64,000 nucleotides of DNA from Verrucomicrobiota bacterium (GTDB lineage: Bacteria; Verrucomicrobiota; Kiritimatiellia; RFP12; UBA1067). Below are positions 1-64,000 of this stretch, piece by piece. Made by a program: the position numbers and the translations under genes. The stretch's first letter is position 1; every line of letters starts with the position of its first letter. The notes beneath the pieces were generated by a model. The model was not told where the DNA came from. It did not search any database and was given only the letters and a program-made list of their open reading frames with translations. Location of the stretch: positions 45,845-109,844 of the forward strand of contig JAHFSX010000021.1 in the NCBI GenBank assembly GCA_023269675.1, in the 5' to 3' direction.

Positions 1-449
1 CCCATCTGTTGGGAGGTGTCGCGCAGGAGGCGACATTCGGCCATGTCGTGGCAGAGCGGCTTTTGGCAGTAGACGTGTTTGCCGGCCCGCATGGCGCGGG
101 TTACGATGATGGTGTGCATGTGGTCAGGAACCGCGATGTTGACGGAGTCGACCCGGTCGCCCTCCTTCGCCAGCAGCTCGCGCCAGTCCGTATAGGTCCG
201 CACCCCCGGCAGCCCGGCAGCCGCTTTGGCCAACCGGTCTTTGTCCACATCACAGATCGCGACAATCGCTGTCCTCGCGTGCGATTTGAAATTGCCCAGG
301 TCGCCTTCGCCCATGCCGCCCACGCCGATGCACGCGTGGTTGAGCTTTGCGTTGGGGGAAGAACTCGTCGTTTGAGCCCGCGCACGGTTCGCGAAAAGCC
401 CCGCCATCGATGCGGCGGCTGATGTCGCCAGGAAAGATCTTCTGTTCAT
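1..449 (-). CDS. Gfo/Idh/MocA-family oxidoreductase, N-terminal part (truncated by window edge), Tat-type signal
   Basis: Reverse-strand translation from ATG at 449 reads MNRRSFLATSAAASMAGLF...HACIGVGGMGEGDLGNFKSHARTAIVAICDVDKDRLAKAAAGLPGVRTYTDWRELLAKEGDRVDSVNIAVPDHMHTIIVTRAMRAGKHVYCQKPL: Rossmann GxGGMG and EKP/QKPL-type motif. Missing from the ORF track because it has no stop in the window. Confidence 0.88.
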   Translation of the reverse strand, partial: MNRRSFLATSAAASMAGLFANRARAQTTSSSPNAKLNHACIGVGGMGEGDLGNFKSHARTAIVAICDVDKDRLAKAAAGLPGVRTYTDWRELLAKEGDRVDSVNIAVPDHMHTIIVTRAMRAGKHVYCQKPLCHDMAECRLLRDTSQQM

Positions 450-801
450 AGGCCCCCTTATTTCAACGTCACAGGTTAAGTTTATCCCGCCCTTGTTGTT
501 TCAAGAAATCGATGCCCGCGCGCACGCCAGACTAGGACCCGGGGCGATTAAAGTCTCGGCCACGCGCCCTGCGCCGATGTTCGCCTGCTCATCGCGTCCC
601 CCCCTCGCTCATGCGTAGCAGGATAGCACAGACGGACAGGCCGCATGCGGCCAATTGCGCAGAAAATATACTGCGTTTTGCGCAATGTTCATTCTTTCAC
701 CCCCTGCGCTGATCGCAAAATAATTTCCACTGACCGCGGCGCCGCTTGATCTACCCTGAGCGGATGACGTATACTGCAAGCCAAAGTCAAGAGGGGCGGT
801 C

Positions 802-3030
802 ATGTTGAAAAACTGTTTGATCTGTTTCGCGCTGCTGCTGTCCGTTGGGGTCCCGGCGGCCGAAGCGACGCGGTTTTTCGTGTCGCCCCGCGGCGACGAC
901 AGCTGGTCCGGGGGAACGGACGAACCCGACAAGGCGCGGACCAACGGGCCGTTCGCCACCCTCGAGCGCGCCCGCGACGCGGTCCGCGAGCTCAAACGCA
1001 CGTCGGGGCTGCCGCCGGCAGGCGTGGAGATCGAGGTGCGCGGCGGACGGTACGCGCTCGAGCGACCGCTCGCCCTGACGGCCGAAGATTCCGGAACGGC
1101 CGCAGGCCCGGTCGTTTACCGCGCCCGAGCGGGGGAAACGGCGTGCCTGAGCGGGGGACGCCGCCTCACCGCATGGTCGCCGGTGACCGACCCCGCGATC
1201 CTCGCGCGGCTGGATCCGTCCGCGCGCGGCAAGCTCTGCCAGACCGACCTGCGCGCGCAGGGCATCACCGAGTTCGGCGACCTGGGGCTGGACGCGGCGG
1301 CGGATATCCAGGCGTGGCTGGCGCGGGCAGAAGGTCAGAACGAGTACACGATGGGCAGCGCGGCGGCGAGCGCAGGCAAAAAGGTGTGTCCGCGACTCGA
1401 GCTCTTCTTCAATGACGAACCCATGCGCCTTTCGCGCTGGCCGAATGAGGGATCGATCAAGCTCGCCGACGTCTTGGGCCAGACGGCCATCGATGTGCGC
1501 GGCGTCAAAGGGTGCGCGGAGGGTATCTTCGTGTACGAGGGCGACCGCCCCGCACGGTGGGCCGCCGAAAAGGACGCGTGGGTCTGCGGCAGCTGGTTCC
1601 GCGACTGGGCCGAGCAGGCCCACCCGATCCGATCGCTCGACACGGACAAGCGCGTCATCGCCGTCGCGCCGCCCTATCACGGGTACGGCTACCGCAAAGG
1701 TCAGTGGTTCTACGGCATGAACCTCCTGTGCGAAATCGACACGCCGGGCGAATGGATGATCGACCGCGCGGCCGGCGTGCTCTACTTCTGGCCGCCGTCG
1801 GAGATCGCTGCGGCCAAGGTCGAAGTCTCGCTGGCGCCCGGGCTCGTCACGCTGAACAGCACCACCGACGTGACGCTGCGCGGCTTGCTCTTCGAGGCGG
1901 CGCGGGGCACCGGCGTCGCGATCAGCAACGGCGTGCGGTGCCGTGTCGAAGGCTGCACCTTCCGCAATCTGGCGAACCACGGGGTCACCGTCTTCGGAGG
2001 CAGGGAGGACCGCGTCGCTGGCTGCGACCTGTACGGGCTGGGCGGCGGCGGGATCTACCTCGTCGGCGGCGACCGGGCGACGCTGACGCCGGCGGGCCAC
2101 GTGGCCGAAAACAACCACATCCACCACTATGCGCGGTGGGACCGCATGTACCGCCCGGGCATCATGCTCAGCGGCGTGGGCAACCGCGTCGCGCACAACC
2201 TGATCCACGACGCCCCGCACGCGGCCATCCTGTTCGGCGGCAACGACCACCTGATCGAGTTCAACGAGATCCACAGCGTCTGCTACGACTCCAACGACTG
2301 CGGCGCGGTCTACGCGGGACGGAGCTGGACCCTGCGCGGCCACGTGATCCGCTACAACTACCTGCACCACCTCTACGGACGCGGCGGAGGTTCCTGCAAG
2401 GGCATCTACCTCGACGACCTGTTCTCGTCCGCCACGCTCTCCGGCAACCTCTTCTGCCAGGTGACCTACCCGGTCTTTATCGGGGGCGGGCGCGACAACC
2501 TCGTGGAGAACAACGTGTTCGTCGACTGTCCCAAAGCTGTCCAGGTGGATGCCCGCGCGCTCGGCTGGTGCGGCCCGCACGCCGACCGCCGCATTCAGGA
2601 AGCGCGGGAGAAGGGCACGATCGCAGGCGTCCGCTTCAGGGAGCCCCCTTACAGCACGCGGTACCCTCAGCTGGCAGGCCTGCTTGACGACGAGCCGAAA
2701 AAGCCGAAGGGCAACGTCCTGCGCCGGAACCTTTTCTGGGCCGGAGCGGGCGCGGACATCCGCCGCGTGATGCACGGCGAGGTGCCCGCCACCTGGTGGA
2801 ACGCCATCGACGCGCAGAGCCGGCCGTTCGTGAAACTGGAGGACAACCTGAGCGGCGCGGACCCGTTGTTCGCGGACGAGCGCGGCGGCAACTACCAGCT
2901 GACCGACGCGTCGCCCGCGTGGGCGCTTGGGTTTCAGCGCATTCCGGTCGAGAAGATCGGCCTCTACCCGGACGCGTGCCGCGCCTCCTGGCCCGTGGCG
3001 CACGCGCCGCGGCCCCTGCCGCAGGAGTGA
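802..3030 (+). CDS. Right-handed parallel beta-helix repeat protein (secreted, pectate-lyase-like fold)
   Basis: 742 aa ORF with signal peptide, FFVSPRGDDSWSG start motif, PbH1-like repeats (NHIHHYARWDRMYRPGIMLSGVGNRVAHNLIHDAPHAAILFGGNDHLIEFNEIH). Confidence 0.85.
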   Translation: MLKNCLICFALLLSVGVPAAEATRFFVSPRGDDSWSGGTDEPDKARTNGPFATLERARDAVRELKRTSGLPPAGVEIEVRGGRYALERPLALTAEDSGTAAGPVVYRARAGETACLSGGRRLTAWSPVTDPAILARLDPSARGKLCQTDLRAQGITEFGDLGLDAAADIQAWLARAEGQNEYTMGSAAASAGKKVCPRLELFFNDEPMRLSRWPNEGSIKLADVLGQTAIDVRGVKGCAEGIFVYEGDRPARWAAEKDAWVCGSWFRDWAEQAHPIRSLDTDKRVIAVAPPYHGYGYRKGQWFYGMNLLCEIDTPGEWMIDRAAGVLYFWPPSEIAAAKVEVSLAPGLVTLNSTTDVTLRGLLFEAARGTGVAISNGVRCRVEGCTFRNLANHGVTVFGGREDRVAGCDLYGLGGGGIYLVGGDRATLTPAGHVAENNHIHHYARWDRMYRPGIMLSGVGNRVAHNLIHDAPHAAILFGGNDHLIEFNEIHSVCYDSNDCGAVYAGRSWTLRGHVIRYNYLHHLYGRGGGSCKGIYLDDLFSSATLSGNLFCQVTYPVFIGGGRDNLVENNVFVDCPKAVQVDARALGWCGPHADRRIQEAREKGTIAGVRFREPPYSTRYPQLAGLLDDEPKKPKGNVLRRNLFWAGAGADIRRVMHGEVPATWWNAIDAQSRPFVKLEDNLSGADPLFADERGGNYQLTDASPAWALGFQRIPVEKIGLYPDACRASWPVAHAPRPLPQE

Positions 3031-3036
3031 CGCGAC

Positions 3037-4212
3037 ATGAAGGGACTCCTCCAGAAAACACCCAAGGTGGCGCTGTTTCTCGCCACCAACGAGAAAGCCG
3101 GGCGCGACAAGCTCCAAGGCGTCCTGCGCTACGTGCGGCTGCACACGCCGTGGAACATCCACCTCGTCGAAAACCGGATCGGCGAGCAGCAGCTCGGCGA
3201 CCTGCGCGCATGGGGCGCGACCGGCGTGATTGTGGCGCGCATGCCTGAATCGGTCGGCACGGTCGCGCGTGCCGGGCTGCCCACCCTGGTCATGGATTCC
3301 CCCGTATTTTACGAGGCACGCCTGCCGCGCGCCTCGTTTGTGACCTGCGACTCCGCAGCCGTCGGCCGTGCCGGCGCCGAGGCCTTTCTCAGGCAGGGGT
3401 TCCGGCATTTCGGGTACGTGGCGGACGCGCAGTCCTGGGACTGGTCGGATCAGCGCTGCCGGGCCTTCCGCGACTGCCTCGCGCAGGCCGGCTATCCGTG
3501 CGCGGTCTACGGCGGCCTCACGGCGCGGGCGCGCAGCGACTGGGCCACCGACCAGGAGCGGATGGCGCGGTGGCTGCAGGCGCTTCCCCGTCCGACGGCC
3601 CTGCTCGTGGCACGCGACGGCCGGGCGCGGCAGGTGCTGGAGACGTGTCAGCTCGCGGGGCTCGACGTGCCGGGCCACATCGCCATCCTGGGCGTGGACA
3701 ATGAGGAGGTCCTGTGCGAGAACACGACCCCCACCCTCTCCAGCATCCAGCCCGACTTCGAGGCGGCCGGATACCAGGCGGCCCACCTGCTCGAACAGCT
3801 CATGCGGCGGACTCTGCGCAACCCCCAGACGCTTTCCTACGGCGTCAAACAGATCGTCGTGCGGGAGTCGAGCCGGCTTGCCCAATCCGTGGACCGTCGC
3901 TGCCTGCGCGGGCAGGAGTTCATCCGCCTCAACGCCTGCGCGGACATCGGCGTGCCCGACATCGCCCGCCACATGGGGGTGTCGCGCCGCATGGCGGAAG
4001 TGCTCTTCCGCAAGCATGTGGGACAATCGATCCTCGACGAGATTCAGCAGACGCGCCTCGCGCGTCTGAAAACCTTCCTGTGCGAAACCGCGCTGCCCAT
4101 CGGACAGATCAGCGAGCAATGCGGCTATCAGACCGAAATGCACGCCAAACGCCTTTTCAAGCGGCAGACAGGGATGACCATGCGCCAGTTCCGCAAAGCC
4201 GGCGGCAGGTGA
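3037..4212 (+). CDS. XylR-like AraC-family transcriptional regulator (LacI/periplasmic-binding-type sensor domain + AraC HTH)
   Basis: N-terminal substrate-binding fold (GVDNEEVLCENTTPTLSSIQPDFEAAGYQAA) followed by AraC HTH (DIARHMGVSRRMAEVLFRKHVGQSILDEIQQTRLARLKTFL). Confidence 0.88.
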   Translation: MKGLLQKTPKVALFLATNEKAGRDKLQGVLRYVRLHTPWNIHLVENRIGEQQLGDLRAWGATGVIVARMPESVGTVARAGLPTLVMDSPVFYEARLPRASFVTCDSAAVGRAGAEAFLRQGFRHFGYVADAQSWDWSDQRCRAFRDCLAQAGYPCAVYGGLTARARSDWATDQERMARWLQALPRPTALLVARDGRARQVLETCQLAGLDVPGHIAILGVDNEEVLCENTTPTLSSIQPDFEAAGYQAAHLLEQLMRRTLRNPQTLSYGVKQIVVRESSRLAQSVDRRCLRGQEFIRLNACADIGVPDIARHMGVSRRMAEVLFRKHVGQSILDEIQQTRLARLKTFLCETALPIGQISEQCGYQTEMHAKRLFKRQTGMTMRQFRKAGGR

Positions 4213-4401
4213 TCAAACTTTCATGCGGCACGGCTATTCCCCGAGATACGGGAATATGGTATTTTGTTGACTAGTGCTGTCAAGGGGGCTTGCGTACTGA
4301 CCAGCTTAATCGCTGCTCAAGATGTAACATGTGCGGCGCTCTACGCATCACGGGACAGGACGATGACGGGTGGCTCAATCGACTTCAGGAGGAAGATGTT
4401 C

Positions 4402-6192
4402 ATGAGTTCAAGTTCTTGCGGGGCATCCACGCGCGCCTATAACCGGTTTCTGCTGCTGGTCGCCGGTCTCGGCGGACTGCTGTACGGGATTGACGTCGGG
4501 ATCATTGCCGGAGCCTTGCCGTATCTGGAAGCAACCTCGGGCCTGAATGCCGGACAGCTCTCCATGATCGTTGCCGCCGTGCTGCTGGGCAGCGTCATCT
4601 CCACCCTGTTCGCCGGATTGCTGTCAGACTGGATGGGGCGTAAGAAGCTCATGGCCATCAGCGGCATCCTGTTCGTCATCAGCATCCCCTTGATCGCCTT
4701 GGCCAAGGGGTTTGAGCCGCTCGTGCTGGGGCGGCTGATGCAGGGTGTCAGCGCCGGCTTGATCGGCGTGGTCGTCCCGCTCTACCTGGCCGAATGTCTG
4801 GGCGCGGCCGACCGCGGCAAAGGCACCGGCATGTTTCAGTGGCTGCTGACGCTCGGCATCGTGGCCGCCGCCCTGATCGGAATGTTTTTCAGCTTCCGGG
4901 TGGCCGAAGTTGAAAGGCTCAACGATGCCGCCCAGCTTTTCGCCTTCAAGGACCGAGCCTGGCGCAGCATCTTCTGGGTCTCGATGCCGCCCGGCATCCT
5001 GTTTGTCATCGGCAGCTTGCTGGTGGCGGAATCCCCCCGCTGGCTTTTCCGGCGCGGCCGAAAAGAACTGGCCCACACGGCCCTGCTCCGCTCCCGGACG
5101 GCGGAGGAGGCCCAGCGTGAGCTCGACCGCATGGAGGGAGCCCTCCTGACTGAACGCTCGCGCGCATCGGGCATGGGCGCAAAAGTTAAGGAACCCCTCC
5201 TGCAGCGCCGGTACGTGGTGCCCTTCGTCCTGGCGTGCGTCATCCTGGCCTGCAACCAGCTGACCGGCGTCAACTCCATCATCGGGTACAACGCCACCAT
5301 CCTGATCCAGGCCGGGCTGAACGATGCGCAGGCGCACATGGGCTACGTGATCCTGACCATCGTCAATTTCATCATGACCATGGGGGCCATCGCCCTGGTG
5401 GACCGCAAGGGGCGCAAGTTCCTGCTCTCGCTGGGCAGTGCCGGGATCATCGCCTCGCTGATCTGCGTCGCTCTGATGTTCAACAGGACCGAGAAGCTGC
5501 GGGTGGACTGCCGCGAGGCGGTCACCGCCCTGATCACAGCCGACCAGAAGGCGACCATCCGGTTCGACAGGGAGCAGGCGGCCGCTCTGCTGGCCTCCCG
5601 GGGTGCGGCCGGCGCCGCCATCAGCGGCGGGCCGACCACCCTGATCGCCATCTATTCTTATGGCGACTTCCGGGCCGCGACCCGGGCGGTCCGGTCGGAT
5701 GACCGGATCCCGACAATCGACATCACGCGCGCGAGCTGCGTTCCGCCGAACAAGGTGGTGGCTTTCTTCTCCAATCCGTTTGCGAACCTGGACGCGGCGA
5801 GAACGGCTCCGCTCAAGATCGAGAACGCCTTGATCACCCCGATCCCGAGCGCCCGGGTCGGCTGGCTGATCGCCGGCTGCATCTTCGTTTTCATCGCCTT
5901 CTTCGCGGTCGGGCCGGGCGTGTGCGTGTGGCTCGCCCTGTCCGAACTGATGCCCACGCGGATCAGGTCGAACGGCATGAGCATCGCGCTCCTGGTGAAC
6001 CAGGCGGTCTCGACGACCATTGCCGCCATTTTTCTGCCGACCGTCGGGAAATACGGTTACGCGACGATGTTCTTCGCCTTCGCCGCTTTCACGGCGATCT
6101 ATTTCATCACCGCCTTCTTCTTTCTCCCCGAAACCAAAGGCCGGACCCTGGAGGAAATCGAAGCGTACTTTGAAGGTAAGCGGCCCGGCTGA
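4402..6192 (+). CDS. MFS sugar porter (sugar:H+ symporter family) with large extramembrane insertion
   Basis: GGLLYGIDVGIIAGALPYL, DWMGRKKLM, PETKGRTLEEIE motifs of sugar porters; AGGAGG 9 nt upstream of ATG 4402 (ORF opens upstream at 4264). Confidence 0.88.
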   Translation: MSSSSCGASTRAYNRFLLLVAGLGGLLYGIDVGIIAGALPYLEATSGLNAGQLSMIVAAVLLGSVISTLFAGLLSDWMGRKKLMAISGILFVISIPLIALAKGFEPLVLGRLMQGVSAGLIGVVVPLYLAECLGAADRGKGTGMFQWLLTLGIVAAALIGMFFSFRVAEVERLNDAAQLFAFKDRAWRSIFWVSMPPGILFVIGSLLVAESPRWLFRRGRKELAHTALLRSRTAEEAQRELDRMEGALLTERSRASGMGAKVKEPLLQRRYVVPFVLACVILACNQLTGVNSIIGYNATILIQAGLNDAQAHMGYVILTIVNFIMTMGAIALVDRKGRKFLLSLGSAGIIASLICVALMFNRTEKLRVDCREAVTALITADQKATIRFDREQAAALLASRGAAGAAISGGPTTLIAIYSYGDFRAATRAVRSDDRIPTIDITRASCVPPNKVVAFFSNPFANLDAARTAPLKIENALITPIPSARVGWLIAGCIFVFIAFFAVGPGVCVWLALSELMPTRIRSNGMSIALLVNQAVSTTIAAIFLPTVGKYGYATMFFAFAAFTAIYFITAFFFLPETKGRTLEEIEAYFEGKRPG

Positions 6193-6284
6193 ATGCTTGC
6201 GCGGCAACGCGGCCGAGATCGCGCGACCCTGTCCTTCTTAAAGGAGCTGCGCCCCCACCCTGCACCCGCGCGCGCTCAGCTGCC

Positions 6285-6644
6285 TTAGCCGGGGCAGATC
6301 GGGGCTTTCTCGCCGCTTTCGTCCACGCGCACAAACGTGATGTCCGTGGTGAAGATCAGGACCTCCTCGCTCTTGTGCATCTCGCGGCGGTGCACCTCGG
6401 CCGCGTAGGTCACCGAGGTGGTGCCCACCCGCTGGCGGACAATCTCGAAGCGCAGGATGGAGCCGCCCGTCACGCCCTTCTTGAACTCCACGCGGTCCAT
6501 GCCGATGGTCACGAAGCGCGACCCCGGATAATCGATGCTGACCGCCATCCACGCCGTCTCGTCGATCCACTTCAGCAGATTGCCGCCGAACAGCACGCCG
6601 TATTGATTCATGTGCTCAGGCATCACCAGTTTATAGGACGTCAT
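6285..6644 (-). CDS. Acyl-CoA thioesterase, hotdog fold (YciA/BACH-like)
   Basis: MTSYKLVMPEHMNQYGVLFGGNLLKWIDETAWMAVSIDYPG... typical hotdog thioesterase; start chosen at ATG 6644. Confidence 0.82.
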   Translation of the reverse strand: MTSYKLVMPEHMNQYGVLFGGNLLKWIDETAWMAVSIDYPGSRFVTIGMDRVEFKKGVTGGSILRFEIVRQRVGTTSVTYAAEVHRREMHKSEEVLIFTTDITFVRVDESGEKAPICPG

Positions 6645-6811
6645 AGTACCCCGCTCGTTTTGACCTTGTGTGGCGCGATTATCGCCCGCGCCGCCGCCGC
6701 TGTCAACAGCGCAAAAGGAGGACAAAAATCACGTTGGCAAACCCTGCATAAAGCGCTACGCTATCGCCAATGTGGATAAAAACACAAAGGCACGAACCAT
6801 AAGGAGTCCTT

Positions 6812-7678
6812 ATGAATAAAGTCATCGCCGGCTTCGCCGCCCTGCTCACCTGCGCCGTCATCGCCGCCGACAAACCGGCCCTTGAAGGCGCGGTTCCCGG
6901 ACAGTGGACCATGGATCTCGACGCCGCCAAAAAGGTGGCGGCAGAGAAAAAACTGCCTCTGCTGCTCAACTTTACCGGCTCGGACTGGTGCGGCTGGTGC
7001 AAGCACATGGACAAAGAAGTCTTCTCGAAGGACGCGTGGAGCGCCTATGCGACGGGCAACCTCATGCTGGCCTGGATCGACTTCCCGCAGGACAAGACTC
7101 TGGTACCCGAGAAGTTCATCGCGCGCAACCGCGCCCTGTCGGAAGCCTACGGCATCGAGGGCTACCCCGCCTATGTCGTGCTGGACGACGACGGCCAGAC
7201 CAAGCTCGGCCAGCTGGGGGCGGATCAGGAAATCTCACCCGAAAAATTCATCGGCGCCGTCAAAAAACTACTCGAGAACCGCGCCGTCGAAGTCGAGGCC
7301 CTGCTGAAATCGCTGCCGGAGAAGACCGCGCAGGAATACCGCGCCGCCGCCAAAAAAAAGAGCGGGGCGGAAGCGGAATTGAAAAACCTGAAAGCCTCTT
7401 TCGCCAAGAAGAGCGCGGAGCTTGAAAAGGTGATCGCGGATCAAGAAAAGCGGCTGGCAGACATCCGCCTGGACGCGCGCCTGGCCAAACTGCCGCAGGA
7501 GAAAGCCACGGCCTACCGCGCCAAGCACGCCCGCCTGACCACGGTCAACGCCGAACTCCAAACCTGGATCGAATCCAAGCCCGAACGAAACGAAGCCAAC
7601 ATGAAGAAATTCAACGCTTGGCGCGACGAGATCGCCAGCCTTGAAAAAGAATTGGCTGCCCTGATGGACAACAAATGA
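6812..7678 (+). CDS. Exported thioredoxin-fold protein with C-terminal coiled coil
   Basis: Signal peptide, FTGSDWCGWCKHMDKEVF (CxxC), VVLDDDG; C-terminal ~130 aa Lys/Glu/Ala rich. Confidence 0.8.
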   Translation: MNKVIAGFAALLTCAVIAADKPALEGAVPGQWTMDLDAAKKVAAEKKLPLLLNFTGSDWCGWCKHMDKEVFSKDAWSAYATGNLMLAWIDFPQDKTLVPEKFIARNRALSEAYGIEGYPAYVVLDDDGQTKLGQLGADQEISPEKFIGAVKKLLENRAVEVEALLKSLPEKTAQEYRAAAKKKSGAEAELKNLKASFAKKSAELEKVIADQEKRLADIRLDARLAKLPQEKATAYRAKHARLTTVNAELQTWIESKPERNEANMKKFNAWRDEIASLEKELAALMDNK

Positions 7679-7685
7679 GGCCCGC

Positions 7686-8708
7686 ATGATGAAATCGACC
7701 GAGCCCGCTTATCTGACCCCCCGCGTGGGGCACATGAACCAGTTAGCCTCGATCCGCCGCTTGGTGTCGGATGACGGCAAAGGACGCGGCATGCGCGTGC
7801 TGGAGATCAACAACGGCAGCGGGCTCAGCTTCTCGCTCTATCCCGACCGGGGCATGGATATCGGGCAGGCCTACTACAAGGGCACGCCGCTGGCGTGGGT
7901 CTCGCGCAACACGGAAGTCGCGCCGCAGTTCTATGAGTCCGAAGGGCTCGAGTGGCTGCGGACCTGGGGCGGCGGCCTGCTGACCGGCTGCGGCTTGACC
8001 CATGTGGGCGGGCCGGGCAGCGCCGGCGGCGAGCGCCACGGCCTGCACGGCCGGCTGAGCCACATCCCCGCCGAGGAGGTCAACACGACCGCCGGCTGGA
8101 CAGACGACGGCACGTACGCGCTGAGCGCCAGCGGGTGCGTACGCCAGAGCCGGGTCTTCGGCGAGAATCTGACCCTCACCCGTACGGTCACCACCGCGCT
8201 AGGTGAAGCATCCATCACGGTGCGCGACACGATCGAGAATCAGGGCTTCGCGCCTTCGCCCCTGATGCTGCTCTATCACCTGAATCTCGGGTGGCCCCTG
8301 GTGGACGCGGGCGCGGTGCTCGAGGCGCCGCCGCACGAGGTCACACCGCAAAACGAGCATGCCGCCGCGGGACTGGCCGCATGGCCACAGATCACCATGC
8401 CCGTTCCCGGGTTCCGCGAGCAGGTTTATTATCACACCGTACCCGCGGACAGTCAGGGGCTCGCCGCGGTCCGACTGGTGAACCGCGATCTGGGCCTGGC
8501 CTTTAAAGTGACCTACCGCGTGACCGAACTGCCCTACCTGGTGCAATGGAAAATGATGGGGCAAGGCGAGTACGTCGTGGGGCTCGAGCCCGCGAACTGC
8601 TATCCGGAAGGACAGGAAGCGGTCGCCAAGCGGGGACTGTTACGCCAGCTTCCCGCCGGCGAAAAGATCGAGACCTTCCTCAAACTGACCGTCGAGCCCC
8701 TCGGCTGA
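7686..8708 (+). CDS. DUF4432-family aldose-1-epimerase-like protein
   Basis: NGSGLSFSLYPDRGMDIGQAYYKGTPLAWVS, LTGCGLTHVGGP, HGLHGRLSHIPAE, LGLEPANCYPEG patterns. Confidence 0.78.
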   Translation: MMKSTEPAYLTPRVGHMNQLASIRRLVSDDGKGRGMRVLEINNGSGLSFSLYPDRGMDIGQAYYKGTPLAWVSRNTEVAPQFYESEGLEWLRTWGGGLLTGCGLTHVGGPGSAGGERHGLHGRLSHIPAEEVNTTAGWTDDGTYALSASGCVRQSRVFGENLTLTRTVTTALGEASITVRDTIENQGFAPSPLMLLYHLNLGWPLVDAGAVLEAPPHEVTPQNEHAAAGLAAWPQITMPVPGFREQVYYHTVPADSQGLAAVRLVNRDLGLAFKVTYRVTELPYLVQWKMMGQGEYVVGLEPANCYPEGQEAVAKRGLLRQLPAGEKIETFLKLTVEPLG

Positions 8709-8760
8709 CGGATGAGGTGGCACGCCCGTCCCTGGGCGTGCGGGACGGCTGCTCCGGGCC

Positions 8761-8892
8761 GGAATGGCGCTAAATTAAGGATCTTCTCACTCTTAATCGT
8801 AATCCTAATCTTAATCTCTCCGAAAACCGGATTAAGATTCAAAGCAAGATTATGATTATGACTGGCCAGAGCGCTTATCTTAGCGCCGTGCC
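8761..8892 (+). repeat. AT-rich palindromic TIR element, copy A
   Basis: GGAATGGCGCTAAATTAAGGATCTTCTCACTCTTAATCGTAATCCTAATC...GATTATGATTATGACTGGCCAGAGCGCTTATCTTAGCGCCGTGCC; matches the reverse complement of 28409-28552. Confidence 0.85.
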
Positions 8893-8994
8893 CGCTGGAC
8901 CGTCCGCTCATGTAACTGCACAAAGCCAAAGCTAGGCCATGGTCGCGAACGCTCCCTTTTGACCGCGCACGCCAAACCGTGTATACTGTCACCC

Positions 8995-10713
8995 ATGTTC
9001 CTCCCGTGTACACAGTCTGAGATCGAGCGTCTGGGCTGGGAAGCGCCCGACGTGATCCTGGTCTCCGGCGACGCCTACATCGATTCGCCGTTTTCAGGCG
9101 TCGCCGTGATCGGACGCGTGCTGACCGCCGCAGGCTTCCGCGTGGCGGTCATCGCCCAGCCCGACATCAGCTCACAAGATGACATCCGCCGCCTCGGCCA
9201 GCCGCGACTCTTCTGGGGCGTCTCCAGCGGGTGCGTCGACTCCATGGTCGCCAACTACACCGCCACCGGCAAAAAGCGCCATCAGGACGACTTCACCCCG
9301 GGCGGCGAAAACACGGCCCGGCCCGACCGCGCGGTCATCGCCTACTGCAACCTCATCCGCGCAGCCTTCAAGCCCTGCAAGCCCATCGTCATCGGCGGCA
9401 TCGAAGCCAGCCTGCGCCGCATCGCCCATTACGACTTCTGGTCGGACACCGTGCGCCGCCCCGTTCTGTTCGACGCCAAAGCCGACATCCTCGTCTACGG
9501 CATGGCCGAGCGCACGATCACGTCGCTGGCCCGCGCGCTGCGCGACGGCCACGAGTGGCGCAGCCTGCGCGGCCTCTGCTACGCCCTGCCCGCCACCTCC
9601 GCGGCCCTGCCGGCGGGCGCGGTCGCCTTGCCGGACTACAGCGCGGTCGCCGCGGCGACCGATGCGGGCCGCGCCGCCTTCCTCGACATGTTCCGGACCT
9701 TCGCGGCGAACCAGGAGCCCCGTACGGCCAAGCCTCTGCTGCAGCGGGTGGATACGCGCTGCCTCGTCCACACCCCCCCCGACCTGCCGCTATCGACCGC
9801 GGAACTCGACGCGGTCTACGCCCAGCCCTTCATGCTCGACGCCCATCCGTGCCACACCGCGAAAGGCAAAGTCCGCGCGCTGGACACGATCCGCTTCTCG
9901 CTCACCACCCACCGCGGCTGCTACGGCGAATGCAACTTCTGCGCGATCGCCATGCACCAGGGCCGCCGGGTGGTCAGCCGCTCCGAGGCGTCGATCATCG
10001 ACGAGGCGCACCGCATGGCGCGCCATCCGAAATTCACCGGCATCATCCAGGACGTCGGCGGACCGACCGCCAACATGTACGGGTTCGAATGCGAGCGCAA
10101 GGTCAAGCAGGGAGCCTGCACCGACAAGCGCTGCCTCTACCCCGACACCTGCCCCGCGCTCAAACCCGATCACGGGCCGCAGCTGGAGCTGCTGAAGAAG
10201 CTGCGCCACATTCCCGGCGTGCGCAAGGTCTTCATGGCCTCGGGCATCCGGCCCGACCTGATCGCCGCCGACGCGCACAACGGCGCGCGCTATATCGACG
10301 AGCTGGCGGCGCACCACGTCTCGGGCCAGCTCAAACTCGCGCCCGAACACTCGGAGAAGCGGGTGCTGGACGCCATGGGCAAACCCCACACCGACGCGCT
10401 GCTGTGCTTCAAGGAGCGGTTTGATGCGGCCAATAAAAAACACGGCCTGAAGCAGTTCCTCACCTACTATTTCATCGCGGCGCATCCGGAGTGCAGCGAC
10501 GACGACATGCAGGCCCTCAAGCGTTTCGCCACCACGAGCCTGCATCTCTCGCCCGAGCAGGTGCAGATCTTCACGCCCACCCCCTCGACGTGGTCCACCG
10601 CGATGTACTACACCGGGCTCAACCCCTTCACCCGGCGTCCCGCGCTCGTGACGCGCGGCCTGCGCGGCAAGCAGGACCAGAAGGACATCCTCGCGGCCGC
10701 GCCGCGCCCGTAA
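8995..10713 (+). CDS. YgiQ-family radical SAM protein
   Basis: CYGECNFCAIAMHQGR (CxxxCxxC), GPTANMYGFECERKVKQGACTDKRCLYPDTCPALK; ATG at 8995 preferred. Confidence 0.92.
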   Translation: MFLPCTQSEIERLGWEAPDVILVSGDAYIDSPFSGVAVIGRVLTAAGFRVAVIAQPDISSQDDIRRLGQPRLFWGVSSGCVDSMVANYTATGKKRHQDDFTPGGENTARPDRAVIAYCNLIRAAFKPCKPIVIGGIEASLRRIAHYDFWSDTVRRPVLFDAKADILVYGMAERTITSLARALRDGHEWRSLRGLCYALPATSAALPAGAVALPDYSAVAAATDAGRAAFLDMFRTFAANQEPRTAKPLLQRVDTRCLVHTPPDLPLSTAELDAVYAQPFMLDAHPCHTAKGKVRALDTIRFSLTTHRGCYGECNFCAIAMHQGRRVVSRSEASIIDEAHRMARHPKFTGIIQDVGGPTANMYGFECERKVKQGACTDKRCLYPDTCPALKPDHGPQLELLKKLRHIPGVRKVFMASGIRPDLIAADAHNGARYIDELAAHHVSGQLKLAPEHSEKRVLDAMGKPHTDALLCFKERFDAANKKHGLKQFLTYYFIAAHPECSDDDMQALKRFATTSLHLSPEQVQIFTPTPSTWSTAMYYTGLNPFTRRPALVTRGLRGKQDQKDILAAAPRP

Positions 10714-10845
10714 AAATAGCTCGTACTCAAGTCTCAAAAGCTCCACCTGCGGCGTACGCTTCTTGATTCATCAAAAAGAGTGCGCCGGGGACGGCGGGCG
10801 AAATGGGCGAGCCGGGTGCTCGAGGGAACGGCCGCTTGGACGATA

Positions 10846-10960
10846 TTGAGTGCGCGGACCTGGCCGCGCTTTCCGGGCGGGGGCCTGAACCCGCCCGCGT
10901 CGCGCTCGGCGGCGCGGCGGGCCGCGCCGGCGAAAAGCGCCCGGAGCCGGGCGCACTCAA
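10846..10960. repeat. Imperfect palindromic intergenic element
   Basis: TTGAGTGCGC (10846-10855) inverted at GCGCACTCAA (10951-10960), with further internal complementarity. Confidence 0.6.
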
Positions 10961-11088
10961 AACAGCGCCATCAGCCTGTGCGAGTCCATGTTCTCTTGCG
11001 GCTTTCTTTCCCGTTTGAAATCGAACTCAAGCTGCCGAAATCGTGGATGCTATGAGAAGCCGGCTGTTTTTTGGGTTATCGGATGGCT

Positions 11089-14000
11089 TCACTCTTTCGT
11101 TTGCCACCTCTCGGCACTCAACACCGTCACCGGCCCGAGCAGGCCTGATGGCATGAGCGGCGTGCCGGGGTTCTGCAAATTCCTGATGTTGGTGCGCGTC
11201 AGCCGTTTCTCTGCGGGCAGCGCCTTGTCGCCGACGAGCCGGTTGTACCAGAAGTTCACCACCTTGACCTCGAGTTCGTTCGCGCCGGGCCTCACCGCAT
11301 CCGTGATCTCCACGCGGAACGGCGGCGCCCAGACAGTTCCACACGGCTTGCCGTTCACGCGCACTTCCGCCAGCTCGCGCACCGCGCCGAGGTCGAGGGA
11401 AAGTGAGGACGGCGCACGGAGGGCCGTGGACGGAAGATCGATCGTCTTGCGGTAAACCGCCGTCCCCGAGTAATGCTGAATGCCAAGATCGGACTGAGCT
11501 GTCCAATCAGACAGCTCAGTGAACGTGACCGCCTTTGCGGGTCCGCCCCATTTCGGGTCGAACGTCACCTCCCACGGCCCCGCAACATTCAACATGGGCA
11601 ACGAGGCCTTTTGTTCTGCCCTCTGCCCTCCGTCCGCTGCCCTCTGATTTCTGAACACCACAAACCATGACCCGCACGGCGCGAAGTCAAGCGCCACCGA
11701 CACGCGTCCGCCGCGCTCCTCGTAGGCTGCGGCGAGACGATGCCTGCCGCTCACGGCGTCCCACAGCTCCGGGGACTTGCCCGCCACACGGAAGGTGCAC
11801 CGCGCGGACACGGCATTCGTCGCGCGGTTGGCCACAAAGTAGATCTCGGCGTCGCCGTCCGTGCGGTGGATGAAATCGAAGGCCGCCGCCGCATTCGTGG
11901 GCACGCCGAACTCGACGTCCGGATACACGCCCTGCGCCAGCAGCACCTCGCGCGCGGTCTGGTCACTGACAACGCTGTTGCGGACGCCTCGGGGAGGCGT
12001 CCCTACCGTATTCCACAGTCCGTCGGCGATACGCTTGACCTCGGCATCCGCCAGCGCCGCATCCTTGAGTCCGCTGGCCTGCGTCGGTTTCGGCCCCACA
12101 ATCGTCGCCCCCGCGGACGCCCACTCCTGAACCTTGCGCAGCACCGGCAGCGAGATCACCTCGCGGTTCGCGAGCACCAGCACGCGGTAGCTCACGCCGT
12201 CCGGCATAACGATCTTGCCGTCGCGGACCGAGGCTCGCGCGAGCAGCGCCTCTTCGCTGATCACGTCGTAATCGTAGCCGGGCTGCACCTTGGCCGGATC
12301 CGTGCGCTTGTGCTGGGCAAAGTTCGGCACATGGTCGCCGTAGTAGTAGAGCACGTCCGCGCAGGGCTGGCCACGCTGCAGCAGCGCCTGGCAGCGGTTG
12401 ATGTAGGCGAAGAACGCTCCGGACTGCGGCCACCACGTCACGTTCGGATTCAGGTGCGTGCCCGCGAAATACTGCTGCCCGGGAATCCCCTGCTCTTTCG
12501 GCGAACAAACGAAGGCGTGCCACACCAGCAGGTTCAGCCCTTCGCAGAGCGCCTTGTCGAAGGCGGGCTTGAGGTTGTCCCAGAGCGTCTCCTGCCAGTG
12601 CGGGCCGATTGTGGTGAAGCCCTCAGCCAGCACCAGCTTGCGGCCGCAAGTGTGCGCGGCGCTGGCGGGCTGCTTGACGAAAAAGCGGTTGTCGTCGCCG
12701 GTGCGGTGCTTCCACGACCACGCCCAGAATTCGCTCATGGGAGCGTCGTTGAAGCCGAGGCACTGCTGCGCGTCGATCGGCACCGCGTGCGGCCCGCCGC
12801 TCTCGGGATGGATCAGAAGCCCGTGCCGGTGCGCGCCGTCGCGGAAGAGCTGGTAGTGGTTGGCAATGGCCAAGTCGCCCATCGTGCGGCGGAAATCGTG
12901 CAGGAAGCGGTTGCTCTCCGCGCGGCTGTTCACGATCTTGCCCGCGATGACCGGCAGCCACGGCAGCAGGTCATAGCCGCGGCGCCGCTGGAACTGCTCG
13001 CGCAGCGTCGGCGTCCAGTTGGCCACCTCGACCTCCCAGCTGTCGGTGTGCAGATACTTGAGGGACTTGCCGGCGAGCGGTCCGGCGTCCGCGATGAGCG
13101 GCTCCACCACCGCGTCCCAGTAGCGCCGGAACGCGCCGTCGTCGAACGGGTCCAGCGCGTAGCCCTCCCAGCCCTCGCTGCAGGTCGACACGCGGCAGTG
13201 GTCGTTCAGCGTGTAGCCGAAGCGCAGCACGGTCCACTCCCCGGGCGGAGCTTCCCAGTGCAGCGTCCCGTCGGCGGCGAGCTTCGCCGTGAGCTCCTGC
13301 AGATCGGCCGCGCGCGTGTCCTCTTCGCCTTCCTTCGGCGGGAGTTCCTGAAAGAGCGCGGCCGAGTCGGGCGCGGAGAAAGACCCCAGCGGCTTGAGCA
13401 GCGCCTTCTGCGCATGATTCTGAAGCGGACGGCGCGCCGATGACGTGGCGTCCGGCCACGCGAAAGCCGGCCCGGATATTTTGAACTCGGCGATCTGCAC
13501 GTTGCGCGGCGTCTCAGGAAAACGCGGATCATACGCGCCTTTGATGACGAGCCGTACCACGCGGGCCTCGACCGGATCGAACGTTGCCACGGTCTCGCCC
13601 CGCTCTTGGGCGGTAAACGTCTTCACCGTGCGGAACGCCTTGCCGTCGGAGGAGACCCGCACCTCACACTCGCGCGGGCCGTACCCGGGCCGACCGGCAA
13701 CGGTCACCTGCGCGACGGTCACGGGGTTCATGAACTCGGCCGCGATCCACTGCGGCTTGGCCGCCGTGGGACCCGCGCCGGGGCTCGCGCTCTCGGAAAC
13801 CCAGAAGCTCTCCGTCTCGTTGTCGGCGACCAGCGCGACGGGGTGGCTCGCCTGCGCGGAACTGGCGCTGAGCGTGACGACCGGTTGCGCCGCCCGCCCC
13901 GGATGCACGTCGCGACAGGCCAGCACGCACAGCTCACGGTAAAACCCCTCGCGGCCCTTGGGCTGCTCAAGCTTGCCCGCGAACGCCGTGCCGCCCTTCA

Positions 14001-14424
14001 CGCGCGTCTCGGTCCAGACCAGCTTTTTCGGCGCGTCCTCGGCCTTGACCATCGGCCCGCCGAGGTTCCAGCCGCTCTGGATGTTGAGGCTCATCTCGAG
14101 ACCGAGACGGTCAGCCTCGCGCAGGGTGTGCTTGTACAGCTCGCGCCACTCGGGCGAAAAGAAGGTGGGGCCGTGCGGCGCCCGGTCGTTGCCGTCCTGG
14201 CTGGAGCCGTCGGCATCGCAAATGAGCGCACCGCCGAAGCCTTTGGCCTGCATCTCCTCCAGGTCGCGCGTGATGGCCTCGCGGGTGACGTTGCCGTTGA
14301 TCCACCACCAATACGCGCGCAGGCGGGCGTCGCGCGGCGGGTTCATGAAATCCTGCTCCAGGGTCGCCCCGCAGGCCATGCCGCCCAGAAGCAGCGCAAT
14401 CACGCCAATCGCTCTTCGAGTCAT
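11089..14424 (-). CDS. GH106-type alpha-L-rhamnosidase-like glycoside hydrolase
   Basis: FMNPPRDARLRAYWWWINGNVTREAITRDLEEMQAKGFGGALICDADGSS; DSWEVEVANWTPTLREQFQRRRGYDLLPWLP; C-terminal galactose-binding-like fold. ATG 14424 preceded by GGAGGG. Confidence 0.85.
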   Translation of the reverse strand: MTRRAIGVIALLLGGMACGATLEQDFMNPPRDARLRAYWWWINGNVTREAITRDLEEMQAKGFGGALICDADGSSQDGNDRAPHGPTFFSPEWRELYKHTLREADRLGLEMSLNIQSGWNLGGPMVKAEDAPKKLVWTETRVKGGTAFAGKLEQPKGREGFYRELCVLACRDVHPGRAAQPVVTLSASSAQASHPVALVADNETESFWVSESASPGAGPTAAKPQWIAAEFMNPVTVAQVTVAGRPGYGPRECEVRVSSDGKAFRTVKTFTAQERGETVATFDPVEARVVRLVIKGAYDPRFPETPRNVQIAEFKISGPAFAWPDATSSARRPLQNHAQKALLKPLGSFSAPDSAALFQELPPKEGEEDTRAADLQELTAKLAADGTLHWEAPPGEWTVLRFGYTLNDHCRVSTCSEGWEGYALDPFDDGAFRRYWDAVVEPLIADAGPLAGKSLKYLHTDSWEVEVANWTPTLREQFQRRRGYDLLPWLPVIAGKIVNSRAESNRFLHDFRRTMGDLAIANHYQLFRDGAHRHGLLIHPESGGPHAVPIDAQQCLGFNDAPMSEFWAWSWKHRTGDDNRFFVKQPASAAHTCGRKLVLAEGFTTIGPHWQETLWDNLKPAFDKALCEGLNLLVWHAFVCSPKEQGIPGQQYFAGTHLNPNVTWWPQSGAFFAYINRCQALLQRGQPCADVLYYYGDHVPNFAQHKRTDPAKVQPGYDYDVISEEALLARASVRDGKIVMPDGVSYRVLVLANREVISLPVLRKVQEWASAGATIVGPKPTQASGLKDAALADAEVKRIADGLWNTVGTPPRGVRNSVVSDQTAREVLLAQGVYPDVEFGVPTNAAAAFDFIHRTDGDAEIYFVANRATNAVSARCTFRVAGKSPELWDAVSGRHRLAAAYEERGGRVSVALDFAPCGSWFVVFRNQRAADGGQRAEQKASLPMLNVAGPWEVTFDPKWGGPAKAVTFTELSDWTAQSDLGIQHYSGTAVYRKTIDLPSTALRAPSSLSLDLGAVRELAEVRVNGKPCGTVWAPPFRVEITDAVRPGANELEVKVVNFWYNRLVGDKALPAEKRLTRTNIRNLQNPGTPLMPSGLLGPVTVLSAERWQTKE

Positions 14425-14544
14425 GAGCCCTCCCCCGCAAACCGAAAGTGAAGTCAAAAACCGCATGAACGCTCAACGTCCAACGTTGAACGCTCAACTT
14501 TGAAGGGCATACTTGGACGGTGAGTGTTCCCGTCTTTACCAGGC

Positions 14545-17500
14545 CTACCGCGCCACGACCGTCTCGACGGTCCGGATCAGGACTGGCCCGAACAGGCCCG
14601 ACGGCAACGGCTGGTCGTCCTTGTACCAGTGGTGCCACGTCGTGAAGGTGAAGCGCCCCGTCGGGCTCGGCTTGCCGTCCAGCACCCACTGCGGCCACGC
14701 CTTCAAATGCTTCCCGTCCCACTCGCGGTCTTCCGGCAGCTGCTCGTCGCCGATCAGCCGGTTCGGCCACAGGTTCGTGATCTTCACCCGCAGCGTGTTC
14801 TTGCCGGTCTTGAGCGCGTCGGTCACGTCCAGCCGGTACGGCGGCTTCCAGAGGAGGCTCAGCGCCTGGCCGTTGAGCTCCACATCGGCGAAGTTCTTCA
14901 GGTCGCCGAGGTCGAGGACGTAGCGCTCGCCCTTCTGCTTCTTCGAATCCCATGCGAACGTTTTCAGGTACGTGGCGGTACCCGAGAAGTACTTCACGCC
15001 GCTGTCCGCGTGGTCGGTCCACGAGATCAGCTTGTCGAGCGTGATCTTGGCGGGCGCGCCCCAGTTCGGCGGAAAGGTCACATCCCAAGGGCCGGCTATC
15101 TCGACCGGCTGCGGGATGTCCGCAACCGTGGCCTTGAGCGTTTTGCCCGCCGCCGTCGCGATCTCGAACGAACCGGGTTTCCACACTTGGATTTCAAGGG
15201 CCCCGTCTGTTTTCAGGGCAAGCTCATAGGCCGGCAGGGGTGTCGACTGCTCGCCCGTCTCCGGCAGCGTCAGCGTCTGGTGCTCGCCGACACGCACCTC
15301 TTTCCGCTGGCTCTTGTAGACGTACTCGACGCGCAGCTCTTTCAAGGTCATATTGGCCGGGTCGTGTCCGACCAGCGCATTGTCGGCCGCCACGCTCAGC
15401 GTGCCGTCCTTGACCAGCCCTGCGAGTTTCGCGGTGACATCGACCGCCTGCTTCACCGGCTCAGGCACGTCGTTCACAAGCCCGTACACCGCCTTGACGA
15501 CCTCGGCGCCCGCAGGCAGCTCGATCGTCTTGTTCTCGCCTACGGTCAGACTCTTCTTCTCCGCGTTCACCAGGAAATCGATCTTCAACTCCTTCTCGGT
15601 GTTCGGAGCCGGGTCGCCCGCGAGGTCGTTGTTCGCCCGGATGCGACGGTTGCCGCTCTGGACCGACTGTTTCACGAGCGCCGTAATGTCCACACACTCG
15701 GGGTCGGCTGCCTCGCCGAACGCTCCGTATTCGGCCTTCACGATGGTCAGCTGCTGAACCGGCTCTTTGAGCTCGTTCAGGGCTGTGCGCTGGACCGCAA
15801 CGGCATGGTCTCCGGCCGATGCCTGCCGGAAAACGACGAACACCGAGCCTGCCGGGCCGAAACGCAGCGGCACCGTCGTGCAGCCGTCCTGCTCCGTGTA
15901 GACCGGCGCCTTCTCCATCACGCCGGTGTCCGGATGCCAGAGCTCAGGCACCTTGCCGCTCACGCGGAACGTGCATTGTTCCTCAACCCCCGCCGTCTTC
16001 GCGCTCGCAACGAAATAGAGGTCAGCGCCGTCCGCCACACGATGGATGTAGTTCAGCCGGGCGCCCTTGTTGGTGCAGGCGAAGTCCGGGCTCACCTTCA
16101 ACGCGGCCAGCACCTCAGCCGGGGCTTTGTCGACGACGCCCTTGGCCCAGATCGCGTCCGCCAGCTGCTTGACTTCCGCGTCACACGCCGGGTAACCGCT
16201 CAGGCCGGGGGCTTTCTCCGGCTTAGGCCCGACCACCCGCGCGCCGGACTCGACCAGCTTTCCGATCGTCTTGAGCACGGCGGGCGACATGGTCTTGTCG
16301 CTCGGCAGCACCAGCAGGCGGTAGCTCATGCCCGACGGCAGCACGATGCGGCCGTCCTTCACGGACATCAGGCTCAGCGCGGCCGTGTCGCAGCCGTCAT
16401 AGTCGTACCCCTGCGGCAAGCCTCCGCCCCGCAGGCTGTTCGGCGCGCTCTCGCCGCAGTAGAAGCAGACATCCGCGACGAACTGCCCCTCCTGGAGGAG
16501 GTACTGGCAGCGGGCCTGATATTTCAGCCACTCCTTGCCCTGCTCCCACCAGGTCACGGTGCGCTCGAAATGCGTCCCCCACTGGCCCATGGTCATGCCG
16601 GGGAAACGCGCGGGCTGGGTCCACGGCTGGTGCGCGTAGCGGTGATAGATGATGCGGTTGACGCCGCCGCAGTAAACCGCATCGCCCTGCGCCTTGATCG
16701 AATAGGGATCCTTGAGCCATTTGCCCGCCTCGGGCGACGCGGTGAACGATTCCGCACCGACATATTTTTTGCCGTACACGTGGGCCACAGACGCCGGCAG
16801 TTTCGAGTTGCCGACATTCACGCTCTCGCCGCTGCCCGGCCAAAACTCGCCCATCGGAATGTCGCAGTAACTGCCGTACTGCAGGTCATCGGAGGGGCAG
16901 TTGCCGTAGGGCTCCACGGAGTAGAGCAGCCCGGCGCGGTGCGCCATCTCCTTGAACTGTCCCGAATAGTTCTCCGCGAACAGGTCGGCGACCGTACGGC
17001 GCAGATCCCACAGGAAGCGCTCGGTCACTTCGGGGCTGTCCACCACGCGCCCGGTGAACACCGGCAGGAAACGCGTGATGTCATATCCGCGGCGCTTCTG
17101 GAACTCCTCTTTGAAATTCTGCGTCCAGTTCTGCGCGCCGACCTCGTAGCTGTCGATCAGCACGTTGTTGAGCCCCGACTTCACGTTGCCGGCCAAAGGG
17201 CCCAGCTCGGCCAGGACCTTGCCCATGCTGCCGTCCCAATGGGCCTGCGCGGCTTCCCTGCTCAGCTTGTCGCACTCCAGGCCCGTGCCTTCAGCCGGCG
17301 CCGGGTGGTTGCTGCGGCCGTTGGGCGTGTACCCGAGGCGCAGGACCGTCCACTCGCCCTCCGGCACCTCCCACGCCAACTGCCCATCGGCCGCCATCCT
17401 GGAGGTGAGATCCACGAGCTTGTCGCCCTGCACCACCTCTTCCGGTTTCACCGCGGCGGCCGTTTCGGCTTTCACGTCGTTCCGGTCAAGGAAGACCTTG

Positions 17501-18459
17501 CCGGCCAGATTCTCGATGCCGACCTTGGCGGAGAAATCCACCTCGGCGATCGAAAGTTGCTTCATCTTGGCGCTGGCGCTGGTGAAGAGCACGCGGTAGA
17601 ACTTCGCTGAAACCGGCGCAAAAGCGAAGGTGCGCAGCTCGTTGCCCTTCTGCATGGAAAAGCTGTCCACCGTGCGGAACGCCTGTCCGTCGTCGGAGAC
17701 TTCGATCTTCCCGCCGCATCCCTGCATGCCGGGGCCGGGCGTGACCGCCAGCATGCGAGCCGCGTACGGCTGCGCGAACTCGAGCTGGATGAACTGCGGC
17801 GCCTTCGGTTTCGGCAGGCCCAGCCTCACGGTCGTGCCGTTCTTGCCGTCCGCCGCCTTGGCCGCGTCCTGCTTTTCGGAGCTGCACGTCACTTTGGGCG
17901 CGGCCTCTTGCATCTTGGCCCGCTCGCCCGCCGGCGTGCGGAAGGCCAGCACGGCGATGTCGCGGTAAAAATCCAGTTTCATGGGCGGCTGCGCGAGCTT
18001 CCCGTCAAACTTGGCCGGCCCCTTGACCTGCGTTTCGCTGGTGACCACCACCTTCATGGAGTGCTCGGGCGTGTTCCACGGCCCGCCGCTGCTCGACCAG
18101 CCCGCGCAGTTGTGGATGCACAGTTCAAGCCCCAGCCGCTGCGCCTCCTTGGCCGAATGCTTCACCATCGCGATCCACTCCGGGCTGTTGAACTGGATCG
18201 GCCCGTGCGGGATGTTCTCGCCGGCGTTGAAGATCTGGGCGCCGCCGATGCCGACGCGCGCCATCGCCTCCAGGTCCGCCGTGATGCCCTCCTTGGTGAC
18301 GTTGCCGTTCATCCAGTGCCACCACGTGTGCGGCCGCGCCGAGTCGGGCGGCTGAACAAACCCTTTTTCAAGATCTTCCGCCCCCACGCCCGCGGCGTTC
18401 CCGGCAAACACAGCCATGCTCAGACCCGCAAGGCAGAAACTCAGTTTCATGATGCGCAT
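14545..18459 (-). CDS. GH106-type alpha-L-rhamnosidase-like glycoside hydrolase with tandem inserted domain
   Basis: FVQPPDSARPHTWWHWMNGNVTKEGITADLEAMARVGIGGAQIFNAG; DSYEVGAQNWTQNFKEEFQKRRGYDITRFLPVF; signal peptide; ATG 18459. Confidence 0.85.
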   Translation of the reverse strand: MRIMKLSFCLAGLSMAVFAGNAAGVGAEDLEKGFVQPPDSARPHTWWHWMNGNVTKEGITADLEAMARVGIGGAQIFNAGENIPHGPIQFNSPEWIAMVKHSAKEAQRLGLELCIHNCAGWSSSGGPWNTPEHSMKVVVTSETQVKGPAKFDGKLAQPPMKLDFYRDIAVLAFRTPAGERAKMQEAAPKVTCSSEKQDAAKAADGKNGTTVRLGLPKPKAPQFIQLEFAQPYAARMLAVTPGPGMQGCGGKIEVSDDGQAFRTVDSFSMQKGNELRTFAFAPVSAKFYRVLFTSASAKMKQLSIAEVDFSAKVGIENLAGKVFLDRNDVKAETAAAVKPEEVVQGDKLVDLTSRMAADGQLAWEVPEGEWTVLRLGYTPNGRSNHPAPAEGTGLECDKLSREAAQAHWDGSMGKVLAELGPLAGNVKSGLNNVLIDSYEVGAQNWTQNFKEEFQKRRGYDITRFLPVFTGRVVDSPEVTERFLWDLRRTVADLFAENYSGQFKEMAHRAGLLYSVEPYGNCPSDDLQYGSYCDIPMGEFWPGSGESVNVGNSKLPASVAHVYGKKYVGAESFTASPEAGKWLKDPYSIKAQGDAVYCGGVNRIIYHRYAHQPWTQPARFPGMTMGQWGTHFERTVTWWEQGKEWLKYQARCQYLLQEGQFVADVCFYCGESAPNSLRGGGLPQGYDYDGCDTAALSLMSVKDGRIVLPSGMSYRLLVLPSDKTMSPAVLKTIGKLVESGARVVGPKPEKAPGLSGYPACDAEVKQLADAIWAKGVVDKAPAEVLAALKVSPDFACTNKGARLNYIHRVADGADLYFVASAKTAGVEEQCTFRVSGKVPELWHPDTGVMEKAPVYTEQDGCTTVPLRFGPAGSVFVVFRQASAGDHAVAVQRTALNELKEPVQQLTIVKAEYGAFGEAADPECVDITALVKQSVQSGNRRIRANNDLAGDPAPNTEKELKIDFLVNAEKKSLTVGENKTIELPAGAEVVKAVYGLVNDVPEPVKQAVDVTAKLAGLVKDGTLSVAADNALVGHDPANMTLKELRVEYVYKSQRKEVRVGEHQTLTLPETGEQSTPLPAYELALKTDGALEIQVWKPGSFEIATAAGKTLKATVADIPQPVEIAGPWDVTFPPNWGAPAKITLDKLISWTDHADSGVKYFSGTATYLKTFAWDSKKQKGERYVLDLGDLKNFADVELNGQALSLLWKPPYRLDVTDALKTGKNTLRVKITNLWPNRLIGDEQLPEDREWDGKHLKAWPQWVLDGKPSPTGRFTFTTWHHWYKDDQPLPSGLFGPVLIRTVETVVAR

Positions 18460-18615
18460 AGGTAGCTCTCCCTGATCAGGCGGCAGTCCCCAACCGCTAT
18501 TCTGATGTCGGTCCCCCGACGTGTAACCTGTATACACGACAATGGTTTTGAATTCTTGCGCGAAACACCCCGCAAAGCAAGTCCGAAAGCGCGCCCGGCG
18601 GCCCGGGGCACGGCT

Positions 18616-18754
18616 TATTCCTTTGGACGTGCGCCATACACAAACGGACGGCCCAGCGGTCCGTCCCTACCTTCGAGATGCGCGACGATGCGAGTGTCGC
18701 ATGTTTAGGTAGGGCCCGACCTCCGGGCGGGCCGCTCCTGAGGTCAAAGGAATA
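18616..18754. repeat. Composite palindromic intergenic repeat
   Basis: TATTCCTTTGGAC (18616-18628) versus GTCAAAGGAATA (18743-18754), enclosing CGGACGGCCCAGCGGTCCGTCCCTACCTT and TTTAGGTAGGGCCCGACC. Confidence 0.7.
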
Positions 18755-18924
18755 CGCCGGCGGCTCCGACTGGCGGAGCTCAAGAAGTTCTCTTTCTTTA
18801 GGCGCATTTGCATGTGGTTTCAAGGTGCGCCGCGTGATAAGGTAATTCCACGTGGATGGGGGCGTATGTCGGCAGACCGCGCGCACGCGGGACGGCTTTC
18901 AGCCACACAGCGAAAGGCTCAGGC

Positions 18925-19611
18925 ATGAATCGGCGAGACTGGTGTAAAGGGCTCATGACCGTACCGGCGATGATGGCTTTTACGGGAGTGCCGTCTGCGC
19001 AGGCACAAGACGCGGGAACTGCGGGCGGCACGCGCACGCGCGGAAAGATCCTCATGCCGGTGGGCGATGCGACCGAAGTGGTGGACACCCTGTACCCCTT
19101 CTTCCGGCTGCAGGAGGAGGGCTACGAAGTCGTCGTGGCCGGCCCCGAGGCGCGGATGTACCACATGGTCACACACGAGATCCCGCCCAACGCGGCGATT
19201 CCGTGGGACATCACACAGGAGGCGGCGGGATACCACATCAAGGCGGTTCTCGCCTTCCGCGATGTCAAGCCCGAGGAGTACGCCGGGCTCTTCGTGTCGG
19301 GCGGCCGCGCGCCCGAATACCTGCGCTACGACAAGGATCTGATGCGGACGGTGCAGCATTTCTTCTCGGCCAACAAGCCGGTCGCGGTCGTCTGCCACGG
19401 CGTGGAGATCGTGGCGGCGGCGGGTGTGCTCAAGGGGCGGAAGATGACGACCGTGTCCAAATGCGCGCTCGACGTCACGCAGTTCGGCGGCGAGTATCTC
19501 GACCAGCCGCTGGTCATCGACGGCAACCTCATCAGCTGCCGCACATGGCATGATTACGGCACGCCCTACATGAAGACCTTCATCGCGCAGCTCAGCGCCA
19601 AGCAGGGGTAA
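18925..19611 (+). CDS. DJ-1/PfpI-family protein with Tat-like signal
   Basis: MNRRDWCKGLMTVPAMMAFTGVPSAQAQ signal; KILMPVGDATEVVDTLYPFFRLQEEGYEVVVAGPEA; AVVCHGVEIVAAAGVLKGRKMT (nucleophile-elbow Cys). Confidence 0.85.
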   Translation: MNRRDWCKGLMTVPAMMAFTGVPSAQAQDAGTAGGTRTRGKILMPVGDATEVVDTLYPFFRLQEEGYEVVVAGPEARMYHMVTHEIPPNAAIPWDITQEAAGYHIKAVLAFRDVKPEEYAGLFVSGGRAPEYLRYDKDLMRTVQHFFSANKPVAVVCHGVEIVAAAGVLKGRKMTTVSKCALDVTQFGGEYLDQPLVIDGNLISCRTWHDYGTPYMKTFIAQLSAKQG

Positions 19612-19615
19612 CCAT

Positions 19616-20548
19616 ATGCGCGCCACACGTCGCACGTTTCTCTCTTCGGCCGCCGCGGCCTCCTGCGGTTTTCTGGCGGCGCGCGCGGAAAGCGCCGTGG
19701 CCGCGGCCAAGCCCGAGCTCAGGTTCAAGTTCATGCTGGGCTCGTGCATGTACGGGTACATGGATCTGGCAGCGATCCTGCCTGAAGTGCACGCGACAGG
19801 CGCCGTGGCCCTCGATATCTGGCCGAAGGTGCACGGCAACCAGCGCGAGCAGCTCGACGAGCTGGGCGAAGAGCGTTTCGCCTTGCTTCTGAAACGGCAC
19901 GGCGTGCCTCTCGGCTGCATCACCCAGTATAAGCTCGGACCGTTCAACCTGCAGGACGAGATGCGGCTGGCCAAACGTCTGGGCTGCTCTACCCTTGTGA
20001 CGGGAGCCGTAGGCCCCAGGGATCTGACCGGCGAGGCCCTCAAAGCAGCCGTTAAAGCATTCACCGAGCAGATGAAGCCGCACCTTGAAGTGGCCGCCGA
20101 GACCGGCGTCACGATCGCGATCGAAAACCACGGCAAGAATCTGATCGAGTCGTCCGACTCCCTGAAATGGCTGGCCGAGTTCCGTCCGTCCAATCACCTT
20201 GGCGTCGCGCTGGCCCCCTACCACCTGCCGCAAGACACGCGCCTGCTGGCCGACCTGATCCGGTCGCTGGGCGACAGCCTCTCGGTTTTCTACGCATGGG
20301 AGCACGGCATGGGCTGCATGACCAAGATGCCCAAGGAGGAGGAACTCAAGCAGATGCCGGGGCGCGGCACGCTTGACTTCACGCCTCTGCTGGCCGCCTT
20401 GCGCGACATCCGGTACGCCGGCTGGACCGAGATCTTCATGCACCCCACCCCGCGCGGCGAGCCGATTCTCCCGTCGCCTGAAGCGATCACCGCTGAGATC
20501 AACCGCTCCCGAGCCTATCTCGAAAAATGCCTGAAGGCTATAGAGTGA
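19616..20548 (+). CDS. Xylose-isomerase-like TIM-barrel sugar phosphate isomerase/epimerase, Tat-type signal
   Basis: MRATRRTFLSSAAAASCGFLAARA signal; VAAETGVTIAIENHGKNLIESSDSLKWLAEF metal-site Glu; DIRYAGWTEIFMHP. Confidence 0.84.
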   Translation: MRATRRTFLSSAAAASCGFLAARAESAVAAAKPELRFKFMLGSCMYGYMDLAAILPEVHATGAVALDIWPKVHGNQREQLDELGEERFALLLKRHGVPLGCITQYKLGPFNLQDEMRLAKRLGCSTLVTGAVGPRDLTGEALKAAVKAFTEQMKPHLEVAAETGVTIAIENHGKNLIESSDSLKWLAEFRPSNHLGVALAPYHLPQDTRLLADLIRSLGDSLSVFYAWEHGMGCMTKMPKEEELKQMPGRGTLDFTPLLAALRDIRYAGWTEIFMHPTPRGEPILPSPEAITAEINRSRAYLEKCLKAIE

Positions 20549-20612
20549 ATGGGCGCGCCCGGCAGGCGAGCCCTACCCGTACCTGCCGGAAACAGCCAAA
20601 TCGCGCATAGCC

Positions 20613-20641
20613 AAGGTAGGGACGGACCGCCGGGCCGTCCG
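20613..20641 (-). repeat. GGTAGGGACGGACCGCCGGGCCGTCC family repeat
   Basis: AAGGTAGGGACGGACCGCCGGGCCGTCCG; 28/29 identical to the reverse complement of 18645-18673. Confidence 0.8.
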
Positions 20642-20672
20642 CCGGGCCTGGCCTAAAGTGGAGTTTTTGCCA

Positions 20673-22316
20673 ATGTCTCACAAGCATGTGAATGCGGTCA
20701 TTGTCGGCGCCGGCGCGGGTGGCGGCGTCATCGCGAAGGTGCTCGCGGAGGCGGGTCTCTCGGTCGTCCTGCTGGAACGCGGCAAGTGGTATTCCTCCCA
20801 TGGCAGCGTAGATGACGAACTGGTCTCGCAACGCCCGGTCATTGCAAACGCCTACGGTCCTGATGACGCGCGTTATCCACGCGTGTTTGAAAAGCCGGAC
20901 GGGTCGACGCGGATCGTGCTGCCAAGTGAGGGCAACTTCAACATCGCGGCCTGTGTCGGAAGCGGCACCCTCAGTTACGGCGCAATGGGATGGCGCTTCA
21001 TGCCGCAAGATTTCCGGATGCGTACGACCTACGGAAGTCTGGCGGGCTCAACGCTGGAGGACTGGCCCCTTTCCTACGAGGAACTGGAGCCTTGCTACGA
21101 GCGGGCCGAATGGGAAATCGGCGTGGCGGGCGACGACAGCCAAAACCCTTTCGCACCGCCGCGCAGAAAGCCGCAGCCCATGCCGCCCTTTCCGTACAAC
21201 CGGGAGGCTCGCTTGCTGATTCCCGCGGCGAAGCGGCTGGGGTGGCACCCCTTCCCGATCCCCATGCTCCGCAATTCGGTTCCTTACGGCGGACGCCCGA
21301 AGTGTATTCACATGCGCTGGTGTGCGGGATACGCCTGTCCGATCAACGCCAAGTGCGGCACGCAGAACACGGTGATACCGGCGGCCATGGCCACGGGCAA
21401 CTGCGAGGTGCGCACCGATGCGGTGGTGGGCGAAGTGACAGTGGACGGACGCGGCAAGGCGCGTGGCGTCACGTATTTCGACATCAACGACCGGCTGCAG
21501 ACGCAGACGGCGGACCTCGTGGTGGTGGCGGCCTCGGCAACGGAGACGCCGCGCCTCCTGCTCAACTCCAAATCCAAACTCTTCCCCAACGGGGCCGGCA
21601 ACAACAACGACTGGGTGGGACGCAATTTCCAAGGACACGGCCGCGGCTGGGCGTACGGCCTGATGCCTGATGACACCTACGAGGAAGCGGGCCCCGGCGC
21701 GTGTGTGGCGTTCTGCGACTTCAACCACGGAAATCCCGGGTTGCGCGGCGGCGGCATGATCGCCAACGATTTCATCCGCCCGCCTTATGCGTTCGCAAAC
21801 CGGCGTCCTCCGGGTTTGCCGCGCTGGGGGCTGGCCCATAAGGAGTATCAGCGTTCCAACTACAAAAGAACCGTGCTCGTGACGGGGCCGATCCAGCAGA
21901 TGCCCGTTTTCGAGTCGCGGGTCAAAGCCGATCAGGTCGTCAAGGATCACTGGGGCCTGCCTGTCATCCGCTTCTGCGAACGGTGCCATCCTCACGACAC
22001 GGAGTTGATCGCGCTGATCGCCGACAAATCGGAGACGCTGCTGCGCGAGGCGGGAGCGACGCAAACATGGAAAGGCGGCGGGCCCGCAAGCGCGATGCAT
22101 CAGGCCGGCACCTGCCGCATGGGCAACGACCCGAAGGCCTCGGTCACCAACCGTTACGGACAGGTCCACGAGATCGACAACCTGTTCATCTCCGACGCCA
22201 GCCTGCACGTCACCAACAGCGGCTTCAATCCGGTGCTCACGATCATGGCGCTGGGCTACTGGGTCGGCGAGCACATCGTCCGGGAATGGCGCGGCGGCGG
22301 ACGCTTCCGCGCCTAG
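20673..22316 (+). CDS. GMC-family oxidoreductase
   Basis: VIVGAGAGGGVIAKVLAEAGLSVVLLERG FAD-binding start; MHQAGTCRMGNDPKASVTNRYGQVHEIDNLFISDASLHVTNSGFNPVLTIMALGYW C-terminal GMC signature. Confidence 0.9.
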   Translation: MSHKHVNAVIVGAGAGGGVIAKVLAEAGLSVVLLERGKWYSSHGSVDDELVSQRPVIANAYGPDDARYPRVFEKPDGSTRIVLPSEGNFNIAACVGSGTLSYGAMGWRFMPQDFRMRTTYGSLAGSTLEDWPLSYEELEPCYERAEWEIGVAGDDSQNPFAPPRRKPQPMPPFPYNREARLLIPAAKRLGWHPFPIPMLRNSVPYGGRPKCIHMRWCAGYACPINAKCGTQNTVIPAAMATGNCEVRTDAVVGEVTVDGRGKARGVTYFDINDRLQTQTADLVVVAASATETPRLLLNSKSKLFPNGAGNNNDWVGRNFQGHGRGWAYGLMPDDTYEEAGPGACVAFCDFNHGNPGLRGGGMIANDFIRPPYAFANRRPPGLPRWGLAHKEYQRSNYKRTVLVTGPIQQMPVFESRVKADQVVKDHWGLPVIRFCERCHPHDTELIALIADKSETLLREAGATQTWKGGGPASAMHQAGTCRMGNDPKASVTNRYGQVHEIDNLFISDASLHVTNSGFNPVLTIMALGYWVGEHIVREWRGGGRFRA

Positions 22317-22413
22317 AGCCTGCGGCAAGTCCCGGCTTTGGGAAGGATAGGAGAAACGGCGAGGCGGAAGCGGCCGTGCCCTTCATTTCGGGAACAGGCC
22401 GCCTTCGCCTGTT

Positions 22414-22468
22414 GTCCCGGCTTCAGCCGGCCACGCGGCAAGGTCGAACCGCCGGCTGCAGCCGGGAC
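22414..22468. repeat. Palindromic repeat GTCCCGGCTTCAGCCGG / CCGGCTGCAGCCGGGAC
   Basis: 17-bp arms, 16/17 complementary; a shorter related CCGGCTGAAGCCGG occurs at 40307-40320. Confidence 0.75.
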
Positions 22469-22497
22469 ACCATACGGGACTCACCCACCGACCGCCC

Positions 22498-25065
22498 TTA
22501 ATATATTTCGACCCTCACCTCCTCAACCGCGAACGGCTCGATGCGCACGGTGTTGCGCCCCGCCCGGAGGCACCGGGTGATCTCCAGCCGATACGGCTTG
22601 CCGATGAACCCTCCCGCATACGCGCCATTGACCCGCACCGCCGCCGCGTCCTCAGCCGCGCCTTCCGCCATCCCGCACACCAGATAGGCGCGCCGACCGG
22701 GCTTGACCGCGCCCTCCTCAAGCGTGACCGCGCCCTGGAACGCGGCGCCCGCGCAGGGGCTCCTCTGCCCCTGCGCGGGCACGGGATAGACCACGGGCGC
22801 GGCTCCCGCATCCGGGGACACGGCAAACGTCGCCACCGGCCGCGGGCCCGCGCTCAAACGCGCGGGGTGCTTGCCCGCGCCGCCGAAGCGCACTAGGACG
22901 CTCTCGAGCGGCTCCAGCGTCAGATCGAACGCCACGCCGTCCGGCTCCTGCCGCCACGGCACGGAGCTGATCTCGTTGCGCATCGCGTCCCAGACTTCCG
23001 GCGCGCCTTCGACGCCCGGCACCTTCAGCGTGAACGTGCGCGCGAACTGATTCGTGTTCTGGTTCGCGATCAGCAGGACCTCGCGCCCCTCGCGGTCAAC
23101 CCGCCGCAGCGCGTGCACCCAGCCGCCGGTCTCGCCCGCCATCACTTGCACCAGCGGCAGAACCCGCGCGTCCACCAACGCGGCCGCGAGCTCGTCCGGC
23201 GTCGGACTCTCCGCGAGAAAATAGCTGCGCCCGCCCTTCTTGCTCGTCCTGCACGCCGCGCTTCCGGGCTGCGCGGCCGTACCCCACAGCGCCTCGCGCA
23301 GCACGGAGATCTCCGCCGCGCTCTTGCCCACTGTCAGCGAGTGGGTCGGCAAGCGGCCGTAACCGACCACCACCCCGCCGGACTCAAAGAACGCCTTCGC
23401 CTTTTCGAGTGTCGCAGCCGTGATGCCCTCGGTCGGCGGCACCACCAGCACGCGGTAGCGCTCGCCGTGCAGACGCACCTCGTTGCCCTTGATCTTCGTG
23501 ACGCGGTCCTCGAAGCGCTCGAACGGCAGCCAGTCGCAATCGTACAGCGCATCCTGCAGCGCGGAGGTGAGGTCTTCGGGCGTCGTGTACGCGCCGACTT
23601 GCTTCGCGTTGCCGCTGAAGAGCACGGCCACGGGACACACGTGGCGGCCGCCCGTGAGCATCAGCGAGAGCCGGCTGGAATAGTCCGCCCACACGCGGAA
23701 CAGCGCGTAGCGCGGCTCGAACCCGCCGTTGTAGAAGTAGGGCGGATAGTCCTTGTCAACCGGCGCCCGCGGGTTGAACGAATGCGGGATCAGGAAGTTG
23801 ATCCCGCGCACCTGATGCTGGTCGCACAGCCACTTCATCTGCGGATACGTGAGCGCCTGGTTGTAGCCGCCGAAGATCTCGCACATCGCGCGATCATCCG
23901 TCTTGCCGTAGACGTGCGAGACCGAACTCCCCAGCTTGGGCGTCTGATAAATATCATGCGGACGCTGGCCGGGATACATCTGACGGCAGACCAGATCGAT
24001 CGCCCCCATGTCGCTGTACCGCTGGAGCCGCATCAGGTCGCCCGCGCAAAACTCGGGATTCACGTAGAGCAAGCCATGCTCCATGAAGTGTCCGATGGAG
24101 AGCACGCCGCGCTTGTGACACCAATCCGAGAGGCCACCGTACATCACGCGGCCCCACGTCTCGGCGCGGGCCTCGGCGTATTGATAGAAGGCCGCGGCCT
24201 GCGCTTCGCCCTCCAGCTTGAATTTCCACGCCACATAGACGGGCATCCAATCCACCCCGCGAGACTTGAGCGTCTCGTTGAGAGCGGTGCCCCAGTCGCC
24301 CGGGGTCTCGGGCTCATCGTAGAAAAAGCCGGGGATGGTCTTGCCGAACTCTTTTCCGAACCGCGCATCATGCGGCTCGTAAACGGTCTCGATGTACCAC
24401 GCCACGCAGTCGGGGCTCATGCCGTCGACCGCCAGCCGCTTGCCCTGCTTGAGCTTCGGCGCCCGCTCCCAGGCGAAGGTCATCACCTGCCAAGTTCCGC
24501 CGTCCGCAGGCGGCGTCCAGACCACCGGGCCTTGATGCGCAAGCTTCGTCAGGTCGCGCAGCGTCTCGGCCTCCACCGCGCCGTCCGCGTCCAGCCGGCC
24601 CGCCACGAGCGCGATGAAACGGGATTCCTGTCCGGGAGTCCCCCCGTACCGGCCTCCGGGCGGGACCGGCACCCCCGTCGCCACCAGCCGCTTCGCGGCG
24701 TACGCCTCAGGCACATTGCCGCCCACGGTCTGGCTCGGCCACCAGTCCTCGTCGAAGAGCCACATCTGCAGGTCCAGCCTTTTCGCCGCGTCGAGGCAGA
24801 CGCCGAGGTCGCGGTACCACCCCTCGCCGAGCCACTCCTTATGTGGACGCGACTCGGCGGTGAGGGTGCCGTTGCCGGCCTCCGCCACCTTGTCCAGCAT
24901 CGCGTTCAGCCGCTCCGGCGACTCGTCGCCGTGCAGCCAGAAGAGCGGCCCCGTGTTGCGCCTGGCCGACAGGGGCAGGTCACGGAACTGTTGCTCCAGC
25001 GTCGCAGCCGACAGCACGTCCGCCGCCAATACCATACAGAATGCCAATGTGCCTAAGTATCGCAT
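22498..25065 (-). CDS. Divergent GH106-like glycoside hydrolase
   Basis: 855 aa with signal peptide; FWLHGDESPERLNAMLDKVAEAGNGTLTAESRP, MWLFDEDWWPSQTVGG, FYDEPETPGDWG; C-terminal RRAYLVCGMAEG...VRVNGAYAGGFIGKPYRLEITRCLRAGRNTVRIE as in GH106 C-termini. Confidence 0.68.
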   Translation of the reverse strand: MRYLGTLAFCMVLAADVLSAATLEQQFRDLPLSARRNTGPLFWLHGDESPERLNAMLDKVAEAGNGTLTAESRPHKEWLGEGWYRDLGVCLDAAKRLDLQMWLFDEDWWPSQTVGGNVPEAYAAKRLVATGVPVPPGGRYGGTPGQESRFIALVAGRLDADGAVEAETLRDLTKLAHQGPVVWTPPADGGTWQVMTFAWERAPKLKQGKRLAVDGMSPDCVAWYIETVYEPHDARFGKEFGKTIPGFFYDEPETPGDWGTALNETLKSRGVDWMPVYVAWKFKLEGEAQAAAFYQYAEARAETWGRVMYGGLSDWCHKRGVLSIGHFMEHGLLYVNPEFCAGDLMRLQRYSDMGAIDLVCRQMYPGQRPHDIYQTPKLGSSVSHVYGKTDDRAMCEIFGGYNQALTYPQMKWLCDQHQVRGINFLIPHSFNPRAPVDKDYPPYFYNGGFEPRYALFRVWADYSSRLSLMLTGGRHVCPVAVLFSGNAKQVGAYTTPEDLTSALQDALYDCDWLPFERFEDRVTKIKGNEVRLHGERYRVLVVPPTEGITAATLEKAKAFFESGGVVVGYGRLPTHSLTVGKSAAEISVLREALWGTAAQPGSAACRTSKKGGRSYFLAESPTPDELAAALVDARVLPLVQVMAGETGGWVHALRRVDREGREVLLIANQNTNQFARTFTLKVPGVEGAPEVWDAMRNEISSVPWRQEPDGVAFDLTLEPLESVLVRFGGAGKHPARLSAGPRPVATFAVSPDAGAAPVVYPVPAQGQRSPCAGAAFQGAVTLEEGAVKPGRRAYLVCGMAEGAAEDAAAVRVNGAYAGGFIGKPYRLEITRCLRAGRNTVRIEPFAVEEVRVEIY

Positions 25066-25086
25066 CGTAACCCTCCATCAAAACAC

Positions 25087-25494
25087 TCAGCGCCCAAGAT
25101 AAGCGGTGACGAAGTCGGCGGGAGAGAGAACCGTTACTGAACGCCATCCGCCGAGGGTCAAGAGGTGGTTGTCACCGCTGACAATCACACTGGCCCGCGA
25201 GGCGTGTGCCGCTTCCAGAACGCGGTCGTCGTCCGGGTCGTCTGCGATGACGGAGAACACCATGCCGGACTCCACACAAGTGAAACTCTCCCTGACCAGC
25301 TCCATCACGGCAGCAATCTGCTCTGGCTTGAGCCGGAATTTGCGCCTCTGCAGAACCTCGCGCAGTTCGTGCAGCAGCTCCGGGCTTGTGAAGGCTTCGA
25401 CACGTCCCTGCGCCACGGCCATAAGGATCGTGCGCGAGTGACCCCCGAACAACATGCCTGAAACGATCACGTTGGTGTCGCAGACGATTTTCAT
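25087..25494 (-). CDS. PIN-domain toxin (VapC-like)
   Basis: MKIVCDTNVIVSGMLFGG...PELLHELREVLQRRKF...DPDDDRVLEAAHASRASVIVSGDNHLLTL: PIN acidic residues. Confidence 0.85.
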   Translation of the reverse strand: MKIVCDTNVIVSGMLFGGHSRTILMAVAQGRVEAFTSPELLHELREVLQRRKFRLKPEQIAAVMELVRESFTCVESGMVFSVIADDPDDDRVLEAAHASRASVIVSGDNHLLTLGGWRSVTVLSPADFVTAYLGR

Positions 25495-25748
25495 CGGAGC
25501 GGTTTCTTGCCTTTGGCTTTGCGAACGGCTCGAATTTCACGCACCACATCTTCCTCCGACAGTTCCGACTCGCGCACAACAGAATCGCCGAGCGCGAACA
25601 GAGACTCCCATCGCTTCTGGCGCTGGATATAGAGTCGGGCGGCCTCGCGCAGCAGTTCCGAGCGCGACCGCGACTCGCGACGCGCCAACGCGTCCACCTC
25701 GCCAATCAAGGTATCCTGAAACGAGAGGTTGAAAGTAATCGTGCTCAT
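25491..25748 (-). CDS. CopG/ribbon-helix-helix antitoxin
   Basis: MSTITFNLSFQDTLIGEVDALARRESRSRSELLREAARLYIQRQKRW; 4-nt ATGA overlap with the PIN gene. Confidence 0.83.
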   Translation of the reverse strand: MSTITFNLSFQDTLIGEVDALARRESRSRSELLREAARLYIQRQKRWESLFALGDSVVRESELSEEDVVREIRAVRKAKGKKPLR

Positions 25749-25813
25749 GTTCTTATCATACAAAGGTTGTATGAACCGAGTCAACTGGCAAAACCCGCTC
25801 GAGAAGGAGCGAA

Positions 25814-25950
25814 GCGCATCCCCGTTTCACTGACTTGTCGGGCGGAAACCTGCGCGGTGCGCGCCCGGTCGCACACCACCCCTAAAATATGTGCCGCGCA
25901 AGGTGGCCCGCGACATCCGGGCGCGGGTATTCAACGAAATGGGGATGCGC
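25814..25950. repeat. Palindromic intergenic element (~137 bp)
   Basis: GCGCATCCCCGTTTC (25814-25828) versus GAAATGGGGATGCGC (25936-25950), 14/15 complementary, with inner GCGCCCGG/CCGGGCGC. Confidence 0.65.
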
Positions 25951-26002
25951 ACGAAGAATCGCTAAGCAGAGCGCAGAACGTGGCAGGACCGCTCGCTCAC
26001 GC

Positions 26003-27427
26003 TCAACACACCTTCATCACCTCGATCTTGAGCAGCGCCGCGAGCTTCGCGATCTTGCCCGCGATGTGGCCGACGCCGATCGCGCAGTGGTGCGCGGGCC
26101 CGGCCTTGCTCCACGCGTTCAGGAATGCCTTGGCCCCGAGGGCGAAGCGGTAGCGGCTGTTGGTGTTGCCGATCAGCAGCACCGGGCCGGGGACCGACTC
26201 GCCCTCCGCCACCAGCAGCATCAATTTCCCGTCGCCGCGCTGCACCACAGAGAGCAGGGTCACCGGGCCGTGCCTGACCGTCATCTGGATCGAGAGCCCC
26301 TTGCCCGGCTTACCGTGGTAGAGCGGCACCGGCACGAGCCCCACGCGCCCCTCCGCGATCGCGAAGTGAGCCGGCCCGTCATGGCCGAGATAGAGCACAT
26401 CGTCCTTGAAATCGGCCAGATAGAACTCCGAGAACGAACCGCCCGCGCCGAAGAGGTCCATGATCTTCATCGCCTGGGCGTTCTTGACCTCGCACTCGCC
26501 GGCCACGGGCACGTGGCGTCCGGTCAGCAGCGTGTTGCCCGCGATCACCGAGGTCACGATATTCTCGTAGGCGTTGCCGGGCTGACCTTCGTAATAGTAG
26601 GCCAGTGACCCGAGATCGTGTTTCCTCACCACCTCCTCCAGCGCCGCCGCCGTGCGGGCCGCCCGCTCCAGCTCCGCGGGCTCGCACGCCGGCGAGATGT
26701 CGAACCGCGCCGCGAACTCCCCGAGCTTGGCGGCGACCTCCGCCGGCGTGGCCGCCTCGCGCAGCGCGTGCAGCTCGCACATTTCCAAAAGCTCGATGTG
26801 CGTGCCGAACACCGCGGACTGCTGCCCCAGGTCGCTGTACACATCCAGCATGCCGCAGTAATAGTGCCCCAGTACGCCCATGCGGTTCTCCCGCATGGCC
26901 GCGCGCACCCTCGCCGCGTCGGTCCAGTCGCGGAGGTCGCGCCACACCTCGGGGTCCTGCAGGTGACCGGTGACCAGGTGGTAGTCGATGCCCGCGCGGT
27001 TGAAGGCGCAGGCGATCTCCGGCGCGCTGCAAGCCTGGCAGTGCTCCAGCCAAACGCCGGTCATCACCCCGCGGTCGCCCAGCGCGTTGAAGGCCGCATA
27101 GTCCAGCTGCGCCACCGGCTGGATGTTGAGCACCACGACGGGCAGGCCCGCCTCCTGCACCACCGGCAGCACCGTGGAAGAGAGCGCATACGTCGAGATG
27201 AAAAGGAAAACGATCTCCGCGCCCTCGGCCCTGAACAGCTTGCCGGCCGCACGCGCCTTGGACGGGTTATCCACCAGCCCGGCATCGATGACCGCCGCGC
27301 CGGAGCCCTCGAGCTCCGTGCGGATCCTCTCGTGATAGCCCAGCAGGTTCTCCCTGAGCCCCTTGAACTGGCCCCAGTAGGTGTCGAGCCCGATGCTGAA
27401 GAAGCCGACTTTGAACGTGTTTGGCAT
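26003..27427 (-). CDS. L-fucose/L-arabinose isomerase family protein
   Basis: MPNTFKVGFFSIGLDTYWGQFKGLRENLLGYHERI... two-domain isomerase architecture; GHYYCGMLDVYSDLGQQSAVFGTHIELLEMCEL; ATG 27427. Confidence 0.8.
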   Translation of the reverse strand: MPNTFKVGFFSIGLDTYWGQFKGLRENLLGYHERIRTELEGSGAAVIDAGLVDNPSKARAAGKLFRAEGAEIVFLFISTYALSSTVLPVVQEAGLPVVVLNIQPVAQLDYAAFNALGDRGVMTGVWLEHCQACSAPEIACAFNRAGIDYHLVTGHLQDPEVWRDLRDWTDAARVRAAMRENRMGVLGHYYCGMLDVYSDLGQQSAVFGTHIELLEMCELHALREAATPAEVAAKLGEFAARFDISPACEPAELERAARTAAALEEVVRKHDLGSLAYYYEGQPGNAYENIVTSVIAGNTLLTGRHVPVAGECEVKNAQAMKIMDLFGAGGSFSEFYLADFKDDVLYLGHDGPAHFAIAEGRVGLVPVPLYHGKPGKGLSIQMTVRHGPVTLLSVVQRGDGKLMLLVAEGESVPGPVLLIGNTNSRYRFALGAKAFLNAWSKAGPAHHCAIGVGHIAGKIAKLAALLKIEVMKVC

Positions 27428-27583
27428 AAGCCCTCCGGATTGATTGAGCGTATTATGCACGCCTCGGCCAGAAGAAGCCACACGCATCCTGACCGTTGAA
27501 CCTCCCGAAACTCCCCCGCCCATGTCCCGCCACTCGCACAGTGCCTGCCGGCTCCGGTCACGCGGCCTGTGACCAAACCCGGT

Positions 27584-28303
27584 TCAGGTCAAGCCGGCCT
27601 CCTCGAGCACCCGCAGCAGCGCCTGCGCGGCGGTCACCTCCGCCGCCCGTTTGGTCCGGCCGGCCCCCAGGGCTTCGTGCCCGCCGTGGACCCTGGCCTT
27701 CACCGTGTACGCGGGGGCATGGCTCGGCCCGGTCACCTCCATCAGTTCGTAGGCCGGCGAGTCCGGCCAGGCGTTGCGCTGCGCCAGCTCCTGCAGGCGG
27801 CCTTTGGGATTCTCGGCCCACAGGTCCAGCGGCATCTCCGCGCTGTCGGCCATCAGCTTCGCGTAGACCGCCTTGACCGCCTTGGCGCCCCCGTCGCACC
27901 ACGCGGCGCCGAACACCGCCTCCATGGCGTCGGTCAAAGGCTTGTCCTTGTCGCGTCCGCCGGCCGCCTCGTCACCCTTTCCGAGGCGCAGGTACTGGCC
28001 CAGCCCGATGCGCCGCGCGAGTTCCGCCAGCGCCCGCCCGCTCGCCAGATGACTGCGCCGCACGGTCAGCCCGCCCTCGTCCTCATCGGCATACCTCTCG
28101 AACACCTGCTGCGCGGTCAGCAGCCCGAACACCGCGTCGCCCAAGAACTCCAGCCGCTGGTTGTCCTCGATCCTTTCCGCCGCATGGTCCGCCCGGTACG
28201 ACGGATTGGTCAGCGCGGTCTCCAACAGCCCGCGGTTTTTGAACGCGTAGCCGAGCGTCTTCTCCAGCGCGCGCAAAGGGTCTTTTTTTTTCGACAAGAA
28301 CAC
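27584..28303 (-). CDS. rnc: Ribonuclease III
   Basis: NQRLEFLGDAVFGLLTAQ (ERLEFLGDAVL signature variant) plus C-terminal dsRBD (KGRLQELAQRNAWPDSPAYELMEVTGPSHAPAYTVKARV). Confidence 0.93.
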   Translation of the reverse strand: MFLSKKKDPLRALEKTLGYAFKNRGLLETALTNPSYRADHAAERIEDNQRLEFLGDAVFGLLTAQQVFERYADEDEGGLTVRRSHLASGRALAELARRIGLGQYLRLGKGDEAAGGRDKDKPLTDAMEAVFGAAWCDGGAKAVKAVYAKLMADSAEMPLDLWAENPKGRLQELAQRNAWPDSPAYELMEVTGPSHAPAYTVKARVHGGHEALGAGRTKRAAEVTAAQALLRVLEEAGLT

Positions 28304-28408
28304 GTCGCCTCCTCCAGCTTCGAATGGCTGTCATTTTAGCGGATTCCGCCACGTGCCACACCCCAAAAACCGAATATTTTACCGGGCCGGCATGCGGACC
28401 GCCGGGGT

Positions 28409-28552
28409 GGAATGGCGCTAAGGGAAGCGCCATGGCCAGTCTTAATCATAATCGTGCTCCTCATCTTAATCCGTTTATCCGGGGAGATTACAATTAGTTT
28501 TAGGATTACGATTAAGATTATGAGAGAAAAATCCTTAACTTGGCGCCATTCC
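28409..28552 (-). repeat. AT-rich palindromic TIR element, copy B (inverted relative to copy A)
   Basis: GGAATGGCGCTAAG...GGCGCCATTCC terminal inverted repeats; interior TAATCTTAATCGTAATCCTAA on the minus strand as in copy A. Confidence 0.85.
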
Positions 28553-28681
28553 TCTCGGGCCGTCCGTTTTAGGGCTGCGCACGGCCAAATAATAGGCCTG
28601 CGGCCTGCTGTGAATGTCCGGTTCAAGCTTGCGTACCCCCACGCCACCTGATACTTTTACGGCAAGGATAATGACACGTTG

Positions 28682-31600
28682 ATGAGAGCGCTGAATCTGC
28701 ATATAGGAGCACTCGTGTTCGGCTGCGCCGCGGCGGTCCGGGCCGACGTTACCGTGGTTTTCAACGAGGTCATGTACCATCCGCCGCAGACGAACGAGGC
28801 GGCCTTCGAATGGATCGAGCTGCGGAACCAGCTGGCCGTGGACATGGACCTCTCGGGCTGGACCCTCGAGGGGGGCGTCGGCTACCGTTTCCCCGAGGGC
28901 ACGGTGATCCCCGGAAGGGGCTATCTGGTCGTGGCCGGGTCCCCCGCCGACCTAGCGGCCGCCGCCGGCGTGACCAACGTGCTCGGACCGTTCGCGGGAC
29001 GTCTCGGCAACGGCGGGGAAACGCTCGAGCTGCGCAACAACAACGCGCGCCTGATGGACACCCTGGCCTACGGCACGGATGACGCCTGGCCCGTGGCACC
29101 CGACGGCGCGGGGCCGTCCCTCGCCAAAGCCGACGAGGACGCCGCCACCGCCGATCCGGCCAACTGGCGTCCGAGCCTTCTCATGGGCGGAACCCCGGGT
29201 GCTCCCAACACGCCGGTGGTCACGATCGTGGCCGACCCGTATGCCATACGGCTGGACTCATCCTGGCGCTTCCTCGCGACCGGCGCGGCTCCCGCCGCCG
29301 ACTGGAACACGCCGGATTACGACGCCAGCGCCTGGGGCACGGGCACGGGGCTGTTCCACGGCGGCACGGCGGGCTGGAGCCCGCCGATGACGCAGACGGT
29401 CTCGACGCTCTTCAGCAGCGGACTCGATGCCGGAGGCCAGGCACTGGCCACCGGCCTGCCCGACCCCCATTACACACTCGTCGCGTCGGCTTACGGCACG
29501 CCCCCTCCGCCCGCCATCAGCGCCACGGTCATGGTGAACCATTCCGCCTGGATGGCCAACAGCACAACGTCCCGCTGGATCGGCGCCGTGTCCAGCGGCA
29601 CAGCGAGTGTTCCCGGCGGGCTCTACCAGTTCCGCACCTCCTTTGACCTCAGCGGCCTGGACGTGAACACGGCACGCATCGCGCTGCGGGTCGCGGCGGA
29701 CAACCAAGTGACCAATGTGATGCTGAACGGCAGCGCCAAAGGGCTTTACTACGCCGGGTTCACCGCCTTCAGCTCCCTCTTCAGCCTCACCAACGGTTTT
29801 GCCTCGGCGACCAACACGCTCGATTTCTGTGCCCTGAACGACGGTGCCGGCCCCTCCGGCTTCCGCGTCGAGGCCAGCGGCACGGCGGTCAAGTGGGCCC
29901 CCACCAACACCCTGCTGGCGACCGGTCCGGAGACCACATATTTCCGCACGGCCTTCGTCGTGAACGGCGACCCGTCCACCGCGACGCTGACGTTGCGGGC
30001 GGTCGTGGATGACGGCGCGGTCTTCCACATCAACGGCACCGAGGTGCTGCGCCTCAACATGCCCGCCGGCACGGTCGGCCATGCGACCGCTGCCGAGGCC
30101 AACGTCGGCAACGCGACCTTCGCCGGCCCGTTCATCCTGCCCGTCTCCAGCCTCGTGGCCGGCACGAACGTGCTCGCCGTCGAGGTCCACCAGTCCGCCG
30201 CCGGCGCAAACGACGTGATGTTCGGCGCGGAGCTGTCGCTGTCGGTCACCAATGGCATGCCCCCATGGACACCGCCGCTCGCCTTCAACGAACTGCCTTG
30301 CGTCACCAACGGGACCTTCTGGGCGGAGATCATCAACACCGGCTCGCAGAGCGTCAGCCTATCGAACTTCGTTTTCAAACGTTTCGGCGCTGCCGATCTG
30401 GAGTCTGTGATCCCTCCCCAGACGCTTCCGCCCGGCGGCCGCACGGTCATCGACCGCGCCGCCCTCGGCTTCGGCGCGGACCCGGGCGACCGGCTCGTGC
30501 TCTATACGCCCGGCAAAGCGGCGGCGGTGGACGCGGTGCTCGCCAAACGCTATCCCCGGGCGCGCTGGCCCGAAGGCACGGGCCCGTGGCGTCATCCTTG
30601 CGAGGCCTCGCCAGGCGCGACGAACCGCGTCGCCCTGCGTGACGACGTGGTGATCAATGAGATCATGTATCACCCGCGCGATCCGCAGGGGCCTGCGACG
30701 AACTCGCCGGAGCAGTGGGTCGAACTGTTCAACCGCGGCACCGGCACGGTGGACCTGACCGGCTGGCGGCTGGAAATCGACGGCAAGACGGCGTTCCGTT
30801 TCCCTGCGGGACGGACGCTCGCGAACGGCGGCTACCTGGTCGTGGCCCGGGATGCCGCTTACCTGCAGGACCTGTACCCGTCCGTCGACATCGTGGGCGA
30901 TCTGGCCAGCCGCCTGCCGGGCGGCGGCGGCAATATCGAACTGTTCGACGCCGCCGGCCTGCCGCCGGATGCCTCTGTCGATCCGGACGCCGCCGGCAAC
31001 CCGGCGGATGCGGTGCGCTACGGGGACGGCAGCCCGTGGCCCTCGTATCCGGACGGCCTGGGCGCGAGCCTCGAGTTGCGCGATCCGCGGGCCGACAACT
31101 CCCGTGCCGAGGCGTGGGCGGCCTGCGATGACCGCGCCAAGGCTTCCTGGCAGACCTACTCCTATCGCGGCACGGCGACCGTGGAAACGGCGAGCAGCCC
31201 GACGCTCTGGAAGGAGTTCGTGCTCGGCCTGATCGATGCAGGCGAGATGTTGCTGGATGACGTCAGCGTCGTCCAGTCGCCCGCGGGCGTGGGCCGTCAA
31301 CTGATCCAGAACAGCACCTTCGAAACGGGGACCAACACCTGGCGCATCATCGGCAACCACCGCCACAGCGAGGTGACGGTTGATCCGGACAACGCGGCCA
31401 ACCACGTGCTGCGCCTGGTCTCCGACGGCTACACCGAACACATGCACAACCACGCCGAGACCACGCTGGACAACGGCGCGGCCGTGACCAACGGCGTCGA
31501 ATACGAGATCTCGTTCCGCGCCAGATGGGTGGCGGGGTGCAACCGGCTGCTCACGCGGCTGTACTTCAACCGCCTGCCGCGCCTGACGGAAATCGCCGCG

Positions 31601-34078
31601 CCCGGCCTGTCCGGCACGCCGGGCGCGCGCAACTCGACTTACGCGGCGAACATCGGCCCGACCTTCAGCGGCCTGTCGCACCTGCCCGTCGTGCCCTCCG
31701 CCGGACAGGCGGTGACCGTGTCGGTGGCGACGTCCGACCCGGACGGCGTGGCGACCGGCACGCTGTTCTACGCCGTGAACAGCGGCGCGTGGCAGTCCGT
31801 CCGGATCGGCCCGCAGGCCGCGTCCGGCGGCGGGGTGACGCTCGCGGCGGTCGTGCCCGGCCAGGCATCCGGCAGCATCGTGCAGTTCTACGTCGAGGCC
31901 GCGGACGGACTCGGCGCGAAGGCCAGCTGGCCGGCGGACGGCACGAACTCGCGCGCCCTCTTCGAAGTCTCCAGCGGAACGGCCCTCATGCCGCGCCTGC
32001 ACACGGTCCGGGTGATCCTGACGACCGCGGACACGACTTACCTGCACAGCAGCGTCAACGTCATGAGCAACGAGCGCCTCGGCTGCACGCTCATCACGGA
32101 TGAGAGGGCCGTGGCCTATGACGCGGGCATGCACCTGCAGGGCAGCGAGCGCGGGCGCAACGATTCCAACCGTGTGGGCTTCACCGTGCGCCTGCCTTCG
32201 GACCGCCCCTACCGCGGCGTGCTGGACGGCATCACCGTGGACCGCTCCGGCGGCTACTCCGGCATCGGCGGCGATCCGGACGAGATCCTGCTCAAGCACG
32301 CCATCAACAAGGCCGGCGGCCTGCCGGGCATGTACGACGACCTCTGCCAGGTGTTCGCGCCTCGGTCGTCTGACGACGGCATCGGCCTGCTCCTCCTGGC
32401 CAAGTACGGCGGCGAGTTTCTCGATACGCAATACAAGGGCGGCGGCGACGGCGAGCTTTTCAAGCTCGAATACGTCTACTACCCGACCAACACACTCGTC
32501 CCCGGCGACGCGCAGTCGCCCAAGCTCCCTAACCCTGACCTCGTGCTCGGCACGGACATCAAGGATCTCGGCAGCAATCCGGAGTCCTACCGCTGGACCT
32601 TCCTCAAGGAGAACCACACCGCCCGCAACAACTACGCGCCCGCGGTCGCTCTGGCCAAGGCCTTCAGCCTGACCGGCGCCGCGCTCGACACGCAGACGCG
32701 GCAGCTCATGGATGTGGACGAGTGGATGCGGGGCCTGGCCTTCATCAGCTTGATCGGCTGCAGCGACATCTTCATGTACAGCACGCACAACGCGATCTTC
32801 TATTTCCGGCCCGAGGACGGCAAGGCCCTGTTCTTCCCGTGGGACATGGACTACGCCTTCATGGCTGCGAACACCAACCAGGTGTTTCCCGGCACGGGCT
32901 CGGCCAACACGGCGAAGATCATCAACCTGCCGGCGAACCTGCACGCCTATTACGGACACCTCTACGACCTCACGGCGGTCACGGGCGACACCGTCTACAT
33001 GGGCCGGTGGGCGGCGCATTATGGCGGCCTGCTCGGCCAGAACTGGAGCGGCACCGTGACCTACCTCAAGAACCGCGCCGACTACGTCCGCAGCCGGTTG
33101 CCGCTGTCGACCCCGTTCGCGATCACCAACAACCTCGGCAGCGCCTTCAGTGTCACCAACAGCCCCGTGACGCTCGCCGGCACCGGCCCTGTCACGGTGA
33201 AGAGCATCACCGTCAACGGCGTGACGTACCCCGTCACCTGGACCGGCGTAACGAACTGGACCGTCACCGTGCCGCTCCCCGAGGTCGCCAACCCGCTCAC
33301 CCTGCAGGCGTATGACCTGCACGACGGGCTTCTTGCCAACGCGTCGGACACCATCACCGTCACCAACTCCGGCCTGCTGGCGCCGCAGCCGGTGGTCATC
33401 AACGAGTGGCTGGCGGACAACGTCGGCCCCGCCGGCTACCCGGACCCGGCCGACCAGAAGTTCCAGGACTGGATCGAACTCTTTAATCCGAATTCGTCTT
33501 CCGTAAATCTCTCCGGCTACACCCTCACGGATGATCTCTCCAAGCCCGCCAAGTGGATGCTCCCGACGAACACCGTCATCGCCGCACGCGGCTTCCTGCT
33601 GGTTTTGGCCGACGATGAAACCGCGCAAAACGGAACCGACACCAACGGCCATCTGCACGCGGCCTTCAAGCTAAGCGCCGACGGGGAGGCGCTCGGCCTC
33701 TTCTCTCCCTCCGGGGTGCTGCAGCACGCCCTCACGTTCGGCGCGCAACTCGGCAACGTGAGCCAGGGTCTCTTTCCCGACGGCGACACCAACACGGTTT
33801 ACGGCATGCCCCTCTGGACGCCGGGAGCCTCCAATCGGCTGGGGACCCCGCCGGCGCCCGCGGTCGTCGCCCTTGGCTCGCGTGCGGCCGGCATCGTCGA
33901 CATCACCCTGCAGGCGGCTCCGGGGCACGCTTTCGTGGTGCAGTACAAGAATGACCTGCTGGCCCCCGACTGGGTTCCGCTCTGCACCAACCGCGCCCTG
34001 ACCGGCGCGAACCTGTTCACCGACACCACGGCGGCAGGCGTGACGCAGCGCTTCTACCGAGCCCTGCTGCTGCAGTAG
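28682..34078 (+). CDS. Large secreted lamin-tail-domain / CotH-kinase protein
   Basis: Three LTD-like starts (VVFNEVMYHPPQ, VVINEIMYHPRDPQG, VVINEWLADNVGPAG); CotH core (MHLQGSERGRNDSNRVGF...KALFFPWDMDYAF); signal peptide. Confidence 0.86.
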   Translation: MRALNLHIGALVFGCAAAVRADVTVVFNEVMYHPPQTNEAAFEWIELRNQLAVDMDLSGWTLEGGVGYRFPEGTVIPGRGYLVVAGSPADLAAAAGVTNVLGPFAGRLGNGGETLELRNNNARLMDTLAYGTDDAWPVAPDGAGPSLAKADEDAATADPANWRPSLLMGGTPGAPNTPVVTIVADPYAIRLDSSWRFLATGAAPAADWNTPDYDASAWGTGTGLFHGGTAGWSPPMTQTVSTLFSSGLDAGGQALATGLPDPHYTLVASAYGTPPPPAISATVMVNHSAWMANSTTSRWIGAVSSGTASVPGGLYQFRTSFDLSGLDVNTARIALRVAADNQVTNVMLNGSAKGLYYAGFTAFSSLFSLTNGFASATNTLDFCALNDGAGPSGFRVEASGTAVKWAPTNTLLATGPETTYFRTAFVVNGDPSTATLTLRAVVDDGAVFHINGTEVLRLNMPAGTVGHATAAEANVGNATFAGPFILPVSSLVAGTNVLAVEVHQSAAGANDVMFGAELSLSVTNGMPPWTPPLAFNELPCVTNGTFWAEIINTGSQSVSLSNFVFKRFGAADLESVIPPQTLPPGGRTVIDRAALGFGADPGDRLVLYTPGKAAAVDAVLAKRYPRARWPEGTGPWRHPCEASPGATNRVALRDDVVINEIMYHPRDPQGPATNSPEQWVELFNRGTGTVDLTGWRLEIDGKTAFRFPAGRTLANGGYLVVARDAAYLQDLYPSVDIVGDLASRLPGGGGNIELFDAAGLPPDASVDPDAAGNPADAVRYGDGSPWPSYPDGLGASLELRDPRADNSRAEAWAACDDRAKASWQTYSYRGTATVETASSPTLWKEFVLGLIDAGEMLLDDVSVVQSPAGVGRQLIQNSTFETGTNTWRIIGNHRHSEVTVDPDNAANHVLRLVSDGYTEHMHNHAETTLDNGAAVTNGVEYEISFRARWVAGCNRLLTRLYFNRLPRLTEIAAPGLSGTPGARNSTYAANIGPTFSGLSHLPVVPSAGQAVTVSVATSDPDGVATGTLFYAVNSGAWQSVRIGPQAASGGGVTLAAVVPGQASGSIVQFYVEAADGLGAKASWPADGTNSRALFEVSSGTALMPRLHTVRVILTTADTTYLHSSVNVMSNERLGCTLITDERAVAYDAGMHLQGSERGRNDSNRVGFTVRLPSDRPYRGVLDGITVDRSGGYSGIGGDPDEILLKHAINKAGGLPGMYDDLCQVFAPRSSDDGIGLLLLAKYGGEFLDTQYKGGGDGELFKLEYVYYPTNTLVPGDAQSPKLPNPDLVLGTDIKDLGSNPESYRWTFLKENHTARNNYAPAVALAKAFSLTGAALDTQTRQLMDVDEWMRGLAFISLIGCSDIFMYSTHNAIFYFRPEDGKALFFPWDMDYAFMAANTNQVFPGTGSANTAKIINLPANLHAYYGHLYDLTAVTGDTVYMGRWAAHYGGLLGQNWSGTVTYLKNRADYVRSRLPLSTPFAITNNLGSAFSVTNSPVTLAGTGPVTVKSITVNGVTYPVTWTGVTNWTVTVPLPEVANPLTLQAYDLHDGLLANASDTITVTNSGLLAPQPVVINEWLADNVGPAGYPDPADQKFQDWIELFNPNSSSVNLSGYTLTDDLSKPAKWMLPTNTVIAARGFLLVLADDETAQNGTDTNGHLHAAFKLSADGEALGLFSPSGVLQHALTFGAQLGNVSQGLFPDGDTNTVYGMPLWTPGASNRLGTPPAPAVVALGSRAAGIVDITLQAAPGHAFVVQYKNDLLAPDWVPLCTNRALTGANLFTDTTAAGVTQRFYRALLLQ

Positions 34079-34163
34079 CGCCATCCCGCCGCTTTTATTT
34101 TTTGGGAGGCCCTTGACATTTACCCGCCGCGGATGATATAAGTAAACCCGTTTTTCACGGTGC

Positions 34164-34240
34164 GGGCGCTTAGCTCAGTTGGTTAGAGCGCTACTTTCAC
34201 ACGGTAGAAGTCACAAGTTCGAATCTTGTAGCGCCCACCA
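34164..34240 (+). tRNA. tRNA-Val (anticodon CAC)
   Basis: 77 nt cloverleaf GGGCGCT..GCTC AGTTGGTTA GAGC..CTACT TTCACAC GGTAG..ACAAG TTCGAAT CTTGT AGCGCCC A CCA; anticodon CAC; CCA encoded. Confidence 0.95.
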
Positions 34241-34246
34241 GATTTT

Positions 34247-34291
34247 AAGGTCGTTTTTGTTGGTAAATCCCAATAAAAACGGCCTTTTTCT
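34247..34291 (+). terminator. Rho-independent terminator after tRNA-Val
   Basis: AAGGTCGTTTTTGTTGG / CCAATAAAAACGGCCTTTTT hairpin with T tract. Confidence 0.8.
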
Positions 34292-34413
34292 TTGTCTGAA
34301 GCCGGGGCCATTTCCCCCTTGTCATGATGTGAAAAACGGTGCTTTTCGTTGGCGATTTCCTCAAACACGGGTTACGGGGCAATAATGGTCCGGCCATCCG
34401 GCCGACGGGCCCG

Positions 34414-34611
34414 ATGGTGCGCAAGGTCAGGACGCGGCTTGGGCTGACGCAAGCGGATTGCGCGAAGTTGGCCGGCGTGTCGACGCGGACCGTCTCGAAA
34501 TGGGAGAAGGATCCGGGCCGGATCACGCTGCAGGCCCGGACCCTGGCGGCCTTCGCCTCGATCCGCGGCATGGGCAAGCGGGACGCGCAACGGGCGCTGG
34601 CGGGCACGTAG
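34414..34611 (+). CDS. Small XRE-family HTH DNA-binding protein
   Basis: VRKVRTRLGLTQADCAKLAGVSTRTVSKWEKDPGRITLQARTLAAFAS; ORF opens at 34339, start uncertain. Confidence 0.7.
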   Translation: MVRKVRTRLGLTQADCAKLAGVSTRTVSKWEKDPGRITLQARTLAAFASIRGMGKRDAQRALAGT

Positions 34612-34689
34612 AGGGCCCGCGGGCGGGCGGCCTCTCTCACCTCTTGCGACGTGACACCCGCGGCGTCAGGTGGATCAACCCGCAGGCCG

Positions 34690-37500
34690 TCAGGCCAAGA
34701 CCCTCGCCACGATCTCCCGCAATTCTTTTTGGGTGTAGGGTTTTGCGGCGACGCCTTTGAACCCATATTCGGCGGGGTTGGCCATCACCGGATCGGCATC
34801 GTATCCGCTGGAAACGATGGCCCTGACTTGAGGATCGATCGCCAGAAAGTTTTTGATCGCCTCTTTCCCGCCGATTCCTCCGGGGATGGTCAGGTCCATG
34901 ATGACCGCGTCGAAAGGCTCACCGGTCTCCATCGCCCGTTTGTACAGCTCAAGGGCCTCCCGGCCTCCGGGGGCGGAGGCAACCGAGTATCCGCAGGGGG
35001 CGAGCATGCGGGCGGCGATGCTGCTGATCGCCGCATCGTCATCCATCACCAGGATTCGGGCGGTGCGGGCCGCAGGCCGGCATTCTGCGGCAGGCGGCTG
35101 TGTATCCGCCTGCTGCGGACGACCGGAAGCGGGCAGGTAAAGCGTAAAGGCCGTACCTTTGCCAAGTTCCGATTCAACCCCGATACGGCCGCCATGCTTG
35201 CCGATAATGGACCAGACCGTCGCCAGGCCCAGCCCGGTGCCGGTCTGCTTGGTGGTGAAATAGGGTTCGAAGATCCGGTCAAGGTGCTTCGGATCGATGC
35301 CGGTCCCCTCATCCCGCACGGTGACCTTGACGTAGTTCCCCCCGCGGAGACCGGCGACGGCCGCCTCCGGAAGGACCGCATTCTCCAAGTTGATGTACAG
35401 GTGCCCGCCCTCGGGCATCGCCTGACGGGCGTTGACGGTGAGGTTGGAAATGACCTGCTGGATCTGCCCCTTGTCCGCTTCGGCCGTCCACAGGTCAGCG
35501 GCTTGCCGATAAACGAGGCTCACGTTGCTGCCCGAAAGGTCGAAGCGCGCGACTTCCTCGGCAAGAGCGCCCAGGCTGACATCTTCCTTGACAGGGTCGC
35601 CGCCCTTGGCGAAGGTCAGCAACTGCTTGGTCAGGCGGACCGCGCGGTTCATGGATTGTTCCGCCTCATCCAGGAACACGCGCCCGGGATGGTCTTGGGC
35701 GAGTTCCTCTTTGGCCAATGCGATGTTCCCGAACAGCCCTGTGAGGATATTGTTGAAATCATGCGCGATCCCGCCGGCCAGCGTGCCGACGCTCTGGAGT
35801 TTCCGCATGTTCTGCAGTTCGGCCTCGGCCCGCTTGCGGCCGGTGATGTCCAGAACGGAGATGATGCCCGCGGGCCTGCCTCCCAAGGTCGTCGAGGCGC
35901 CCGACAAATCGACCCACTTCTTCGTGCCGTCCTTGGCGATGATTTCGAATTCAAAGCTGTTCGCCGTGCTGTCTCCGTGCAGGCGTTTCGTTCCGTTTTC
36001 CCGGATGAGCTCCTGGTAATCGGGATGGACGAATCCCCAGTAAGGCATGCCCTGAAGCTCTTTTTCGGAATACCCGCACATGGCCACGGCGGCGCGGTTC
36101 GCGTAAACCCAGCGGTCGTCCTGGTAAAGCATCACCGCCGTGGGCGTCGAGTCGGCCAGCACCCGGAACTTCTCCTCGCTTTCGCGCAACGCCTCCTCGA
36201 CCCGCTTGCGCTCGGTGATGTCGCGGTAAATCGACTGATAGGTGCCGTCGGGCATCATCTTGGTCCGCATGTCCAGCACAACCGCCGAACCGTCCGGACG
36301 GATCAGGGTGCGTTCGGAAACAACGGCCTGCCCCTGCTGCAGCAAATCGTAGCGGAACGGCTGCCTCGTCATACTCTCCCGCGTGAAAGGCATCTCGCGG
36401 ATGTCCTTGCCGATCAGCTCCTCTCGCTTCATGCCGGACAGATCGCACATGCATTGGTTGGCCTCGATGATCACGCCCTCGTGAGAACCCAAGAGTATCC
36501 CGTCCACGGCGAGCTCGACCAGTCCGCGGTACCGGTTCTCGCTGCCGCGCAGGGTGCTTTCCGCACATTTGCGCGCGGTGATGTCCTGCACAAAAGCCAC
36601 GATCCTCCCGCCGTCCGTGGGCTGGTACTGGGCGCTGATTTCGACATCTAAAACACTCCCGTCCTTGCGGCGGTGTCGGGACTCGAACCGGTCCTCGCCC
36701 CGCGCCATGATCCTCCGGATGCGGGAGGCCATGTCTGCGGCCGGCTCGCCGGCTTCAAGGTCGGCCATGTTCATGGACAGCAGTTCCCGCACGCTGTAGC
36801 CGCTCATCCGGCAGAACGCCGCATTGACTTCAAGCAGCCGCCCCTGCGTGTCCGACAGCCAGCAGCCGTCCATGGCCGCCTGGAGGATGGCCCGGTGCCG
36901 CGCCTCGCTTTCGCGCAGCGTCTCGACAAACCGGGCCCGCGCCGCCTGGTCCGAGAGGATCTTGCCGATCAGAACCGTCGCCAGCGGATAAACCAGCATC
37001 ACCGGCCAGCCGATGCGTTTCAGCACGGGAAGGATCAGGCCCACCGGCAGTGTGACCGTCATCGCCAGCATGGCCAGGTGCACCGCGAGGCCGAACGCCA
37101 GGAGCGTGGCGGAAGAAACCTCCGCCGGCTTGCCGCGCCGGCGCTGATAGAGGCCGATTCCGAGCGCCGCCGAAACCAGAATCACCGACACGCCCATCAC
37201 CGTGCCGGGCCCTCCCTGGAAAACGCGCAGCGGTATCGTCGTCAGGCAGGCCACCGCCGCGGCCCACGGGCCGAAAAACAGCCCGCCCAGACTGACCATC
37301 ACCGACCGGCCGTCGAAGATCAGGCCGGGCCCCAAGACGAACGGGCGCAGCATGCCGATGGCCGCCGCGCTCCCGAACACGGCGCCCTGCAGCAGGACCC
37401 CCGCCCGGGTGTTCCGCTTCCAGCGCAGGTCCACGAAACCGCTGACCACACTGAGCGCGATCAGCAGGGAGAGATTGTAGATCAAGTCGATCCAGATCAT
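34690..37500 (-). CDS. Hybrid sensor histidine kinase: 5TMR-LYT-like membrane domain, several PAS, HisKA/HATPase, C-terminal receiver
   Basis: FDGRSVMVSLGGLFFGPWAAAVACLTTIPLRVFQGGPGT (LytS-type 5TM); PAS repeats; GGIAHDFNNILTGLFGNIALAKEEL; DEGTGIDPKHLDRIFEPYFTTKQTGTGLGLATVWSI; ILVMDDDAAISSIAARMLAP receiver. Confidence 0.93.
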   Translation of the reverse strand: MIWIDLIYNLSLLIALSVVSGFVDLRWKRNTRAGVLLQGAVFGSAAAIGMLRPFVLGPGLIFDGRSVMVSLGGLFFGPWAAAVACLTTIPLRVFQGGPGTVMGVSVILVSAALGIGLYQRRRGKPAEVSSATLLAFGLAVHLAMLAMTVTLPVGLILPVLKRIGWPVMLVYPLATVLIGKILSDQAARARFVETLRESEARHRAILQAAMDGCWLSDTQGRLLEVNAAFCRMSGYSVRELLSMNMADLEAGEPAADMASRIRRIMARGEDRFESRHRRKDGSVLDVEISAQYQPTDGGRIVAFVQDITARKCAESTLRGSENRYRGLVELAVDGILLGSHEGVIIEANQCMCDLSGMKREELIGKDIREMPFTRESMTRQPFRYDLLQQGQAVVSERTLIRPDGSAVVLDMRTKMMPDGTYQSIYRDITERKRVEEALRESEEKFRVLADSTPTAVMLYQDDRWVYANRAAVAMCGYSEKELQGMPYWGFVHPDYQELIRENGTKRLHGDSTANSFEFEIIAKDGTKKWVDLSGASTTLGGRPAGIISVLDITGRKRAEAELQNMRKLQSVGTLAGGIAHDFNNILTGLFGNIALAKEELAQDHPGRVFLDEAEQSMNRAVRLTKQLLTFAKGGDPVKEDVSLGALAEEVARFDLSGSNVSLVYRQAADLWTAEADKGQIQQVISNLTVNARQAMPEGGHLYINLENAVLPEAAVAGLRGGNYVKVTVRDEGTGIDPKHLDRIFEPYFTTKQTGTGLGLATVWSIIGKHGGRIGVESELGKGTAFTLYLPASGRPQQADTQPPAAECRPAARTARILVMDDDAAISSIAARMLAPCGYSVASAPGGREALELYKRAMETGEPFDAVIMDLTIPGGIGGKEAIKNFLAIDPQVRAIVSSGYDADPVMANPAEYGFKGVAAKPYTQKELREIVARVLA

Positions 37501-37824
37501 GGCGCTCCTGGCAGTTAGTCAAACTGTCGTGCACGGTAACACACTTGATCGTCTTCGTTCAAGCCGATTGCCATGTGCGGATTTGATCTTGGACTGGGCT
37601 GGCGGACGGGGGAGAAGCGTGATGGTTTCTGGTTTGAGGGTTGGATCGCACGAGTCATAAGCGTTCACCGCCAAACGCTCACCTTTATGCAAAGAGAAGA
37701 GCGCACCGAAACCATGCCTTCGTTGCCTTTAGGCCTCGGCGTGAAAGTCGATCAACGTTGCCGTTTAGGCTGGCGGATGCCGTTTCGAACTGTCAGTATA
37801 TGCTGAACATTAAAGGAGCACATC

Positions 37825-39750
37825 ATGTTCCTGGCGACCGTACTTGTCTTATCGATCCTGGTTCAGTTCTATACGGCCGGGCTGGCCATTTTCCTGATCC
37901 GGAGAATCCATCGCAGCGTCGCCTGGCTGTTTTTGGCTGCCGGATTTGTGCTGATGGGCGTTCGCCGGGCCTTTGTGCTGGCCGGCACACTCACTTCAGG
38001 CGCATCCGAGTTTGACCCGGTTTCCGAAGGCGTGGGTTTATTGATTTCAATCCTGTTGCTGGGCGGGGTCTGGAAAATCAGGGGCGTGTTCGACCACCTC
38101 AACCGGCTGCGTCTCGACGCGGAGGAGCAAGCCGAGAAGCGCAGGAAGGCCGAGGCGGAGCTGACGGCTGCCCTGCGGTGCGCCCAGGAGACGGCGGCGC
38201 GCCTGCGGGAAAGCGAAGAGCGGCTGCGCTTCCTGGGCGACAACCTGCCGGGAGCGATGCTCTACCAGGTCGACTGCGGCGCGGACGGCCGCGGACGGCG
38301 GTTCACTTATGTCAGCGGCGGCGTCGAGCGTATCCACGAGATGTCCGTGGCCGAGGTGATGGAACAGCCGTACGCGATTTACACCCAGCTGGACGAGGAG
38401 GACAGCCGGCCGTTCGCCGAGTTCGAAAGGGCCGCGATAGAAACCATGTCCATGTTCCGCGCCGAGACGCGGATCAGGCTGCCGTCGGGAAAAACGAAAT
38501 GGATCCTGATCGCATCGGCCCCGCATCGCGGGCGGGACAATCACCTGATTTGGGACGGCTTCGAAATCGACATCACGGAGCACAAGCTGCTCGAAGAGGC
38601 TTTGCAGGGACACGGCAAGGCGCTCGAGAAGGCGGTGGCAGACCGGACGGCCAGCCTGCGGCACCTCGTCGAGGAACTGGGGCAGACGGAGCAGCGCGAG
38701 CGCCGGCGGCTGTCAGACTTTCTGCACGACGATCTGCAGCAGGTTCTTGTCGGCGCGCGGCTGATTGCGGAAAGCCTCGTCCCCCCCCATCCGGCGGATG
38801 CCCGCGCGGGCGATCTTTGCAAGATACGTGATCTCCTGACCGAGGCGGTCAACAAAACCCGCGTGTTGACCAACGGGCTGGTGACGCCTCTGCTGTACGA
38901 ACTCGGCCTCACGCCCGCGTTGCACCACTTGGCGGGGCAAATGAGCGAACGCTTCGGGCTCGATGTCGTTTTTGAGGTCCCGGACCTGCCGGAGGTGCGG
39001 CAAGAAGCGCTGAAACTCCACCTCTTCCACTCTGTCAGTGAACTTCTGTTCAACGCCTGCAAACACTCGGGAACGAAGAGGGTCCTGTTGCGAGGAGGAA
39101 TCTCCGGAGGCCGGGTTGAGCTTTCGGTCTCTGACGCGGGAAAAGGGTTCGACGTCGGAGGCCTCCCGAACGGAGCGGCTAGCGGGGGAGGCATCGGGCT
39201 GTTCAGCATCCGCGAACGGATCGGGGCCTTGGGCGGCACGCTGGGCGTTGATGCGGCTCCGGGCCGTGGCACGCGCGTGACGATCAGCGTTCCCGTGTCG
39301 CGGGAAGAGCCGCCCGCCCCGCAACAGGTGTGCATGCCGCCTCCTGCGGAGCCGGCCGCCGCGATCTCGAAGGGAAGGGCACGCGTTCTGATCGCCGATG
39401 ACCACGCTTTCTTCCGCGGCGTGCTGGTGTCGCGGCTGGGCGCTGAACCGTCTCTGGAGGTGGTGGGCGAAGCGGCTAACGGACTCGAGGCGGTCGCGCT
39501 TGCGAGGCGGCTTCGCCCGGATGTCATCATTATGGATATCCGCATGCCGGCCACGGGGGGCATAGAGGCGACGCGGCTGATCCTCTCGGAATTTCCGGAA
39601 ACCGTCGTGATCGGCATTTCGGCCTTTGCGGACGAGGGCTTCAGAACCGGGATGCTGGATGCCGGGGGGGTGGATTTGCTGGACAAGAAGGACGCGGGCG
39701 AGCAGTTGCCGGAGATGATCGCGAAGTACCTTGACCGCCGCGGGAAATGA
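37825..39750 (+). CDS. PAS-NarX-type (HisKA_3) sensor kinase fused to a C-terminal NarL-type receiver without HTH
   Basis: ERRRLSDFLHDDLQQVLVGARLIAESL (HisKA_3); SGGGIGLFSIRERIGALGGTL; ARVLIADDHAFFRGVLVSRLG...PDVIIMDIRMPATGGIEATRLI; protein stops after the receiver. Confidence 0.9.
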   Translation: MFLATVLVLSILVQFYTAGLAIFLIRRIHRSVAWLFLAAGFVLMGVRRAFVLAGTLTSGASEFDPVSEGVGLLISILLLGGVWKIRGVFDHLNRLRLDAEEQAEKRRKAEAELTAALRCAQETAARLRESEERLRFLGDNLPGAMLYQVDCGADGRGRRFTYVSGGVERIHEMSVAEVMEQPYAIYTQLDEEDSRPFAEFERAAIETMSMFRAETRIRLPSGKTKWILIASAPHRGRDNHLIWDGFEIDITEHKLLEEALQGHGKALEKAVADRTASLRHLVEELGQTEQRERRRLSDFLHDDLQQVLVGARLIAESLVPPHPADARAGDLCKIRDLLTEAVNKTRVLTNGLVTPLLYELGLTPALHHLAGQMSERFGLDVVFEVPDLPEVRQEALKLHLFHSVSELLFNACKHSGTKRVLLRGGISGGRVELSVSDAGKGFDVGGLPNGAASGGGIGLFSIRERIGALGGTLGVDAAPGRGTRVTISVPVSREEPPAPQQVCMPPPAEPAAAISKGRARVLIADDHAFFRGVLVSRLGAEPSLEVVGEAANGLEAVALARRLRPDVIIMDIRMPATGGIEATRLILSEFPETVVIGISAFADEGFRTGMLDAGGVDLLDKKDAGEQLPEMIAKYLDRRGK

Positions 39751-39983
39751 ACGCTCCGGCAATCCCCGGACGGCCAATCGAAACCGCTGATCTTATCCGT
39801 TGCCGCCCGACAGGCCGGGTGCCTGCTTTTTGCCTTTACCGGCGTCGAGCGCATGTCCGACGGCAGTCATCAACGCCGAACCGCCCAAGGGACGGCGCAC
39901 CGGACTCCCGTTCTTCTTTGTCGGCCTGTATATTGACAAGGCCGCAGGTACCGGCATCAAGAGTAAATAATCCGTTTCCTGGC

Positions 39984-40008
39984 CCGCAGGCGCGTGACGC
40001 GCCTGCGG
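39984..40008. repeat. Perfect short palindrome CCGCAGGCGCG-TGA-CGCGCCTGCGG
   Basis: 11-bp stem, 3-nt loop; no T tract follows. Confidence 0.7.
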
Positions 40009-40054
40009 ACTCCCGGATGACCGAACTCCCCGCCGCCGACCGTTTGATCACATT

Positions 40055-40641
40055 TTCTTATCCGACGTGGCCGAGGGCCGAGAGGGCGTCGACGAGGCGC
40101 TGGACGGTCGGGGCGCGAACGCCGGTGAAGTGGCGGGCGAGGGGCTTCGCGCCGTGGGTTTGCTGCCACGCGGTCTGGCGGATCACGCCGCGCACGAGAG
40201 CGATCTGGTCGGCGAGGGTGTCGGGCCAGGCGAGAGGAGCGGGAGAGAGGTCAGAGGTCGGAGGTCAGAGTTCGGGAGACCGAGATCGGACTGCACGGCG
40301 ACGCTGCCGGCTGAAGCCGGTACAACATGCGGTTGCTGATAAGCGGGACGGAGATAGCGGACTGTGCCGCGTGATTCCTCGTCGGCGCGGGCGCGGTTGA
40401 GGGCGACCAGCCGGTCGAGAATGACGGCGTCTGCGAGCGCGGCGTCCCACCCGTAGGCGGCAGCAACGGCCGCGTCGAGTTCGTCATGGAGCTGGCGCAG
40501 GACGGTGACGAGTCCCCGATCGTGGATGGCGCGCTGCTTGGCGGTGAGCGTCTCGTTGGCGCGGATCGCCTCCAGCACGGCGCAAAACTCCGTGAGGAAA
40601 AGCTGGCAGATGGAAGCTTCCTTAAGGCCGAGAGAGCTCAC
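40055..40641 (-). pseudogene. Frame-disrupted C-terminal remnant of MmeI-like class I SAM-dependent DNA methyltransferase
   Basis: Frame 1: LTAKQRAIHDRGLVTVLRQLHDELDAAVAAAYGWDAALADAVILDRLVALNRARADEESRGTVRYLRPAYQ; continued in a different frame: APLAWPDTLADQIALVRGVIRQTAWQQTHGAKPLARHFTGVRAPTVQRLVDALSALGHV. Catalytic motifs upstream are absent. Confidence 0.72.
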
Positions 40642-40829
40642 CGGCCCCGGCGCCTGCCGTTTTTGCCGGATTCATCGGCGCCCCTGCAACTCGTGCGGGC
40701 CGTTAGGTGGATGGCTGAACACTTTTTCAGGACATTCCAGCCCTTGCGAGGCCGCGGGGTCTGTGAGAAAATTTCTTTGGTGAAATAGACTTCCGAGGCA
40801 GGCGGCCTGACGCGGGCACAGGTGAACCC

Positions 40830-41234
40830 ATGAAAGCCATCGATCTACATGACGAGTCCGTGTGGAAGACGGACAACCAGGGCGCGGAATACACGGTCTC
40901 CGTGCCGTGCGACAATCCGTGCCTGCGGTCCGGAGCCGTCACCGTCCTGATGGTCTGCGAGGGGAGGGCATTCACCCCCGAGGACCGCGACCACGCCCAA
41001 CAGCTTCTCGACGCGCTCCCTCAGCGGCTGAACAGCATCTTCGCGCGGATGATGGATCTTCTGGGTATCCGCGAGTCGAGCGAGTTCCACGCGGCCAAGG
41101 GCACCCCCACGCTGATGCTGGAAGCCGGCGACCATAACCGCTGGATCTTTGCCTTGGACAGTGTGCCTCAAGACTCCAGCCTCTTTGTCGAGTGGGCGAA
41201 CGATCAGATCGTCAACGTATGGCTTTCGGGCTAG
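40830..41234 (+). CDS. Hypothetical protein (134 aa)
   Basis: Open frame between non-coding gaps; no family recognised. Confidence 0.55.
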   Translation: MKAIDLHDESVWKTDNQGAEYTVSVPCDNPCLRSGAVTVLMVCEGRAFTPEDRDHAQQLLDALPQRLNSIFARMMDLLGIRESSEFHAAKGTPTLMLEAGDHNRWIFALDSVPQDSSLFVEWANDQIVNVWLSG

Positions 41235-41267
41235 GCCCTTCGGCGGCGCGTGTCGGACCGCCCTCGT

Positions 41268-43409
41268 TCAGAACCGCAGCAGCGGGATCAGGCTGCCCTT
41301 CTCGTCGGTTGGCGCGGTCACATCGCGGATCTGGCTCCAATCCACCTCGTGTACGCTGGATTTGCCCGGATACCTGTAAGTCATGGGCTGACGCGTCATG
41401 AAAACCCAGATCGCGTCGGCGGTCACGCTGTCTTCCGCCACGCTCAAGACCCCGTAAGGGTGAACGCCCAGCCCCGATGCCGCCGCCTTGCAGAGCGGCA
41501 ACAGGTCGATGTGCCAGTTGCTCACGTGCACCGCCAAGATGCCCTCCGGAGCCAGCCGGTCGAAGTAGAGCCGGAAGGCCTCGCGCGTCGCCAAGTGATA
41601 AGGAACCGCGTCGCCGCTGTAGGCATCGATCACCAGCAGGTCGTAGAGCGGGTCGCCCGCCGCACGCTCCTTCTCGAGCATCCGCCTCGCGTCGCCGGGC
41701 ACCAGATCGATCGGCATCCTCGCGTCCGGCAGATAGGTGAAGAGCTGCGGGTCGGTCGCCACCCTCACCACCTGAGGATTGATCTCGTAAAAACGGAAAA
41801 GGTCGCCCGGCCGGCCATAACACGCCAAGGTGCCGGCTCCCAGCCCCACCACCCCCACCTTCATCGGCGCTCCGCGCTGATAGCGCGGATGCGCGTGGAA
41901 CGCGATGCCTCCGCCTGTCTGCCCGAAATAGGCTGTGCCTTTTGTCCTCAACTCAGGCGAGCGCAGCTGGATGCCGTGCGTGGTCTGGCCGAACCACAGG
42001 TAATGCACGGGCACGACGCCTGACGCTCCGAACCGCTCCAAGGTCTGCGTCACCGCCAGGCTCCCATAAAAATTCCGGGCACGGAAGACCACGCGCGACT
42101 GCGTATGCCGCGCCGTCACAAAAGCCAAGGCCAGCCACGCCGCACCGCAACACGCCAGATACGCCCACACGTTCCGCCGCGACCTCGCAACAAACGCAGG
42201 CTTGGGCAGACGCCACGCCACCAGAAGCGCGCAAACGAGGAGAATCAGCGGATACTCCAACACGCGGTTAAAGACCAACGGCGCGACTATCGAAGCGAGC
42301 AACCCGCCCGCCGCGCCGCCTGCCGCAATCGCCAAATAAAAGCCGGTCAGCCGGGAGGTCTCCGGCCGCTCCGCATACAGCCAGCCGTGCAACAGCACGC
42401 CCACGCAGAAGACGACCGCCACGGCGGCGGCGGCATTCGGGTAAAAGCTCCCGGTTCCCCACAACCCGTTCGCCACCGCCACGCCCATCAGAGCCGCAAC
42501 GGAGAGTGAGCCCCACACGCCGCGCCGGCCTTCGCCGAAACGCGAAAACCCCACGACATAACTCAACAGAAACACCGCCAGCATCACCACCCACACCAGC
42601 GGCATGGGCGTCACGTCGATGAAGAGATGCGCGATCACCGCATTGAGCAGGAACGCGCTCATCGCAGGCAAGAAGAACCACAGGAACGAGGACGGAGGGC
42701 GGAGCGCCTCAACCGGGAGCCGGCAATCGGCAGCCGGAGGGGGCGTGCCCGCCTCCGCGCGGGCCGCGGACGGCAGGGGCACGGTCCGGCCTCCCCATCC
42801 CGCCCGCGCGATGAGCAGCGCGTAAAGCCCCAGCCCGACCGCAAACCCGTACCACTGCATCGTCAACGGCACGAAAGGCTCCAGCACGAACGGATAGATC
42901 AGCAGCCCCATCAGCGAGCCCAGATTGGACACCGCATACAGCCGGTAGACCCCCCGCCCCGCTTCTCCGCGCTGCGGCGCGTCCGCGCCAGCCACCCAAG
43001 CCTGCACCAGCGTACTCCCCGCCGCCAGCAACACATAGGGCAGGCCCACAAACGCCAGCACGCAGAAAAGGACCTCCAGCGACGGGGTCGAGGAATTGCC
43101 GAAAAGACCTTTCAAGGTCAACCGCAACGCGGCGAAACCAAAGGCCCACGCCACCGCGACCCCGAGCAAGGCCAGATGCGCCGCACGTTGCGTCCGGGCG
43201 CTCTTCCCGGCGAGCAGGTGCGCATACGCGTAACCCGCCAGCAGCAGAACCTGATAGGCCCCGAGACACACGCTCCAAACCGCCGCGCTGCCCCCGAAGA
43301 CGGGCAGGAGCGTGCGGCCCAGCAGGGGCTGGATCATAAACAGCAGGAACGAACCGAAAAACACGGCCGCGGCAGGCAGGAACCTCGACTGCAAAGTTGC
43401 GCGCATCAT
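41268..43409 (-). CDS. Fused MFS-like membrane / spermidine synthase-like protein
   Basis: N-terminal multi-TM (FGSFLLFMIQPLLGRTLLPVFGGSAAVWSVCLGAYQVLLLAGYAYAH); C-terminal VGVVGLGAGTLACYGRPGDLFRFYEINPQV...DLLVIDAYSGDAVPYHLATREAFRLYFDRLAPEGILAVHVSN. Confidence 0.88.
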   Translation of the reverse strand: MMRATLQSRFLPAAAVFFGSFLLFMIQPLLGRTLLPVFGGSAAVWSVCLGAYQVLLLAGYAYAHLLAGKSARTQRAAHLALLGVAVAWAFGFAALRLTLKGLFGNSSTPSLEVLFCVLAFVGLPYVLLAAGSTLVQAWVAGADAPQRGEAGRGVYRLYAVSNLGSLMGLLIYPFVLEPFVPLTMQWYGFAVGLGLYALLIARAGWGGRTVPLPSAARAEAGTPPPAADCRLPVEALRPPSSFLWFFLPAMSAFLLNAVIAHLFIDVTPMPLVWVVMLAVFLLSYVVGFSRFGEGRRGVWGSLSVAALMGVAVANGLWGTGSFYPNAAAAVAVVFCVGVLLHGWLYAERPETSRLTGFYLAIAAGGAAGGLLASIVAPLVFNRVLEYPLILLVCALLVAWRLPKPAFVARSRRNVWAYLACCGAAWLALAFVTARHTQSRVVFRARNFYGSLAVTQTLERFGASGVVPVHYLWFGQTTHGIQLRSPELRTKGTAYFGQTGGGIAFHAHPRYQRGAPMKVGVVGLGAGTLACYGRPGDLFRFYEINPQVVRVATDPQLFTYLPDARMPIDLVPGDARRMLEKERAAGDPLYDLLVIDAYSGDAVPYHLATREAFRLYFDRLAPEGILAVHVSNWHIDLLPLCKAAASGLGVHPYGVLSVAEDSVTADAIWVFMTRQPMTYRYPGKSSVHEVDWSQIRDVTAPTDEKGSLIPLLRF

Positions 43410-43415
43410 ACTGAA

Positions 43416-45080
43416 TTATCCTTTGGCCTCGTCGTTTTGTCGGATCTGCACGCGCCGGATCTTGCCGCTGATGGTTTTGGGCAGCTCAGAGACAAACTCC
43501 ACGATGCGCGGATATTTGTAGGGCGCGGTCACGTGCTTGACGTGCTCCTGCAACTCCCTGGCCACCTCGTCTGACGGCGCATGCCCGTGGGATAGCACCA
43601 CCGTGGCCTTGACCACCTGGCCGCGGTCGCGGTCGGCCACGCCGGTGACCGCACACTCCAGCACCGCCGGATGCTCCAGCAGGGCGCTTTCAACCTCGAA
43701 CGGCCCGATGCGGTAACCGGAACTTTTGATCACATCGTCGGCGCGTCCCACAAACCAGTAATACCCGTCTTGATCGCGCCAGGCCATATCGCCCGTGTAG
43801 TAGGTGTCGTGGTGCCAGACCTTGCGCGTGAGGCCGGCGTCGCGGTGATAGCCGTCGAACATGCCCAGCGGCTTCACAACCCCCGTGCGCACCACAAGCT
43901 GCCCTTCCTCGCCCACCTCGCACGAGCGGCCTTCGTGATCCAGCAGGTCCAACTCGTACCCCGGCGCGGCGCAGCCCATCGAGCCCGGCTTGGGCGTCAT
44001 CCACGGGAAGGTGCCCGCGACCACCGTCAGCTCGGTCTGCCCATACGCCTCGTGCAGCTTCAGCCCCGTGCCTTGCAGAAACTTCTGATACACCTCGGGA
44101 TTCAACGGCTCCCCCGCCACCACGCAATGCGCGAGCCGCGTGAAATCATAGGCTTGGAGATCCTCCTTGATGAAGTAGCGGTACATGGTCGGCGGCGCGC
44201 AGAAGGTGGTCACGCCGTATTTGGCCACCACCTTCAAGACCGACCGCGCGTGGAACTTCTCCATGTCGTAGACCATCACCGCGCTGCCGCACATCCACTG
44301 GCCGTAGATCTTGCCCCACGCGGCCTTGGCCCAGCCGGTATCCGCGATGGTCAGGTGCAGGCCCCCGTCCCGGCAGCACTGCCAATACTTCGCCGTCACC
44401 AGATGGCCGAACGGGTAGAGGAAATTGTGCCGCACCATCTTGGGCATGCCGGTCGTGCCCGAGGTGAAATAGAGCAGCATGATGTCTGACGCGCCCGTCT
44501 TCCGTGCGCAGTCCGCTTCGTCCAAGCGGTCGGACGCGCCCGCCATCAGCGCCTGAAAATCGACCCACGGAGAGCCGTCGTCGCCGCCGTTGACCAGCGC
44601 GCGCACGCCGACCGGCGTCTCCGCAAGCGCCTGGTCCACCGCGTCGCGGATCGAGGGCTCGTTCACGCAGAGGATCATCTTCACGCCCGAGGCCTTCACG
44701 CGGTACACGAGGTCCTTCTTCATCAGCTGATGGGTAGCCGGAATCGCGATCGCGCCGATTTTGCACAGCCCCATCAGCGCGAACCAAAACTCATACCGCC
44801 GCTTGAGGATCAGCATCACCGCATCGCCGCGCCGGATGCCGAGCGCCATGAACGCGCGGGCCGCCCGGCTGCTCTCGCGCGCCATCTCCCCCATCGTGAA
44901 TGACCGCTCCCCGCCGTGGTCGTCGCACCACACGAGCGCGCGCCGGTCCGGCTCGCGCGCCGCGACCGCGTCCAGCACGTCAAAACCGAAGTTGAAGGTC
45001 AGAGGCAGCTTCACCCTGAAATTCGCCAGGAAATCCGCGTGCGAGTCGAACGTCTCCCGTTCCAGCCATGGACACACCAT
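43416..45080 (-). CDS. AMP-binding acyl-CoA ligase (acetyl-CoA synthetase/medium-chain acyl-CoA synthetase-like)
   Basis: YFTSGTTGMPKMVRHNF; YGQTELTVVAGTFP; YWFVGRADDVIKSSGYRIGPFEVESALLEHPAVLECAVTGVAD; ISGKIRRVQIR. Confidence 0.9.
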   Translation of the reverse strand: MVCPWLERETFDSHADFLANFRVKLPLTFNFGFDVLDAVAAREPDRRALVWCDDHGGERSFTMGEMARESSRAARAFMALGIRRGDAVMLILKRRYEFWFALMGLCKIGAIAIPATHQLMKKDLVYRVKASGVKMILCVNEPSIRDAVDQALAETPVGVRALVNGGDDGSPWVDFQALMAGASDRLDEADCARKTGASDIMLLYFTSGTTGMPKMVRHNFLYPFGHLVTAKYWQCCRDGGLHLTIADTGWAKAAWGKIYGQWMCGSAVMVYDMEKFHARSVLKVVAKYGVTTFCAPPTMYRYFIKEDLQAYDFTRLAHCVVAGEPLNPEVYQKFLQGTGLKLHEAYGQTELTVVAGTFPWMTPKPGSMGCAAPGYELDLLDHEGRSCEVGEEGQLVVRTGVVKPLGMFDGYHRDAGLTRKVWHHDTYYTGDMAWRDQDGYYWFVGRADDVIKSSGYRIGPFEVESALLEHPAVLECAVTGVADRDRGQVVKATVVLSHGHAPSDEVARELQEHVKHVTAPYKYPRIVEFVSELPKTISGKIRRVQIRQNDEAKG

Positions 45081-45097
45081 TGACAACCCCCGTCGCG

Positions 45098-45649
45098 CTA
45101 AGCGGTGATAACGGCCAGGAAAGTGGCGGGCGCCGAACCCTCGGCCTGCATGCCGTGCGGCGTGGCGGAATCGAAATAGGCGCTGTCGCCCGGCGCCAGC
45201 ACCCGCGTGCTGTCGCCCACCGTCAGCCGCAGCAGCCCCGAGAGCGCGTAGTTGAACTCCTGCCCCGGATGGGAGTTGAGGTGCAGCTCCTTCAGCGAAG
45301 GCTCGACCGTCACGACGTACGGCTCCATCACCTTGCCCGCGAAAAGCGCGCCCAGCGCCTCGTAGTGATACGCGTGGCGGCGTTCGACCACCGGGCCGGT
45401 GCCCGCGCGCGTCAGATGAAACACCTTGGCGTGCGCGTCCCCGCCCGTCAGAAGGGCCGTCACCTCCACCCGGTAAAAAGCGGCCAGCGCCGAAACATAA
45501 CTCAGCGGGAGATCCTCCCCGCCCGTCTCGTACCGGCTATAGGTCTCGACCGTCACGCCGGTCTGCGCGGCCACCGCGGCCGCCGTCAGGCCCGAGGCGT
45601 CACGCAACCCTCTGACACGCACAGCGATCGCCCGTCTCTGGTTCTGCAT
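45098..45649 (-). CDS. XRE-family regulator with cupin domain
   Basis: HTH (GLTAAAVAAQTGVTVETYSRYETG) plus cupin (HPGQEFNYALSGLLRLTVGDSTRVLAPGDSAYFDSATPHGMQA). Confidence 0.87.
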   Translation of the reverse strand: MQNQRRAIAVRVRGLRDASGLTAAAVAAQTGVTVETYSRYETGGEDLPLSYVSALAAFYRVEVTALLTGGDAHAKVFHLTRAGTGPVVERRHAYHYEALGALFAGKVMEPYVVTVEPSLKELHLNSHPGQEFNYALSGLLRLTVGDSTRVLAPGDSAYFDSATPHGMQAEGSAPATFLAVITA

Positions 45650-45685
45650 GCGCAACCTCCGCTGGCCGGCCCGGCCGCCCGATGA

Positions 45686-47116
45686 CTATCCCCTGACTTC
45701 CGCTGGCACATGCCGCTCCAGCCAGGCCGTGGCCTCGCTGAAGAGCAGGCGGTTCTTCTCCACCAGCGCGGGCTTCTTCTTGAAACTCGCGTCCAACGCC
45801 GCCAGCAGGTGTTCGCTTCTCAGCCCCGTCACCTCCAGCCACGCCAAGGCCGCCAGCATCATGGTGTTCGCCGCCTGCGGCACACCCAGCCGGAGCGAGA
45901 GGTCGATCGCGGGCATGGAGACCACGCGCACGCCGGCCGGCGCCGGCATCGTCAGCGGCACCGAGGCATCGACAATCACCAGGCCGCCCGGCCTCACGTC
46001 GGGCGCGAAACGCTCGTACGAGGGCTGGTTCATGCAAACCAGCACGTCGGGACGATCCACCGCCGGCGAGCCGATCGGCTTGCCCGAGACCACCACCGAG
46101 CACGCCGCCGACCCGCCGCGCTGCTCCGGCCCGTAACTCGGAAACCAGGTGGTGAAGCGCTTTTCAAGACGCGCCGCCTCCGCCACGCAGATGCCGAGGC
46201 TCAGGATGCCCTGCCCGCCGAAACCGGTAAACTTCAGGCGTTGCTCTTTGAACGCCTCGTCCGCCTCCGCCACCGGCGCCTGATGCTGCCGCTCCGACTG
46301 CGCGAAGAACGCCTCCACTCCGGGCGCGGGCGCGACCGGCGCGCGCGGAACCGCCGTCGCGCTGTTGTCGCGCATGCAACCCAGCGGAAATTCCCGCTCC
46401 ATCTCTTCCATGCAGAAGATCGCCGCCCTGATCGAATCCAGCCCCATATTCGTCGGGCACGGCGAGATGAACTCCACGAAGGCGTAGCCCTTACCGTCGC
46501 GCTGGATCTCCAGCGCCTTGCGCACCGCCCGGCGGGCCTGCATGATGCGCTTGGTGTCGGCCACGGAGACCCGCTCGATCAGCACCGGGGCCTTGAGCTG
46601 GTTCAACACCTCGCAGACGTGCAGCGGATAGCCGGCCGTCAGCGGGTCGCGGCCGAACGGCGAAGTGGTGGTCTTCATGCCCACCAGCGTGGTCGGCGCC
46701 ATCTGTCCGCCGGTCATGCCATACGTCGCGTTGTTGACGAAAAAGACCGCCATGTGCTCGCCGCGGCTGGCCGCCTGGAAGGTGTTGTTGAAACCGATCG
46801 CGCCCAGATCGCCGTCGCCCTGATACGAGATCACCACCGCCTCGCGACGGCCCCGGTTGATCGCCGTGCCCACGGCCGGCGCCCGCCCGTGCGCCGCGCC
46901 CACGTTGCCGCAGTCGCAGTAATAGTAGCCGAACACGCCGCACCCGATCGGATTGACGATGATCGTGCGGTCCTGCAAGCCCAGCTCCACCATGGCCTCG
47001 GTGATCAGCTTGTGAATGATGCCGTGCCCGCATCCCGCGCAGTAATGCGTCGCACGCGTCGGCTGCCCGCTGCGGACGAAGGACTCGTACATGCCGACTG
47101 TTTTTTTCTGTGTCAT
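45686..47116 (-). CDS. 2-oxoacid:ferredoxin oxidoreductase, fused TPP-binding beta and gamma subunits
   Basis: THYCAGCGHGIIHKLITEAM...GDGDLGAIGFNNTFQAA (beta) followed by LKFTGFGGQGILSLGICVAEAARLEKRFTTWFPSYGPEQRGGSAACSVVVS (gamma). Confidence 0.9.
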   Translation of the reverse strand: MTQKKTVGMYESFVRSGQPTRATHYCAGCGHGIIHKLITEAMVELGLQDRTIIVNPIGCGVFGYYYCDCGNVGAAHGRAPAVGTAINRGRREAVVISYQGDGDLGAIGFNNTFQAASRGEHMAVFFVNNATYGMTGGQMAPTTLVGMKTTTSPFGRDPLTAGYPLHVCEVLNQLKAPVLIERVSVADTKRIMQARRAVRKALEIQRDGKGYAFVEFISPCPTNMGLDSIRAAIFCMEEMEREFPLGCMRDNSATAVPRAPVAPAPGVEAFFAQSERQHQAPVAEADEAFKEQRLKFTGFGGQGILSLGICVAEAARLEKRFTTWFPSYGPEQRGGSAACSVVVSGKPIGSPAVDRPDVLVCMNQPSYERFAPDVRPGGLVIVDASVPLTMPAPAGVRVVSMPAIDLSLRLGVPQAANTMMLAALAWLEVTGLRSEHLLAALDASFKKKPALVEKNRLLFSEATAWLERHVPAEVRG

Positions 47117-48201
47117 GAAAGCCTTCCGCTTGGCTCACCCGGAGCTCCGCCCGCCAATTCCCGCTTCGCGGCCGCCACCACCTCGTCCACGGTCACCACC
47201 ATGCCGCCCATGCGGTTGCAGAGGCCGACAGGCTGATACCGCGCGCCCGCTTTCGCGATCTGGAGCAGCACGTCGTCATGAAACTGACCCGAGCTCAGCT
47301 CCACGACCAGCGCCCTGCGCCCCTCGATCGTCCGGCACAACGCCGGCGCGGGAAACGGGCTCAGCGACAGGGGTCGGAACACGCCGGCCTTCACGCCTTG
47401 CTCGCGCAGCGCCTCGGCCGCCGTCCGCGCGATGCGGCTCGAAATGCCGTACGCCACCAGCACCAGCTCCGCATCGTCGCAGAGGTACGTCTCGTGCTGC
47501 GCCTCGACCTGCATCGCCGCATACTTCGCCTGCAGCCGCACGTTGTGGGCCTCCTGCTCCAGCGCAGTGGGGCGGATCGAAACGACCAGATTGCCGCGCG
47601 TCTCAGGCGTGCCGTGCACGGCCCACGAAGTTGTGTCGGGCTTCGGCATCTCGCGCTCGGGCAGCGCCAGCGTCTCCATCATCTGGCCCAGCAGCCCGTC
47701 CGCCAGCACGATCGCCGGGGTCAGGTATTTGAACGACAGCTCAAACGCCCGCATCGTGAGGTCGCACATCTCCTGCACGCTGGCCGGAGCCAGCACCACG
47801 CACCGGTAGTTCCCGTGGCCGCCGCCCTTGACCGCCTGGTTGTAGTCGCCTTGCTCGGGATAGACGTTGCCGAGTCCCGGCCCCGCGCGCATGATGTTCA
47901 CGACCACGCCCGGCAGGTCCGCGCCGGCCATGTACGAGAGCCCTTCCTGCATCAGGCTCATGCCGGGGCCTGACGTCGCTGTCAGCGCCAACCGTCCCGC
48001 CGCCGCCGCTCCGTAGACCATGTTGATCGAGGCCGTCTCGCACTCGGCCTGCAGAAACTCGCGGCCCACCGACGGGAACCACCGCGCCGCCGCGTGCGCG
48101 ATCTCGCTGGCGGGCGTGATCGGATACCCGAAATAAACGTCGCAGCCGGCATACATCGCGCCGATCACCACCGCCTCGTTGCCCTTGACAAACTTGGTCA
48201 T
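47113..48201 (-). CDS. 2-oxoacid:ferredoxin oxidoreductase alpha subunit (VorB-like)
   Basis: MTKFVKGNEAVVIGAMYAGCDVYFGYPITPASEIAHAAARWFP...SGPGMSLMQEGLSYMAGADLPGVVVNIMRAGPGLGN. Confidence 0.9.
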   Translation of the reverse strand: MTKFVKGNEAVVIGAMYAGCDVYFGYPITPASEIAHAAARWFPSVGREFLQAECETASINMVYGAAAAGRLALTATSGPGMSLMQEGLSYMAGADLPGVVVNIMRAGPGLGNVYPEQGDYNQAVKGGGHGNYRCVVLAPASVQEMCDLTMRAFELSFKYLTPAIVLADGLLGQMMETLALPEREMPKPDTTSWAVHGTPETRGNLVVSIRPTALEQEAHNVRLQAKYAAMQVEAQHETYLCDDAELVLVAYGISSRIARTAAEALREQGVKAGVFRPLSLSPFPAPALCRTIEGRRALVVELSSGQFHDDVLLQIAKAGARYQPVGLCNRMGGMVVTVDEVVAAAKRELAGGAPGEPSGRLS

Positions 48202-48262
48202 GCCCGCTCCTCGCCCTTCTCCGCCTTCAGGCGGACGTCGTCCCCGCGAGCCGCCCGACACC

Positions 48263-48505
48263 TTACGGCTTCGCGATCGTGATCGCGTACGGTTCGGGAC
48301 AGTTGTAAAAACAGATCGCACAGCCTGTGCACCCCTCGCCGGCATATTCCGCCGGCTTGACGCCGCGGCTGTTCAGCCGGCCGGACAGGCGCAGGCACTG
48401 CTTGGGACACGCCGCCACACAACGTCCGCAGCCCTTGCACTCATCGGCATCGAAGACCGGGCGCGGCAGCTCCGGCTGCACCGTATGACTCTCGTGGACT
48501 GACAT
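48263..48505 (-). CDS. 2x[4Fe-4S] ferredoxin-type subunit
   Basis: [16 protein letters not shown]...[16 protein letters not shown]. Confidence 0.92.
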
Positions 48506-48607
48506 CGTCATCTCCTAAACGCTAAGAGGGCAAAACAAGGTATATAGTCTGCCATTTATGCTGCCGGCACGCAAGGAAGCCTTCTCCGCAAACCGGGTCA
48601 TGCCGCG

Positions 48608-49411
48608 TCAAGCCCCGCCCTTGCGCCGCTCCTCGACTTTGACCGCATCCCAGACCGCATCCATCTCCGCCAGCGTGCATTCCCTGAGCGCCCGGCCCTG
48701 TGCGCGGATGCGGCGCTCCACCTCGCGGAACCGGCGCGAAAACTTCTTGTTGGTCCCTTCCAGCGCGCTCTCGGCGTCGACCTCCACAAAGCGGCAGTAG
48801 TTGACCACCGAAAAGAGCAGGTCGCCCATCTCCTCGGTCACCTTCTGCAGGTCACCCGCCGCCACCGCCTCTTTCAGCTCCGCCAGCTCCTCCTCGATCT
48901 TCCCGGTCGCGCCGGTGGCGTCTTCCCAGTCGAAGCCCACCCGCGCGGCCTTGGACTGCGTGCGCTGCGCCTTGAGCAGCGCCGGCAGGGCCGCGGGCAC
49001 GCCGTCAATCGCGGACCGGTCCGGCTTCTTGCCCTTCTCGGTCTGCTTGATGGCCTCCCAGTTGCGGAGCACCTGCCCCGCCGTGTCCGCCACCGCATCG
49101 CCGAACACATGCGGGTGCCGCCGGATCAGTTTTTCCGCGAGCGCCTCGGCCACGTCATTGAGCGTGAACAGCCCCTCCTCCTCGCGGATGGCGCACTGGA
49201 AGACCACCTGCAGCAGGACGTCGCCCAGCTCTTCCACATGCAAGGCGAGGTCTTGGCCGTCCATGGCCTCCAGCAGCTCATAGGTCTCCTCCAGCAGGCA
49301 CGGCTTGAGCGTCTGGAACGTCTGCTCGCGGTCCCACGGGCACCCGCCGGGCGCGCGCAACCGCTTCATCACCTCGTACAGCCTGCCGACGCCGTTCAAC
49401 TCTGTGTCCAT
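48608..49411 (-). CDS. mazG: Nucleoside triphosphate pyrophosphohydrolase MazG
   Basis: MKRLRAPGGCPWDREQTFQTLKPCLLEETYELLEAMD; second MazG domain EEELAELKEAVAAGDLQKVTEEMGDLLFSVVNYCRF. Confidence 0.93.
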   Translation of the reverse strand: MDTELNGVGRLYEVMKRLRAPGGCPWDREQTFQTLKPCLLEETYELLEAMDGQDLALHVEELGDVLLQVVFQCAIREEEGLFTLNDVAEALAEKLIRRHPHVFGDAVADTAGQVLRNWEAIKQTEKGKKPDRSAIDGVPAALPALLKAQRTQSKAARVGFDWEDATGATGKIEEELAELKEAVAAGDLQKVTEEMGDLLFSVVNYCRFVEVDAESALEGTNKKFSRRFREVERRIRAQGRALRECTLAEMDAVWDAVKVEERRKGGA

Positions 49412-49427
49412 TCCGCACCTCCCTCGC

Positions 49428-49463
49428 AAAAAAACACAGGCCCCGTTTCGCAGAAACGGGGCC
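49428..49463 (-). terminator. Rho-independent terminator for the upstream minus-strand gene
   Basis: GGCCCCGTTTC-GCA-GAAACGGGGCC perfect 11-bp stem; on the minus strand followed by TGTGTTTTTTT. Confidence 0.87.
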
Positions 49464-49496
49464 GCATCAGTCATCGCTCGTTCTGACCGCTCACCC

Positions 49497-50177
49497 TCAG
49501 ACCCGCAAAATGCGGACCACTTCGTCCGCCAGTCCGGCCGAGAAATCGCTGATGTGGACATCGCAGCCGCTGACGTCCTGATACTCGGTCTGCGGGCTGA
49601 CCTTCACCATGACGCCCATGCCGGAGGTCAGCGCGCCCTTCACGGAGTAGCCCGAGCCCGCCACCGCCACGCACAGCCGCTCGTGCAGGTCGTTCTTGCG
49701 CGCGCCGCGGCGCCAGCCGTCCCAGCTGCAGAAGCCGAAGCCGTTCGACGCGTCGTGCATGACGATCAGCTTTTCCGGCTGCGCCCCGGGGAACACGGCC
49801 CGCACCGCTTCGCTGTCGGCGCGCGAGACGATCACCACTTTCATGCCCTTGCCGAGCAGCGCTTTCACGAAATCCACAAATCCGGCGGGCACCTTGGGCA
49901 ACGCCCCTTTCAGCGCCTCGGCGTACTGCTCGTAACACTCCGCGATCACAGCCGGCACGTCGATGGTCTTCTGCTGCTTGTTGCACAGCGCGTTCAGTCC
50001 GGACGAAAACGATTTGCCCCCCATCGAGCGGGCCATCAGCGTCGCGTCCAGCCGCACACCCTCTTTCGCAAGACGCGTACGGCAGATATCCAGCAGGAAT
50101 GCATGCCCGGGAAGGACCGCAAAATCGAACTCCACAATCACGCCACGCTGCAGCTGAGCGGCAGAAGAAATACTCAT
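49497..50177 (-). CDS. HAD-like protein, possibly catalytically degenerate
   Basis: VIVEFDFAVLPG at the motif I position, KVVIVSRAD at motif II, GSGYSVKGALTSGMGVMVKV at the motif IV-like position; GAGGAG SD before ATG 50177. Confidence 0.55.
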   Translation of the reverse strand: MSISSAAQLQRGVIVEFDFAVLPGHAFLLDICRTRLAKEGVRLDATLMARSMGGKSFSSGLNALCNKQQKTIDVPAVIAECYEQYAEALKGALPKVPAGFVDFVKALLGKGMKVVIVSRADSEAVRAVFPGAQPEKLIVMHDASNGFGFCSWDGWRRGARKNDLHERLCVAVAGSGYSVKGALTSGMGVMVKVSPQTEYQDVSGCDVHISDFSAGLADEVVRILRV

Positions 50178-50416
50178 CACAAACTCCTCGGTGTTCAAAA
50201 ACTCTTATATGCAGAACAATGAATGCCATACTTTACCGTTACGCTCCCCCGTGGTCAAGCGTCCGTTGCGGGACCGGTTTTCAGCATCCGTCTTCATTCC
50301 GCCTTCACCGGTGTTTCCTGTTGACCCGATGCGCAACTTCTTTTACCCTATTGCGACTTTTTGCCCGAACCCTTTTTTATTTATAACGAACACCCACCTG
50401 AAGGCTGCCACGACGC

Positions 50417-51925
50417 ATGAGTGAACCGTCCCTAACCTTGTTGGCCATCGCCGACCCGCACTATACCGGCCTCGCACGCCAGACCGCGCAGCTTCCCCAG
50501 CTGCGCGGCGAGTTGGCGCACACGCTGCTCAAGAAAGTTTTCGCGCGCCTGCATCACATGGGCATCAAGCCCGACCTCACCGTGCTGCTCGGCGATCTGG
50601 TCGAGAACGGCGCGGACAGCAACGCCGACCTCGACCTGGTGACCCTGCACGGCGAGCTTACCCGCAGCGGGATCCCGGTCCTCGCCTTGCCCGGCAACCA
50701 CGACTGCTCCCCGGCCGCGTTCAACACCTTCTTCAACACCACGCCCGGCCTGCACGAGTTCGGCGGCTACGGGTTCATTGTCTTCAACGACACCTACGCC
50801 GAAAACCACGAGTGCTCCCGTTCGGACGAGGACCTCGCGATGACCAAGGCCCTCGCCGAGACGCACCCCGGCCTGCCGCTCATCGCGCTGCAGCATCCGC
50901 CCATCTACCCCCCGATCGACTCGCACTACCCCTACCGCCCCACGAACGCCGGCGAGATCATCGACTCGTTCCAGAAGGCGGGCGTCATCCTCTCGCTCAG
51001 CGGCCACTACCACAAAGGCCAGAAGGCGCGCACGCACGAGGGCGTGCTCTACCACACCGTCTCCGCCCTGTGCGAGCAGCCGTTCCGCTTCAGCCTCATC
51101 CGCATCACCGGAACCCGCGTGGAGATCGAAGAGCTCAGCCTCGCCATGCAGGTGCCGAACATCATCGACGTCCACAGCCACACGGAGCACGCCTACTGCG
51201 GCACCACCGTCGACACCGCGCCCTGCATCGCGCTCTCCCAGGCGCTGGGCGTCTCCGCGCTGTGCATCACCGAACACGCCTTCCAGCTCTATTTCGAGAA
51301 GGCCCGCGCCATGGGCTTCCAGTGGCAGAGCGATCCCACGCTCGTCGAAGAGGTGTGGGCCAGCACCGGCCGCCACCGCATGGCAGCCTATCAGCAGTTC
51401 GCCCAGAACCTGCGCTCGCCCTTCGTCAAGATCGGCCTGGAGCTGGACCTCTACGACAACGGCAAACTCCTGCTCGCGCCCGAGGACGCCGCGTTCGACT
51501 GGGACATCCTGATCGGCGCGATCCACTTCATCCAGGGTTTCGTGCCCGGCCAGACCGGCCAGCAAGAGGCCGAGAAGCTTTTCATCCGCGACGTGGAGCG
51601 CCTGGTCGACCACGACATCGCCGTGCTGGCCCACCCCTTCCGCTTCTTCGCCCGCAACAAGCTGGCTTGCCCCGTCCACCTCTACCCCGTGGTCGCAGGC
51701 CTGCTGGCCGACAGCGGCGTGGCCGCGGAGGTGAACTTCCACACCAACAAGCCCGATCCGGACTTCATCCGGATCTGCGCCGAGAAGGACGTCAAGATCG
51801 CCCTCGCCTCGGACACGCACGACCTCGCCGAGGCCGGCGAATTCTGGCCGCACGTGAACGTGCTCAGGCAGGCGGGCATCACCCCCAAAATGTACGCCGA
51901 CGCGCTCTTCTCCTTCGGCGCCTAG
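50417..51925 (+). CDS. Metallophosphoesterase (calcineurin-like)-PHP domain fusion
   Basis: AIADPHYTG, GDLVENGAD, PGNHDCSP, SGHYHKG (metallophosphoesterase) followed by IIDVHSHTEHAYCGTT...ITEHAF (PHP). Confidence 0.85.
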   Translation: MSEPSLTLLAIADPHYTGLARQTAQLPQLRGELAHTLLKKVFARLHHMGIKPDLTVLLGDLVENGADSNADLDLVTLHGELTRSGIPVLALPGNHDCSPAAFNTFFNTTPGLHEFGGYGFIVFNDTYAENHECSRSDEDLAMTKALAETHPGLPLIALQHPPIYPPIDSHYPYRPTNAGEIIDSFQKAGVILSLSGHYHKGQKARTHEGVLYHTVSALCEQPFRFSLIRITGTRVEIEELSLAMQVPNIIDVHSHTEHAYCGTTVDTAPCIALSQALGVSALCITEHAFQLYFEKARAMGFQWQSDPTLVEEVWASTGRHRMAAYQQFAQNLRSPFVKIGLELDLYDNGKLLLAPEDAAFDWDILIGAIHFIQGFVPGQTGQQEAEKLFIRDVERLVDHDIAVLAHPFRFFARNKLACPVHLYPVVAGLLADSGVAAEVNFHTNKPDPDFIRICAEKDVKIALASDTHDLAEAGEFWPHVNVLRQAGITPKMYADALFSFGA

Positions 51926-52189
51926 CCGGCCGCGAAATCGCCGAGGACTCCCTTTCTGGACCGCAGCCGGCGCGCATCGCGCGCCTGGCTCACCCGCACC
52001 CGCCGCGTGCGCGTGGTGCGCGGTTGACGGACTTGAAATTATCAGAAGCACCCGGCATCACGGCGTCCCCAACCCCCGATTCCCGATTCCTGCAGATCGG
52101 CGCCCCGCATTTCGCGCTCGAATCCCGCGCGCATAAATCGTATCATTCAAACTCATGAATGAGGGATCCCCCCTCCTGGGAGAAATCAC

Positions 52190-53221
52190 ATGCGCCAGAT
52201 GCTGCGTTTTTCTGCTGTTCTCATATCCGCCCTCGCCCTGGGTCTCTGCGGATGCGGCAAAGACTCCGCCAAGAAGACCTCTCCGGCGGTCGCCAGACCT
52301 TCCGACCCGCCGGCCGACCATGTCGTCGCCATGGCCAACGGCACGCCGCTCGTCTGGGCGGAGATGAACAAACGTGCCATGGGATACCTCAAAGACGATG
52401 TGGAATCCAACCACCTCGTCATTCCCACCAACCGCATGGAGGAGGCCAAAGAGTACTTCCGCCGCCGCGCCATCCATGCCTTTGTGTTTAAAACCCTCCT
52501 GATGGACGAGGCCGCCCGGCAAAGCATCAAGCTCACCGACGCCGACCGCAAGGAAGGCCTCCAATCCCTCGCCCAGTCGCTCAAGACGCGCAACTGGACC
52601 ACCAACGACTTCTTCCTTAAAGGCCCGCTGGGCGAGGCCGCCATGCGCCGCGAATTCGAGGACGGCATGGTCATTGACAAACTGCTCAAGGTGAAGGTGC
52701 GCGGCGCGCTCAAGCTCGAGGAACCCGAGATCGCCGGCGCCATCACCCTGATCGACGCGACCAACGACCTCAAACAGGTCAAGCTCGAAGGCGTCCGCAA
52801 GCAGTTGCTCGAGGGCGCGAGCTTCGAGGACGTCGCCCGCACCGTCTCCGAGTGCCCGAGCGCCAAGAACGGCGGGGACCTCGGCGAGTTCGCGCGCGGC
52901 AAGATGGATAAGGCGTTCGAGGCCGCCGCCTTCTCACAGGCGGTCGGCGCCATCGGGCCGGTCACCCAGACGCGCTTCGGCTATCATATCATCAAGGTCA
53001 CGGCCCACACGCCCGCCAGGGCCGCCACCGCCTCCACGCCCGCCGTGCCGGAAACCGTGCGCGCGTCGCACATCCTGCTCAACCGGATCCCCGTGGACCG
53101 CAAACGCATCATCGACAGCCTGCTGCGCTCCAAATACAACGCCGGCGTCCAGAAATATTATGCCGAGCTCAAGGCCAAGTCCAAGATCGAGTGCTACCTC
53201 TACAAGGACATGACCTTCTGA
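52190..53221 (+). CDS. Parvulin-type peptidyl-prolyl isomerase lipoprotein
   Basis: Lipobox LGLCGCGKD; GASFEDVARTVSECPSAKNGGDLGEFARGKMDKAFEAAAFSQAVGAIGPVTQTRFGYHIIKV. Confidence 0.88.
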   Translation: MRQMLRFSAVLISALALGLCGCGKDSAKKTSPAVARPSDPPADHVVAMANGTPLVWAEMNKRAMGYLKDDVESNHLVIPTNRMEEAKEYFRRRAIHAFVFKTLLMDEAARQSIKLTDADRKEGLQSLAQSLKTRNWTTNDFFLKGPLGEAAMRREFEDGMVIDKLLKVKVRGALKLEEPEIAGAITLIDATNDLKQVKLEGVRKQLLEGASFEDVARTVSECPSAKNGGDLGEFARGKMDKAFEAAAFSQAVGAIGPVTQTRFGYHIIKVTAHTPARAATASTPAVPETVRASHILLNRIPVDRKRIIDSLLRSKYNAGVQKYYAELKAKSKIECYLYKDMTF

Positions 53222-53227
53222 TCCGGG

Positions 53228-55708
53228 TCACCTGGCCAGACTCTCGAATGCCGTCCACACGGGAATGCCTTTGCGCGGCGGGACGAGCGCCCCGCGCGCC
53301 TGCTTTTCCGCATCGTGATACGCGCCGTAGAAATTGCTGTTGCAGTCCATCCAAAGGGTGATGCGGCGCGTTTCCGCGTCCGTCAGCCTCACGTCATGGT
53401 GGCCGAGCTTGAGCATCTGACAGAGCCGGCTGGCGCGCGCGCCGTCCTGGCCGGGAAGGCTGTACTGGCGCTCCTTCAGCGCGATGCCGTTGCCGCCGCT
53501 CATGCCCCACGCCCGGGTGTGCAACGCGAGGAAAGCCTCCGACCATCCGTTGGCGCCGAAGCGGTCGCCGCGCAAGCCCGGCGCGCCTTTGGTGCGGTTT
53601 TCCTCGTGGCAGCCCACGCATTTCGCATCGAGCACCGGCTGCACCAGACGCGGGAACGTGAGCGGGAAACTGCCGGCCGCCTCGGGCTCCAACTCGGAGG
53701 GCGCGCGCCGCAGCGCCAGAGGCCGCTTCCGTTCGCCCGCACCCGAGGAGGCCTGCTTGGTCTCGTGGCAGCCGAGACAGGTCAGCGTCTCGCCGGGATG
53801 CAGGTACGTGGCGGAGCGCATCGTGTGGACAGCCAGCCCCTTCTCGTCCAGCGCCTGGAAATAGAGCCCCACGCCGGCGGGCGCACGGAAGGACGCGCTG
53901 CCGTCGGCCTCGACCGGCACGGTGCCGAGCACGCCGCGGCAGAGCGACTGGGCCGCATGCCCGACATTGGGCTGGTCCGCGACCGAGTTGTCTTTCGGAA
54001 AGAGCGCGACCACGCGCAGCCGCTTGATTTGAATTCCCTCGGGCCACGGCTGGTCACTCTCGTACGCGTTCATCACCATGACGGTGCCCGAGCCAGAGTC
54101 CGCGCCGCCGTGCCGGTCGGACAGCGCCTGCGCCGTCTGCACCGGCAGAACCGGCGGACGGGGCCGCGCCTTGAGCGGGATCGGGTCAAGGCAGGCCAGC
54201 GCCTCGTCGCGGTAGAGCAGCTCGCGGTTGCCGAAGCTGTCGAGCAGATACACGCCGTAGTTTTTGCGGCCCGCATCGTACACGGCGAGATAGAAATCCT
54301 CGCTGAGCGGCCAGGGCGTCCCGTAGACCTCCGCCTGCGGACCGTGCTTGCCTTTCGCATGCGGCACACCCGGCGCCGCTTCGGATTCGGGGAAGGGGAC
54401 CGCGGGCGTGAGCCGTTTGATCTGGCCCGTCGCGCGGTCGTCCCGCGCCCGCAGGTCAATCAGAACCAGCGAGCCATAGGCCTCGCCGTGATGCGGCGCC
54501 GCGACCGCGACGTACTTCTGCGAACCCGGCACGGCGCGGACGGACATCTCCATCCACGGCCTGAGTTCCCGCCTCTCGGGATAGTTGCCGTGATAGCTGC
54601 GGGGGTCGCGGCCGTCCGGATAACAGTGCCAGATGTGGTGCGCCGCGTCGGAGTCGCGGTCTACATAGTCCCAGCGCGTGTAGACCAGCATGCCGCTGTT
54701 GTCCACGCTCGGCTGCCACTCGTTCGTGTCGTGATAGCTGAGCTGCACGATGTCGTCGCCGGCCGGACGCATCGCATGCAGCGTGTAGGTCGGGTCGGGG
54801 CGGAACCCGCAGCGGAGCTGGCCGCCCGTCCGCGTGGAGATGAAGGCGATGCGGCGGTCCGGCAGAAAGCAGCCGTCGAAATCGTTCCAGGGCCCGTCCG
54901 TCAATTGCGTGAGCCCGCTCCCGTCCGCCCGCACCGTGAACAGGTGGTAACAGGTTTCCGGACGGAAGTGATAGAACCGGTACTGCGGCTGACGCCGCGC
55001 GTCCGCCTCCGGCCAGACGTTGGTGTCGCACGTGACGCCGGGGGGCAGCGCGTGCTCGGCCTCGGTGAAGGCGAAGAGCAGCGTCTGCGCGTCCCAGTCG
55101 AGGTCGAGCGCAACAAAGCCTCCCTGGTTTTCCAGCGCGCGCCCTTGCAGCCGCCCGTTGCCGACACGCGCGTCGGCCAGCAGGCTGCGCACCGTCGGGC
55201 GGCCGCCGAACGGCTGCTCCAGCACATACAGGCCGCCGGCTTTCTCGGCGTTGAACCCGAAATACTGGTCGACCATGTGCCGCTCGCCACGCGCCTGCTT
55301 GTTGTGCTTGAGGAAAGCGACCCGGTCGAAATCAAGCAGCGGATTCTTGAACGCGATGCGCCGGCGCAGCGCCGTCAAGGCGTCGAACCGTCTGCGCCGC
55401 GCCGCCCCGTCGTCCGGAGCGTCCGCCCGCAGCGCGGCCAGCTCCGCGGCCTCGGCAGCCAGGTCCGGCGCCTGCGGCTGTGACTGAAGCTGGCGCAGCA
55501 GGGCTTCGGTGCGCCGAAAGACCACGTCGCACGGCGTGCGGTCGCCCGCGAGAATCAGCGCGTCCTTCCGCACCGCCTCGCGCTCCAGCCGCGGCATATC
55601 CCATGTTTTACACGCGGCGATCTCGCCCTGCAGGTCAGCGTATTCATCGGCACCACAAAAGAGGGCGGCCCCGATCACCAGCGCGAGTATCCTGTGCGAA
55701 AAACGCAC
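53228..55708 (-). CDS. HzsA-related (hydrazine synthase alpha-like) protein with CxxCH motifs
   Basis: beta-propeller region (DGSGLTQLTDGPWNDFDGCFLPDRRIAFISTRTGGQLRCG) and C-terminal CLGCHETKQASS and CVGCHEENRTKGAPGLRGD; signal peptide; GTG start. Confidence 0.75.
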   Translation of the reverse strand: MRFSHRILALVIGAALFCGADEYADLQGEIAACKTWDMPRLEREAVRKDALILAGDRTPCDVVFRRTEALLRQLQSQPQAPDLAAEAAELAALRADAPDDGAARRRRFDALTALRRRIAFKNPLLDFDRVAFLKHNKQARGERHMVDQYFGFNAEKAGGLYVLEQPFGGRPTVRSLLADARVGNGRLQGRALENQGGFVALDLDWDAQTLLFAFTEAEHALPPGVTCDTNVWPEADARRQPQYRFYHFRPETCYHLFTVRADGSGLTQLTDGPWNDFDGCFLPDRRIAFISTRTGGQLRCGFRPDPTYTLHAMRPAGDDIVQLSYHDTNEWQPSVDNSGMLVYTRWDYVDRDSDAAHHIWHCYPDGRDPRSYHGNYPERRELRPWMEMSVRAVPGSQKYVAVAAPHHGEAYGSLVLIDLRARDDRATGQIKRLTPAVPFPESEAAPGVPHAKGKHGPQAEVYGTPWPLSEDFYLAVYDAGRKNYGVYLLDSFGNRELLYRDEALACLDPIPLKARPRPPVLPVQTAQALSDRHGGADSGSGTVMVMNAYESDQPWPEGIQIKRLRVVALFPKDNSVADQPNVGHAAQSLCRGVLGTVPVEADGSASFRAPAGVGLYFQALDEKGLAVHTMRSATYLHPGETLTCLGCHETKQASSGAGERKRPLALRRAPSELEPEAAGSFPLTFPRLVQPVLDAKCVGCHEENRTKGAPGLRGDRFGANGWSEAFLALHTRAWGMSGGNGIALKERQYSLPGQDGARASRLCQMLKLGHHDVRLTDAETRRITLWMDCNSNFYGAYHDAEKQARGALVPPRKGIPVWTAFESLAR

Positions 55709-55827
55709 GACAGCCCCCTTTTCAGGATTCGTTCACCAACGGTTCTTCCAGCCGAGATCCGGATAGCACCGGCTGTCGCCCCTGCCTTGACCGGCATCAC
55801 CTTGAAAAGCGCTTGCAAAACCTCTGC

Positions 55828-55912
55828 GGACGGCGAGGACGCCGTCCCACCAGTGCGATAAGCGGCGCCCTTTCCGCAATCCATGGAGGGGCGGCGTCCC
55901 CGCCGCCCGCTC
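55828..55912. repeat. Paired GC-rich palindromes, intergenic
   Basis: GGACGGCG-AGGA-CGCCGTCC (55828-55847) and nearby GGGCGGCG-TCCC-CGCCGCCC. Confidence 0.65.
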
Positions 55913-55951
55913 TTGGGAGTGCTTGTGAAGGCGTCTCATGAGCCTCTCATC

Positions 55952-58900
55952 TCAGCGGGCCACGAACGTGTAGCGGCCCGAGCCGACCTTGAACGCCATG
56001 CGGTCGCGGTCGGAGGCCACGGGCTTCACGGGGGCGACCACGTTCTGCGCGTCGGGCTTCACCGGCAGGTAGACCGTGGCGGTCGTGTTGACCGGCACCT
56101 CGACCTCGAGCGTGAACACGCCGCCCTGCTTCTTCCAGCTGCTGCGGATCATCCCGTACGGCGAGTCATGCTCGGCCTTCACCCAGCCCAGCCCCTCGAC
56201 CGGGTCGGGGCAGATGACAAACTCCTTGAAGGCGACCGCGCCCGGCGCGGCCTTCGCCGCGACGGCCGAGACGCCGTCCGCCAGCCGGATGCCGCCGAGG
56301 TACTGGTAGAACCACGCCGACACGTCGCCGAACATGATGTGGTTGCGCGACGCGCCCTCGCCCCAGTCCTCCCAGAAGGTCGTGGCCCCGCGCCTGATCC
56401 ACGTGCCGTACGACGCGCCGTCCTCCTTCGTCGCCATCGCATAGGCCAGGTCGCTGCGGCCCGCCTCGCTGAGCGACCGGAAGATGTACTTCGACCCCAA
56501 GATCCCGAAGTCCGGGTACGCCTTGTTCTGCGTCACGACGTCGGCCAGCTTCGCTTCAATCTTGGCACGTTCGGCCGCGGGCGCCAAACCCTGATGCAGG
56601 GCGCAGCTCTGCGCGGTCTGGCTGCCGATGGAGTAGACGCCGTCGCCCTTGTAGATCTGCTTGTTGTAGGCATCGCGGATCGACGCGGCCAGCGCCGCAT
56701 ACTTCGTCGCGTCCTCCGTCTTGCCGAGCAGCTCCGCCGTCCGCGCCACGGTCTGCGCGTCCAGATAATAGTAGCCGGTCGACGTCACCTCCGTCGGCGT
56801 CTTGGTCTTCACCGGGGTCCAGTCGCTCAAGCCGTGCGACACGATGCCGTCCTTGGCCTTCGAGGTCATGTAATCCACGTACTTGCGCATCGGCTCGTAG
56901 GCCGTCTCCAGCACCCGCACGTCGCCCTGGTACACGTAGAGCATCCACGGGATGATCGCCAGCGCGCTGTCCCACGCCGGGCCGTTGCCCCAGGTGTAGC
57001 CCCAGCCGCTCGTAGGCACGATCGCCGCCAGGTTGCCGTCGGGCCGCTGTTCGTCGACCAGGTCATTGACCCACTTCTCATACGCGGCCGTGTTCTGGAA
57101 GTTGTACATCGCCAGCTCCGCGGCCAGCTGGGCGTCGCCGGTCCACCCGTTCTTCTCGCGGTGCGGGCAGTCGGTCGGGTAGCCGTTCACGTAGTTGCTG
57201 CGGTAGGCCCACAGGATCGCCTCCTGCAGCTTGTTCAGCAGCTCGTTGCCGCACGCGAAGCGCCCGGCGTCCGTGAAATCGGTATGCACCACGCGGGCCA
57301 CCACCGTGGCGGGCGTCGGCGCCGCCTTCAGCCCGCTGATCTCCACGTACTGGAACCCGTTGTAGGTGAAGCGCGGCTCGTAAACTTGCGCGGAGGAGCC
57401 GTCACACACGAAGCGGTCGGTCTGGAACCAGCCGCCCGGCAGCACGCCGAACGAGGCCGGATAGCGGAAGTGCGCGTCGGTCCCTTCCAGGCTGAGGCTG
57501 CCGTCCGCCTTCACCTTCTCGCCGTACTTCACGGTGACCACGTCGCCCGCCCCCTGCCCCTTGAGCGCGAGCCTGATCCAGCCCGCCATGTTCTGTCCGA
57601 AATCGACCACCCACACGCCCGGCCTGACTTCGCGCACCGCCGCGGGCTTGATCTCCTGGGCGACCACGCTCGGCGGCAGCGCCTCGGCCGTCAGCTTGCC
57701 GGCGGGCGCGGGCACGACCTCAGCCATCACCGTCGTCTTCGCCAGATCCGGCCCGCCCGGAGGCGTCTTGCCGATCACCTCGCCCTCGCGGATGCAGTCG
57801 AAGCCCATCGGGCTCGCCACCTGCCGCCACGTGGCGTCCGAACAGACGGTCTCTTTCGTGCCGTCGCCGTAAACGATCTCGAGCTGCGCGATCATGCGCG
57901 GGAAATCGCGCCAGGGCGCGTTGTCGAAGTTCCACACCGCCACGCTGCGAACGTCGTACCAGCCGTGGCCCAGCAGCACGTTGAGGCGGTTCGCGCCCGG
58001 CTTGAGCTGGCCCGTCAGATCGTAGGTGGAATAGAGCACGCGCTTGTCGAACTTGGTGGGCGCGGGATCAAGCACTTTGCGCCCGATCTTCGCGCCGTTC
58101 AGGCTCGCCTCGTAGAAGCCGACGCCCGTGATGTGCAGGGTCGCCTCGCGCACCGCCCGGGCCACGGCAAAGCTCTTTTCAAAAGCCGGCGAGGCCGTCT
58201 CGACGCTCCGCTCGATCTTGCCCCACGGCTGGCAGTCCGCGCCGCCCGCCACCGCCGCCGCCTTCCAGCCGTCAGCCGCGAAGCCGTCCGCCGCGTCCTT
58301 CCAACCTTTCGCCGGCCGGTCAGAGACCGTCCAGCCCGCATCCGTGGGCACGGCCGCGCCGCCGGCGAACTTCAGCGCCGCCAGCAGGCCGGTCGGCCCG
58401 GGCTTGGCGTTCGTCACGCACACCGCGATCAGGTTGCGCCCCGGCTTGACGAACTTCGCCACGTCCACAAAACGCATCCAGCGCCACTCGTTCAGCTGCC
58501 CCCACGTCTTGGTCGCAAGCTGGCCGTTGATGAAAACCTCGTACTCGTCGTCCGCGGTAAGCGCCAGCAGCACCGGCGCGTCGGCCGCCCCCTGCGGCGC
58601 GTCGAAAAGCTTGCGGTAATAGCGCTTGCCGGCCGCGGCCGCGTCCAGACTCGCCGCGTCGCCCGCCCAGATCCACTTCGCGCCGGCCAGATCGCATTCG
58701 GGCCGCGTCGCCGCGTTCGCGCCGATCCACTGCGCCCGCCACTCCTGCGGCCGCATCACGCCCGTGACCCAGCGCCCCGGCACGCTCCACGCCGACGGCG
58801 TGTCGCCGGTGCTGTCCCACGCGCGCACCTTCCAATAGCAGCGCTGTGAACTTTTCAGCGCCGCGCCCTTGTAGACCACGTTGAGCGACTGGTCCGTAGC

Positions 58901-59188
58901 CACGCGCCCGCTGTCCCACAGGTCACCCTCGCCGCGGCCCAGCTTGTCCTGCGACGTGGCGACCAGCACCTGCCAGGCCGTCTGCCTCAGATTTTTCGCG
59001 TCCGCATCGGCCGCCTTCAGCTTCCAGCTCAGACGCGGCGCGGGCGTGTCGAGCCCGACCGGATCGCTCATATACTCCGCCGTCAGCGCTCCCGGCGCGG
59101 CCAGCGCCGCACCCCGCGCCTGCGGCCGCATCACGCATCCCACAACCGCCAACAAACCACACGCCGCCGCAATCGCAAAGACCTTCAT
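55952..59188 (-). CDS. GH78 alpha-L-rhamnosidase
   Basis: LTAEYMSDPVGLDTPAPRLSWKL; YWKVRAWD; YPTDCPHREKNGWTGDAQLAAELAMYNF (GH78 catalytic signature); ATG 59188. Confidence 0.94.
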   Translation of the reverse strand: MKVFAIAAACGLLAVVGCVMRPQARGAALAAPGALTAEYMSDPVGLDTPAPRLSWKLKAADADAKNLRQTAWQVLVATSQDKLGRGEGDLWDSGRVATDQSLNVVYKGAALKSSQRCYWKVRAWDSTGDTPSAWSVPGRWVTGVMRPQEWRAQWIGANAATRPECDLAGAKWIWAGDAASLDAAAAGKRYYRKLFDAPQGAADAPVLLALTADDEYEVFINGQLATKTWGQLNEWRWMRFVDVAKFVKPGRNLIAVCVTNAKPGPTGLLAALKFAGGAAVPTDAGWTVSDRPAKGWKDAADGFAADGWKAAAVAGGADCQPWGKIERSVETASPAFEKSFAVARAVREATLHITGVGFYEASLNGAKIGRKVLDPAPTKFDKRVLYSTYDLTGQLKPGANRLNVLLGHGWYDVRSVAVWNFDNAPWRDFPRMIAQLEIVYGDGTKETVCSDATWRQVASPMGFDCIREGEVIGKTPPGGPDLAKTTVMAEVVPAPAGKLTAEALPPSVVAQEIKPAAVREVRPGVWVVDFGQNMAGWIRLALKGQGAGDVVTVKYGEKVKADGSLSLEGTDAHFRYPASFGVLPGGWFQTDRFVCDGSSAQVYEPRFTYNGFQYVEISGLKAAPTPATVVARVVHTDFTDAGRFACGNELLNKLQEAILWAYRSNYVNGYPTDCPHREKNGWTGDAQLAAELAMYNFQNTAAYEKWVNDLVDEQRPDGNLAAIVPTSGWGYTWGNGPAWDSALAIIPWMLYVYQGDVRVLETAYEPMRKYVDYMTSKAKDGIVSHGLSDWTPVKTKTPTEVTSTGYYYLDAQTVARTAELLGKTEDATKYAALAASIRDAYNKQIYKGDGVYSIGSQTAQSCALHQGLAPAAERAKIEAKLADVVTQNKAYPDFGILGSKYIFRSLSEAGRSDLAYAMATKEDGASYGTWIRRGATTFWEDWGEGASRNHIMFGDVSAWFYQYLGGIRLADGVSAVAAKAAPGAVAFKEFVICPDPVEGLGWVKAEHDSPYGMIRSSWKKQGGVFTLEVEVPVNTTATVYLPVKPDAQNVVAPVKPVASDRDRMAFKVGSGRYTFVAR

Positions 59189-59287
59189 CGCCCCTCCTCG
59201 TTGTTGAACCTCGCCAGAATGTACGGTTACTGTACACTTCCCGCCCCTGATCCTCAACCCCAATCCCTCGAACTATGCGCTCATGAA

Positions 59288-60568
59288 CTAATGCACTAAC
59301 GCACTAATGAACTTCTCCTCACTCATTTTTCTCAGGATCGCCCGCGCGATCGGGAACGAAAGCAGCTGCACGGCTGCCACCGCCGCCAGCACATACCGCA
59401 GCGCCAGCGTGTCGGAAAGCCCGCAGGCCACCAGAATGAACGCGCCCGCGCCGACCAGACGACCCGCGTAAAGGCCCAGCTCATGCCCGCAGAAGTAGGC
59501 GTAGCCGCTGTCCTTCTGCCGCAGCGTCACACGGTCCATCACCTGGAGCTGGATCGGCGAATACGCCAGCTCCAGCATGGGCTGGGCCACCAGCAGGCAC
59601 ACGAGGAAGGCCAGCACGGCCGGAGGGTTGAACCACACCGCATTGCACGCAGTCCCGAGCAGGTTGATCGTCAGCGCCGCCGCCAAGACCGTCAGCCGGT
59701 GCTCCGGCCGGGTGTTCCGGCCGATGAGATACATCAGGACCGCGGCCAGCAGCGCCCCCCCGCTCTGCACGAGCCCCAGCGCGCGCTCGCCCTCGCCCAA
59801 GACATGCATGACCAGCATCGCGGGCACGGCCGACTGGAACACCTGCACGACCCCTTTGAGCGCGGCCAGCGCCATCATCCCGCACCAGACGCGGTCGTAC
59901 CGCAGACGCACCCGCAGCGGCGAAGGGATCTTGCCGAACCCCCCGCGCAGAACCACCGCGGAGGCGCACAGCGCGGCGGCCACCACCCCGGCCGCCACCA
60001 GCCGGTACGCCGTGCGGGAGCCCAGCCCCAGGCCGTCCGCGCGGCTCGACCAGGCGATGAAGGCCCCGACCGCCGCGGGCATGGTCACACTGCTCAGGCA
60101 GTAGACGACGCTCTCCAGCCCGAAGTAGTAATTGCGGTAGCCGTCATGCGTGTGGGCGAGCGCGAGCTGGCTGCGGTTCGCCCAGTGGAAGCCCGTGGCC
60201 GTCCCCATGACGAGTCCGGCGAGCACGACGCCCGTCATGCTCAGCGTCGTCAGCGAGGTCATCACCAGCAGCGCCGCGCCGCTCACGACCAGCCCGAAGG
60301 CATACAGCGCAGCGGCCCGGAACCGGCGCAGGAGGAGCCCGTTGAGATAAAACGTGAACGGCACGCTCGTGTACGAGGCGAGCTGGAAGGCCATCACCTT
60401 GACCACGTCCTGCGAGTTGCGCATGATGTAGGCGGCGATGAAGACGCTGATCACCGGAGCGGCGAACGCGAAAAGCGTGGACGTCCCGAGCAGGAACCGC
60501 GCGCTCCGCGGCAGCGCCCGCAAGAGGCCCCACTCGGTGAATCCGAGCGCTCGCACCTGTGAAATCAT
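59288..60568 (-). CDS. MFS transporter
   Basis: 12-TM-like hydrophobic pattern; GTATGFHWANRSQLALAHTHDGYRNYYFGLESVVYCLSSVTMPAAVGAFI; ATG 60568. Confidence 0.78.
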   Translation of the reverse strand: MISQVRALGFTEWGLLRALPRSARFLLGTSTLFAFAAPVISVFIAAYIMRNSQDVVKVMAFQLASYTSVPFTFYLNGLLLRRFRAAALYAFGLVVSGAALLVMTSLTTLSMTGVVLAGLVMGTATGFHWANRSQLALAHTHDGYRNYYFGLESVVYCLSSVTMPAAVGAFIAWSSRADGLGLGSRTAYRLVAAGVVAAALCASAVVLRGGFGKIPSPLRVRLRYDRVWCGMMALAALKGVVQVFQSAVPAMLVMHVLGEGERALGLVQSGGALLAAVLMYLIGRNTRPEHRLTVLAAALTINLLGTACNAVWFNPPAVLAFLVCLLVAQPMLELAYSPIQLQVMDRVTLRQKDSGYAYFCGHELGLYAGRLVGAGAFILVACGLSDTLALRYVLAAVAAVQLLSFPIARAILRKMSEEKFISALVH

Positions 60569-60744
60569 GTCCCCACCCTTTCGCGCCCACTCCCCCGACT
60601 CTGCCCCCATGACTCATCGGCGTTGACGGTGTAACTGTATCTCACCTTCCGAAAGCGCTCAACCCCAAAACCGAATCGCCCGCTCTTTCCACTTTTCCCT
60701 TCCAACCGCGCCGCCGCTCCTATATCCTATTTCCCCAAATCCAA

Positions 60745-60821
60745 GCCCCTGTAGCTCAGTTGGATAGAGCAACGGATTTCTAATCCGTCGGTCGCCTGTT
60801 CAAGTCAGGCCAGGGGCGCCA
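60745..60821 (+). tRNA. tRNA-Arg (anticodon TCT)
   Basis: GCCCCTG TA GCTC AGTTGGATA GAGC A ACGGA TTTCTAA TCCGT CGGTC GCCTG TTCAAGT CAGGC CAGGGGC G CCA. Confidence 0.95.
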
Positions 60822-60822
60822 T

Positions 60823-60865
60823 CAAAAAGCTCAGTAAAGCACCATTTTTATTGGGCTTTTTTCAT
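60823..60865 (+). terminator. Rho-independent terminator after tRNA-Arg
   Basis: AAAAGCTCAGTAA / TTATTGGGCTTTTTT hairpin plus T-rich tail. Confidence 0.75.
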
Positions 60866-61278
60866 TTTTACCGCTCGCGGCCATCTAAGGCCCGTACATG
60901 CACTTACCTGACTTTCACCCCTTTACAACCTCGATTTTGGTTACAGTTTAGTCACACCCCCACCGGGCTGTAACCACCTGTTACCAATCCCCCACTTGAC
61001 CGCCACCCCGAGCCTAGCTTCAAAAGCGCCCAAGGACGGCCGGGATCAAAGCCGCAGCACGTCAATGGCTGCGTACACTGCAGATGGCTTGGCCCAGTGT
61101 AATTGATGCCAAGGATCATCCTTCGTCCGTGATGCGGAAGCTGACCCCTGAAAGTAAAGAACGCGCACGGGGACACGGGATCGTTCAGTGTGTTGATGGC
61201 CCTTGCCGGACATCAAGCATCGACTGAAGTCGTCGTCGTCATCCCCGTGCGCGTGTTCTGATTGTGCATGTGCGTGGC

Positions 61279-61330
61279 GATGATCCCGGCAGCCTCAGGA
61301 GCAAAGCCCTGACGGCATACCGGGATCATC
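61279..61330. repeat. Long stem-loop with GATGATCCCGG / CCGGGATCATC arms
   Basis: Perfect 11-bp arms plus inner GCC..TCAGG / CCTGA..GGC pairing; no T tract. Confidence 0.75.
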
Positions 61331-61356
61331 TAGCACTCCATCCCATATCCTCCACG

Positions 61357-61671
61357 TTAGGCTGCGCTCCCCGCCCGTCCATTGGTCAGCAGTGCGTCAA
61401 TGTCGGATGCCAAGAAGCCGCGCGCTTTGGTTGAACCCGGGAAACGGACTTTGTTCAGCCCGCCGCGATCTACGATGTTGTGGAGTGTTCGCCTTGTGCA
61501 GGCCAGCCTTTGCGCCGCCTCGGCGAAGGAAACGATGCGGTCATCCTCCTTCGCTTTTACCTCACTGGTATCCAGTCCCAGTGTGCGGAGCAGGGTCTCG
61601 CGTTCCGTCTTCGTCCGAGGCGGGTCACTATCCAAAACAGCCTTCATCGCAATCAACGTCGAATTCTTCAT
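61357..61671 (-). CDS. Excisionase-like helix-turn-helix protein
   Basis: DRIVSFAEAAQRLACTRRTLHNIVDRGGLNKVRFPGSTKARGFLASDIDALL. Confidence 0.72.
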   Translation of the reverse strand: MKNSTLIAMKAVLDSDPPRTKTERETLLRTLGLDTSEVKAKEDDRIVSFAEAAQRLACTRRTLHNIVDRGGLNKVRFPGSTKARGFLASDIDALLTNGRAGSAA

Positions 61672-61870
61672 GTACTAGGTCCAATTCATTCTCGATTATT
61701 CCCTTCTGCAGCTCTCGGGCCTGCTCTGATTCATTGCCCTTGAACGGGCTTGATTCATACGGCATCTGGGCACCGCACTCGCGGCACCTGGATGCAAGAA
61801 ACTGTGAGTCTGATCCAAGGCTTAGGCTATGACATGCGCACCCCTTACCCCGTTGGGTCCGGGTCATCAC
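61628..61870 (-). CDS. Small putative zinc-ribbon protein
   Basis: CACHSLSLGSDSQFLASRCRECGAQ paired Cys motifs; 4-nt overlap with the upstream ATPase gene. Confidence 0.55.
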   Translation of the reverse strand: MMTRTQRGKGCACHSLSLGSDSQFLASRCRECGAQMPYESSPFKGNESEQARELQKGIIENELDLVHEEFDVDCDEGCFG

Positions 61871-62910
61871 AGGAATCTGAACCCGCCCACCACCGGCTGC
61901 GCATTTTGAGCCATGGCGTAATCAGGGGCTTGGACAGCGACCGTCACGCATTGGCCTCGGAAGATCCGGGACGCGGCTCGGCTTCCGGTCTGTTGGCCAA
62001 GTTCAGCCGGATGGAAGTTCGACGTGTACAGCGTCGGCAACATGTTCTGGGCGCGGGCGTCGACGATGGTTTCGAACGTCGTGCCCGCGACGGTGGCGTT
62101 GTCGTTCCTGTCGGTGTAACGCCCCTGCCCGATGTCGTCGACGAACAGAACCGGTGCAGAGGCCAGATGGGCAAGGTAGTCATCGAACGAATTTTGCTGC
62201 CTAACCCCATCCCAGTTGTAGTACCTGTAATAGATAGGATCTCCACGCGCCTCGGCGCGACGCTTAAGAAAATCAGTCGCGATATCCTGGATGTCGATGA
62301 AGACGCATGCGAGAAACGGATTGGCAGCGGGTTCAGACACGGAGTAGTTAGCAGTCCATCTGGCGATGTGCTTGAAGGCGGACCACGCGAGGTGGGTCTT
62401 GCCGCAACCGTTGCCGGTGTAGGACCGGGTCGGGCTGCCGTAGACGTAGATGCTGCCGGCACCGCTGGTGACGACGGCAGGTGCCCAACCCATCACCACG
62501 TCCTGAGCCCAACCGAATACGGAGCCCCTGACCTCGGCGAGATGATCTCTGCACGGCCCCATCACCTTGAAGGTGTTGAACTCGGCGGCATGGTAGAGCC
62601 TCGGAACCAGCCTCTGGAGCTTGGCCTCGACGGCTTGGCGGCCCCTTGGGTCCACGGCGTAGAACAGGTTCATGTAGTGACGATCGCAGAGTCCGTACCA
62701 TTGGCGGGGGTGCGAGGTGTCTGCGTTGAGGACCAGGCTCGTGCCGACGCTGAAGCGGGTCCTGCAGAGCATGCACTCGTGTTTGTCGGTTGTGGGTGCA
62801 GAACTCGGAACCTCATGAAGCGGAACCCTGAGCCTGAAGGGGCTGAGGTCGCAAAGAGGTTTAAAATCCTGCATCTCTCCAGCAACGGTGGTAGTGGAGG
62901 TGGAACTCAT
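61867..62910 (-). CDS. DnaC/IstB-like AAA+ helicase-loader ATPase
   Basis: Walker A-like YTGNGCGKTHLAWSAFKHIA; Walker B APVLFVDDIGQG; cysteine motif CMLCRTRF. ATG 62910 has AGGAGG 6 nt upstream; ORF also opens at GTG 63006. Confidence 0.78.
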   Translation of the reverse strand: MSSTSTTTVAGEMQDFKPLCDLSPFRLRVPLHEVPSSAPTTDKHECMLCRTRFSVGTSLVLNADTSHPRQWYGLCDRHYMNLFYAVDPRGRQAVEAKLQRLVPRLYHAAEFNTFKVMGPCRDHLAEVRGSVFGWAQDVVMGWAPAVVTSGAGSIYVYGSPTRSYTGNGCGKTHLAWSAFKHIARWTANYSVSEPAANPFLACVFIDIQDIATDFLKRRAEARGDPIYYRYYNWDGVRQQNSFDDYLAHLASAPVLFVDDIGQGRYTDRNDNATVAGTTFETIVDARAQNMLPTLYTSNFHPAELGQQTGSRAASRIFRGQCVTVAVQAPDYAMAQNAQPVVGGFRFL

Positions 62911-63002
62911 CTCCTTCCTCCTCTTCTTCTGTTGTTCATTTGTTCTCCTTCTTTCCTTCTTCTCTTCTTCTATTATTAAGGTGTGTCTACACAGCCGGGC
63001 TA

Positions 63003-63632
63003 TCACCGTCTCCTCTGTTGTCCACGCCGTTGTACTAGGGGCTGTCTCGTCCGCTGTCCAGAGGGTTGGTCACTCTGTTGCATCGTCTGTTGTCCATCGA
63101 GCGCGTAAGTGCCGTATCTGAGCATGGTTATGACGACACCATGCTGTCCCATGACCCGAACGCTCAGTTCGCCATCGCTCGCAAACATCCTGAGCCAGCG
63201 GCGGACCGTGGGACGCGCGATCCCGGCATCGATCGACAACTGTAGAAGCGATGTCGCGAGCATGCCGCGGCCGATTTCGATGAGTTGACCGCCAATCACA
63301 GCCTTGCGCATCTTCCTGTTGGCCCGCATCAGCAAGTCCATGAAGAGGTGCGCCTTGTCCCAAGGTTTCTCCGTCCAGAACCAGCGCTGTTGGAACGTGC
63401 GGTAACACGGCATGTAGCCGTACTGGTTGTGATCCTCACCCTCGAAGGCACCGTCACCGCCACCACCAGGGGCGGCGCTTTCACGCGGCGCCGCAACGGA
63501 CTCCGCCGCGTCTCCTGAACCCGCGTCCTCGTCTCCGTCATCGAACACGATTTCGGGGGCGAACGCCGCGAACGCTGTGGGGACACTGGCCGGTGCGGCT
63601 TCAGGTCCCGCTTCTACTTGTGATTTTGACAT
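63003..63632 (-). CDS. Phage-type replisome organizer / DnaD-N-like winged-helix replication initiator
   Basis: GYMPCYRTFQQRWFWTEKPWDKAHLFMDLLMRANRKMRKAVIGGQLIEIGRGMLATSLLQLSIDAGIARPTVRRWLRMFASDGELSVRVMGQHGVVITMLRYGTYA; Gln-rich tail. Confidence 0.74.
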   Translation of the reverse strand: MSKSQVEAGPEAAPASVPTAFAAFAPEIVFDDGDEDAGSGDAAESVAAPRESAAPGGGGDGAFEGEDHNQYGYMPCYRTFQQRWFWTEKPWDKAHLFMDLLMRANRKMRKAVIGGQLIEIGRGMLATSLLQLSIDAGIARPTVRRWLRMFASDGELSVRVMGQHGVVITMLRYGTYALDGQQTMQQSDQPSGQRTRQPLVQRRGQQRRR

Positions 63633-63710
63633 TTCATGATCCTTTCGTATTGGTTTTGAAGACGGGCGGACGCACAGAGCACCGTACCCTGTGCGCCGCC
63701 CATGACCGGC

Positions 63711-64000
63711 TTAGGCCGTGGGCTTGGCCTCAGCTGCCGCCGGCTTCACGTCCACCGCCGGCTGTTCGGCACCGGGCGCAGGCGCGAGCGCAGCGCCTTC
63801 CTTCTCCATGCTCTCCAGCTGGAGCCGGAGCTGCTCGGCGAGAGCAGGATTGATTTGCTTCATCGCCTCGTAGCTGTCACGAAGCGACTTCTTCTTGCGG
63901 CCATGTTCCAGCGCCGCCGGCTTCTCGCCCTTCTCAGAAGCCTTGCTCTGGCCCTTATCGGTAATGGGGTGAACCTTCTCCAGCTCACGGCGCAGGACGC
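63711..64000 (-). CDS. Hypothetical protein, C-terminal part (truncated by window edge)
   Basis: Minus-strand frame open to the window end: VLRRELEKVHPITDKGQSKASEKGEKPAALEHGRKKKSLRDSYEAMKQINPALAEQLRLQLESMEKEG...EAKPTA*. Confidence 0.6.
   Translation of the reverse strand, partial: VLRRELEKVHPITDKGQSKASEKGEKPAALEHGRKKKSLRDSYEAMKQINPALAEQLRLQLESMEKEGAALAPAPGAEQPAVDVKPAAAEAKPTA

Follow-up and report, generated by a model that had tools for sequence, protein, structure and literature searches.

Several kinds of mobile element resemble the island described here. Tycheposons of Prochlorococcus and similar cargo islands have a tyrosine recombinase, a tRNA integration site, a wide size range (4–200 kb, as cited in PMC10872708), and cargo, which in tycheposons consists of nutrient genes. 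Phage satellites (PICI, P4-like, PLE, and PICMI) encode an integrase, an excisionase-like HTH protein, and replication functions without structural genes, and they frequently carry defense cargo (PMC11389934). In Firmicute and other phages, a DnaD-like domain is found beside a DnaC/DnaI-like helicase loader. ICEs and mobilizable elements usually combine tRNA integration by a tyrosine integrase with ParB-like proteins and large cargo.

The island at the right edge of our window (the whole 64,000-nucleotide stretch of DNA that was analyzed) shares features with each of these. Its likeness to tycheposons is one of anatomy, drawn from their description: the tRNA site, the tyrosine recombinase, and the cargo are all present here. 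The cargo, however, is defensive rather than nutritional, the host is different, and the replication module, which consists of DnaD, DnaI/DnaC-like, and ParB-like proteins, is unlike that of tycheposons. The DnaD/DnaC pair itself resembles those of phages, but it is linked here to ParB-like genes and defense islands, not to phage structural genes. The island can be placed among the hitcher elements, broadly defined (PMC11389934), with a tycheposon-like anatomy (PMC10872708), and its own feature is the replication module combined with defense cargo.

The last position of the window is also the last of contig C2, so the element in the window is truncated by the assembly. The features of the element, together with the ends of its siblings, are listed in Table 1. 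The tRNA-Arg(TCT) gene of the window is the only full copy found in the genome. Past this gene, the GC content falls from 65.7% (1–60744) to 59.2% (60900–64000), and a minus-strand array of open reading frames (ORFs) begins, as the initial annotation had described. Read from right to left, the array consists of the C-terminus of a ParB-like protein, a DnaD-like protein, a DnaC-like protein, a small CxxC ORF, and an excisionase-like HTH protein (xis). The ParB-like C-terminus, which continues the block, had previously gone unnamed. Contigs C2 and C18 share a 120-bp identical stretch at their ends. The assembler probably stopped at this near-identical repeat, and the middle of the window's element is therefore missing.

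Table 1 Features of the island end in the window and att repeats of the sibling islands. Positions refer to the window unless a contig is named.
Feature	Position	Strand	Details
tRNA-Arg(TCT)	60745..60821	+	ARAGORN; integration target and attL; 3' half recurs at attR
attL direct-repeat region (tRNA anticodon arm to terminator)	60771..60864	+	94 bp, 90% identical to C8 attR
Conserved non-coding element edge	60900..61356	.	89% identical in C18; GGATC-containing inverted repeats; strong predicted fold
Tandem 11-bp motif TTTGGTTACAG-TTTAGTCACAC	60936..60958	+	Probable integrase arm-type sites (putative arm role)
Excisionase-like HTH protein (xis), 104 aa	61357..61671	-	phrog_66 4.6e-5; PF12728 3.5e-4 (under curated cut-off)
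Small CxxC ORF	61628..61870	-	Doubtful as gene; frame broken in C18 and C73
DnaI/DnaC-like AAA+ helicase loader	61867..62910	-	phrog_50 1.6e-20; N-terminal Cys/His motif; Walker A/B
DnaD-like replication initiator/replisome organizer, 209 aa	63003..63632	-	phrog_2514 4.2e-19 (DnaD-like helicase loaders)
ParB-like protein, C-terminal part	63711..64000	-	Open at contig end; ParB-like match made with C73 homolog
C18/C13 island, tRNA-Arg(CCT)			55-bp repeat at 98%
C73 island, complete, tRNA-Leu(TAG)	C73:44393 and 118586		Exact 58-bp repeats, 74,193 bp apart
C34 island, complete, tRNA-Phe(GAA)	C34:23587 and 41655		Exact 73-bp repeats, 18,068 bp apart

The region 60771–64000 is probably the tRNA-side end of an island inserted in tRNA-Arg(TCT), with the other end lying on contig C8 from position 83330. 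A search of the same genome found an attR-like copy of the tRNA-Arg(TCT) 3' half and terminator at C8:83330–83422, in which the tRNA fragment begins in the anticodon arm. About 110 bp from this fragment is a tyrosine integrase gene (C8:83531–84913; PF00589, 1.9e-21). The initial annotation had looked to an integrase and an attR farther to the right as marks of an integrated element, and both are present on C8. Integration at this tRNA is supported by the attR-like fragment and its adjoining integrase, by three sibling islands, and by the same-genus genome G001, and the synteny of the block is not conserved. G001 keeps the upstream MFS gene and tRNA-Arg(TCT), with ppdK starting approximately 0.7 kb downstream. 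The right flank of C8 was not detected beside the tRNA of G001, so the empty site is visible on the left side only. Just within the attL end in the window, and likewise within the attR end on C8, is the tandem 11-bp motif, TTTGGTTACAG-TTTAGTYACAC, which also occurs at ends of the islands C18/C13 and C34. The T-arm of the tRNA, compared across relatives to identify the native copy, proved too variable for this purpose. As the C2-to-C8 join spans an unassembled gap, two islands may have inserted serially at tRNA-Arg(TCT), or attR may have been shifted by rearrangement, instead of C2 and C8 holding one element.

The assignment of the replication genes to a phage type, also proposed initially, is supported by the PHROG matches and by a match to DnaI. 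The DnaC-like protein carries an AAA+ domain, Walker A and B motifs, and homology to known helicase loaders, and a profile of three DnaC-like sequences matched DnaI in the PDB (4m4w, 1.3e-4). All three copies retain, without change, the Cys and His residues C47, C50, C76, and H79 as well as the Walker A (GNGCGKT) and Walker B (LFVDD) motifs. Together with the DnaI match, this conservation suggests a DnaI-type protein with an N-terminal motif that, judging from its residues, may bind metal. The Cys/His motif is located in this protein and not in the small CxxC ORF, which had been annotated as a Zn-ribbon protein. In C18 and C73, the DNA homologous to that ORF contains frameshifts, and no convincing family match was found for it; consequently, we do not treat it as a confirmed gene. 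The DnaD-like protein, initially read as DnaD-N/replisome-organizer-like, matches a PHROG family of DnaD-like helicase loaders (Table 1), and its C73 homolog is 35.8% identical to the DnaD protein of Lactobacillus phage iA2 over 106 aa (1e-12). The excisionase-like HTH protein is also present as annotated, with weak family matches, of which the PHROG match is better than the Pfam one. It is 97% identical in C18 and 51% identical in C34, where the homolog directly adjoins the integrase, supporting a role as a directionality factor. The AlphaFold models of DnaC and DnaD (mean pLDDT 35 and 42, respectively) are too poor for use.

The non-coding block beside attL is a candidate replication origin, partition site, or structured RNA. 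The predicted fold of 60995–61350 (minus strand) is far more stable than those of shuffled sequences (z −5.9, and −6.1 for the sister copy), and the segment contains the inverted repeats GATGATCCCGG/CCGGGATCATC and ACGCGCACGGGGA/TCCCCGTGCGCGT. Conserved pairing is weakly supported (P about 0.03–0.05, simple permutation), and an Rfam search of the block gave no match. The motif CGGGATCAT was considered as an origin iteron, but it is unconvincing alone, with four copies near the att end versus 27 window-wide (one mismatch allowed).

The genome contains four such islands, in tRNA-Arg(TCT), tRNA-Arg(CCT), tRNA-Leu(TAG), and tRNA-Phe(GAA), and all four have a GC content below that of their flanks. 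Of these, C73 (74.2 kb) and C34 (18.1 kb) are complete, and three share the replication module. The C73 island encodes an integrase, an HTH protein, DnaC, DnaD, and two ParB-like proteins. The C34 island has the integrase and HTH protein in common, but an AAA_25 ATPase and a primase-like protein replace the other replication genes. C2 and C18 match at 78% across the whole 3.3 kb, and dnaC-dnaD of C73 matches C2 at 70%. Between the window and C18, identity is 93–97% around xis, falls to 56–80% across dnaC, and reaches 99% where the contigs end, whereas the integrase at the corresponding C13 end (gene at C13:59204–60613) is only 39% identical to that of C8. An AAA ATPase common to C8, C13, and C73 is 93–97% identical. 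The C73 copy adjoins the tRNA and is frameshifted (97% identical to that of C8 over 367 aa), so this island may be decaying. The swapped module genes of C34 and the regional variation in identity between the window and C18 indicate that the islands are mosaic. From these sequence comparisons, the integrase, the replication module, and the cargo seem to have been exchanged independently among them.

A second tyrosine integrase (C73:103168–104334), approximately 30% identical to the C8, C13, and C34 integrases, is located within the 74-kb island. The C73 island was also considered as two tandem insertions, the integrase at 103168 marking the second, but a search allowing up to seven mismatches in 30 bases revealed no third tRNA-Leu end. 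Elsewhere in the assembly, an integrase at C45:33979–34464 lies beside a tRNA-Met (tRNA-Met and tRNA-Arg(ACG) are near C45:35156–35325), and the genes adjoining it resemble, by eye, a type III restriction-modification system.

The islands mostly carry anti-phage defense genes. C73 encodes the BREX proteins BrxA, BrxB, BrxC, a PglX-like methylase, and BrxL, and in addition GmrSD-N, a 1997-aa Cap4-nuclease/AAA protein, SIR2, LmuB-like, and Schlafen-type proteins. It also encodes a sliding clamp and an exonuclease with phage relatives. C34 carries type I restriction-modification genes (HsdM/S/R-like, identified by eye), and C8 carries a CAP12/Pycsar-type TIR protein. The cargo of C13 is less clearly defensive because it consists of DUF6119, amidohydrolase, and DUF4062 proteins.

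The DnaC profile detected the loader only in its own genome among 192 searched. Its absence from the 191 related genomes suggests a recent arrival. No close relative of the DnaC-like protein was found in a species-genome collection, viral contigs, or phage records at the sensitivity used; there was one weak match, to a ZapE-family plasmid protein. Within the order, two further genomes encode DnaD-like proteins; none was confirmed in viral contigs. A decayed relic with the same arm-type sites and a C-terminal integrase fragment is present at tRNA-Arg(CCT) in G021, a genome of another genus (contig C117; L101:481–807 and 3794–4037). In a genome of another family (G115:C21:37082–37157 and 40348–40396; L088), a second tRNA-Arg(TCT) 3' fragment lies approximately 3.2 kb from the intact gene, and the pair possibly delimits a small island at the same tRNA.

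The Phage_portal, HK97 capsid, relaxase (PF03432), and coupling protein (PF02534) families are all absent from the whole assembly. In the complete C73 island, most ORFs of which were scanned with Pfam, no recognizable capsid, portal, terminase, relaxase, or T4SS gene was found, and no structural gene appeared among those scanned in the element DNA of C8 (12 kb) and C13 (30 kb). Since selected Pfam families were searched in a draft genome (94.8% complete), the absence of transfer genes is strong but incomplete. The initial annotation had suggested a phage or an ICE, and neither name is supported by these searches. A prophage, intact or defective, with its structural genes in the unassembled middle would account for the phage relatives of the DnaD/DnaC-type genes, the excisionase-like HTH protein, and the AAA ATPase, and the assembly does indeed lack the middle part of the element in the window. 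However, the terminase, portal, and capsid genes by which a temperate phage would be recognized were not found in the scanned ORFs of the complete C73 sibling, which has the same replication module. With the genome-wide absence of portal and HK97 capsid families and the results for C8 and C13, this makes a prophage very unlikely. Integration in a tRNA gene, ParB-like proteins, and large cargo would equally suit an ICE or a relaxase-carrying integrative mobilizable element. Such an element should encode a relaxase and a T4SS or coupling protein, and in view of the two families missing genome-wide and the scanned C73 ORFs, we regard it as highly improbable.

An integrase (C8) and a replication module without structural genes (C73 ORF scans) are what a strict phage satellite, packaged by a specific helper phage, would contain, and the excisionase-like HTH protein and defense cargo agree with this. 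No packaging, capsid-remodeling, or capsid-interference gene was recognized, however, and the genome has no portal- or HK97-encoding prophage that could act as helper; no helper is known. Moreover, 74 kb is above the usual size of phage satellites, and we consider a strict satellite rather unlikely. The frameshifts in the C73 AAA gene and in two copies of the small CxxC ORF, as well as the relic in G021, would be consistent with an immobile remnant, that is, a domesticated defense island that has lost excision. Against this, the reading frames of the integrase, dnaC, dnaD, and xis genes are undisturbed, the att repeats are exact or nearly so, and the absence of the loader gene from the 191 relatives points to a recent arrival; an immobile remnant is unlikely.

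We favor, with a probability of about 0.8, the reading that the window element is an excisable, probably self-replicating, defense-carrying integrative island that would need a helper to pass between cells. The att repeats, the integrase, the gene content, the siblings, and the lack of detected transfer genes, all observed in the sequence, form its basis. The integrase, together with the arm-type sites and the HTH directionality factor, would recombine the tRNA 3' half to yield an excised circle. In the circle, the DnaD-like protein would mark the origin, for which the non-coding block beside attP is a candidate, and the DnaI/DnaC-like loader would deliver the host replicative helicase to it. 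The ParB-like protein may help in partition or regulation. The cargo region carries mainly defense genes. As no capsid or conjugation genes of its own were detected, movement between cells would occur only with a helper.

Tentatively, these islands could represent a separate family, specific to this lineage, of self-replicating integrative islands that combine a DnaD/DnaI-type module and ParB-like proteins with BREX-class defense cargo. Integrase swaps would have given such a family access to several tRNA genes per chromosome, and transfer between cells would proceed via a helper. Four related islands in one genome, two of them with both ends, provide a compact case of how defense systems travel in a little-studied lineage. 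The presence of replication genes without recognized transfer genes raises the testable question of what carries such islands.
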